A stretch of 36,751 nt of DNA from Lachnospiraceae bacterium (GTDB taxonomy: Bacteria > Bacillota > Clostridia > Lachnospirales > Lachnospiraceae): NCBI GenBank assembly GCA_014804285.1, contig JAAVAA010000097.1, forward strand, positions 1 to 36,751, given 5' to 3'. Position numbers and translations under genes: made by a program. The notes beneath the pieces are model-generated. The model saw only the letters and a program-made list of their open reading frames with translations, ran no database searches and had not been told where the DNA came from. Below are positions 1 through 36,751 of this stretch, one piece after another; within the stretch, counting starts at the first letter, position 1, and the number at the start of each line of letters is the position of its first letter.

Positions 1-16
1 TCTTAAGGAGCCCTTT

Positions 17-71
17 AAAAAGCGTCAGCACTTAGTGAGGTTTTTTTTTTTTTTTTGCTGTTACGCTTTTT
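17..71 (+). terminator. possible hairpin closing an upstream transcript
   Basis: AAAAGCG and CAGC (18-29) can pair with GCTG and CGCTTTT (57-70) around a loop made largely of sixteen T residues (41-56), and a short T run follows. This could be the terminator of a gene left of the window. The T run lies in the loop rather than after the stem, so the call is weak. I see no gene or other signal between 72 and 216. Confidence 0.25.
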
Positions 72-216
72 ATAGAACGAGAGTGTGGCGACGTAGAATT
101 TGATTTCTATCCGGGTTTTATATTGATCTCTGTATCCCAGCTAAACGCTAACTTAGTGACGTTGTCTTAAGGCACAAGCATGAAGATTTTTTCCTTAAAA
201 AATTATTCAGCAGATA

Positions 217-245
217 TTGACAAATAATTAACAATATGCTATTAT
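217..245 (+). promoter_or_regulatory. sigma-A promoter of hflKC
   Basis: TTGACA (217-222), a 17-base spacer and TATTAT (240-245) form a near-consensus promoter. Transcription should start near 252, downstream of the first codon of the long ORF in the track (236). That ORF start therefore cannot be used, and the transcript has a leader of about 190 bases. Confidence 0.85.
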
Positions 246-257
246 CATCTCAACAGA

Positions 258-358
258 TAAAAGGGAGTAGCTTATATCCCATAAGAAGGATATACTTGAA
301 ACGTCAGGACGATGGAAACATCCGTTTCGAGTCAGGTGGAACTGTAGCAAGACTTTTA
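258..358 (+). promoter_or_regulatory. yybP-ykoY (Mn2+) riboswitch aptamer
   Basis: The leader carries the two signature halves of the yybP-ykoY family: AAAAGGGAGTAGC at the 5' side (259-271) and GTAGCAAGACTTTT at the 3' side (344-357). Between them is a long arm with outer stem GAAACG/CGTTTC and inner GATG-GAAA-CATC. Pairing of the 5' AAAAG with the 3' CTTTT gives the basal helix. This family senses Mn2+ and usually controls manganese exporters or other membrane proteins. Here the next gene is hflK. The identification is by motif and layout from memory, not a covariance search. Confidence 0.8.
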
Positions 359-393
359 TCGCAGCGTAAATGCCGCGATAAAGGTCTTTTTTT
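351..393 (+). terminator. intrinsic terminator of the Mn2+ riboswitch
   Basis: GACTTTTATCGC (351-362) pairs with GCGATAAAGGTC (375-386) in a 12-bp stem with one G-U pair, followed by a run of T (387-393). The 5' strand of this stem (351-357) is the same segment that closes the riboswitch basal helix, so the two folds exclude each other. Metal binding would stabilise the aptamer and let transcription continue, making it an ON switch. That direction is inferred from the overlap and from the known family mechanism. Confidence 0.85.
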
Positions 394-439
394 AAACCTT
401 GTAAACGGTATTTACAGGAAAACAAAAGGAGGGCATGTT

Positions 440-1519
440 ATGTTAGGAAAGAAAAAAAGCAATGTTTATCAACAGAAGGAGCCGGGGCAGGTTGGTGCGA
501 AATTGGGGAAAACGGCAGGCATCATTGTAGGTATATTTGCGGTGGTTTATCTGCTGGCAGGAAGTGTATATTCCCTGAAGGAAAATGAATATGCGGTAGT
601 CAGTACCTTTGGGGTACCGTCGATTGTGGAGGAGTCGGGCATTCACTTGAAGATTCCTTATATACAAAGACTTCATAAGGTCCCCAAGACCATTAATGGT
701 TTCCCTATCGGATATCGGACAAACAGCGACGAATCGGTGGATGCGGAGTCCTTTATGATTACAAGAGATTACAATTTTGTGAATGTGGACTTTTATGTGG
801 AGTACCGGGTAACGGATCCTGTCAAATACCTGTATTCATCGGAGAGCCCGATTGATGTTTTGAAGATGCTTACCCAGAGCTATATCAGGGACACCATTGG
901 TCTGTATGACGTGGACAGCGTGATCACTACCGGAAAGAACGAGATACAGGCATCGATCAAGGAAAAGATTATCGGACGTTTGGAGAAGGAAGATATTGGT
1001 ATCCAGCTTGTGAACATCACGATACAGGATGCGGAGCCGCCTACTCAGGAAGTGATCAATGCTTTTAAGAATGTGGAGAATGCAAAGCAGGGAAAGGAAA
1101 CTTCCATTAATAAGGCAAATCAAAAGAGGAATGAGGATATTCCTGCTGCCAGAGCATTAGCCGATGAAACGGTTAAGACTGCGCAGGCGCAGGCCGAGGA
1201 GCGTGTGAATGAAGCGAAAGGACAGGTTGCAAGGTTAAATGAGCTTTATGCTGAGTATCAAAAGTATCCGCTGATTACCAAGCAGAGAATGTTTTATGAG
1301 ACTATGGAAGAGATTTTGCCGGATATGAAGGTAATTATTGAAAAAAGTGATGGAAGCACTCAGACCATGCTGCCCTTGGAGTCCTTTACGGGGGGTTCAG
1401 ACAATGCCGTAACTTCAAACAATTCGACAGGTGCAGGACTTTGGAGTACGACAGGAACGGATAGCAGGCAGAATACAGTAGATTCCGAACAGGAAGCTGC
1501 TTCGGAAGATGAAAATTAA
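440..1519 (+). CDS. hflK: HflK-like SPFH/band 7 membrane protein
   Basis: A protein of 359 residues of the stomatin/prohibitin/HflK family. A lysine-rich N-terminus is followed by one membrane helix (about residues 26-46) and the band-7 domain starting at KENEYAVV. An Ala/Glu/Lys-rich coiled coil (about 220-290) and a Ser/Thr/Asn-rich low-complexity tail follow. In bacteria HflK and HflC form a hetero-oligomeric cage in the membrane around the FtsH protease and modulate its access to substrates. The start at 440 has AGGAGG seven bases upstream (427-432) and follows the promoter and terminator; the track start at 236 lies upstream of the predicted transcript. hflC follows after 24 bases. Expression should depend on read-through of the Mn2+-responsive leader. 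Confidence 0.9.
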   Translation: MLGKKKSNVYQQKEPGQVGAKLGKTAGIIVGIFAVVYLLAGSVYSLKENEYAVVSTFGVPSIVEESGIHLKIPYIQRLHKVPKTINGFPIGYRTNSDESVDAESFMITRDYNFVNVDFYVEYRVTDPVKYLYSSESPIDVLKMLTQSYIRDTIGLYDVDSVITTGKNEIQASIKEKIIGRLEKEDIGIQLVNITIQDAEPPTQEVINAFKNVENAKQGKETSINKANQKRNEDIPAARALADETVKTAQAQAEERVNEAKGQVARLNELYAEYQKYPLITKQRMFYETMEEILPDMKVIIEKSDGSTQTMLPLESFTGGSDNAVTSNNSTGAGLWSTTGTDSRQNTVDSEQEAASEDEN

Positions 1520-1543
1520 CGGAGGAAAGGAAGGTTAGGAATT

Positions 1544-2410
1544 ATGAAGAAAAAATCTTTTATGGTAACAATAATCATGGTGTTTTTCCTTGCATTTATT
1601 TTGCTCAATGCGGGATTGGTAGTTACTTATCCTAATGAATATACAGTGATCAAGCAGTTTGGAAGGATAGAAAGTATCAGGAGTCAGCCGGGAGTAAGCG
1701 TGAAGATACCTTTTATCCAGACGGCGGAGAAGATTGAAAAGGAAGTGCTGTTGTACGATCTTGCAGTAAGCGACGTTATGACGAAAGACAAAAAATCAAT
1801 GATTGCCGACTGCTTTGTGCTTTGGAGGATCGATGATCCTTACAAGTATACCCAGACCTTAAGCGCCCAAAAGAGTAATGCGGAATTCCGTATTGATACC
1901 ATCGTATATAATAGTCTGAAAAATGTGATCAGCAGCTTAAGCCAGGAGGAAGTGATCAGCGGTCGTGACGGGGAACTTGCCCAGGCGATAGAGGATAATA
2001 TCGGGGATACTTTAAGCCAGTATGGTATTACCCTGCTGGCAGTGGAGACCAAGTCTCTGGATCTGCCGGACGAAAACAAAAATGCAGTTTATGAGCGTAT
2101 GATCTCTGAACGGAACAACATAGCGGCAACCTATCAGGCGGAAGGACAGGAGGAAGCAAAGGAGATTTCCAATAATACCAATGCGGAGATCATTGTCATG
2201 CAGTCGGAAGCAGATGCCCAGGCGGAGGAGATTATTGCAAAAGGAGAGGCAGAGTACATGCGTATTTTAAGCGATGCTTATAATGATCCGGAAAAGGCAG
2301 ACTTTTACCTGTTCTTAAGATCTCTGGATGCGGCAAAGAAGACTATGACCGGAAACAATAAGACGTTGATCATTGATGAGACTTCGCCCATCGCGCAGAT
2401 CTTTTACTAA
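1544..2410 (+). CDS. hflC: HflC-like SPFH/band 7 membrane protein
   Basis: A protein of 288 residues, close to the usual HflC length. A short basic N-terminus, a membrane helix (about residues 6-25), the SPFH domain opening with YPNEYTVIKQFG, and a long helical region rich in Glu/Ala (about 190-250). The C-terminus (YLFLRSLDAAKKT and an acidic tail) matches HflC, where a conserved Tyr/Phe-rich segment precedes the end. It is the partner of the preceding gene and is expected to form the HflK-HflC ring. GGAGG lies 18-22 bases before ATG with a second weaker GGA nearer. No terminator is visible after it, but the next operon has its own promoters. Confidence 0.9.
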   Translation: MKKKSFMVTIIMVFFLAFILLNAGLVVTYPNEYTVIKQFGRIESIRSQPGVSVKIPFIQTAEKIEKEVLLYDLAVSDVMTKDKKSMIADCFVLWRIDDPYKYTQTLSAQKSNAEFRIDTIVYNSLKNVISSLSQEEVISGRDGELAQAIEDNIGDTLSQYGITLLAVETKSLDLPDENKNAVYERMISERNNIAATYQAEGQEEAKEISNNTNAEIIVMQSEADAQAEEIIAKGEAEYMRILSDAYNDPEKADFYLFLRSLDAAKKTMTGNNKTLIIDETSPIAQIFY

Positions 2411-2443
2411 GATGTTATTTTTGCAAATATGGAAGGGAATAGA

Positions 2444-2472
2444 TTGCAAAAAAAGGGGGGCTATGATATAAT
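2444..2472 (+). promoter_or_regulatory. promoter P1 of the butyrate operon
   Basis: TTGCAA (2444-2449), a 17-base spacer and TATAAT (2467-2472). The -10 is preceded by TGA, giving an extended -10 element. Predicted start is near 2479, leaving a leader of about 80 bases before thl. Confidence 0.8.
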
Positions 2473-2496
2473 TAAAGCCATGGCAATGATAAAAAA

Positions 2497-2525
2497 TTAA
2501 CAATCGTTGCGGGACAAAATATAAT
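2497..2525 (+). promoter_or_regulatory. promoter P2 of the butyrate operon
   Basis: TTAACA (2497-2502), a 17-base spacer and TATAAT (2520-2525), with a predicted start near 2532 and GGAGG at 2548-2552. It lies 53 bases downstream of P1, so the operon appears to have two tandem promoters, in keeping with high constitutive expression of central fermentation genes. Confidence 0.7.
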
Positions 2526-2560
2526 AAAAATAAGTTTTCAATCGAACGGAGGAATGAACA

Positions 2561-3745
2561 ATGGCAAAGAAAGTAGTTTTAGCCGGTGCATGCCGTACTG
2601 CAATCGGTACCATGGGCGGCTCACTCAGCACAACACCTGCCGCTGAGCTTGGTGCAATTGTTATCAAGGAGGCTTTAAACAGAGCAGGAGTTGCTCCCGA
2701 AGCAGTAGATCAGGTATACATGGGATGCGTTATCCAGGCCGGTCTTGGACAGAACGTAGCACGTCAGGCATCCATCAAAGCGGGATTACCGATTGAAGTA
2801 CCTGCAGTTACCATGAACGTAGTCTGCGGTTCCGGTCTTAACTGTGTAAACCAGGCAGCGCAGATGATTATGGCAGGGGATGCTGATATCGTTGTAGCAG
2901 GCGGTATGGAAAATATGTCCATGGCTCCCTACGCAGTTCCTCAGGGACGTTACGGATACAGAATGAACAATGGTGTTTTAGTAGATACCATGATCAAGGA
3001 TGCTCTCTGGGATGCATTCAATGATTACCACATGATTACTACAGCAGACAATATCTGCAGGGAATGGGGTCTTACCAGAGAAGAGCTGGACGAGTTCGCA
3101 TTAAAGAGCCAGCAGAAAGCAGAAGCAGCTCAGAAGTCCGGCGCATTTGATGCAGAGATCGTACCGGTTATGGTTAAGAAGAAAAAAGAAATGGTTGAGT
3201 TTAAGGTGGATGAAGGTCCTCGTGCAGGTTCTACTATTGAAGGTCTTGCAAAGCTTCGTCCTATTAATCCCGACGGATTTGTTACCGCAGGAAATGCATC
3301 CGGCATCAATGACGGTGCAGCGGCAATCGTAGTGATGAGCGAAGAGAAGGCGAAAGAACTGGGCGTTAAGCCTATGGCAACCTTTGTGGCTGGAGCGCTT
3401 GCAGGCGTACGTCCTGAGGTTATGGGTATCGGTCCTGTTGCATCTACCAAGAAGGTTCTTGCTAAGACAGGTATGAAGATTGAAGACTTTGATATCATAG
3501 AGGCAAACGAAGCATTTGCAGCACAGTCCGTAGCAGTCGGCAAGGATCTTGGAATTGATGTTGATAAGCAGCTCAATCCTAACGGCGGCGCTATTGCACT
3601 TGGACACCCTGTAGGAGCTTCCGGATGCCGAATCCTTGTAACCCTGCTTCATGAGATGCAGGCAAAGGGAGCTAAGACAGGTCTTGCTACCCTGTGTATC
3701 GGTGGCGGCATGGGCTGCTCCACGATCGTTAAAATTGAGGATTAG
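2561..3745 (+). CDS. thl: acetyl-CoA acetyltransferase (thiolase)
   Basis: A protein of 394 residues, the normal length of biosynthetic thiolases. It condenses two acetyl-CoA to acetoacetyl-CoA, the first step of butyrate formation. The nucleophilic Cys89 is in VVCGSGLN, the NEAFAAQ segment follows, His349 is in GHPVGASG, and the second Cys (379) is in CIGGGMGCS; all are in the expected places. GGAGG lies nine bases upstream of the ATG. It is the first gene of thl-crt-hbd-bcd-etfB-etfA. Codon use looks highly optimised compared with the accessory genes further on. The symbol thlA or atoB is used in some genomes. Confidence 0.95.
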
Positions 3746-3753
3746 TTAACAGA

Positions 3754-3861
3754 TAGTGAACGACATGATGTCGTTCACTATAACATGATAAGCAGGCTTA
3801 AATTTTTAGGTCTGCTTATCCGAATGTCTGGGAATAGTTAACGAGCGCCGGGAAGTGGCGC
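3754..3861 (+). other. three tandem hairpins between thl and crt
   Basis: A perfect 12-bp stem with a three-base loop (3754-3780) is followed by GATAAGCAG/CTGCTTATC (3787-3820) and GCGCC/GGCGC (3845-3861). None is followed by a T run, so they are not ordinary terminators. They could protect the thl 3' end, act as a processing site or lower read-through, setting the ratio of thiolase to the later enzymes. That function is inferred. Confidence 0.6.
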
Positions 3862-3876
3862 AGAAAAGAGGTTAAA

Positions 3877-4662
3877 ATGGAATTTATCGTATACGAGCAG
3901 AAAGGTACATACGGCATTATCACCATCAGCCGTGAAAAGGCGCTGAATGCATTGAACTCACAGGTTCTTGAAGAACTGGACAAAACACTGGATGAGGTAA
4001 ATCTTGACGAAGTAAGATGTCTGATCTTAACAGGCGCAGGGCAGAAGTCTTTTGTAGCCGGCGCAGATATCGGCGAGATGAGCACACTGACCAAAGCAGA
4101 AGGCGAAGCTTTTGGAAAGAAGGGAAATGATGTGTTCCGCAAGCTGGAAACTTTCCCCATTCCCGTTATTGCAGCAATCAATGGATTTGCATTAGGCGGC
4201 GGCTGTGAGATTTCCATGAGTTGTGATATCCGTATCTGTTCCGATAACGCGGTATTTGGACAGCCGGAGGTTGGTCTTGGAATTACTCCCGGCTTTGGCG
4301 GCACACAGAGACTGGCACGTCTTGTAGGTGCAGGCATGGCAAAGCAGATGATTTACACAGCTAGAAATATCAAGGCTGACGAGGCATTCAGGATTGGTCT
4401 TGTAAACGCTGTATATACTCAGGAAGAGTTGATGCCTGCAGCAGAAAAGATGGCGGCTGGTATTGCAAAGAACGCTCCTATTGCTGTAAGGAACTGCAAG
4501 AAGGCAATCAATGAAGGACTGGATGTTGATATGGATCAGGCAATTGTGATTGAAGAGAAGCTTTTTGGCGATTGCTTTGAGACAGAAGATCAGAAATACG
4601 GCATGGCATTTTTCCTTGACAAAAATAAAGAAAAAGTAAAAGAGCCTTTTAAGAACTGCTAG
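3877..4662 (+). CDS. crt: 3-hydroxybutyryl-CoA dehydratase (crotonase)
   Basis: A 261-residue enoyl-CoA hydratase/isomerase family protein, the typical length. It removes water from (S)-3-hydroxybutyryl-CoA to give crotonyl-CoA. The oxyanion-hole segments AGADIGEM (61-68) and GFALGGGCE (103-111) and the two catalytic glutamates Glu111 and Glu131 (in GQPEVGLGITPG) are all present. Third step of the pathway although second in the operon. AGAGG precedes the ATG at close spacing. Confidence 0.95.
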   Translation: MEFIVYEQKGTYGIITISREKALNALNSQVLEELDKTLDEVNLDEVRCLILTGAGQKSFVAGADIGEMSTLTKAEGEAFGKKGNDVFRKLETFPIPVIAAINGFALGGGCEISMSCDIRICSDNAVFGQPEVGLGITPGFGGTQRLARLVGAGMAKQMIYTARNIKADEAFRIGLVNAVYTQEELMPAAEKMAAGIAKNAPIAVRNCKKAINEGLDVDMDQAIVIEEKLFGDCFETEDQKYGMAFFLDKNKEKVKEPFKNC

Positions 4663-4673
4663 TTGATTTTACT

Positions 4674-4702
4674 ACTGCCAAAAGGCATCATCATTTGGCA
4701 GT
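4674..4702 (+). other. hairpin between crt and hbd
   Basis: ACTGCCAAA (4674-4682) and TTTGGCAGT (4694-4702) form a perfect 9-bp stem with an 11-base loop just after the crt stop. There is no T run. It resembles the hairpins after thl and probably acts on mRNA stability rather than termination. Confidence 0.5.
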
Positions 4703-4737
4703 GAAAAATACAAACAAAAATAATAGGAGGAATGAAA

Positions 4738-5580
4738 ATGAAAGTAGGTATTATTGGTGCTGGTACCATGGGTGCCGGAATCGCACAGGCTTTTGCAATG
4801 ACAGATGGTTATGAAGTTTGTCTCTGCGATATCAAGATGGAGTTCGCTGAGGGCGGAAAAGCAAGAATTCAGAAGAACATGAACTTCCTGGTAAGCAAGG
4901 AGAAAATCACACAGGAAAAAGCAGACGAGATCATGGCTAAGATTACCTGTGGTTTAAAGGATATTTGTACAGACTGTGACCTGATCGTGGAGGTTGCTCC
5001 TGAGAACATGAAGATTAAGAAGGATACCTTTAAGGAGCTTATGGATATTGTTAAGCCTGACTGCATGTTCGCATCCAACACTTCTTCTCTTTCTATCACA
5101 GAGATCGGTGCCGGCCTTGACAGACCTATGATCGGTATGCATTTCTTCAATCCGGCAGACAGAATGAAGCTGGTAGAAGTAATTGCAGGTGAGAATACAC
5201 CGGATGATATGGTAGAAAAAATCAAAGCAATCGCAACAGAGATCGGCAAGACACCTGTACAGGTTAAGGAAGCTCCCGGCTTTGTTGTAAATAGAATTCT
5301 GATCCCGATGATCAACGAAGCAATCGGTATCTATGCTGATGGTATTGCAAGCGTAGCTGATATTGATGAAGCTATGAAGCTTGGTGCAAGCCATCCCATG
5401 GGACCTCTGGCTCTTGGTGATCTGGTTGGTCTGGATATCGTGCTTGCTATCATGGAAGTGCTTCAGAGCGAGACAGGCGATCCCAAGTATCGTCCTCATC
5501 CCCTTCTTCGCAAGATGGTCCGCGCAGGCAAGCTTGGTAAGAAGACTGGCGTAGGTTTCTATGATTATTCAAAGAAATAA
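4738..5580 (+). CDS. hbd: 3-hydroxybutyryl-CoA dehydrogenase
   Basis: Reduces acetoacetyl-CoA to (S)-3-hydroxybutyryl-CoA with NAD(P)H. From the start chosen here it has 280 residues. The N-terminal Rossmann motif is GAGTMGAG (8-15). The catalytic region contains [11 protein letters not shown] (Ser117), GMHFFNPA (His135), LVEVI (Glu147) and PGFVVNRIL with the conserved Asn; the C-terminal helical domain ends [10 protein letters not shown]. The track starts at 4732, but AGGAGG (4725-4730) would be only one base away from that codon. The second ATG at 4738 has seven-base spacing and gives the normal MKVGIIGAG start. Confidence 0.95.
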
Positions 5581-5627
5581 TTGTTTGTAGTAAATAATAT
5601 AGCATGACAAATGGAGGAAGTAATATC

Positions 5628-6782
5628 ATGGATTTTATGTTAACCAAACAACATGAAATGGCTAGAACTCTTTTTAAAGAGTTCGCAGAAAAAGAAGTAA
5701 AGCCTCTGGCACAGGAAGTCGATGAGACTGAAGTTTTCCCCAGAGGAACTGTTGAAAAGATGGCAAAAGCCGGTTTTCTTGGAATTCCTGTTCCCAAGGA
5801 GTACGGCGGACAGGGATGCGATCCTTTAACCTACGCTATGTGTGTTGAGGAGCTTTCCAAGGTTTGCGGTACCACAGGCGTTATCGTTTCTGCACATACA
5901 TCACTTTGCTGTGACCCGATCATGACATATGGAACCGAAGAGCAGAAGCAGAAATACTTAGTACCTCTTGCAAAGGGCGAGAAGCTGGGCGCATTTGGTC
6001 TTACCGAGCCCGGTGCTGGTACAGACGCACAGGGACAGCAGACTAAGGCTGTTCTGGATGGAGATGAGTGGGTACTTAACGGATCCAAGATCTTTATCAC
6101 AAACGGTAAGGAAGCTGATGTTTATGTTATTTTCGCAGTTACAAGTGTTGTAACGGATGCAAAGGGCAGAAGCAAAAAGATGATCTCCGCATTTATCGTT
6201 GAGAAGGGAACACCCGGCTTTACCTTTGGTACAAAGGAAAAGAAAATGGGTATCCGCGGCTCATCTACTTATGAGCTGATCTTTACAGACTGCCGTATCC
6301 CGAAAGAGAACCTTTTGGGACAGGAAGGCAAGGGCTTTGGTATCGCTATGCATACTCTTGACGGCGGACGTATCGGTATCGCTGCACAGGCTCTCGGTAT
6401 TGCAGAAGGCGCTTTAGACAGAACTGTTGAGTACGTAAAAGAGAGAAAGCAGTTCGGAAGAGCCATCGGCGCATTCCAGAATACACAGTTCCAGCTTGCA
6501 GATATGGCAACCAAGGTTCAGGCTGCTCAGCTTATGGTATACCGCGCAGCAATGGCTAAGGCTACCCAGAAGGTTTACTCCGTAGAAGCAGCAATGGCTA
6601 AGCTGTACGCAGCAGAGGTTGCTATGGAAGTAACAACCAAGGCAGTTCAGCTCCATGGCGGATATGGCTACATCAGAGAGTACGACGTAGAGCGTATGAT
6701 GAGAGATGCCAAGATCACCGAGATCTACGAAGGAACATCCGAGGTTCAGAGGATGGTCATCTCCGGTGCATTGCTTAAGTAA
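5628..6782 (+). CDS. bcd: butyryl-CoA dehydrogenase
   Basis: An FAD-dependent short-chain acyl-CoA dehydrogenase of 384 residues that reduces crotonyl-CoA to butyryl-CoA. FAD/substrate loops GAFGLTEPGAGTD and IFITNGKEAD are present, and the catalytic base is Glu368 in IYEGTSEVQR, the position usual for the short-chain family. The track ORF begins eight codons earlier (5604), but GGAGGAAG (5613-5620) lies inside that extension at proper distance from ATG 5628, which gives the usual MDFMLT start. With EtfAB downstream it is expected to form the bifurcating complex that drives ferredoxin reduction with NADH. Confidence 0.95.
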   Translation: MDFMLTKQHEMARTLFKEFAEKEVKPLAQEVDETEVFPRGTVEKMAKAGFLGIPVPKEYGGQGCDPLTYAMCVEELSKVCGTTGVIVSAHTSLCCDPIMTYGTEEQKQKYLVPLAKGEKLGAFGLTEPGAGTDAQGQQTKAVLDGDEWVLNGSKIFITNGKEADVYVIFAVTSVVTDAKGRSKKMISAFIVEKGTPGFTFGTKEKKMGIRGSSTYELIFTDCRIPKENLLGQEGKGFGIAMHTLDGGRIGIAAQALGIAEGALDRTVEYVKERKQFGRAIGAFQNTQFQLADMATKVQAAQLMVYRAAMAKATQKVYSVEAAMAKLYAAEVAMEVTTKAVQLHGGYGYIREYDVERMMRDAKITEIYEGTSEVQRMVISGALLK

Positions 6783-6834
6783 TGCAAATCCGGTAACAGA
6801 AAATTAACAGATAATAAATAAGGAGAGAAATACA

Positions 6835-7617
6835 ATGAAAGTTGTTGTTTGTGTTAAACAGGTACCTGATACCAAGGGCGGCGTTAAGTTTAATCCCGAT
6901 GGTACTCTTGACAGAGGTGCAATGCTTACGATCATGAATCCTGATGACAAAGCAGGTCTTGAAGCAGCCCTTAGATTAAAAGATCAGTATGGAGCAGAAG
7001 TTACCGTAGTTACCATGGGTCTTCCTAAAGCAGAAGAAGTTCTGCGTGAGGCTATGGCTATGGGAGCTGACAAGGGAATCCTTGTTACAGACAGAGTACT
7101 GGGCGGAGCAGATACATGGGCAACCTCCCAGACACTGGCAGGCGCTATCCGTAATCTGGAATATGACCTGATCATTACAGGACGTCAGGCAATCGATGGT
7201 GATACCGCACAGGTTGGACCTCAGATTTCCGAGCATCTTGGAATACCGGTAATTTCTTATGCACAGAATATCAAGATTGATGGCGACAGCGTAATCGTTG
7301 AGCGTCAGTATGATGACAGATATCACGTATTAAAGGCTAAAATGCCCTGTCTGATCACAGCGCTTGCTGAGTTAAATGAGCCTCGTTATATGACTCCCGG
7401 CGGAATTTTCGATGCATACAATGCAGAGATCACAGTATGGGGAAGGGCTAATCTGGTTGATGTAGAAGACTCTAACTTAGGACTTAAGGGTTCACCTACC
7501 CAGATCGCAAAGGCTTCCGATAAGGTAAGAAAGGGTGCAGGCGAGAAGGTTACTCTTGATCCCGCTGAATCCGTTGATTACATTATCGATAAGTTAAAAG
7601 TAAAACACGTCATCTAA
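6835..7617 (+). CDS. etfB: electron transfer flavoprotein beta subunit
   Basis: A 260-residue EtfB. The N-terminus MKVVVCVKQVPDT and the segment GADKGILVTD are typical, and the later ITGRQAIDGDTAQVGPQ forms the nucleotide-binding region. Being next to bcd, it most likely belongs to the bifurcating Bcd-Etf group, where EtfB provides the site at which NADH is oxidised by an EtfB-proximal FAD; that role comes from the studied clostridial complexes. AAGGAGAG lies just before the ATG. etfA follows after 24 bases. Confidence 0.95.
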   Translation: MKVVVCVKQVPDTKGGVKFNPDGTLDRGAMLTIMNPDDKAGLEAALRLKDQYGAEVTVVTMGLPKAEEVLREAMAMGADKGILVTDRVLGGADTWATSQTLAGAIRNLEYDLIITGRQAIDGDTAQVGPQISEHLGIPVISYAQNIKIDGDSVIVERQYDDRYHVLKAKMPCLITALAELNEPRYMTPGGIFDAYNAEITVWGRANLVDVEDSNLGLKGSPTQIAKASDKVRKGAGEKVTLDPAESVDYIIDKLKVKHVI

Positions 7618-7641
7618 TAAAGATATTAATGGAGGTTCAAA

Positions 7642-8685
7642 ATGAATATTCAAGATTATAAGGGCGTATTTGTCTTCGCTCAGCAGGTTGATAATGAGCT
7701 TAGCGGAATTGCTTTGGAATTAGTCGGAAAAGGCAAAGACCTCGCTAAGGATTTAGGAACAGAAGTAACAGCAGTACTGGTTGGTTCAGGCGTTGGCGCT
7801 CTGACAGATACACTTGGAGAATACGGTGCTGATAAGGTTATCGTAGTAGATGACCCCGAATTAAAGGAATATAGAACAGAGCCTTATGCACATGCACTTT
7901 CATCTGTTATTAATGAGTTCAAGCCTGAGATTTTCCTGGTAGGAGCTACTGCAATTGGACGTGATTTAGGTCCCAGAGTATCCGCAAGAATTCATACAGG
8001 ACTTACAGCAGACTGTACACAGCTTGATATCGGTGATTTCCCGATCAACCCGGTTCCGGGCAAAGAGCAGCTTCATAATCAGCTCCTCATGACCCGTCCG
8101 GCTTTCGGCGGAAATACTATCGCAACCATTGCATGTCCGGAGTTCCGTCCTCAGATGGCAACTGTACGTCCCGGTGTTATGCAGAAAGCACCTAAGGAAG
8201 CTGGCAGAAAAGCAGAGGTTATTAATTACAATCCCGGCTTTACACCCAATGATAAGTATGTAGAAATCTTAGAGGTTGTTAAGGCTGTTTCAGACGTAGC
8301 TGATATTATGGATGCAAAGATTCTGGTATCCGGCGGACGTGGCGTAGGAAGCCCGGAGAACTTTAAGATTCTGGAAGATCTGGCAGAGGTACTTGGCGGT
8401 ACCGTAAGCTGCTCCCGTGCAGTTGTAGATGCAGGCTGGAAGCCCAAAGATCTGCAGGTAGGACAGACAGGTAAGACGGTACGTCCTAATGTATACTTTG
8501 CAATCGGTATCTCCGGTGCAATCCAGCATGTAGCAGGTATGGAAGAAGCTGATATCATCATTGCAATCAATAAGGATGAGACAGCGCCTATCTTTGAAGT
8601 AGCTGATTACGGACTTGTTGGCGATTTGAACAAGATCGTTCCTGCACTTACAGAGAAGCTGAAAGTTGAATTAGCTGAGAAATAA
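7642..8685 (+). CDS. etfA: electron transfer flavoprotein alpha subunit
   Basis: A 347-residue EtfA. The C-terminal FAD-binding domain has SGGRGVGSPENF, CSRAVVDAGW, QVGQTGKTVRPNVY and GISGAIQHVAGM in the usual order. No ferredoxin domain is fused at the N-terminus, unlike some longer clostridial EtfA proteins. It pairs with EtfB and shuttles electrons to Bcd. It is the last gene of the operon; a hexamer repeat and a strong terminator follow. GGAGG precedes the ATG with normal spacing. Confidence 0.95.
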   Translation: MNIQDYKGVFVFAQQVDNELSGIALELVGKGKDLAKDLGTEVTAVLVGSGVGALTDTLGEYGADKVIVVDDPELKEYRTEPYAHALSSVINEFKPEIFLVGATAIGRDLGPRVSARIHTGLTADCTQLDIGDFPINPVPGKEQLHNQLLMTRPAFGGNTIATIACPEFRPQMATVRPGVMQKAPKEAGRKAEVINYNPGFTPNDKYVEILEVVKAVSDVADIMDAKILVSGGRGVGSPENFKILEDLAEVLGGTVSCSRAVVDAGWKPKDLQVGQTGKTVRPNVYFAIGISGAIQHVAGMEEADIIIAINKDETAPIFEVADYGLVGDLNKIVPALTEKLKVELAEK

Positions 8686-8689
8686 GAGA

Positions 8690-8731
8690 AGCGTCAGCAT
8701 TAGCATCAGCATGAGCATCAGCATTAGCTGG
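8690..8731 (+). repeat. short tandem hexamer repeat after etfA
   Basis: Seven consecutive six-base units of the form AGCATN (AGCGTC, AGCATT, AGCATC, AGCATG, AGCATC, AGCATT, AGCTGG) begin five bases after the etfA stop and precede the terminator. The array is outside any gene. A related AGCGTCAGCA occurs at 21-30. It looks like slipped-strand expansion in the 3' untranslated region; no function can be claimed. Confidence 0.75.
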
Positions 8732-8748
8732 TAAATAAGACGAAATGG

Positions 8749-8780
8749 AACCGGCAGAAGGAGACTTCTGCCGGTTTTGT
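8749..8780 (+). terminator. terminator of the butyrate operon
   Basis: AACCGGCAGAAG and CTTCTGCCGGTT form a perfect 12-bp stem closed by a GAGA tetraloop, followed by TTTTGT. A strong intrinsic terminator 64 bases after etfA. Confidence 0.9.
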
Positions 8781-8823
8781 AATGGATTTTTCTAAAGATA
8801 TTGATGATGCCAATAATGCATTG

Positions 8824-8832
8824 TGCTATACT
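8824..8832 (+). promoter_or_regulatory. possible extended -10 promoter of the RhuM gene
   Basis: TGC-TATACT is an extended -10 element 77 bases before the RhuM-family start. No good -35 is present at the normal distance (TTGATG at 8801 is 20 bases away), so this is tentative. Confidence 0.35.
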
Positions 8833-8908
8833 TCTTATAAGGTATATGTATATAATCAATGAAATGGGCAGTATTTTGATAATGGGAAAGATGGGGAGGT
8901 GGATATTT

Positions 8909-9925
8909 ATGGAAAGACAGGATATAAGTAGTGAGCAGGGGGAAGTTGTCATTTATCAGACAGATGATGGTGACACTAAAATTGACGTTCGCTTTGTAGA
9001 TGAAACTGTGTGGCTGACACAGCAACAAATGGCTGAATTATTTCAGTCTTCTCGCACGAATATTGTTGAGCATATTCAGCATATTTACGAAGAGGACGAA
9101 CTAGATGAGAAATCAACATGTCGGAATTTCCGACAGGTTCGAATGGAGGGAAATCGACAAGTAGCACGAGAGATACCGCACTATAATCTTGATATGATTA
9201 TTTCTCTCGGATATCGAGTGAAGTCGAAAATTGCTACTAATTTCCGCAGGTGGGCTACAGAACGTCTGAAGGAATATATGATAAAAGGCTTCACGATGGA
9301 TGATGAGCGTTTAAAGAACCTTGGCGGTGGCAATTATTGGAAAGAGCTGTTAGACCGTATCAGGGATATCCGCTCATCAGAGAAGGTAATGTATCGCCAA
9401 GTACTTGATTTGTATGCTACAAGCGTAGATTATAATCCGAAAAGCGCAGAATCTGTTGCATTTTTCAAAATGGTTCAAAATAAATTGCATTACGCGGCAC
9501 ATGGTCACACTGTGGCAGAGATTATATTTGAGCGTGCAGACGCTGAAAAAACATTTATGGGACTCACAAGCTTCTCGGGAGATTTTCCAACGGCAAAAGA
9601 TATAGGCATTGCAAAAAATTATTTATCAGAAGAAGAATTGAAAATATTAAATGGTATTGTTTCCGGATATTTTGACTTTGCGGAAGTGCAAGCTATGCGG
9701 CACAATCCTATGTATATGAGTGATTACGTTGAACATCTGGATAGTGTTTTGAAGACTATCGGAGGGAAGCTGTTGACAGATGCAGGTAGGGTGAGTCATG
9801 TTCAAGCTATAGAAAAGGCGAAACGGGAATACCAGAAGTATACAATACAAAACCTTTCTCCGGTGGAAGAAGAATATCTACGGACTATAAAGGAAATCGA
9901 CAAAAAAGCAAAAGAAAACAAATGA
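8909..9925 (+). CDS. RhuM-family protein
   Basis: A 338-residue protein of the virulence RhuM family, named after a gene on a Salmonella pathogenicity island. The N-terminal part has the family landmarks VWLTQQQMAELF (helix-turn-helix like), SSRTNIVEHI and YNLDMIISLGYRVKS, followed by FRRWATERLKEY and a conserved C-terminal helical domain with FFKMVQNKLHYAAHGHT. Its biochemical function is not known; such genes are mobile and often sit in restriction-modification or prophage loci. Here it stands alone with its own terminator. The start at 8909 is set by GGGGAGG nine bases upstream; the track ORF runs 36 codons further into the leader without a ribosome site. Confidence 0.85.
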   Translation: MERQDISSEQGEVVIYQTDDGDTKIDVRFVDETVWLTQQQMAELFQSSRTNIVEHIQHIYEEDELDEKSTCRNFRQVRMEGNRQVAREIPHYNLDMIISLGYRVKSKIATNFRRWATERLKEYMIKGFTMDDERLKNLGGGNYWKELLDRIRDIRSSEKVMYRQVLDLYATSVDYNPKSAESVAFFKMVQNKLHYAAHGHTVAEIIFERADAEKTFMGLTSFSGDFPTAKDIGIAKNYLSEEELKILNGIVSGYFDFAEVQAMRHNPMYMSDYVEHLDSVLKTIGGKLLTDAGRVSHVQAIEKAKREYQKYTIQNLSPVEEEYLRTIKEIDKKAKENK

Positions 9926-9968
9926 TGCAGCAGCGATGATTTGAAAAAATGGATGTAGCAGCAAAATA

Positions 9969-10009
9969 ATGGAGCTATGCGACGTGAAAACGTGCGCAGC
10001 TCCATTTTT
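9969..10009. terminator. bidirectional terminator between convergent genes
   Basis: ATGGAGCT (9969-9976) pairs with AGCTCCAT (9998-10005), with an inner ACGT-GAAA-ACGT stem, and T5 follows on the plus strand. On the minus strand the stem is followed by an A/T-rich stretch. It separates the RhuM gene from the SH3-like gene, which converge here. Confidence 0.8.
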
Positions 10010-10031
10010 ACAATGCCATGCAAAGGCAATT

Positions 10032-10820
10032 TTAATCCTTTTTCCGTTTCAGTAAAAGAAGCAATATAGTCGTTACCGCTACAGTTAAGAGTACCAAGAA
10101 AATTGTCAAAGGAATGATCCATGGTTTTGATTTCGGTACAATACGTGGTGCATCTACTGATGTGTTCGCCGTTTTTGGAGTCTCAACGACAGGCGCTCCG
10201 TTTGGGTAGAGCAGATCCAAATCTGCATTTGGTGCGTTTAGGCAGATCCAGACATTTTTGAACCCGTACCAGTAACCGACCCTTCCCCAGCTATTTTCAT
10301 TTTCATCTACATAAACATTGTCATAAGAGGGCGGAGTATCATTAAATTTCAGGGAATCATATTCTGTGGAACCGGGATATCTCCACAGGAAGATATCCTG
10401 TCCTTGATAGTCTTCACTCAGTTCTCCGGATTGTTCAGTAATTTGTGCGCTATGTTCTTCGCGGAAGGAAATGCTGTCATAGATAACTTCCATGTAATCC
10501 ATAGGCACCCAGCCCACAGTATCCTGGTAATCGTCATAGATACCCCATAGGATACCCGATTCATCCCGATAGGTAAAATGGATATATGCTTTATGGCCGT
10601 TTTCCCATACAGCTACCACTTCCGGCAGTTCAGGGCTTTTGTATAGAATAACTTTCCCGTCCGGGCCGTTTGCCGTAAAAGATCGTCCCATGTATTCACA
10701 TTCATCAGCATGGGCCTCATAAAAAGGATCAAAGGGTTCCCAGATCACATCAGCCTTCACTGGAATAGAAAGCAGCATATAACAGATCAGCGCAGTAAAC
10801 ACATAAAATATTTTTTTCAT
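10032..10820 (-). CDS. membrane-anchored SH3-like surface protein
   Basis: A 262-residue protein exported by a signal peptide (MKKIFYVFTALICYMLLSIPVKA) and held by one C-terminal membrane helix (about residues 234-256) before a KRKKD tail. Between them are two SH3b-like segments with the usual WG..GW and WG.V...W patterns (SGILWGIYDD..GWVPMDY and SWGRVGYWYG). Such proteins are common on Lachnospiraceae cell surfaces; the ligand is unknown. The track ORF starts 15 codons upstream, but GGAGG lies seven bases from ATG 10820, which also opens the signal peptide. Last gene of a minus-strand run with two membrane protein genes. Confidence 0.75.
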   Translation of the reverse strand: MKKIFYVFTALICYMLLSIPVKADVIWEPFDPFYEAHADECEYMGRSFTANGPDGKVILYKSPELPEVVAVWENGHKAYIHFTYRDESGILWGIYDDYQDTVGWVPMDYMEVIYDSISFREEHSAQITEQSGELSEDYQGQDIFLWRYPGSTEYDSLKFNDTPPSYDNVYVDENENSWGRVGYWYGFKNVWICLNAPNADLDLLYPNGAPVVETPKTANTSVDAPRIVPKSKPWIIPLTIFLVLLTVAVTTILLLLLKRKKD

Positions 10821-10844
10821 AAATAACCTCCATTTGACCACACC

Positions 10845-10893
10845 TGCAAGTTTGTGGTCACACAAACTTGCAAGTGAAAGATTTATCTTTCAC
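10845..10893. repeat. two adjacent inverted repeats in the intergenic region
   Basis: TGCAAGTTTGTG (10845-10856) and CACAAACTTGCA (10861-10872) form a perfect 12-bp palindrome with a four-base centre. Immediately next to it GTGAAAGAT/ATCTTTCAC (10874-10893) forms a second, 9-bp stem that includes the stop codon of the upstream minus-strand gene. Neither is followed by a T run. They may be a processing or protection site, or an operator. Confidence 0.6.
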
Positions 10894-11303
10894 TCTTTCC
10901 TCTTTATCCGCATGAGGATCGACAAAAGAAAATTCAATCGATTCATGCATAACATTCCAAGCAGCCAAGAACACATATTGGATATGATGGCTAAACGTAT
11001 AGGCCGCAATGGCCGATCATCCTGCCAGCCCGGGGACTTTGCAAAGCGACAGTAAATAAATGCTTCTGTCAGGATCACCATCAATTCCACAAGAAGCTGT
11101 ATAGGCGCTGAGAATAACGGCGGCAGATAGATCCTTCCCAGCCAGCAGATCAGTACGGCAGGCGGATTGGTAAGCAGGTTTACCAGAATCACTAAAAGCA
11201 GCATATGACGCTTACGCCACCGGAACAAAAGTGCCACAACTATTTCAATTAACACAGTCAGCATGAAAGAGACTGCAAACATCCTGATCAAATAAATTTC
11301 CAT
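10890..11303 (-). CDS. small integral membrane protein, four helices
   Basis: A 137-residue protein with four predicted membrane helices, near residues 5-26, 34-56, 64-85 and 104-127. The loops are short and basic. I do not recognise a family motif; the segment NLLTNPPAVL between helices is the only distinctive one. AGGAGG (11313-11318) lies nine bases before the ATG. It is followed by the SH3-like surface protein on the same strand, 70 bases away, and preceded by the MFS gene, so the three may be co-expressed. Confidence 0.7.
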   Translation of the reverse strand: MEIYLIRMFAVSFMLTVLIEIVVALLFRWRKRHMLLLVILVNLLTNPPAVLICWLGRIYLPPLFSAPIQLLVELMVILTEAFIYCRFAKSPGWQDDRPLRPIRLAIISNMCSWLLGMLCMNRLNFLLSILMRIKRKE

Positions 11304-11370
11304 TTGCTGTGTCCTCCTGAATCATCCGCATCGGGGGTATGTATATTGTGAGTCAGACGCTGGGGAAATA

Positions 11371-11403
11371 TAGTAAATGACAAAAAATATTTGCCATTTA
11401 CTA
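11371..11403 (-). other. hairpin overlapping the end of the MFS gene
   Basis: TAGTAAATG and CATTTACTA form a 9-bp stem, extendable past one mismatch by CAAA/TTTG. It includes the stop codon of the MFS gene. The U tail on the minus strand is poor, so at most it is a partial terminator. Confidence 0.4.
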
Positions 11404-12447
11404 TAACTTTTGGCGCATGATTGTCAACAGAAGGAGAGAAATCACACTGCCCGCGCATCCCACGAGATTTCCACCGGTTTGAGGAAGCAGTCCGAAGTAT
11501 CCGGGCAGAAAACCCAAAAACAAGGCAAATGTCAGAAATCCAAAGGCAAAACCCGGCATCTTTGGCAGACAGCATGCCAGCCAATATAGAGTGATCGGCA
11601 TGGTCATATTAAACAAGAACAGTGCAGCCAGCCCGGCAGGCATCAGGTCGGAAAAGAGATAGCAGCATGCCGCAAGCCCCAGGGAAATGGTAACAGTTCT
11701 TTGGAATCCATAGCGTGCAGATGCGAAGCCTCCTGCTATTTTGCCGGTCACAATGCTAAGGACAGCGAGCAATCCGGCTAAGGCTCCTGATTTCCAAGGA
11801 AAGGCCGTTGCCATACCGAGGCAGGAGCGGAGAATGACTACCGTCATACAACAGAAGATGGAGACCGTGGTTCCGAAGGAAAAAGCATTCTTCCTGTTTT
11901 GCCCATCTGAATCTATATCATATTTTTTCAGTATCGTGTGAATCGGCGGATTAAGCCGCTGGTGCATACAGACCCATATGACGATAAGAACTGACAAAAC
12001 GCCTGCCCCAAGAAGTGCTTCTTTCCACATACCGCCTTTGGCAAGCAAAGTGCCAAGGTAGAGCCCCAAAGCACCCGGAGCTACAAAAATTCCCAATTTT
12101 TTGCCCTGCCGATTTTCAAATCTGTCTTCCAAAATGGTTTCTACCCCTCCGCCTGCATGGAATAGAGCGTTTCCAATCCCAAGAATAGCCGGATGGGTGA
12201 AGACACCAGCAAAGGTGATGATGATTCCCAGCATAGCGGACAGGAAAGAAAAGTTAATCTTTGCAAGTCTATCCTTTTCAATCAGGAAATCCAGAATTAC
12301 CCCCAAGGGCATTTGCAGAGCAAAAGCACAAAAATTATAGATCAATATAAGAAAATATCCGTTTTCCCGGGGAATAAATTTCCCAAACATTGCCAGCGCA
12401 CATATGCCGTCTACCAGGAAGTGGGAGAAGGAATAAATGATAGTCAT
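11401..12447 (-). CDS. MFS-type transporter
   Basis: A 348-residue polytopic protein with about ten hydrophobic segments in two halves joined by a polar linker (about 165-180: HTILKKYDIDSDGQNRKN). This layout and the Gly/Pro-rich helices (GLYLGTLLAKGG, GLLAVLSIVTGKIAGG) fit the major facilitator superfamily. The substrate cannot be told. It is shorter than a standard 12-helix transporter. The track places the start at a TTG (12462) without a ribosome site; ATG 12447 with GGGA upstream is more likely. It heads a minus-strand run and has its own promoter. Confidence 0.7.
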   Translation of the reverse strand: MTIIYSFSHFLVDGICALAMFGKFIPRENGYFLILIYNFCAFALQMPLGVILDFLIEKDRLAKINFSFLSAMLGIIITFAGVFTHPAILGIGNALFHAGGGVETILEDRFENRQGKKLGIFVAPGALGLYLGTLLAKGGMWKEALLGAGVLSVLIVIWVCMHQRLNPPIHTILKKYDIDSDGQNRKNAFSFGTTVSIFCCMTVVILRSCLGMATAFPWKSGALAGLLAVLSIVTGKIAGGFASARYGFQRTVTISLGLAACCYLFSDLMPAGLAALFLFNMTMPITLYWLACCLPKMPGFAFGFLTFALFLGFLPGYFGLLPQTGGNLVGCAGSVISLLLLTIMRQKL

Positions 12448-12488
12448 GGTTGTTCCCTTCAAAGCTTGGTTATGATGGACTTTCTCTT

Positions 12489-12517
12489 ATCATATATCAT
12501 AATGCTAAAAGGGTCAA
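12489..12517 (-). promoter_or_regulatory. promoter of the MFS gene
   Basis: On the minus strand TTGACC (12517-12512), a 17-base spacer and TATGAT (12494-12489), about 40 bases before the MFS start. Confidence 0.65.
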
Positions 12518-12633
12518 CAACACCAATTGCTTGTATAGGGAGTGTTGACTTGTGAGGTGCTGGTTTGATTTTGTTGTGTTTTTATTCCGTTAAATTATTT
12601 GTGGATTTTTGAATAGATATATATATGATGACA

Positions 12634-12642
12634 TGATACAAT
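12634..12642 (+). promoter_or_regulatory. possible extended -10 promoter
   Basis: TGA-TACAAT gives an extended -10 element 48 bases upstream of the 12690 gene, with no convincing -35. The bases from 12518 to 12633 show nothing else recognisable. Confidence 0.35.
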
Positions 12643-12689
12643 ATAGTTGTTGGACATTTTGACGAAGTGAGATTTTATAAGGAACAGCT

Positions 12690-13217
12690 ATGATGGATAA
12701 GAAAGTAGAAATTATAAAGGACGCTGATGGTAAAAGTATTGTAGTCATCAATGATCTGCGCTTCAAGGGAAGGCGGAGTGTGGATTGGAACATTGTTGGG
12801 AATTGTCTAAAAGAATATATTGGGGAGTATGCTGAGATTACGGAAACATCAGATGTTGTATACATAGGTACGGATTTTCCAGACGAGTTTGCACATTCCA
12901 AAGATACAAAGGAGTTAAGGGGTGCAAACATGTATGCAAAAGCAAATTCTTCAAGCATAGTAAGAGAGATGATTGAAATTGCCACGAATAAAACTTTTGC
13001 AGAGAATTATGCACAAAAACATAACATAGATGCAAAATTTGGCTGGTACAGGTATGATACACGTTTTGCAATACCTGTTTATGATGATGCAGGCGAACTG
13101 ATAAGGTATAATGTTTTTAAGGCAAGAATACTGGTGCGTCATGCGCAGGATAGGAAATTGTATCTGTATGATATTTTAAGGACAAAAAAAGAAACGAGCA
13201 AGCCGCTTGAGCAATAG
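12690..13217 (+). CDS. PBECR-like nuclease-domain protein (tentative)
   Basis: A 175-residue soluble protein. The pattern INDLRFKGRRSVDW, YIGTDFPDEFAHSKDT, EIATNKTF and the C-terminal FGWYRYDTRFAIPVYD then NVFKARILVRH resembles, from memory, a family of phage and mobile-element proteins with a barnase/EndoU/colicin-like nuclease fold (PBECR group). If so it may cleave RNA, but the catalytic residues cannot be assigned. It stands alone, with no neighbouring phage genes or obvious immunity gene. AAGGA lies just before two consecutive ATG codons (12690, 12693), either of which may be used. It is more AT-rich than the butyrate operon, consistent with transfer. Confidence 0.5.
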   Translation: MMDKKVEIIKDADGKSIVVINDLRFKGRRSVDWNIVGNCLKEYIGEYAEITETSDVVYIGTDFPDEFAHSKDTKELRGANMYAKANSSSIVREMIEIATNKTFAENYAQKHNIDAKFGWYRYDTRFAIPVYDDAGELIRYNVFKARILVRHAQDRKLYLYDILRTKKETSKPLEQ

Positions 13218-13342
13218 CTGTACGGTCGAAAAACTCATTTCTTTATAGTCCACATTTTAAAGGTATACGGTGGTTTTGTCAAGTGTAAAAATATTGATTC
13301 GGCAATTATACTTACTGCGATGAATTGCAAAATATATCTAAC

Positions 13343-14497
13343 CTATTGTTGTAATACAACCCACTCAACCCCGAAAATACTCTGTCGTCTACAGAGGGTG
13401 ATGGAATCATTTTCGGCAACGGAAGAGGATAGTTCCCCGGAAACAACAAAGGATTGCGATATGCCCTGAACCTCCACCACCAGATGATGCTCATCTCCAA
13501 AACGTTCAAAACCTAAAACTCTGACAGTTTCACATCTTCCCTGCTCAAAAGTAGTAACTACATTGATAACAGGCGAGGACAGAAGGGAGAGAAACATCAC
13601 AGCGAGTAGTATAGACAGAAATTTCCCGATATGCTCTTTGCGCTTCCGGATCAGAAGTGTCAACAGATAGCAACCGGCCAAAACAAGAGTATAAATAATA
13701 AAAAATGCAATATAGTCTATATTGAGGGTCTTCCCAAACTTAAACAAAAAAAGCAGATCAATCAGGCAGAGGAAGAAGGGGAAAGAAATCTGATAGGAAT
13801 CTGTCCTCTCTGATGTCATTTTGGGATAAAGGAAAAGATACATTCCATAGCAGAAATGAGGTATCAAAATAAGGCATGTCAGCTTCAGGTTTTGGGGCAT
13901 AAGAAATGACAGAAGAAAAAGTGCCGCAAGAACAAAGTAGATGATACGGCAGACCTTTTTCTCCCTTATAATAGTCTCCTCATCCCAATGAGTTAAAATG
14001 TATTCTTTTTCTTCTTGTATGCGTGCCGGCTTCCTTTCGGATAGCCGCTCCGCCAGGCGGGACTTTTTGGCAGGAATTCCCAGAGACTCAAGATAGGACA
14101 GTGCAGGGACACTTTCCAGCATATTAAGTTCAAATACTGCCAGTCTCTTACCGGTATGAGATTTTAATTTTACGGAGGTTTGTATATCCAAAGTAATCTG
14201 TTTAATATCACTGTAATGGAAGGTGCGGGTTCTGCCAATGGCAGGTGTGTAAGAAAGCATGCCGCCATCAATCACCAGTTTTCGTCTGAAATAGGAGAGA
14301 ATCAGGTAAAAGCAGCAAAAACACAGGAGACCGAAGCTGAGTGTAAAAATGGCAGCCATTCCAAGGAGTTCCAAGAAATTTAGTGAATAATATATAGAAT
14401 AGATGATACAGCCAATATAAAAGGGAGTGAAAAATATAGAACCCAAAATTCCGATGAGAAGAGGAAGCTTTGGCTCCCGAACTATGTAGTTATCCAT
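13343..14497 (-). CDS. membrane protein with PH-like segment (paralogue A)
   Basis: A 384-residue membrane protein. Two N-terminal helices (about 13-35, 43-68) are followed by a soluble domain with TFHYSDIKQITLD and LAVFELNM, reminiscent of bacterial PH-like domains that follow paired helices. Four more helices (about 184-290) and a C-terminal extracytoplasmic domain ending SIFGVEWVVLQ follow. The function is unknown. It is clearly related to the gene at 16201-17299 over its full length. AAAGGATC lies six bases before the ATG. It follows an XRE regulator gene on the same strand but has its own promoter and a structured leader. Confidence 0.7.
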   Translation of the reverse strand: MDNYIVREPKLPLLIGILGSIFFTPFYIGCIIYSIYYSLNFLELLGMAAIFTLSFGLLCFCCFYLILSYFRRKLVIDGGMLSYTPAIGRTRTFHYSDIKQITLDIQTSVKLKSHTGKRLAVFELNMLESVPALSYLESLGIPAKKSRLAERLSERKPARIQEEKEYILTHWDEETIIREKKVCRIIYFVLAALFLLSFLMPQNLKLTCLILIPHFCYGMYLFLYPKMTSERTDSYQISFPFFLCLIDLLFLFKFGKTLNIDYIAFFIIYTLVLAGCYLLTLLIRKRKEHIGKFLSILLAVMFLSLLSSPVINVVTTFEQGRCETVRVLGFERFGDEHHLVVEVQGISQSFVVSGELSSSVAENDSITLCRRQSIFGVEWVVLQQ

Positions 14498-14569
14498 GTT
14501 AAGATCCTTTCTGTAAGTGCATCATGCAGGCAAAACCTGCTATTTCCCATCTGCATATATTTCATTGTT

Positions 14570-14599
14570 AAAAGCGGCTATATGTTTCCACATAGCCAC
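14570..14599 (-). terminator. leader hairpin with short T run
   Basis: On the minus strand GTGGCTATGTG pairs with CATATAGCCGC (11 bp, two wobble pairs) around a GAAA loop, followed by four T. It lies about 70 bases before paralogue A and downstream of its promoter, so it could attenuate that gene, or end read-through from the XRE gene. A second small stem, GCAGG/CCTGC, lies at 14526-14540. Confidence 0.45.
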
Positions 14600-14669
14600 T
14601 TGTTAAGTAATTCCATTCGAGTTACTAATGCTTTTAGTAGTCCGCTTTGCGGTAAGACGTACTACCAAT

Positions 14670-14697
14670 AGAATACCATACTGTTGAAAGGAGTCAA
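14670..14697 (-). promoter_or_regulatory. promoter of paralogue A
   Basis: On the minus strand TTGACT (14697-14692), a 16-base spacer and TATTCT (14675-14670), the latter preceded by TGG as an extended -10. It starts right after the XRE stop codon and gives a leader of about 165 bases. Confidence 0.6.
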
Positions 14698-14704
14698 CTA
14701 AATC

Positions 14705-15499
14705 CTACAGATACTTCTCGCGAATAAGCTGGGCGATTGTTTCCCGATCCAGAAAGGGAATGATGGGGGTGATTGCTTTGAGGCCGTTTCGTTCGCACTC
14801 CTTCTGAGCAATGGTTTGTTTGGTATCCTGCGGCAGGAATGGCATAAAATCCTCCACTTCCTCCACTCCTTCTTTCTCATAAATTTTCAGTGCCAGCCTG
14901 CTTATCGCATCCCGGGCAAGAAAGGGCAGTAAATTCTCTATAGCTCCATACTCTCCGGCTTCCGCCCACCTGTCTGCAATCTGCTCCAGCACCTGACGGC
15001 TGACAAAGGGGGCAATGTTATCCAAATTTTCCCGTTCTGTGGAATCAGCGTATTTCAGTGCCAGTTCATTCACCAAATCTTTGCCGATAAAGGGCAGAAT
15101 ATCCTCAATATCATCAAGGCTGGGAAGGGGCTTATCCTGAGTCAGCTTTGCAAATCCTTCGTCCATTTGATCCGGCAGAAGCAGCGGTGCCACGTTCGTC
15201 AGTTCTTCCATGGTCACCGGGTTCGTTTCCATATATTGCTCCAGATCTCCTTTCGCGGCACTGCGCAGCAGCCCGGAAGCATCTCCCAAAAGGTCGTCCG
15301 TAGTCACATTAAAAATTTGTGCCAGTTCCGGCAGTTTGCTAATATCCGGCATGGTGTTGCCTCTCTCCCAGTTGGAGACGGCTTGAAAGCTGATTCCCAG
15401 CTTGTCCGCTAGTTCCATCTGAGTCATATTCTGCTTTTTGCGCAATTCCGATATTCTCCTGCCGGTCTGGTTCATGTTGAACGTAAATTTTTGTTCCAT
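14705..15499 (-). CDS. XRE regulator with C-terminal 28-residue repeats
   Basis: A 264-residue cytoplasmic protein. Residues about 10-70 are a classic XRE/Cro helix-turn-helix (MTQMELADKLGISFQAVSNWE). The rest is an array of five to six helical repeats of 28 residues, each opening with a pattern like (I/V)xxxxPF(L/I/V)xxD (DILPFIGKD, NIAPFVSRQ, NLLPFLARD, DFMPFLPQD, PIIPFLDRE). The array probably makes a protein- or ligand-binding solenoid that controls the DNA-binding domain. The start at 15499 is set by GGGAGG; the track start 12 codons upstream has no ribosome site. A GC-rich hairpin abuts the ribosome site. Confidence 0.8.
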   Translation of the reverse strand: MEQKFTFNMNQTGRRISELRKKQNMTQMELADKLGISFQAVSNWERGNTMPDISKLPELAQIFNVTTDDLLGDASGLLRSAAKGDLEQYMETNPVTMEELTNVAPLLLPDQMDEGFAKLTQDKPLPSLDDIEDILPFIGKDLVNELALKYADSTERENLDNIAPFVSRQVLEQIADRWAEAGEYGAIENLLPFLARDAISRLALKIYEKEGVEEVEDFMPFLPQDTKQTIAQKECERNGLKAITPIIPFLDRETIAQLIREKYL

Positions 15500-15510
15500 T
15501 TTTACCTCCC

Positions 15511-15526
15511 GCCCGCGAAAGCGGGC
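15511..15526 (-). promoter_or_regulatory. GC hairpin abutting the XRE ribosome site
   Basis: On the minus strand GCCCGC-TTTC-GCGGGC forms a perfect 6-bp GC stem that ends three bases before GGAGG of the XRE gene. Its position suggests an effect on translation or mRNA stability. Nothing else was identified from 15540 to 15724 apart from the 15-base repeat noted in the findings. Confidence 0.45.
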
Positions 15527-15724
15527 ATTTTCCATTTTATTTTTGGTTGCTTTTGTCTCAGGCCTGTAGCATTATTTAACCACACTCCGTTCAAAATAAC
15601 TATCAATTTTTCCTTGAATCGGACAAGAATAAGCTTTTGGGGGAATTCAAGCAGTAATTGAAACGAACATAATTTCATGTCAGATTATTTGCGGAATGTT
15701 AAGATCCTTTGCATAAGTTCTAAA

Positions 15725-15763
15725 GATATTTGATTGCTTTGCAAATATCAAATGGCTTATACT
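15725..15763 (+). promoter_or_regulatory. promoter and inverted-repeat operator of the XRE-TM gene
   Basis: TTGCTT (15734-15739), an 18-base spacer and TATACT (15758-15763) form a plausible promoter. The inverted repeat GATATTTG-N9-CAAATATC (15725-15749) covers the -35 region, a natural site for autoregulation by the HTH protein it precedes. The operator role is inferred. Confidence 0.55.
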
Positions 15764-15786
15764 ATCCGTAAAGGAGGCTTTGTAAA

Positions 15787-16212
15787 ATGGAATTAGGAAA
15801 AAACATTCATAGCTTAAGAAAAGCAAAAGGCTTTTCCCAGGAAATATTGGCGGAAAAAGTGAAGGTCACGAGGCAGACTATTTCAAATTGGGAGTTGGGA
15901 GAAACTTCACCTAATCCGGAACAGCTAATACTTTTGTCCGGTGCATTAGGTAAAAGCATAGATGAATTAGTGGGTAATGAAATTATGAACGAATTGAAAG
16001 AAGGAAGCAAAGATAGTGCAAAGGCGATAAAAGAAATATATATTGGTTTTGCACTTCTTTGCGGAACAATAGCCGGGGTATGGTCTTTTTCGGCAAACAG
16101 GTTTCGGTATTCTGAAATGATGCTGATTGCGGGAGCGGGCATGCTTATGGGAGTATGTTTGGCTGTAATATGCCATAATATATTGAAATACTTAAAGAGC
16201 TCATTTATGTAA
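15787..16212 (+). CDS. membrane-tethered XRE regulator
   Basis: A 141-residue protein. The N-terminal 60 residues are an XRE helix-turn-helix (FSQEILAEKVKVTRQTISNWE). After a Lys/Glu-rich linker come two predicted membrane helices (about 80-96 and 109-132). HTH proteins of this shape are widespread in Firmicutes and may sense membrane or partner-protein state. AAAGGAGG lies just upstream of the ATG. The last 12 bases overlap the 3' end of the convergent membrane protein gene. Confidence 0.8.
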   Translation: MELGKNIHSLRKAKGFSQEILAEKVKVTRQTISNWELGETSPNPEQLILLSGALGKSIDELVGNEIMNELKEGSKDSAKAIKEIYIGFALLCGTIAGVWSFSANRFRYSEMMLIAGAGMLMGVCLAVICHNILKYLKSSFM

Positions 16213-17247
16213 AATTTGAAACTCGACACCAAAGATACTTTTTCTGCTGCATACTTTTATAACATCTCCCACATCAGTGGATTCATACAGTGACTTGGAC
16301 ACACTCATATTCTGCTCATCACTATGCCAGGTAAACTGAAAATAATAGTTTGTGCCGGATTTGGGGGCACTGCTGTCGTGCTTTTTGGTAACAATGACAA
16401 TATCATGCTTCGGACTGTCAAAGGCGGTAATGTAATTAATGGCATGGCACATATCCATGGAGAGCAGAAAGAAAATACAGGCTGCCAACAATAATTTTAG
16501 AGGATGTTCCTTTATCCTTTTTATACAGAGCATAATAAGGTACGGAATCAGTAATATGATTGTAGTTGCAAGAGAAAAAGTCATCCAAGTACGCATAGGC
16601 ATGTTGATTCTATCAATAAAGTTAAGAAGAATGAAAAGAGCAATGGCACTGGAAAGCACAGGAAATGGTATATGATACTCGTCGCAGCTTTTGGCATCTG
16701 TCAAGATCATTTTTGGAAATAGCCATAAATACAGACAATAATAAAAAAGAGGGATGGAAAGCAGCGTGAAAAGCATCCATTTTAATGGAAAAATAAATGC
16801 TGCAAAACATAGAACTGTTGTCAAAATTCCAAGGATACGAATAATCTTTCTTTGGCGTGCAATTTCGGAGGGAGACCATTTAAAAAGGTAATCCATGTGA
16901 GGGTTACTTTCTGGAAATCTGCCCGGCTTTAAGAAAAATTTTCTTTGAGGGGAAGGTGTCTTTTGCTTTTCGGTAAAGGGAACTTCTCTTTCTTGCAAAT
17001 AGTAAAGAGCTTCCATACAGCCGTTCATATTTAATTCAAAAGAAGCAAGCCTTTTCCCTTCATGAGAATACAGAATGAACTGTTCCTTCTTCATTACAAT
17101 TTTGTCAATATCATTATAATAAAAAGTTCCCAAGAACTGTAAAACCGCCGAAAACAAAAGAGGAGATAAGGATAGTCGATAGATCATTGTGCCTGATCCC
17201 GGAAAGAACAGCCAAAAAACAGCATATACCAAAAAATGCGGTATCAA
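16201..17247 (-). CDS. membrane protein paralogue B (frameshifted 5' end)
   Basis: The 348-codon ORF encodes the bulk of a protein related to the one at 13343-14497. Shared landmarks include TFYYNDIDKI (A: TFHYSDIKQI), LASFELNM (A: LAVFELNM), the ARQRKIIRI segment before the membrane helices, and the ending SIFGVEFQILHK. The true N-terminus is in another frame (see 17114-17299): relative to paralogue A about 25 residues are missing near the second helix and the frame changes there. As read, the ORF would have to start at a TTG (17247) with no ribosome site. It is therefore probably a pseudogene, unless the shift is a sequence error. Confidence 0.6.
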   Translation of the reverse strand: MIPHFLVYAVFWLFFPGSGTMIYRLSLSPLLFSAVLQFLGTFYYNDIDKIVMKKEQFILYSHEGKRLASFELNMNGCMEALYYLQEREVPFTEKQKTPSPQRKFFLKPGRFPESNPHMDYLFKWSPSEIARQRKIIRILGILTTVLCFAAFIFPLKWMLFTLLSIPLFYYCLYLWLFPKMILTDAKSCDEYHIPFPVLSSAIALFILLNFIDRINMPMRTWMTFSLATTIILLIPYLIMLCIKRIKEHPLKLLLAACIFFLLSMDMCHAINYITAFDSPKHDIVIVTKKHDSSAPKSGTNYYFQFTWHSDEQNMSVSKSLYESTDVGDVIKVCSRKSIFGVEFQILHK

Positions 17248-17299
17248 TAATACTAAGGATTAACAGGAATTTATGTTCATGAACTGTGATAATTTCCAT
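17114..17299 (-). pseudogene. displaced N-terminus of paralogue B
   Basis: ATG 17299, with AGGAG upstream and a good promoter, opens MEIITVHEHKFLLILSII, which matches the start of paralogue A (MDNYIVREPKLPLLIGIL), and continues through two hydrophobic segments to a stop at 17114. The continuation of the family (TFYYNDID) is found at the same place in the next frame. So the original gene spans 16201-17299 and has been broken by an out-of-frame deletion near 17120. Confidence 0.6.
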
Positions 17300-17332
17300 A
17301 ATATGAATACTCCTGATAGCGAATATGAAAAT

Positions 17333-17361
17333 ATTATAAGGCAAAAGCTAATATTTAACAA
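17333..17361 (-). promoter_or_regulatory. promoter of paralogue B
   Basis: On the minus strand TTGTTA (17361-17356), a 17-base spacer and TATAAT (17338-17333). It lies about 35 bases before ATG 17299, supporting that codon as the original start. Confidence 0.7.
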
Positions 17362-17467
17362 ATTTTTATTGAATCTTAAACTCAACAACCTTTCAGCATA
17401 AGTCTTTATTTTTTCAATAATATGTGAGAAAATAGGAAGGTATGAGGAAAAGGAAGAGGAATCAGCT

Positions 17468-17953
17468 ATGGCGAAGAATAAGGAAATTAAGACCAACGCA
17501 ATGCGCATACTGGAAAGAGAAAAGATTCCTTTCAAGCATTACACCTATGAGTGTGATGAGTTTGTGGATGGATTGCAGATTGCGGACAAGCTTTCGCTTC
17601 CCTATGAGAAGGTATACAAAACGCTGGTGACTCAGGGAAGCAGCAAAAATTATTTTGTGTTTGTCATTCCGGTAGCGGAGGAGCTGGATCTGAAGAAAGC
17701 AGCAAAGAGCGTGGGAGAAAAGTCTGTATCCATGATCCATGTGAAGGATATCAATGGGATCACGGGATATATCCGCGGCGGGTGTACGGCTATCGGGATG
17801 AAAAAGCAGTATGTGACCAGATTGGATCAGTCTGCCAAAGGGAAGGAAGCTATCATTATAAGCGGCGGGCGGATTGGTTCCCAGATTGAACTTGCACCGG
17901 AGGATTTCCTTCGGGCATGCAGGGGAGAATATGGAGATATTATAGTGTCATAG
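17468..17953 (+). CDS. ybaK: Cys-tRNA(Pro)/Cys-tRNA deacylase YbaK-type
   Basis: A 161-residue single-domain trans-editing enzyme of the YbaK/EbsC family, which hydrolyses Cys-tRNA(Pro) made in error by prolyl-tRNA synthetase. The conserved lysine is Lys51 in KVYKTLV, and the family loops FVIPVAEELDLKKAAK, GYIRGGCTAIG and IIISGGRIGSQIEL are present. The length is normal for the family. GGAAGAGGA precedes the ATG. The next gene starts 78 bases downstream. Confidence 0.9.
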   Translation: MAKNKEIKTNAMRILEREKIPFKHYTYECDEFVDGLQIADKLSLPYEKVYKTLVTQGSSKNYFVFVIPVAEELDLKKAAKSVGEKSVSMIHVKDINGITGYIRGGCTAIGMKKQYVTRLDQSAKGKEAIIISGGRIGSQIELAPEDFLRACRGEYGDIIVS

Positions 17954-18031
17954 GTTTCTCTTTGTGGACAAAGAGACAAGATAATGGGTGTATAAAATAG
18001 AATATTAATATGACTATAGGAGTCAAAAGGT

Positions 18032-18241
18032 ATGAATAGTATGTCACAAATCAATATGCAGAAGAAACAGGAACGGAAAAGGGAAAAGTTGGAACGCAAG
18101 AAAGAAAAGCTCAGGAGAAAGCGATGGAAACGGATCAATTCTCGAATTGAGCGTGGGATTGTATTTCTGGCAGCGGTAGTATTTGGTGTCAGTGTATTGT
18201 TGGAGATTGATGAGGCGAGGAAGGGGAATCACCATGAGTGA
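18032..18241 (+). CDS. small basic single-helix membrane protein
   Basis: A 69-residue protein: a long Lys/Arg/Glu-rich helix (about residues 10-41, probably coiled or nucleic-acid or membrane-surface binding), then one hydrophobic helix ([16 protein letters not shown]) and a short polar tail. AGGAG lies ten bases before the ATG. Its 3' end overlaps the mtnA start by eight bases, suggesting translational coupling. No known family. Confidence 0.55.
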
Positions 18242-19331
18242 AAAAAGTATTCTGGATTATGAAACCGTAGAATTGGATGATAATGACAATAGTGTCGTAA
18301 TTATTGACCAGACCAAACTTCCCGGGAAGACGGAGCTTATTAAGCTTCATACGGCGCAGGAAATATGGGATGCAATTTATCTGCTGAAGGTACGCGGCGC
18401 ACCGGCAATCGGCGTGGCGGCGGCCTTTGGTATTTATGTGCTGGCTAAAGAGATTGCAGGAGAGATTGGCGGCGACGGCAGGTTTGACCGCTTTTATGAA
18501 GAGTTTCACGAGCAAAAGGATTATTTAAATTCTGCCCGTCCTACAGCAGTCAATCTTTCATGGGCGCTGAACCGGATGGAACAGGTATGTCTCCGTGTGG
18601 GAAAGGAAACAAGCAGTATCCCGGCAGTGCTTAATGCGCTCCATGATGAGGCAGTGGAGATGAAAGAAGAGGATATCCGGGTGTGCCGTTCCATTGGGGA
18701 ATATGGTCTTAGTCTGCTGAAGCCGGGGGATGGGATTCTTACCCATTGTAATGCAGGGCAGCTTGCCACCTGCAAATATGGAACCGCGACAGCGCCTATT
18801 TATCTGGGGCATGAGAAAGGGTATGGATTTCATGTGTTTGCGGATGAGACAAGACCGCTTTTGCAGGGAGCAAGGCTGACAGCCTATGAGCTGCAGTCAG
18901 CGGGGATTGATGTGACATTGATCTGCGACAATATGTCTGCAATGGTGATGAAAAATGGCTGGGTGAATGCCGTGTTTGTAGGATGCGACCGGGTTGCGTC
19001 AAACGGGGATGCAGCGAATAAGATCGGAACTTCGGTGGTTGCCACAGTGGCAAAGCATTACGGGATTCCTTTTTATGTATGTGCGCCAACCTCCACGATT
19101 GATTTACATACGCCAACCGGCAGAGAGATCAATATTGAACAGCGTCCGGCAGAGGAAGTGACGCAGATGTGGTACAAAGAGCGCATGGCGCCGGAAGGGG
19201 TGAAGGTGTTCAATCCTGCCTTTGACGTGACGGATCACGATCTGATTACTGCAATCATTACGGAGCATGGCATTGCAAGAGCGCCATATAAGAAGTCTCT
19301 TGCGGACTTATGTCAAAAGAAATGGAATTAA
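18234..19331 (+). CDS. mtnA: S-methyl-5-thioribose-1-phosphate isomerase
   Basis: A 365-residue member of the eIF2B-like isomerase family. It converts 5-methylthioribose 1-phosphate (or 5-deoxyribose 1-phosphate) to the ribulose form. RGAPAIG (54-60), the catalytic Cys172 in [10 protein letters not shown] and Asp252 in [17 protein letters not shown] are intact. The track ORF begins 17 codons upstream inside the previous gene; ATG 18234 with AAGGGGA is the better start and gives the normal length. A class II aldolase two genes on could take its product. Confidence 0.93.
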
Positions 19332-19335
19332 AATA

Positions 19336-20685
19336 ATGAAGAAGAATATGAGGGAAAATAAGATTACGGAGGGCGTGATCTGGAAACAGTTGCTTTTCTT
19401 CTTTTTCCCCTTACTTTTAGGTACATTTTTTCAGCAGCTTTACAACACGGTTGATGCTGTGATCGTAGGGCGTTTCGTGGGAAAGGAAGCATTAGCGGCA
19501 GTGGGCGGAGCTGCTGCGATGATTGTCAATCTGTTTGTGGGATTTTTTATGGGAGTATCAACAGGGGCGACTGTGACGATTTCCCAGTTTTACGGCGGAG
19601 GCGGCAAAAAACAGGTCAGGGAAGCTATTCATACGGCGATTGCCGTATCAATTGCGGCAGGGGCGGTTATTATGGCAATCGGGTTGATCTGGGCGCCGGC
19701 AGCGCTTGAATGGATGAACACACCGATAGAGACCATGGCGGATTCTGTAATCTATATCAGGATTTATTTTTGCGGAATGATCGGAAATCTGATTTACAAT
19801 ATGGGTGCGGGGATTTTGCGGGCTATGGGAGATTCCAGGAGACCGTTGTACTTTTTGATTGCCAGCTGTTTGGTAAATATCGTGCTCGATATCTTCTTTG
19901 TAATTGTCTTAGGGTTAGGAGTGCTGGGAGTAGGGCTTGCAACGATTTTGTCACAGCTTTTCAGCGCGGTACTGGTATGTGTTTCATTAGGACGGCTTGA
20001 AGAGGATATGCGGCTTCGGCTTCGGGAGATCCGTTTTCAAGGCTGGGTGGTCAAGAGAATCATCTCCATTGGCCTTCCGGCAGGGGCGCAGACCCTTACC
20101 TATTCCCTGTCCAATATGATCGTGCAGGCGGATGTGAATTATTTTGGAACGGCTACGGTGGCAGCCTGGACTGCTTATAGCAAGATTGATTCCGTTTTCT
20201 GGATGGTGATCAGCTCTTTTGGGATTGCAGTGACCACCTTTGTGGGTCAAAATTATGGAGCCGGACTCTACAAGCGGGTACGCAGCGGGGTACATCAGTG
20301 TCTGTTTATGACAGTGATTGCAGCGCTTGCTATCAGCGGGGTATTGCTTCCGGCGGGAAAATTTCTTTTGGGCCTGTTTACAAAGGATCAGGAAGTGATT
20401 GTGATCGGAATAGAAATGATGAGGTTTTTAGTTCCTTTTTATATTACATATGTGTGCGTTGAGATTTTTTCGGGCGCATTGCGGGGAATGGGAGATGCTC
20501 TGATTCCCATGTTGCTTAGTTTTGGCGGGATTTGTGTGCTTCGGAGTGGATGGCTCCTGGCGGCGGTGCCTGTATGGAACAATATGAAAACGGTGATGTT
20601 CAGTTATCCCCTTACATGGATCGTGACCTCCGTTTTGTTTGTCATTTATTATCGTATTTATGTTAGGCGCCATAAGATTGCGTAA
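19336..20685 (+). CDS. MATE family efflux transporter
   Basis: A 449-residue protein with about twelve membrane helices in two related halves. PLLLGTFFQQLYNTVDAVIVGRFVG at the N-terminus is the typical MATE opening, with a matching repeat around residue 250 (GLPAGAQTLTYSLSN). Substrate unknown; MATE pumps use Na+ or H+ to export cationic drugs or metabolites. The ATG at 19336 is four bases after the mtnA stop and has only a weak ribosome site, so translation may depend on the upstream gene. The track extends the ORF 23 codons into mtnA. Confidence 0.88.
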   Translation: MKKNMRENKITEGVIWKQLLFFFFPLLLGTFFQQLYNTVDAVIVGRFVGKEALAAVGGAAAMIVNLFVGFFMGVSTGATVTISQFYGGGGKKQVREAIHTAIAVSIAAGAVIMAIGLIWAPAALEWMNTPIETMADSVIYIRIYFCGMIGNLIYNMGAGILRAMGDSRRPLYFLIASCLVNIVLDIFFVIVLGLGVLGVGLATILSQLFSAVLVCVSLGRLEEDMRLRLREIRFQGWVVKRIISIGLPAGAQTLTYSLSNMIVQADVNYFGTATVAAWTAYSKIDSVFWMVISSFGIAVTTFVGQNYGAGLYKRVRSGVHQCLFMTVIAALAISGVLLPAGKFLLGLFTKDQEVIVIGIEMMRFLVPFYITYVCVEIFSGALRGMGDALIPMLLSFGGICVLRSGWLLAAVPVWNNMKTVMFSYPLTWIVTSVLFVIYYRIYVRRHKIA

Positions 20686-20716
20686 TGAGAAGAAAAGGAA
20701 GATAGGAGAGAATGAC

Positions 20717-21445
20717 ATGTCAGGAAAATCAAAGCAAAAGAAGCAGGAGGCGCAGTCTTTTATGTCAGAAAAGCAGGCGAAGAAAGCTATTTTGGACATT
20801 GGACAGCGGATGTATGTGAGGAATTTTGTTGCGGCAAATGATGGCAACATTTCTGTCCGAACAGGTGAAAATGAAGTCTGGGCTACGCCTACGGGAGTTT
20901 CCAAAGGCTTTATGAAAAAAAAGATGCTTGTGAAGGTGGACTTGGACGGAAAGGTGTTGGAAGGAACCTGCAAGCCTTCTTCAGAATTAAAGATGCATCT
21001 TCGGGCTTATAGGGAAAACCCTGATATCCGGTCAGTCTGCCATGCGCATCCGCCAATCTGTACTTGCTTTGCCATCGCAGGGATTCCGCTGGATACGCCT
21101 GTACTGGCGGAGGCAGTGATCACACTGGGAAACGTGCCGGTAGTGCCATATGCGGAGCTTGGCTCGAAAGAAGTACCGGAGGTGATTGCACCTTATTGCC
21201 ACACCCACAATGGGGTACTGCTGGCAAATCACGGCGCAGTAACCTGGGCGGAGGATGCTTATAGTGCCTATTACCGCCTGGAATCCATGGAGTACTATGC
21301 CAATATTCTGATGCTGACCGAAAAAGTTATCGGAAAGCAAAATAAATTGACGAAGCAGCAGGTGGAAAGTCTTCTGGCTATGCGTGAAAAGTTCGGGATC
21401 ACCAGAGGCGGCGTTCCCCAAATTCCGGACGAGGTGGAGCAATGA
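20717..21445 (+). CDS. class II aldolase (AraD/FucA family)
   Basis: A 242-residue zinc aldolase/adducin-type protein. It has GNISVR, ATPTGVSKG, the catalytic Glu90 in PSSELKMH, zinc ligands His109 and His111 in CHAHPP, and His172 in LLANHGAV. Family members act on L-fuculose or L-ribulose phosphates, on 5-methylthioribulose 1-phosphate (dehydratase MtnB or DHAP-shunt aldolase). Closeness to mtnA favours cleavage of 5-deoxy- or 5-methylthioribulose 1-phosphate to DHAP and an aldehyde; this is inference. The start is set by GGAGAG upstream of ATG 20717. The stop overlaps the next ATG (ATGA). Confidence 0.85.
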   Translation: MSGKSKQKKQEAQSFMSEKQAKKAILDIGQRMYVRNFVAANDGNISVRTGENEVWATPTGVSKGFMKKKMLVKVDLDGKVLEGTCKPSSELKMHLRAYRENPDIRSVCHAHPPICTCFAIAGIPLDTPVLAEAVITLGNVPVVPYAELGSKEVPEVIAPYCHTHNGVLLANHGAVTWAEDAYSAYYRLESMEYYANILMLTEKVIGKQNKLTKQQVESLLAMREKFGITRGGVPQIPDEVEQ

Positions 21446-22101
21446 TAGAGATTTGCAACATTACCAAAAGGTTCGGAAACTTTACCTGTCTAGATCATGT
21501 GAACCTGATCATCCCTGATGTGAGTATATATGGACTGGTGGGGGAAAACGGTGCGGGAAAGAGTACACTTCTTCGATTGATTTCCGGTGTTTACCGCCCG
21601 GATGAGGGAGAAATCAAAATAGACGGAAAAGAAACTTCTCGTGTAGCAGCAAAGAAGGAAATTTTTTATATGCCGGATCGTCAGCATTATGAGAGAAATG
21701 ATACACCGCTGAGCATCGGAAGGTTTTATAGAAATTTTTATCCGGAATTCGCAATGGAAGAGTACCGCTATCTTCTGGAAAACTTCGGCCTTGATGAAAA
21801 TGCGCTTGCGGATTCTTTTTCCAAAGGAATGAAAAAGCAGATGTTTATTGCCGCAGCAATTTGTGCCAATACGAAATACCTTTTGTGCGATGAGGTATTT
21901 GACGGATTAGATCCCCAGATACGAAGGACGGTCAATGAACTTTTAAAAAGCGCGGCGAACGGGCGAAAGATGACAATTCTTATTGTTTCCCATTATATGG
22001 AGGAACTGGACAAGATCTGTACGGAAAAAGGATTTCTACATCGGGGCAGGATCCTGGCGCAGGAGGAATGGAACCGTCTGCTTGCAGGGGAGGAGACATA
22101 A
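21442..22101 (+). CDS. ABC transporter ATP-binding protein
   Basis: A 219-residue ATPase. Walker A is GENGAGKST (34-42), the signature region is SFSKGMKKQMFIA in place of a strict LSGGQ, and Walker B is YLLCDEVFDGLD. The form matches the YtrB-type ATPases of ABC-2 exporters. The ATG overlaps the aldolase stop by four bases and the permease starts one base after its stop, so it is translationally coupled on both sides. No GntR regulator, often present with YtrB systems, is found here. Confidence 0.9.
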   Translation: MIEICNITKRFGNFTCLDHVNLIIPDVSIYGLVGENGAGKSTLLRLISGVYRPDEGEIKIDGKETSRVAAKKEIFYMPDRQHYERNDTPLSIGRFYRNFYPEFAMEEYRYLLENFGLDENALADSFSKGMKKQMFIAAAICANTKYLLCDEVFDGLDPQIRRTVNELLKSAANGRKMTILIVSHYMEELDKICTEKGFLHRGRILAQEEWNRLLAGEET

Positions 22102-22102
22102 G

Positions 22103-24052
22103 ATGGAAGGGTGGAAGAGATTTAGCGGTCTTTTAAAAGAGGACTTAAAAAGCAAGCTCGGTATGATCGTGGCAGTCTGGTATGTGCTTGGAATGTTCTG
22201 CCTGTTGTTTTCCATGAAAATGACCGTACCAACGGGAGAGATGCGGAGTCTTTATGTGGGGGCAGGGAATACCTCCTTTTTTACGGCAACCATTATTATC
22301 GGCGTTATCATGGGGGCGGGAACATTCCGCTTTTTGCATTCGGAATCCAAGACAGATTTGTATTTTGGACTGCCTTTTACAAGAAAGCAGCTATTTGCAG
22401 CAGGGATGATAAACAATTTTCTTATTTTTACATTCCCAATGGTTCTTTGCAGGCTTCTCTTTTTCAGTATTTCTCTTTCTATGGGTTACAGTGAATATGA
22501 GAGCAGTGCCGTTTCTGTATGGGCAGGCTGTGTTGTGCTTGTGCTGGGATTTTTGTTTGTGATGAATCTTTCCTTGTTGGCTTTTTTGCTGGCTCAGAAT
22601 ACCGGTTACAGGATAGGGCTATTGGTTTTGTTCCTGTTTGGACCGGGAACAGGTATCCTGCTCTGGAAAAAGATGTTAAAAGCGCTGGTTCCTTCTTTTT
22701 ACAGATCGGAATTGCTGGAAATGCTAAAGGGGTATTTGTCTCCCCTTGCACTGCTTGGAAATGCTGCGGGAATCCATGAGTATGCAGATGGGGCATACTG
22801 GATAATGGAAAGCCATCTGCCTTATCTTCTCTATCTGGTTGTGGCAGCAGTGATTCTTTCTTTGATAAATCTTGGAGTTTTTGCTATCCGCCCGGCGGAG
22901 CGGAGGAGCGGCATGTTTACCTTCCGCATTGCAGAATATCTGGTAAGATATGGCTGTATGGCGCTTGCCGTCTTATGGTTTGTAAGCGGATTGCAGGTGT
23001 TTTCTTCAGGTGGAAATTCTTCAGTGATTATGGTCATAGGAGTGCTGATCGGGGTACCGGCGGTTCATGGACTTTTAAATATGATAATCGCGTTTGACGC
23101 CAGAAAATTTCTGACCGGCAGATGGCATCTATTGGCGGAGATTTTGGTGATGGCGGTTTTGCTTGGAGGATTCTGCCTGTGGGGGAAAAAGGGAGGAGAA
23201 ATACCTTCCAAGGAGAATGTGAAATCGGCAGCAGTTGTTCTGACGGCGCTTAGGAGCGGTGATGACAGTGACCAGATTTTGAGGAATATGCAGCTTACCG
23301 GAGAGGAACTTTCCGATGCTTATGATTGGCTTTGGACGGTTTCTGGGGAGAAAGCGGAAAGAGAAACTACCTATGAGGTTTTGGCGAAATATGAGATGCA
23401 TAATGGCAAAACCAAGTATTTCAAATATCAGATTCCCTGGTACGCTCTGGATAGTTTTGAAAAGATTTATGACCAGAAGAGCTTTAAAGAGGGGACTTAC
23501 GAAGCTCTTCGGATGGATTCACTTAAGTATGCCGAGGTGCAATGGACGAACGGACTGGAAAGCTATACGCTGGATTTGGATGAAGAGGAGCGCCGGAAGT
23601 TTTTAGAAAGCTACCAACAGGATTTGGAGAAGCTTACCTTTGAGAAAATCTGTCAGCAGACTCCCGTTGGAAAGCTCACCTTTGCTTCTACTAAAAATCA
23701 GGGAGATGTAACCGCATATATTTATCCGGGGTTTCAGAAAGTGCTGACATATATGTCACAATTAGGAATTGATGCCGACAAGAAAGTCAGTGACTATGAA
23801 TTGACGAAAATTGTTGTAGACAGCTATATGTTCACAGATGGATTGCTTTATGATGTGCGATATTTGGAATCCGAAAAGATTGTAACGGATCCTGGCAATA
23901 TGACAGATATGTCACAAACTCTTTTTGTGGAGGAGTTTTGTGTGGATTCTTTTTTACATGCGATGAATCCGGATACGGAGTTTACAGTGTACTACAGGGA
24001 TTCGGCGGGAAGAACAGTGAATAGTGTAAAATGCCTGGCACCGGCAAAGTAA
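22103..24052 (+). CDS. ABC-2 type permease with large polar C-terminal domain
   Basis: A 649-residue membrane protein. Roughly nine hydrophobic helices occupy residues 15-370, with a last helix near 355-372 (LLAEILVMAVLLGGF). The remaining 280 residues are hydrophilic and, from the topology, extracytoplasmic, with charged DLDEEERRKF and VTAYIYPGF segments. It partners the ATPase just upstream. Substrate unknown. GGGGAGGAG lies inside the upstream gene at good distance from ATG 22103; the longer track ORF overlaps the ATPase gene. A terminator follows. Confidence 0.8.
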   Translation: MEGWKRFSGLLKEDLKSKLGMIVAVWYVLGMFCLLFSMKMTVPTGEMRSLYVGAGNTSFFTATIIIGVIMGAGTFRFLHSESKTDLYFGLPFTRKQLFAAGMINNFLIFTFPMVLCRLLFFSISLSMGYSEYESSAVSVWAGCVVLVLGFLFVMNLSLLAFLLAQNTGYRIGLLVLFLFGPGTGILLWKKMLKALVPSFYRSELLEMLKGYLSPLALLGNAAGIHEYADGAYWIMESHLPYLLYLVVAAVILSLINLGVFAIRPAERRSGMFTFRIAEYLVRYGCMALAVLWFVSGLQVFSSGGNSSVIMVIGVLIGVPAVHGLLNMIIAFDARKFLTGRWHLLAEILVMAVLLGGFCLWGKKGGEIPSKENVKSAAVVLTALRSGDDSDQILRNMQLTGEELSDAYDWLWTVSGEKAERETTYEVLAKYEMHNGKTKYFKYQIPWYALDSFEKIYDQKSFKEGTYEALRMDSLKYAEVQWTNGLESYTLDLDEEERRKFLESYQQDLEKLTFEKICQQTPVGKLTFASTKNQGDVTAYIYPGFQKVLTYMSQLGIDADKKVSDYELTKIVVDSYMFTDGLLYDVRYLESEKIVTDPGNMTDMSQTLFVEEFCVDSFLHAMNPDTEFTVYYRDSAGRTVNSVKCLAPAK

Positions 24053-24066
24053 ATTGTGTCAGAGAG

Positions 24067-24105
24067 AAAGTGCCAACAGCTTTTTTGGCTGCCGGCACTT
24101 TCTTG
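24067..24105 (+). terminator. terminator after the ABC permease gene
   Basis: AAAGTGCC (24067-24074) pairs with GGCACTTT (24094-24101), with inner CAGC/GCTG, followed by CTTG. It closes the ybaK-to-permease transcription unit. Confidence 0.65.
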
Positions 24106-24125
24106 TAAGCTGATTTGCAATGTAT

Positions 24126-24169
24126 ATTCACATTTGTGTATTTACATTTGTGCATTCATATCTGTGGTA
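24126..24169. repeat. three imperfect 14-15 base repeats
   Basis: ATTCACATTTGTGTA, TTTACATTTGTGCA and TTCATATCTGTGGTA follow each other between the convergent permease and metG genes, ending right at the metG stop. Each unit contains a small ACA..TGT dyad. No function assigned. Confidence 0.5.
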
Positions 24170-25792
24170 TTACACTTTTAATTTTGCAGTTTCTTCTTCT
24201 ATCACCTTTTTATCAATTCGCTGAAATAGAATTTCTATTTCAGGAAGCTGATATCCGGAAGGAACAGACTGATGTTCCCACTGATTGGTGATGTTCAGCC
24301 ATCCGCAGATTTTTTTCGAGGAAAAAGGCAGGAACGGATAGAGAAGAATCGCTAAATTAGCGATGATCTGGACACATTGATAAAGAGCGTCTTTACAGTC
24401 ATGCTCGTCAGTACTCCGGGTAATCCATGGCTGTCTGGTATCAAAAAATTTGTTTGCAGAGCGTATGAAGCTAAACAGTTCCTGCAGGGCATCTTTGAAA
24501 GCGCCTTTTTCGATCAGGCGTCCTATTGCCGGGTATAATGCCTCGATTTTGGCATTTAGTTCCGTATTCGGTGAGCCCTCCGGAACGATACCGTCCCAAT
24601 ATTTGTTGATAAAGGATAAAGAACGGTTGATGAAATTTCCATAGGCGCCCAATAATTCGCCGTTGTGGCTGTATACATAGTCGCGCCATGAGAAATCAGA
24701 ATCCTTCTTTTCCGGACCGTTTGCCAGGAAATAGTAGCGGATAGAGTCCGGTTCATAGTGCAGCAGCAGATCCTTTACCCAGATAGCATAGTTTTGACTG
24801 GTGGATATTTTCCTGCCCTCCAGAGTCAGATATTCGCAGGAAACGATTTGATCCGGTAAATGCCAGGACGCGTCATTTCCGATTAAAAGCGCGGGCAGGA
24901 TGATGGTGTGGAAGGGAATGTTGTCTTTTCCATGAATATAATAATGTTTGGAGTCTGAGCCCCAAAGGCTGGCAAAGTCACCGTGGCCGTTATCAGCAGC
25001 AATCTTGCTTGCGGACAAGTAACCCAACACGTTCTCAGCCCAGATATAAATGGTTTTCTTGTCATAGCCTTCTTTCGGCACAGGGATGCCCCAGTCAAGA
25101 TCCCTCGTCAGGGCACGGTCTCTCAATCCCTCATGGATATACTTTTGGGTGAATGCTATGGCATTTTTCCGCCATGCCGGGCGGGTGCTGACAAGTTCTG
25201 TCAGCTCCTTTTCCAGAGCTGAAATTGCTATATACAGGTGCTTGGACGTACGGAAACTGATAGGTCTGCTACATATAGCGCATAGCGGTTCCAGCAAATT
25301 TTCAGGTTCCAGTACGGTTCCGCAGGTATCACACTGATCACCCCGGGTCTCATCTCCGCATTTGGGGCATTTCCCGATTACAAAGCGGTCTGCAAGGAAT
25401 GTGCCGCATTCTTCACAATATGCCTGGGGAACCTCCTTTTCATAAACATAAGGGCTCTCATAAAGCTTTTTGTGAAATTGTGTCACAAATTCTTTGTGCT
25501 CCGGAGAGGAGGTTTTGGTGTATACATCGTAACTGAATCCTAATTTTTGAAAACATTCTTTAAATTCCTCGTGATAATAATCGCTGATTTCCAGAGGCGT
25601 TTTTCCTTCCTTTTTGGCACGGATCGCAACCGGCGTTCCATGGCAGTCGCTGCCGGAGACAAAATATACACGGTCACCCACCGCCCTGTGATATCTTGCT
25701 AATACATCGCCTGGGAGCAATCCCGCAATATGGCCTATATGCAAAGAACCGTTGGCGTATACCCAGGCATTTCCAATTAAAATATTTTTCAT
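24170..25792 (-). CDS. metG: methionyl-tRNA synthetase
   Basis: A 540-residue class I synthetase that charges tRNA-Met. The HIGH motif is at residues 18-21 (SLHIGH) and the KMSKS loop is the variant KISTS (328-332). Eight cysteines in four CxxC pairs (126/129, 142/145, 154/157, 171/174) form the double zinc knuckle. The protein ends after the anticodon-binding helices with no C-terminal tRNA-binding (Trbp111-like) domain, so it is the short form. AAAGGAGA precedes the ATG. A Met T-box controls it. Confidence 0.92.
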   Translation of the reverse strand: MKNILIGNAWVYANGSLHIGHIAGLLPGDVLARYHRAVGDRVYFVSGSDCHGTPVAIRAKKEGKTPLEISDYYHEEFKECFQKLGFSYDVYTKTSSPEHKEFVTQFHKKLYESPYVYEKEVPQAYCEECGTFLADRFVIGKCPKCGDETRGDQCDTCGTVLEPENLLEPLCAICSRPISFRTSKHLYIAISALEKELTELVSTRPAWRKNAIAFTQKYIHEGLRDRALTRDLDWGIPVPKEGYDKKTIYIWAENVLGYLSASKIAADNGHGDFASLWGSDSKHYYIHGKDNIPFHTIILPALLIGNDASWHLPDQIVSCEYLTLEGRKISTSQNYAIWVKDLLLHYEPDSIRYYFLANGPEKKDSDFSWRDYVYSHNGELLGAYGNFINRSLSFINKYWDGIVPEGSPNTELNAKIEALYPAIGRLIEKGAFKDALQELFSFIRSANKFFDTRQPWITRSTDEHDCKDALYQCVQIIANLAILLYPFLPFSSKKICGWLNITNQWEHQSVPSGYQLPEIEILFQRIDKKVIEEETAKLKV

Positions 25793-25887
25793 TGTAGTTC
25801 TCCTTTTAGTCAGTAAATTTAGATGTGATCATAAACGTATCCGTAAAATGTATAGATCCGTTTAGTGTGGGGATATCAATTTGGTCA

Positions 25888-26176
25888 TTAAAAAAGCCCT
25901 CCTCTCTGAAAATTTCTTTTCAGGGACGAGAGCCTTATGCTTCGTGTTACCACCCTAAATTCACTTAGACCTCACGGTATAAGCCTTATCAACTACGGAT
26001 GAGAAATGATTCATCGATAGTCTATCACTGTAACGGGTGCACCCGTCGTAGCCTTGGCAGATTTGCTTCGGTACGCAGCTCCGGGACCATTTTCGACAGT
26101 TCCTTCTGTGCCTGCTCTCACCAACGCAGACTCTCTGTGACGTATCTAACCATCTACTCTTCCCTTCATTGCCTTT
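25888..26176 (-). promoter_or_regulatory. T-box leader, tRNA-Met specific
   Basis: On the minus strand the leader contains AGGGTGGTAACACG (25956-25943), the T-box antiterminator sequence that pairs with the uncharged tRNA acceptor end. Upstream lies a long Stem I with the AGAGAGTCTG and GGTGAGAGCAGG landmarks. The specifier position before CCCGGAGCTGC reads ATG, a Met codon, matching the downstream gene. The terminator uses CTGAAAA-GAAA-TTTTCAG and the following GGAGGGC with a T6 run (25895-25890). Uncharged tRNA-Met should favour read-through. Confidence 0.93.
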
Positions 26177-26182
26177 CGCAGT

Positions 26183-26211
26183 ATTATAGCATGGTTTTTC
26201 TGTATCTGCAA
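26183..26211 (-). promoter_or_regulatory. promoter of the metG T-box transcript
   Basis: On the minus strand TTGCAG (26211-26206), a 17-base spacer and TATAAT (26188-26183), placing the start near 26176 at the head of the T-box leader. Confidence 0.8.
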
Positions 26212-26283
26212 CAAGTTCAGATACTTTGAAATTATAACAACGAATGCATGATACAAGCTTTTTAGAAAACTTATGTTATATAC

Positions 26284-26345
26284 TTGACAAACAATGTCTA
26301 CAGATGTAAACTCGAATTGTCTACAAAAGTAAACAATGATTATAT
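26284..26345 (+). promoter_or_regulatory. promoters with two BlaI-type operators
   Basis: TTGACA (26284-26289), 17 bases and TAAACT (26307-26312) form one promoter; TTGTCT (26317-26322), 17 bases and TTATAT (26340-26345) a possible second. The perfect dyad TACAGATGTA (26299-26308) lies in the first spacer and runs into its -10; the related TACAAAAGTA (26322-26331) lies in the second spacer. TACA-N2-TGTA is the known BlaI/MecI operator core. Autorepression of the pair is therefore likely. Confidence 0.8.
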
Positions 26346-26378
26346 TTATCAGTTAAAAGCAGAAATAGGAGGCTTATA

Positions 26379-26750
26379 ATGGAGAAAAAAAATGCGGTTT
26401 CCGATGCGGAACTTGAGATATTGGAAGTGTTGTGGGAAGCGGGCGAAGCTCTAAGTGCAAATGAGATTCGCACCAGGTTGAATGAGAGGAAGGACTGGGA
26501 GCGGACTACAGTGCTTACCCTGATCCGAAGACTGCTGGATAAGGAAATACTTTTACAGGAAAAGAGGGAAGTTTACTATTATTGTCCGGTGCTTAAACGG
26601 GAGGAGTATATCAGGCAGGAGACCAGAAGCTTTGTGGACAAATTTTTCAGTGGAAGTTCCAGGAATCTGGCAGCGGCGTTGGTATCCGATGAACAACTTA
26701 GCAAAGAGGAAATCAATGAACTTCGGGATTTCTTTAACAGAGATATATAA
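26379..26750 (+). CDS. BlaI/MecI/CopY-family repressor
   Basis: A 123-residue winged-helix repressor of normal length. VSDAELEILEVLWEAGEALSANEI, then TTVLTLIRRLLDKEIL (recognition helix and wing) and the C-terminal dimerisation helices are typical. In this family the paired membrane metalloprotease triggers cleavage of the repressor on sensing a signal. AGGAGG lies seven bases before the ATG. Two operator boxes lie in its promoter and the sensor gene follows after 16 bases. Confidence 0.92.
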   Translation: MEKKNAVSDAELEILEVLWEAGEALSANEIRTRLNERKDWERTTVLTLIRRLLDKEILLQEKREVYYYCPVLKREEYIRQETRSFVDKFFSGSSRNLAAALVSDEQLSKEEINELRDFFNRDI

Positions 26751-26766
26751 GCAGGAGGCAGCGAAA

Positions 26767-29025
26767 ATGGGAAATCAGATTTTTTTGACCATAGTATCAC
26801 TTTCTTTATCCGGAGCACTGATTGGAATTCTGATTCTGTGCCTTCGGCCTCTGACCAGAAGACTTTTTTCAAAGAGATGGAATTATTATATCTGGCTGGT
26901 GATGGCGGCACGGCTTTTGATTCCTGTCAGTCTGGGGATTAACTTAATGGGAAGTCTGTTTGCGGCAGGAAATGAATGGAACAGTGCCAGAACAGAAAAT
27001 GCTATTAGGACAGAAAGCGCCATCAGGACAGAAAATGTCATCGGAGAAGAAACTGACCAGGTGACAGCAGATCAGCAATTGAAATATGGAAACTCTGTTA
27101 TTACCGACAGGGAACAGCAGAAAATTTCTACAGAGAAGATTTCTTCAGAAAAGAGTGTACGGAATCCTTTGAACAGGCAGACGGTATTCTCGTATCTTTG
27201 GCTGGTCTGGCTCTTTGGGGCAGTTTTATCAGCTTGCATAAAAGGAAATGATTACAGGAATTTTGCAGCTTATGTGAAAACAGGTCAAAAGGAGATCACG
27301 GAAGGAAAAGTCCGTCAGATTGTAGATGAGTTATCCGGCAGGCTGGGTATAAAAAGGGTACTCAAAGTGTATGAAAGCCCAATGGTTTCCGGACCTATTT
27401 TGATCGGACTTTTACGCCCCTGTATCATTCTTCCGGAAGGAAGCTTGGTGCAGGAGGAGCTGTCGCTGATTCTTCACCATGAGCTGATTCATTATAAGCG
27501 CAAAGATTTGTGGTATAAATGGATATATCAGGCAGTGCTCTGTATTCATTGGTTTAATCCGCTGCTTTACCTGATTGAACGGAAATTAAACACGGATTGT
27601 GAGCTTGCCTGTGATGAAGCGGTTATGGAAATCCTTACAGTGGAAGGCCGGAAAGCATATGGAAACGTGCTGCTAGATGCAGCGGAGCAGAAGCTGAAGT
27701 TTAAGAAAAGTGTTCTTGCTACCACCCTCCTTGAGGATAAGGGGACTCTGAAGGAACGGCTGAACGCAATTCTCCATTATAAAAAAACAAAGGGGATTCT
27801 GGTAGTATTTTCAGTATGCTTTCTTGGCGTGATCGTGGTACTTGCCGGATTTGCGGGCGCTAAAAACAGCAAATCGCACAATGCTCATTCTGCAGCAGGA
27901 ATGTTTATGGCAGGAGATTATATTTCCGCTTGGGATCGTGCATCGTCTGACTATATATCTTTATGGGACACCATTGGTGAAACTGTCGGATCGGTGTGGG
28001 ATAGCCTGGGACAGATGTGGGGAGATTTGGGTGAAGCGCTTTCAGATGCGATGACCATTACGGGAGAACGTTATGAAATAGTCATATCGGATTTTAACAT
28101 TCATGGAGAAGCATGGAAGGTATATGAGGATGACAAGGCGATTGCAGGCGAGGATATCAATGACAGGTGGCGGGCATATGACTATATGGGAAACGGCAAC
28201 GGCATGGATGTGGATTGCAAGGAACTGATATTGAATGGTTCTGACACTTATGAGATCCTCTATGCAAAAGAGGCGTTTACTCAGACACTGGATTTTGAGG
28301 CTGAGCTTGCTGTAGGCAAAATGAAGCTGGTTCATGTTGGAGAGGATGGAAGCGTCACGCTGCTTGCAGAACTGGAAGCGGGAGATTCTTTTAATGCCAG
28401 TGTCAGCATACCGCTGACAGAAGGGAGGAACGCGGTAAAGATCGTAGGGCAGGGAGCCCAAATCAGAAATTTGCATTTCAAGTTTCATGATCAGAACAAT
28501 AAGAATGTGATGAAGCTTTTTGCATCAGATGTTGATGAAGCAGCAGGGCAGATCTGCGATGAATTCAGACAGGGAAATGTAAATATTAAAAAATTCATGG
28601 AGGTATTGCCATACCTGAATCAGGATGATCTAAGTGAATGCGCGAAAATTCTTTTTGACAGCGGCATAGACCTGACCATGGATCAGATTACGGATCTGGT
28701 GATGTATGGAGAAGAGCAGATAGGAAAATATTTGGCAGATGCGGTGGAAAAGGGTACTATGAGAGCGCTTACCGGTGATGAGATTATGGAGCTGGTTTAT
28801 TATATCAGTTCTGCTGACGCTTTAAGACTGGTGGAATGCATGACGGAAACGATGGATTTCGACGCACTGGAGGAACTCTTGTTTTATTTAGATGCGAAAG
28901 ATGGGGAAAAATGTCTGAATATTTACCTGGAGCAGGGGAATGAACTTTCTTATGAGGAGTTTTCAGAGATTTCTTATTATCTGGAAGAAGATGCAGTTAA
29001 GCAGTTGTATGAAAGAAGGAAATAA
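26767..29025 (+). CDS. BlaR1-like M56 metalloprotease sensor with helical repeats
   Basis: A 752-residue membrane protein. Two N-terminal helices (about 8-28 and 40-60) precede a polar loop, a third helix (142-158), the M56 zinc protease domain with HHELIH (238-242) and ACDEAVM (Glu284), and a last helix (343-365). The C-terminal 380 residues have no penicillin-binding motif; they hold a beta-rich segment (about 430-570) and five helical repeats of 28-32 residues (about 595-752) of the form EVLPYLNQDD. So the signal is probably not a beta-lactam. The loop after helix 2 contains a six-residue repeat (ARTEN-IRTES-IRTEN). AGGAGG precedes ATG 26767; the track start lies inside the repressor gene. 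Confidence 0.85.
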   Translation: MGNQIFLTIVSLSLSGALIGILILCLRPLTRRLFSKRWNYYIWLVMAARLLIPVSLGINLMGSLFAAGNEWNSARTENAIRTESAIRTENVIGEETDQVTADQQLKYGNSVITDREQQKISTEKISSEKSVRNPLNRQTVFSYLWLVWLFGAVLSACIKGNDYRNFAAYVKTGQKEITEGKVRQIVDELSGRLGIKRVLKVYESPMVSGPILIGLLRPCIILPEGSLVQEELSLILHHELIHYKRKDLWYKWIYQAVLCIHWFNPLLYLIERKLNTDCELACDEAVMEILTVEGRKAYGNVLLDAAEQKLKFKKSVLATTLLEDKGTLKERLNAILHYKKTKGILVVFSVCFLGVIVVLAGFAGAKNSKSHNAHSAAGMFMAGDYISAWDRASSDYISLWDTIGETVGSVWDSLGQMWGDLGEALSDAMTITGERYEIVISDFNIHGEAWKVYEDDKAIAGEDINDRWRAYDYMGNGNGMDVDCKELILNGSDTYEILYAKEAFTQTLDFEAELAVGKMKLVHVGEDGSVTLLAELEAGDSFNASVSIPLTEGRNAVKIVGQGAQIRNLHFKFHDQNNKNVMKLFASDVDEAAGQICDEFRQGNVNIKKFMEVLPYLNQDDLSECAKILFDSGIDLTMDQITDLVMYGEEQIGKYLADAVEKGTMRALTGDEIMELVYYISSADALRLVECMTETMDFDALEELLFYLDAKDGEKCLNIYLEQGNELSYEEFSEISYYLEEDAVKQLYERRK
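26983..27036 (+). repeat. three in-frame 18-base repeats in the sensor gene
   Basis: Three 18-base units sharing AGGACAGAAA or AGAACAGAAA encode SARTEN-AIRTES-AIRTEN in the extracytoplasmic or cytoplasmic loop between helices 2 and 3. Being in frame they can vary in number without breaking the protein. Confidence 0.65.
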
Positions 29026-29044
29026 TTGGCTGATAAGTTGCACC

Positions 29045-29091
29045 CACGAGCCCTTTGCAGGATTTCATTATATGCAAAGGGCGTGTTTTTT
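29045..29091 (+). terminator. terminator of the repressor-sensor operon
   Basis: CACG and CCCTTTGCA (29045-29059) pair with TGCAAAGGG and CGTG (29073-29085), followed by a run of T to 29091. Confidence 0.85.
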
Positions 29092-29175
29092 CTGTTCCTT
29101 TTGGATATATCCCATTGTGAAGGTCATAGTCTTGGCGCATCCGCAAAAGTTCATCATTTGCCCCAATACCTGTAC

Positions 29176-29607
29176 TCATTCATCATATGCCCGTAACATT
29201 TTATCAACATTGGCAAGATCCCTTATCTCATCTGCTCTGTTGTACGTATAATTCTCCGGTACTGTGTCAAAAAATTCAATTCGATCCATCTCGCTCTCTG
29301 GAAGTTCCCCAAGAGAAAAGACTTCTGCATAGAAGACTCTTCCGTTATTTCGCCCTTTTCCGTTTTCCCATATAAACTCATAATCCCAGAGAGGAAGAAT
29401 CCGGCAGTCCTTGATGCCTGTCTCCTCATACAATTCCCGTTTTGCCGCTTGCAGGGGCGTTTCTCCTTGCTCAACATGTCCGCCGGGATGTTCATAGCTC
29501 TCCCGGCGCTTATGCCAGCAGTAAACCCATTTGCCCTGATATTTGGTGAAAATTACCACAAATTCAATATTTTCCAGCCTGCCTGCCGGAAATTCCGTCA
29601 TCGACAT
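29176..29607 (-). CDS. Nudix hydrolase
   Basis: A protein of about 143 residues with a complete Nudix box GGHVEQGETPLQAAKRELYEETG-type signature (G-x5-E-x7-REUxEExGU), the Mg2+ and diphosphate site. Nudix enzymes cleave nucleoside diphosphates linked to another moiety; the substrate here is unknown, though the 8-oxo-dGTP/MutT-like size fits a house-cleaning role. The track starts at a TTG (29616); ATG 29607 or 29601 fits the AGGGAG and AGAAGG sites better, and the choice is not certain. Confidence 0.88.
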   Translation of the reverse strand: MSMTEFPAGRLENIEFVVIFTKYQGKWVYCWHKRRESYEHPGGHVEQGETPLQAAKRELYEETGIKDCRILPLWDYEFIWENGKGRNNGRVFYAEVFSLGELPESEMDRIEFFDTVPENYTYNRADEIRDLANVDKMLRAYDE

Positions 29608-29659
29608 CCTTCTCAATCTCCCTATAATTTATATGCTAAGCATCCTATTTTGCGTAAAC

Positions 29660-29689
29660 ATTGTACCATATTTTTCAATGGCTGCACAA
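29660..29689 (-). promoter_or_regulatory. promoter of the Nudix gene
   Basis: On the minus strand TTGTGC (29689-29684), an 18-base spacer and TACAAT (29665-29660), with TGG before the -10 as an extended element. Confidence 0.6.
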
Positions 29690-29824
29690 GATTTATTGAC
29701 CTTTGAGATCCCCATTTTTCAAGCAAAACTTAATGGAAGTGTGTATGTGTATGTGGTAAAATAATTGCAATAAATAATTGGAAATTTGAGGAGATAAGAG
29801 CGAAGCGGAGGGAGAAATTATCAT

Positions 29825-30340
29825 ATGAGGATAAGACCGTATATAGAGAACAGGGATTATGAATATATAGAAAAGTGGATTGACGATGAAAGAATTCATG
29901 CCCTATGGTGTGCCAATCTTATTCCGTTTCCTGTTACAAAAGAAAATCTTCATGCTCTTTTAGAAAAAAATGCGATAGAATGGACAGACAGTGCATATGT
30001 AGCAACAGAAACCGATGGAAAAATCATTGGTTTTTTCTGCTATTCTATTAATGTAGATGACAATACGGGATTTCTTAAATTTGTTATAGTTGACCGCAAT
30101 AAACGGGGAATAGGATACGGCAAAGAAATGCTGAAATTGGCTTTACAGTATGCTTTTGAAATAACGGGAGTGAAAACAGTCCAGTTAAATGTGTTTAATG
30201 AAAATGTTACGGCAAAGCACTGTTACGAAAAAGTTGGTTTTGTTGAGGAAAGTATAACAAAGAGTGTATTCCCATATAAAAATGAATTATGGAGCAGATG
30301 TCATATGGTAATTACACAGGGAATTAATAAGAAAATGTAA
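29825..30340 (+). CDS. GNAT family N-acetyltransferase
   Basis: A 171-residue acetyltransferase of the RimJ/RimL-like type. The acetyl-CoA pyrophosphate loop is RGIGYGKEM (R-x-x-G-x-G), preceded by the strand TGFLKFVIVD and followed by VQLNVFNENVTAKHCYEKVGF, the classic motif-B region. The acceptor (protein N-terminus, drug or small amine) cannot be told. GGAGGGAG is upstream of the ATG. It stands alone between the Nudix gene and the Rpn locus. Confidence 0.9.
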   Translation: MRIRPYIENRDYEYIEKWIDDERIHALWCANLIPFPVTKENLHALLEKNAIEWTDSAYVATETDGKIIGFFCYSINVDDNTGFLKFVIVDRNKRGIGYGKEMLKLALQYAFEITGVKTVQLNVFNENVTAKHCYEKVGFVEESITKSVFPYKNELWSRCHMVITQGINKKM

Positions 30341-30371
30341 AATAGTTTATCAAAAAATTATAAATATTTTA

Positions 30372-30401
30372 TTGACGAGACATTTGTACGTTTGTTACAA
30401 T
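30372..30401 (+). promoter_or_regulatory. promoter and structured leader of the Rpn gene
   Basis: TTGACG (30372-30377), an 18-base spacer and TACAAT (30396-30401) form a good promoter. It gives a leader of about 185 bases that contains a perfect GCACTAT-AAG-ATAGTGC hairpin (30458-30474) and an AGGGAACA/TGTTCCTT pairing (about 30522-30571) close to the ribosome site. No known riboswitch was recognised. Confidence 0.6.
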
Positions 30402-30592
30402 AAACTAAAGCATAGAAATTCTAACGGAAATTCGTTCTATTATCTGACTTTCTAACAGCACTATAAGATAGTGCGTCATCTGATTTAGAATCCTTGCTTT
30501 ATTACCAATTTAAAACTAAAAGGGCAGGGAACAGATGAAATCCTTTCTTATAAGAATGGTATGTTCCTTACCGTTCAATGAAAGGAGGACGA

Positions 30593-31546
30593 ATGGGAAA
30601 GAATGAAGAAAAGAAGGACACAGTAGAAAAGGAGTTTGTTTCTTTCCCTGATATTACAGCGGATGTAATCAATGTGCTGCTGTATGAGGGGAAAAAGATA
30701 GCAGATGCTAAAAAGTTGTTGGCGGGACCGACAGAAACCATCTACCAGGGAGGAGAAAAACTCCGAAGCCAATATGAAGATCTTTGTAAATATGAGCTGG
30801 TGAATGGGAAGATCAAGGTTATGTACCTAATTGCCAACCAGAGCAGAACCGATGGGAAAATGCTGCTTAGGAAGGCCGGATATACAGGCGGTGTTTATCG
30901 GGAACAGTATGAAAATAAAACGCAGAACATTTTTCCTGTTGTTGAGTTTGTACTTTATTGGGGAAATCACAGATGGAAGAGCAGTCGTGATCTTCGAAGG
31001 CTGTTTCGGAAACGGAAGATTTCCGATGATACATGGAAATATATTGACGAGTTAAAGCTTCATGTATTTGAGATGAGGTATCTGCCGGAGGAAACAAGGA
31101 AACTATTCCAGAGCGATATGAGGATCGTAGTGGATTTCCTCGCAGAAGGAGATGGTTATCGCTCTGACAGGAAAATTGTACATAAAGCGGCATTGATCAA
31201 AATGCTCAAGGTGCTTTCCGGGGAAATGGATACGGAAAATGTAGAAAAATGGCTGGAAGAACAGGAAATCAGGGAGGAGGACGAGGTTACAGTGTGTGAA
31301 TTATTTGACCAATATGAGAGAAGAGGAAGGGCAGAAGGAAGAGCCGAAGGAATTAAAGAGGGCGAGAGAAGAGGTATGGAAAAAGGAATGGAAAGAGGTA
31401 TAGAAAAAGGTATAGAAAAAGGCGAAAATCGTTTTGCTATGCTGTTGCAAATGCTCATGGACGGCGGTAGAAATGATGACTTGCGGAGAGCCATTTCAGA
31501 CCGGAGTTACAGGGAGCAGTTGTATATGGAAGTTAAATTGTCTTAA
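30593..31546 (+). CDS. Rpn family recombination-promoting nuclease/putative transposase
   Basis: A 317-residue protein of the PD-(D/E)XK Rpn/transposase-like group. The core ends with the family signature FPVVEFVLYWGNHRWKSSRDL, and the C-terminal part has the typical EGRAEGIKEGERRGMEKG run before a short terminal domain. Rpn proteins are DNA endonucleases linked to recombination and, in recent work on some, phage defence. The usual ENQ active-site segment reads ANQ here (YLIANQSRTD), so the catalytic Glu seems replaced by Ala; activity is doubtful. AGGAGG lies upstream of ATG 30593. Its own promoter and terminator make a one-gene unit. Confidence 0.8.
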   Translation: MGKNEEKKDTVEKEFVSFPDITADVINVLLYEGKKIADAKKLLAGPTETIYQGGEKLRSQYEDLCKYELVNGKIKVMYLIANQSRTDGKMLLRKAGYTGGVYREQYENKTQNIFPVVEFVLYWGNHRWKSSRDLRRLFRKRKISDDTWKYIDELKLHVFEMRYLPEETRKLFQSDMRIVVDFLAEGDGYRSDRKIVHKAALIKMLKVLSGEMDTENVEKWLEEQEIREEDEVTVCELFDQYERRGRAEGRAEGIKEGERRGMEKGMERGIEKGIEKGENRFAMLLQMLMDGGRNDDLRRAISDRSYREQLYMEVKLS

Positions 31547-31592
31547 AGTGAGAGGGTGATGCACGGCTCCTAAGTGAGTGAGGAATATAAGT

Positions 31593-31621
31593 GGCAGGGA
31601 CTGCTTAGGTCTCTGCCTTTT
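31593..31621 (+). terminator. terminator after the Rpn gene
   Basis: GGCAGGGAC (31593-31601) pairs with GTCTCTGCC (31609-31617) with one G-U pair, followed by TTTT. Confidence 0.75.
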
Positions 31622-31643
31622 CTGCAAAGGTAAGGGATAATTG

Positions 31644-32158
31644 ATGTTAAATAAAAAGCTTCTTGGAAATAAAGAAAACTTTGCTATTGAATATGAGATA
31701 GAAAGTACTTATAAACAATTTATGTATGGAAAAATATGTTATTGGATACAGGAAAAGCAAATTGGAAATTATGATGACGGAGAGACTTTAAGCGATGTTC
31801 TTTTATTTATTCCATCTATAGTAAGAGATAATGAAAATAGGAAACATGAAGGATTTTTTGAACTGGAGATGGATAAAGTGATATATTTATTATCAGGAGC
31901 AGCTTTTCTGGATGGGAATATAGAGATAGAGAAAAAGCTAATGAAGAACAATGGGCAAGGTTTAATATTTCTATTCCTGTTGATACATTTAATAATACCT
32001 ATATATTTCTTATTGATTCGAATGAAAAATCGCGAGTTATTTTCAAGGATAATAAAGGGGAATACCATCAATCATTTATGGATAAAGGGTATATAGACAA
32101 AATTTTTTACCAGTTTTATCAGGAATTAAGTTCTTTATATGAAGAAATGTGTTGTTAA
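31644..32158 (+). pseudogene. Imm42-like immunity gene with a frameshift
   Basis: The first frame encodes KENFAIEYEIESTYKQFMYG, CYWIQEKQIGNYDDGETL and ELLSGAAFLDGN-type sequence, which resembles from memory the Imm42 family of polymorphic-toxin immunity proteins. At a run of five A (about 31932-31936) the family continues in another frame: ANEEQWARFNISIPVDTFNN, FLIDSNEKSRVIF, then KGYIDKIFYQFYQELSSLYEE to a stop at 32158. One missing A restores a protein of about 171 residues. In the frame of the track the protein ends in a meaningless hydrophobic tail. Either a recent inactivation or a sequencing error. It is the first gene of an AT-rich island. Confidence 0.7.
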
Positions 32159-32165
32159 ATAATAA

Positions 32166-32237
32166 TTAAGCCATTCATGTGCTGAAACAGGTGTCAGTAT
32201 AGCCATTAAAGATGTATATAAATATCTTGTGAATTAG
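32166..32237 (+). pseudogene. possible toxin 3'-end remnant
   Basis: A short open stretch encodes HSCAETGVSIAIKDVYKYLVN followed by a stop, with no start codon and a stop just upstream. It looks like the last residues of a larger protein. In polymorphic toxin loci the toxin C-terminus stands immediately before its immunity gene, and a SUKH gene begins 14 bases later. The remnant reading is inference. Confidence 0.35.
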
Positions 32238-32250
32238 GGGTGATTAAAAA

Positions 32251-32826
32251 GTGATAAACGATAAGGAGATTAATGACTTTCAAGAAAAAAGTGGCTTTAA
32301 AATACCACGACATTTTCAAAATTTTTTAAAACAAAATAACGGTTATAGTTTTAATGGTGGAGTTATATTGTATTCGTTGGATGAGTTGGAGGAAATGAAT
32401 GAAAGTTTGCAGGTTCAAATGTATCAGCCTGATTATATGGCGATAGGCGATGATGGGGGTGGGCTAATTTTTTTGATGGAACAGGAAATAGATGCAGATG
32501 AGATTTTCGTAGTTGATATTTCAGATTATGAATTGGAAACTGCATTTTGCAAGATTAATGGATTTGAAGACTGGTTTAGCGGAGGTTGTTTAATTCCTCA
32601 AAAAGTTGATAACAGTAATACAGAATCAGATAAGAATGGAAATATATATTTGGTAAAGTTGCCTTCTAACGGAATAAAAGATTTGGTGAAAATGAAGCAA
32701 ATATTTGGAATGGATATTGCTATGTCAGAATTATTGAAAATGTCAAAAACATTACCATGCAAATTAATGTCAAATATAAAATATGCAAAAGTTAAAAAAA
32801 TTAATACAAGAATTTGGAGAATCTGA
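32251..32826 (+). CDS. SMI1/KNR4 (SUKH) family protein, 3' end shifted
   Basis: A 191-codon ORF starting at GTG with AGGGGTG upstream. Residues 1-110 are a SUKH domain: FKIPRHFQNFLKQNNG, then YSLDELEEMNE and AIGDDGGGLIFL. Residues 125-180 (IYLVKLPSNGIKDLVKMKQIFG) form a second small domain resembling the L7/L12 C-terminal fold. SUKH proteins are immunity proteins against nuclease and other toxins. A run of seven A (about 32793-32799) shifts the end: removing one A gives LIQEFGESDIFEFRD and a stop at 32848, which looks more natural than the encoded INTRIWRI. Confidence 0.75.
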   Translation: MINDKEINDFQEKSGFKIPRHFQNFLKQNNGYSFNGGVILYSLDELEEMNESLQVQMYQPDYMAIGDDGGGLIFLMEQEIDADEIFVVDISDYELETAFCKINGFEDWFSGGCLIPQKVDNSNTESDKNGNIYLVKLPSNGIKDLVKMKQIFGMDIAMSELLKMSKTLPCKLMSNIKYAKVKKINTRIWRI

Positions 32827-32984
32827 TATATTTGAATTTCGGGATTAGATAAAGTTCTGATGGGATGAACATTACGGCTATTAATAAACTGTATGACAAA
32901 TTAATTTTTTATAAGTGCTAATGTTCAGGAAAGCTTTATTGTATATTAAGAACAAAATCAGTTTATTTATTGAGAGGATAAAAT

Positions 32985-33425
32985 ATGGACAAGTGTAGTT
33001 TTCAAAATAAGGTTAAAAAGATTGCAGAAAAGGAACCAATATTATTTGCTTTAGAGTCAGACAGTAAAGCAGATAGCGAAATGATTGAAGACGTTGAAAG
33101 TTATTATGGTATAAAATTACCTGATGCATATAAGGATTTTGTAAACCAGTATGGTGGAGGATATTTTGGCTATATCGTAGTGTATTCTTGCGATAGTAAT
33201 GGTATGTTTTATATCAAGGATAATGTATTAAAAGAATGGGTTTTCGAAAAAGGTTTCTTACCAGTTGTTGATTTCGAAACGGGAGATTTACTTGGCTTTC
33301 AAGTAAAGGAAGGCGTATGTCAGAGCACAGTTACTGAGTATTTGCACGAAGAAAATGAATTACATGAAATGAATATGGATTTTTATGAGATTTTGCTAAA
33401 ATATGGTTTGAAATTTAGTGAATAA
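32985..33425 (+). CDS. SMI1/KNR4 (SUKH) family immunity-type protein
   Basis: A 146-residue acidic cytoplasmic protein. YGIKLPDAYKDFVNQYGGGYFGYIVVYS is the characteristic SUKH opening, and LPVVDFETGDLLGF with the EYLHEENEL region completes the domain. Likely an immunity protein for a polymorphic or contact-dependent toxin; the toxin is not in the window. GAGAGGA precedes the ATG. The 136-base gap before it holds no visible gene. Confidence 0.8.
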   Translation: MDKCSFQNKVKKIAEKEPILFALESDSKADSEMIEDVESYYGIKLPDAYKDFVNQYGGGYFGYIVVYSCDSNGMFYIKDNVLKEWVFEKGFLPVVDFETGDLLGFQVKEGVCQSTVTEYLHEENELHEMNMDFYEILLKYGLKFSE

Positions 33426-33520
33426 AATTTATTAGCATTTTGCACACGTCTTTGAAAGATAATCAAAAGGTCAGATTTGTAACTATTAATATCAAATTAA
33501 ATAAGAAAGTACAAGAAACT

Positions 33521-33823
33521 ATGGATAAAGTAGATATATTAATTGATTTATTATTAGGAGACGAGGGATTTCTTATAAAGTTAAGACTTGGACAAGGCTT
33601 TGATAATAGTAAGTTTGAAAAAATAAAAGTTGTTTTGAAGGAATTGGCATTAGAATGGGAAAAGGAGAGTGCTATTCCCAAAAAAGCGTGTGATATATTT
33701 GTCGATTTTTCTCTAGCAATAGAAGGTACACTAAATTTATATGATGAGTCCACGCGCTATATCATAATGAAAGCAGAAGATGACATTATGGATTTAATAA
33801 GAGCTTGTGTTTGTAATTATTAA
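33521..33823 (+). CDS. small acidic helical protein, immunity-like position
   Basis: Unrecognised. From the first ATG the product has 100 residues, mostly helical, with LIDLLLGDEGFLIKLRLGQGF and FEKIKVVLKELALEWEKE. The track ORF (33440) begins at a TTG without a ribosome site; even ATG 33521 has only a weak one (AAGAAAG), so the 5' end may be lost. Very AT-rich, like the neighbouring SUKH gene. Position in the row suggests another immunity protein; nothing in the sequence proves it. Confidence 0.5.
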   Translation: MDKVDILIDLLLGDEGFLIKLRLGQGFDNSKFEKIKVVLKELALEWEKESAIPKKACDIFVDFSLAIEGTLNLYDESTRYIIMKAEDDIMDLIRACVCNY

Positions 33824-33916
33824 AGAAAATGAGAAATTTTGTATTTCCTAACTTAACTTTTTGTTTTCACAGATTATGATGTAACCACACAGGCTGATAC
33901 AGAAAAGAGGTACTTT

Positions 33917-35032
33917 ATGAAAACTTTTTCTTATTTTTTGTTTGAGAATTTTGACGCGGATTTGGAGTCGGAAAATCCCGACAATCCACGCCGGATCATA
34001 AGTGCCCAGGCAGATGCTATTCTGGCTCGAGTAGCCGAATTTTCTCCGCTGGCCTGCTCAGTTACTCAGCTGCGGGATGAATTTGGCACAGAGGCAGTGA
34101 GACGATTGATTACCGCTGGAGTTTTTCGCGAGCAGGAAGGACAGATTGCTTATGATACGCCCATCTTTTTGGAAGAGGACGTGCCTGTCTTGAAAGCTTT
34201 TTCCGCTACTGCTGCGGCTCCGCTGGCGGGTAGACTGTGGAACCTCCGTAATAAACTGTGGGACACTGTCGGAGGAATCAACAACGGTTTTAGCCCACAG
34301 GTTAATTTATACCATATCCTTTGCGGCATGGTCTTCGATGGATTTTTCTTCGATTACCTGGGCAAAAGAGGAGTAGTCGCCACTTCTCGGCGTCATCCAT
34401 CGGGACTGGACTATCTTTCTGTTATCTATGAGGATTGCCCGGAACTGACGCAGTTTTCTAACGGTTTGCTATGCTCTTACAACCGGTTGACAGATGGGAA
34501 GATTGCTCTGGAATCCTTCGGTGACGCAAACGGCGACCGCTTTGACCTTTACCGTTGTTTCCGTCTGCGGGAAACTGGGCGCATGCCGGAACGATTTAAA
34601 CAGGCTTGGGAACTGCTGGATAAACTGCCGAAAGGCAAGGAGCGGAACCTGCTTCTGGATAGCGCTCGTTCCCTTTTGCAAGGTAATGAGTGTTCGGAAG
34701 AGTGCCGTGCTATTCTTGAATTGTTCGGATATGTAAAGGACGGAGATATATGCGTCCCAGTATTCAATCAGACGGATGAGCCGATTATTACTGATTTGGC
34801 AGAATTGATTAAGGAAAACCTTTATGATGCAGTGGTGCATACCCTGCAAAAGATACAGACGAACTTAGAGATCACCGCCGCGAGGCATGGCGTTCCAGCC
34901 AGCGAGATTGCAAATGAATTATATCATATTCTTTTTGGCGCTATCAACGAAGAACTTGTAAAGCGAGGGCTTACGGCTGCTCCGCCATACAAGCCGGGGG
35001 AAGGCCGATATCTACAATGCATCGAATGGTGA
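33917..35032 (+). CDS. conserved hypothetical, winged-helix-like N-terminus
   Basis: A 371-residue soluble protein of unknown function. The N-terminal 90 residues (ILARVAEFSPLACSVTQLRDEFG then AVRRLITAGVFREQEGQIAYD) look like a winged-helix domain. The rest is mainly helical with LWDTVGGINNGFSPQVNLYHIL and a C-terminal region ending in AAPPYKPGEGRYLQCIEW. Base and codon use are clearly less AT-rich than the genes on either side, so it came from a different source. AGAGG lies upstream of the ATG. No toxin, nuclease or transposase motif was seen. Confidence 0.65.
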   Translation: MKTFSYFLFENFDADLESENPDNPRRIISAQADAILARVAEFSPLACSVTQLRDEFGTEAVRRLITAGVFREQEGQIAYDTPIFLEEDVPVLKAFSATAAAPLAGRLWNLRNKLWDTVGGINNGFSPQVNLYHILCGMVFDGFFFDYLGKRGVVATSRRHPSGLDYLSVIYEDCPELTQFSNGLLCSYNRLTDGKIALESFGDANGDRFDLYRCFRLRETGRMPERFKQAWELLDKLPKGKERNLLLDSARSLLQGNECSEECRAILELFGYVKDGDICVPVFNQTDEPIITDLAELIKENLYDAVVHTLQKIQTNLEITAARHGVPASEIANELYHILFGAINEELVKRGLTAAPPYKPGEGRYLQCIEW

Positions 35033-35113
35033 GATTGGGTTCCATTGATGCAGAAGATATGCAAGCTAAGGTGCTGCATACGGAAGTTTATTGTTGAACC
35101 AGAAGGAGAAGAA

Positions 35114-35251
35114 GTGATAGCATTAGAAAATAATAAACAATTTAGTAATAAGTTTTACGGTACTAGAAATACACGAAAGTGGTATGATGATGATAAAAAT
35201 GGGGTAAGGCATGGCTTAGGGGGCGTGGATATCCACAATAACAGGAGGTAG
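35114..35251 (+). CDS. small ORF before the Imm26 gene
   Basis: A GTG start with AAGGAGAAG upstream opens a 45-residue basic peptide (ALENNKQFSNKFYGTRNTRK, DIHNNRR). It ends six bases before the Imm26 start. The track extends it upstream to 35045. It could be the surviving 3' end of a toxin gene whose immunity gene follows, or a small real gene. No family recognised. Confidence 0.35.
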   Translation: MIALENNKQFSNKFYGTRNTRKWYDDDKNGVRHGLGGVDIHNNRR

Positions 35252-35256
35252 GAATA

Positions 35257-35733
35257 TTGTCATTTAATTATTTAATTTCAATGAAAAAATCCAGAAAAAA
35301 ACCGCAAGAGGGAGATGTATTTGTATTACAACCTATTAAGGATGTGTTTTATTATGGAAAGGTTATTCAAACAAATCTTAAAAGTGTAGATTCTTTTATT
35401 AATGGGATGACACTGATATATATATATAAGTATTGTTCTAATAATAAGGTAATACCAAATGATTTGGAAAATGAGGAACTTTTAATTGCGCCGGTAATTG
35501 TCAATCATCAACCATGGTGGAAAGGATATTTTGAAACTATAGGTAATGTCGGTGTGTCTGAGAATGATAGAAATATAGACTTTGCCTTTTGGGATATATT
35601 AAGAAAAAAATATGTTGACATTAATGGGCAAATAATATTGTTAAATAGTGAGCCTAAATACCGAAGTATTCATGGATTGGGAAGTTATGGGGTTGTAGGA
35701 AAAGATGTACAAAAGGCACTTGGACGGGGGTAG
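35257..35733 (+). CDS. Imm26-like immunity protein
   Basis: A 158-residue protein. KKPQEGDVFVLQPIKDVFYYGKVIQ is the family-type opening of Imm26, where a beta-barrel start follows a short basic tail, and IAPVIVNHQPWWKGYFETIG and FWDILRKKYVDINGQ are also typical. Imm26 proteins accompany polymorphic toxins of several nuclease classes. The start codon is TTG, supported by AGGAGG eight bases upstream. No intact toxin precedes it. Confidence 0.75.
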   Translation: MSFNYLISMKKSRKKPQEGDVFVLQPIKDVFYYGKVIQTNLKSVDSFINGMTLIYIYKYCSNNKVIPNDLENEELLIAPVIVNHQPWWKGYFETIGNVGVSENDRNIDFAFWDILRKKYVDINGQIILLNSEPKYRSIHGLGSYGVVGKDVQKALGRG

Positions 35734-35848
35734 CAAGCTGAAACGCCTGAAAGAATACACAGGCGTTATTCTGACGGTATTGCTGGATATGATCGCGGAG
35801 GTAAATTATGAGACAGACAAATTTGCAATTCCATGCAAGAAGAAATGA
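35705..35848 (+). pseudogene. short orphan reading frame between immunity genes
   Basis: Overlapping the end of the Imm26 gene and the start of the next, a 47-codon frame reads LKRLKEYTGVILTVLLDMIA and ends in KKK. It is less AT-rich than its neighbours between 35730 and 35800. It may be a scrap of a mobile or toxin gene that left a ribosome site for the next gene. Not recognised. Confidence 0.25.
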
Positions 35849-36287
35849 AATTATAAATTTTATTGGAAAGATTGTTAATGAAAATAATTTAAAGGCATTT
35901 GGGATAACACTATTTCCAGAATATGAAGCGAAAGAAATATTTCTTTCTGATAAGGAGATGTATGAATATTATAATGAAATTGTTGTATGTAAAAGCTGGA
36001 TAGAAATTAGCAACAAAGAACAATATAACGAATATTTAAATGAGAAAAGAGGCGATTTGATTATCTACTTAGGAAAAGACGATGAAACAGAGTTGGATGA
36101 ATCTAGTATGGGAGCTCTTTCAAACGATAATATTGATGTTTTTTGGAAAAAAGTGATAACTCAGTTTAAAAAGGAATTATTGAAAGGGGCTTATGTCGTA
36201 TCTCCCAATGGGTGTGGTAGATATTATCCTAATCATTGGTATACCAAAGGGGCAAAAGATGCTTACGAAAAGGGCATAATTATTTAG
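35808..36287 (+). CDS. hypothetical protein, immunity-like
   Basis: A 159-residue acidic cytoplasmic protein with a basic C-terminal patch (GRYYPNHWYTKGAKDAYEKG). No motif recognised. It shares the size, composition and single-gene setting of the other genes in the row, so it may be an immunity protein. GGAGG lies at good distance before the ATG. Confidence 0.6.
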   Translation: MRQTNLQFHARRNEIINFIGKIVNENNLKAFGITLFPEYEAKEIFLSDKEMYEYYNEIVVCKSWIEISNKEQYNEYLNEKRGDLIIYLGKDDETELDESSMGALSNDNIDVFWKKVITQFKKELLKGAYVVSPNGCGRYYPNHWYTKGAKDAYEKGIII

Positions 36288-36402
36288 CAGGGACCAGGAT
36301 GGAATCGATATCTATTAGAAAAGCAGATGGATGAAAATATTTCAATGTAGACTAAAAATTTGTAGGAGGATGCTAAGGATATAGATATGTAATCAGGACG
36401 GT

Positions 36403-36573
36403 TCAATTGTCCCGATTTTTATGAGATACGGGGTATCCGTTTCCTTGAAGATCAGTGGTAATATCGTTGAGACGCTGCTTTTCGGAGCGATTTTTCTTCT
36501 CATTGATAATACCGCTTTCCCAAGCTCCTTTTGGGGCAGTGCGGATGCGCTTGTTTTTATCAGTTGCCTTCAT
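36403..36573 (-). CDS. small basic protein, not in the ORF track
   Basis: On the minus strand GGAGG followed by ATA and ATG (36573) opens a 56-residue basic protein (MKATDKNKRIRTAPKGAWES, then INEKKNRSEKQRLNDITTDL). It lacks any rare-codon or stop disruption and is less AT-rich than the flanks. The region downstream (36402-36330) shows nothing. It overlaps the 5' half of the plus-strand ORF 36421-36738, which is then spurious. No family recognised; such short basic genes are common in mobile elements. Confidence 0.45.
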   Translation of the reverse strand: MKATDKNKRIRTAPKGAWESGIINEKKNRSEKQRLNDITTDLQGNGYPVSHKNRDN

Positions 36574-36585
36574 TATGACCTCCTG

Positions 36586-36738
36586 GATTTTGATAGAATT
36601 AGTATAACCAAAAAATGGAGAAATATAAGGATACTTGCAAACAATGAGATAACAGAGGAATTAAGTAAGCACTCTGATAAGTTTGGCGATTGGCAGTGTG
36701 CTTATAGCGGATACAAAACGGAGGAGAATAATTTTTAA
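36586..36738 (+). pseudogene. 3' remnant of an upstream gene
   Basis: The final part of the track ORF 36421-36738 reads like a genuine protein tail (NEITEELSKHSDKFGDWQCA, then YSGYKTEENNF) in AT-rich DNA, unlike the first half, which is antisense to the small minus-strand gene. It has no start of its own. Its stop TAA overlaps the next ATG by one base, the arrangement of a toxin end followed by its immunity gene. Confidence 0.35.
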
Positions 36739-36751
36739 TGGATGATATAAA
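36738..36751 (+). CDS. 5' end of a gene running off the window
   Basis: ATG at 36738 follows GGAGGAG (36720-36726) and overlaps the preceding stop as TAATG. Only MDDI and one base remain, so nothing can be said of the product. Confidence 0.5.

Follow-up and report, generated by a model that had tools for sequence, protein, structure and literature searches.

The hflK-hflC operon of this Lachnospiraceae bacterium (assembly GCA_014804285.1, contig JAAVAA010000097.1, positions 1 to 36,751, the whole of which is called the window here) is, with a probability that we put at roughly 80%, under the control of a transcriptional yybP-ykoY Mn2+ ON riboswitch that induces HflKC. The sensor type is known already; the novelty lies in the kind of target and in its recurrence. 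The sequences themselves show the aptamer class, the mutual exclusion of P1 and terminator, the conservation of both and the recurrence of SPFH targets. The locus is laid out as follows.

217–245, + strand: sigma-70-type promoter, TTGACA-17 nt-TATTAT with an extended -10 TG; 11/12 consensus bases, conserved in genus leaders.
254–363, + strand: yybP-ykoY (Mn2+ class) aptamer, four-way junction P1–P4; model R2 (see below) and covariation.
256–263, + strand: P1 switch helix, 5' strand, partner 353–360; structure and pair counts.
264–272, + strand: L1 5' strand GGAGUA and P1.2; A266 corresponds to L. lactis A10; invariant in 25 genus leaders (A10 role, PMC6754395).
273–294, + strand: hairpin P2; two-sided changes in the genus and exporter alignments.
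295–331, + strand: P3 with internal loop L3 (303–310, GUCAGGAC); A306 is the A41 position; GUCA invariant in 25 genus leaders, two-sided changes in P3 (A41 role, PMC6754395).
333–344, + strand: hairpin P4; structure and pair counts.
346–360, + strand: L1 3' strand (AAGA) and P1 3' strand (353–360), the latter common to the terminator.
350–393, + strand: intrinsic terminator, T-tract 387–393, exclusive with P1; -20.4 kcal/mol.
426–433, + strand: ribosome-binding site AAGGAGGG; direct reading of the sequence.
440–1519, + strand: hflK, 359 aa, SPFH protein; TIGR01933 209.9 bits versus cut-off 159.4; Band_7.
1544–2410, + strand: hflC, 288 aa, SPFH protein; TIGR01932 153.2 bits versus cut-off 134.4; Band_7.

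A preliminary description of this DNA had placed a consensus promoter and an SPFH gene pair here, and both hold: the promoter has the bases, spacer and extended -10 element listed above, and the two adjacent genes, separated by a gap of 24 bases, exceed the cut-offs of the NCBIfam equivalog profiles for HflK (TIGR01933) and HflC (TIGR01932), each with an SPFH domain. If transcribed from this promoter, the leader extends ~190 nt ahead of hflK, and its fold has a z-score of -4.67, with 0 of 200 shuffles equally stable. An in-frame open reading frame (236–1519) spans the leader and was rejected as the start of hflK, since homology and the ribosome-binding site place the start at 440; an open frame of comparable length (430 codons) was found elsewhere in the closest relative only. 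Within the genus the promoter spacer AATAATTAACAATATG hardly varies, whereas the 30 bases upstream of the promoter do, and a near-palindrome at the promoter (TTGnnAATTAATTnnCAA) suggests an operator. The promoter pattern occurs a single time in the source genome, a similar promoter precedes a flotillin leader (L094), and a BLAST search of the leader against plasmids gave no match. Elsewhere in the window, a butyrate-type gene set (thiolase, crotonase, 3-hydroxyacyl-CoA dehydrogenase, acyl-CoA dehydrogenase, EtfB and EtfA, assigned by eye from the ORF list) lies directly downstream of hflKC at 2561–8685, and a T-box leader (RF00230, 102.6 bits) is on the minus strand at 25919–26178.

The four-way junction P1–P4 is backed by covariation. 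Among 25 hflK leaders of the genus, 10 pairs show two-sided changes, P1, P2 and P3 all have compensatory changes, and the covariation score lies above that of all 500 shuffles, with slid controls far lower; in 60 exporter leaders, 29 of the 33 pairs show two-sided changes and 94% are paired, in an alignment that was fitted to the structure. In L. lactis, L3 reads UCA41AU43UC, where A41 is invariable and contacts Mn2+ through its N7, and A10 of L1 makes a cross-helix contact (PMC6754395). The window has the same core, an L1 of GGAGUA with an extruded A and an L3 with the invariable Mn2+-contacting A, and both corresponding bases, A266 and A306, are invariant in the 25 genus leaders. A pattern scan of the window that used a gap of 40–70, shorter than the real distance, found no match.

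To place the element in its class we used two covariance models. R1 was built from the alignment of the 25 genus hflK leaders; among 392 genomes from the order, it detected the element in 129. The first gene after its 153 sites, with target classes taken from Pfam on representatives, encodes a P-type cation ATPase (52), a CaCA antiporter (33), OadB (15), an SPFH protein (14), GDT1/UPF0016 (9), CitMHS (5), a Na/Pi cotransporter (4) or MntP (1), the remainder being others. R2 was trained solely on 60 leaders from genes for P-type ATPases, GDT1 and MntP and includes no hflK leader; its training leaders were gathered with R1 and therefore lean towards hflK-like elements, yet they precede exporter genes. 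R2 recognises the window with 81.5 bits (E 1.5e-17), as well as E. coli mntP (47.0 bits, 6.9e-9) and alx (30.6 bits, 9.4e-5), so that the leader matches leaders of known targets in sequence and structure, and the yybP-ykoY aptamer of the preliminary description is borne out by both R2 and covariation. In a sample of the phylum, R2 matches occur in 109 of 300 genomes, and at 77 sites the downstream gene was usable: 20 P-type, 13 GDT1, 12 CaCA, 4 OadB and 2 MntP genes, with the other 26 unassigned (~17 of them TerC-like by eye). These targets are the known regulon of the Mn2+ class.

Several sites of the element have other surroundings. A stand-alone OadB (Na+-pumping decarboxylase beta subunit) gene stands behind the riboswitch in 15 genomes (L073-L078, L080, L090, L092, L100, L119, L138, L145, L175 and L178), and OadB, Na/Pi cotransporter and CitMHS transporter targets are not obvious Mn2+ genes. 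At L082, L083 and L085 the riboswitch precedes an uncharacterised 108-residue protein, followed at L082 by a chemoreceptor-like gene. The only other R2 site in the source genome (L302, G000:C50:71620–71719, minus strand) lies before a CaCA antiporter; its L3 is without the GUCA motif, so that the site may be degenerate or sense something else.

The preliminary description had treated the lack of an Rfam RF00080 match as grounds for giving up the riboswitch, and RF00080 indeed gives no match to the window, either at its gathering score or at E<=10. This failure is uninformative because RF00080 also fails the validated E. coli mntP switch (41.6 bits, below its own cut-off of 45). The model likewise yields no match to E. 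coli alx at E<=0.1 and nothing in a scan of the source genome, and its cut-off is passed in just 2 of 14 control genomes. As its alignment with mntP reveals, RF00080 has a consensus in which L3 is long (UCAACAUACU) and P1 pairs are absent, and it therefore readily misses members whose L3 is short. The RF00080 gathering score is a limit of the model and not a defining feature of the yybP-ykoY class, and the current model misses a large short-L3 branch. Four of the R1 sites are seen independently by RF00080 below threshold, L001 (GDT1), L002 (CaCA), L003 (OadB) and L004 (MntP). The flotillin leader at L094:1471–1593 (minus strand) matches RF02617 (SSRC10, a Streptococcus sRNA) with 43.2 bits, below the cut-off of 56, and SSRC10 may itself be a yybP-ykoY leader.

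The proposed direction of control follows from the overlap between aptamer and terminator. The 5' arm of the terminator (350–393) takes up the P1 3' strand (353–360) in full, 8 of 8 bases, and in each of the 25 genus leaders 7–8 of these pair anew within a long terminator stem that is followed by a U-run. P1 is thus exclusive with the expression platform throughout the genus set, and the earlier proposal that the terminator 5' strand is also the closing strand of the aptamer applies to all of these leaders. A simple terminator scan missed the terminator at 350–393, but folds do show it. Since the P1 3' strand lies in the terminator 5' arm, a P1 stabilised by ligand would mean read-through, and the L. 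lactis ON switch has the same arrangement of P1 versus terminator (PMC9190785). Without ligand, the P1 3' strand would join the terminator and transcription would stop before hflK. At high intracellular Mn2+, the ion would bind between L1 and L3 at a site built around A306, and the two legs would dock; the docked legs would hold P1 (256–263/353–360), the terminator could not form, and HflK and HflC would be made. We infer that Mn2+ is the ligand, that the switch acts as ON in vivo, and what it is for.

A survey of hflKC leaders, which the preliminary description had proposed, shows that the pairing of leader and operon is conserved. The gene hflK is found in 30 of 38 genus genomes, with the leader <=600 nt upstream at 25 of the 30 loci and, in one more genus genome (G017), at a contig end. 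Beyond the genus, the element precedes hflK in eight further Lachnospiraceae genera: g22 (L093), g23 (L171, L185), g79 (L129/L339), g209 (L334), g296 (L336), g206 (L341), g291 (L343) and g321 (L353). It lies upstream of 25 of 80 named HflK loci, including those of Parablautia intestinalis, P. muri, an Acetatifactor and Lachnospiraceae 10-1. In g83, g18 and g44, and also in g125 and g8 of another family, the element precedes flotillin genes (flotillin-type SPFH sites L094, L125, L156, L177, L179, L182, L220 and L323, in five genera and two families), and in a single case (g130) it precedes a prohibitin-like gene. On a tree of HflK with 64 rows, at least 12 changes of the element label are required, and well-supported branches force 5 of these; the element was therefore gained and/or lost repeatedly. 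No recognised SPFH gene was seen among the 77 classified sites of the phylum-wide sample; the comparison of 14 SPFH targets among 131 sites versus 0 among 77 (p = 0.0025) is indicative only, as different models were used per set and R1 was trained on hflK leaders. Because several hflK genes are without the element, some of them within the genus, the link between riboswitch and hflK is not obligatory, and these genes count against the Mn2+ reading. One hflK locus (L013, G049:C107) has only the aptamer 3' end and the terminator left, and an unrelated gene upstream is joined to this remnant, through either a deletion or a mis-assembly of the MAG. In one relative (L232 and L086) a second riboswitch, this one with a CaCA antiporter, comes after hflKC. 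We lean towards a broader view, with somewhat less assurance than for the operon itself, in which metal-sensing yybP-ykoY RNAs of Lachnospiraceae and one related family have repeatedly come to lie ahead of SPFH scaffolds (HflKC, flotillin, prohibitin-like), and the scaffolding of membrane domains, together with FtsH-linked proteolysis, would regularly form part of Mn2+ (or divalent metal) homeostasis, replacing exporters or standing beside them.

The main doubt concerns the exact ligand, and yybP variants may sense other divalent ions. L3 positions 42–44 are GGA in the window versus AUU in L. lactis, and the U-turn base differs, so that affinity or ion choice could have changed. If the leader were a yybP-ykoY variant for Ca2+ or another divalent ion, or one that discriminates less among metals, HflKC would share a Ca2+ or general cation stress regulon with the Na+/Ca2+-type transporters. 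Such a change is in keeping with the many sister sites before CaCA antiporters, P-type cation ATPases, OadB, Na/Pi and CitMHS genes, with the variability of L3 positions 42–44, and with a review that expects yybP variants of changed ligand (PMC7266159). We nevertheless regard it as unlikely, given that the Mn2+-contacting A is retained, that the L. lactis switch, likewise short in L3, is specific for Mn2+ (PMC6754395, PMC9190785), and that one P-type leader carries the L. lactis-like GUCAAUUC. The GGAC of the window's L3 is found also in a single P-type leader, a single CaCA leader, three CitMHS leaders and two flotillin leaders, and is therefore not private to hflK.

A decayed or constitutive leader, in which the terminator works, the aptamer is blind to metal and hflKC is merely attenuated, would fit the loss of the element in some relatives and the L013 locus that keeps just the 3' part with the terminator; with P1–P4 and both loops kept under covariation, and a core that is invariant across 25 diverged leaders, its probability is very small. 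Smaller still is the chance that the leader belongs to another riboswitch class, such as Na+-I (DUF1646), and only happens to resemble yybP-ykoY. The absent RF00080 match and the Na+-linked targets (OadB, Na/Pi, Na_Ca_ex) would agree with this, and oxaloacetate decarboxylase genes are also among the Na+-I targets in the literature. However, positions 150–560 fit none of 4227 Rfam families at E<=10 beyond chance matches, with no match to Na+-I (DUF1646), whose model is presumed to be among them; moreover, R2 recognises validated Mn2+ switches, and the L1 and L3 sequences match the Mn2+ aptamer core. A Na+ riboswitch, a reading prompted by the OadB, Na_Ca_ex and Na/Pi targets, was rejected on the Rfam scan and the R2 match.

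For a Mn2+ switch ahead of hflKC, the purpose can be sought in the links between manganese and FtsH. In B. subtilis, FtsH, FloT and FloA copurify with the Mn exporters MeeF and MeeY, and FtsH is essential in cells without MeeF/MeeY (PMC10550928), while at high Mn2+ and low Mg2+ YqgP cleaves MgtE and presents it to FtsH (PMC7231995). In E. coli, an HflKC cage encloses FtsH, and the work on HflKC concerns respiration rather than Mn, which counts against the Mn2+ reading (PMC12005517). The source genome has two FtsH-family genes. The switch probably serves to build HflKC around FtsH here as well, and HflKC-FtsH would then handle membrane proteins that are mis-metalated or stalled at the translocon in Mn stress, alongside Mn/Ca efflux. 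The most economical reading would be that Mn2+ excess calls for membrane proteolysis organised by SPFH proteins, which is built via a Mn2+ RNA sensor; by analogy, such a Mn2+ response with FtsH quality control is consistent with the links of Mn exporter, FtsH and flotillin in B. subtilis. Our results suggest that high manganese turns on the quality control of membrane proteins in this gut bacterium and many relatives. A 2025 paper on HflKC (PMC12005517) treats the physiological role of this pair, like that of most SPFH proteins in bacteria, as a largely open question. A metal riboswitch that turns up repeatedly ahead of SPFH genes points to a signal that induces them, which offers a direct test of the purpose of HflKC and flotillins and extends Mn2+ riboswitch regulons beyond transporters.

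In line with the view of the preliminary description that this arrangement is undescribed, a full-text literature search, in which subscription literature was thinly covered and an old supplementary-table entry is possible, found no HflK, SPFH or flotillin gene as a yybP-ykoY target. The nearest known system is the yoaB Mn2+ riboswitch of L. lactis (crystal structure 4Y1I), which shares with the window a short L3 with a UCA core and the four-way junction; its P1.1 is exclusive with the terminator and Mn2+ turns it ON (PMC6754395, PMC9190785), and the window is likewise exclusive in P1 and would by inference be ON, but has the differing L3 bases and hflK-hflC instead of a transporter as its target. 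The E. coli mntP and alx Mn2+ riboswitches are found, like the window, by the exporter-trained R2, whereas their targets are Mn2+ exporters, the L3 of mntP is longer, and mntP is regulated translationally according to the literature, while the window has a transcription terminator. The HflKC-FtsH complex of E. coli has counterparts in the source genome in the form of HflK/HflC homologues and FtsH genes, and unlike our proposal for the window no Mn2+ control of hflKC is described for it in PMC12005517. In B. subtilis, a Mn exporter (MeeY, YkoY), FtsH and an SPFH scaffold (flotillin) meet physically and genetically, and the Mn riboswitch of meeY controls the exporter (PMC10550928), whereas in the window the riboswitch precedes the scaffold itself.
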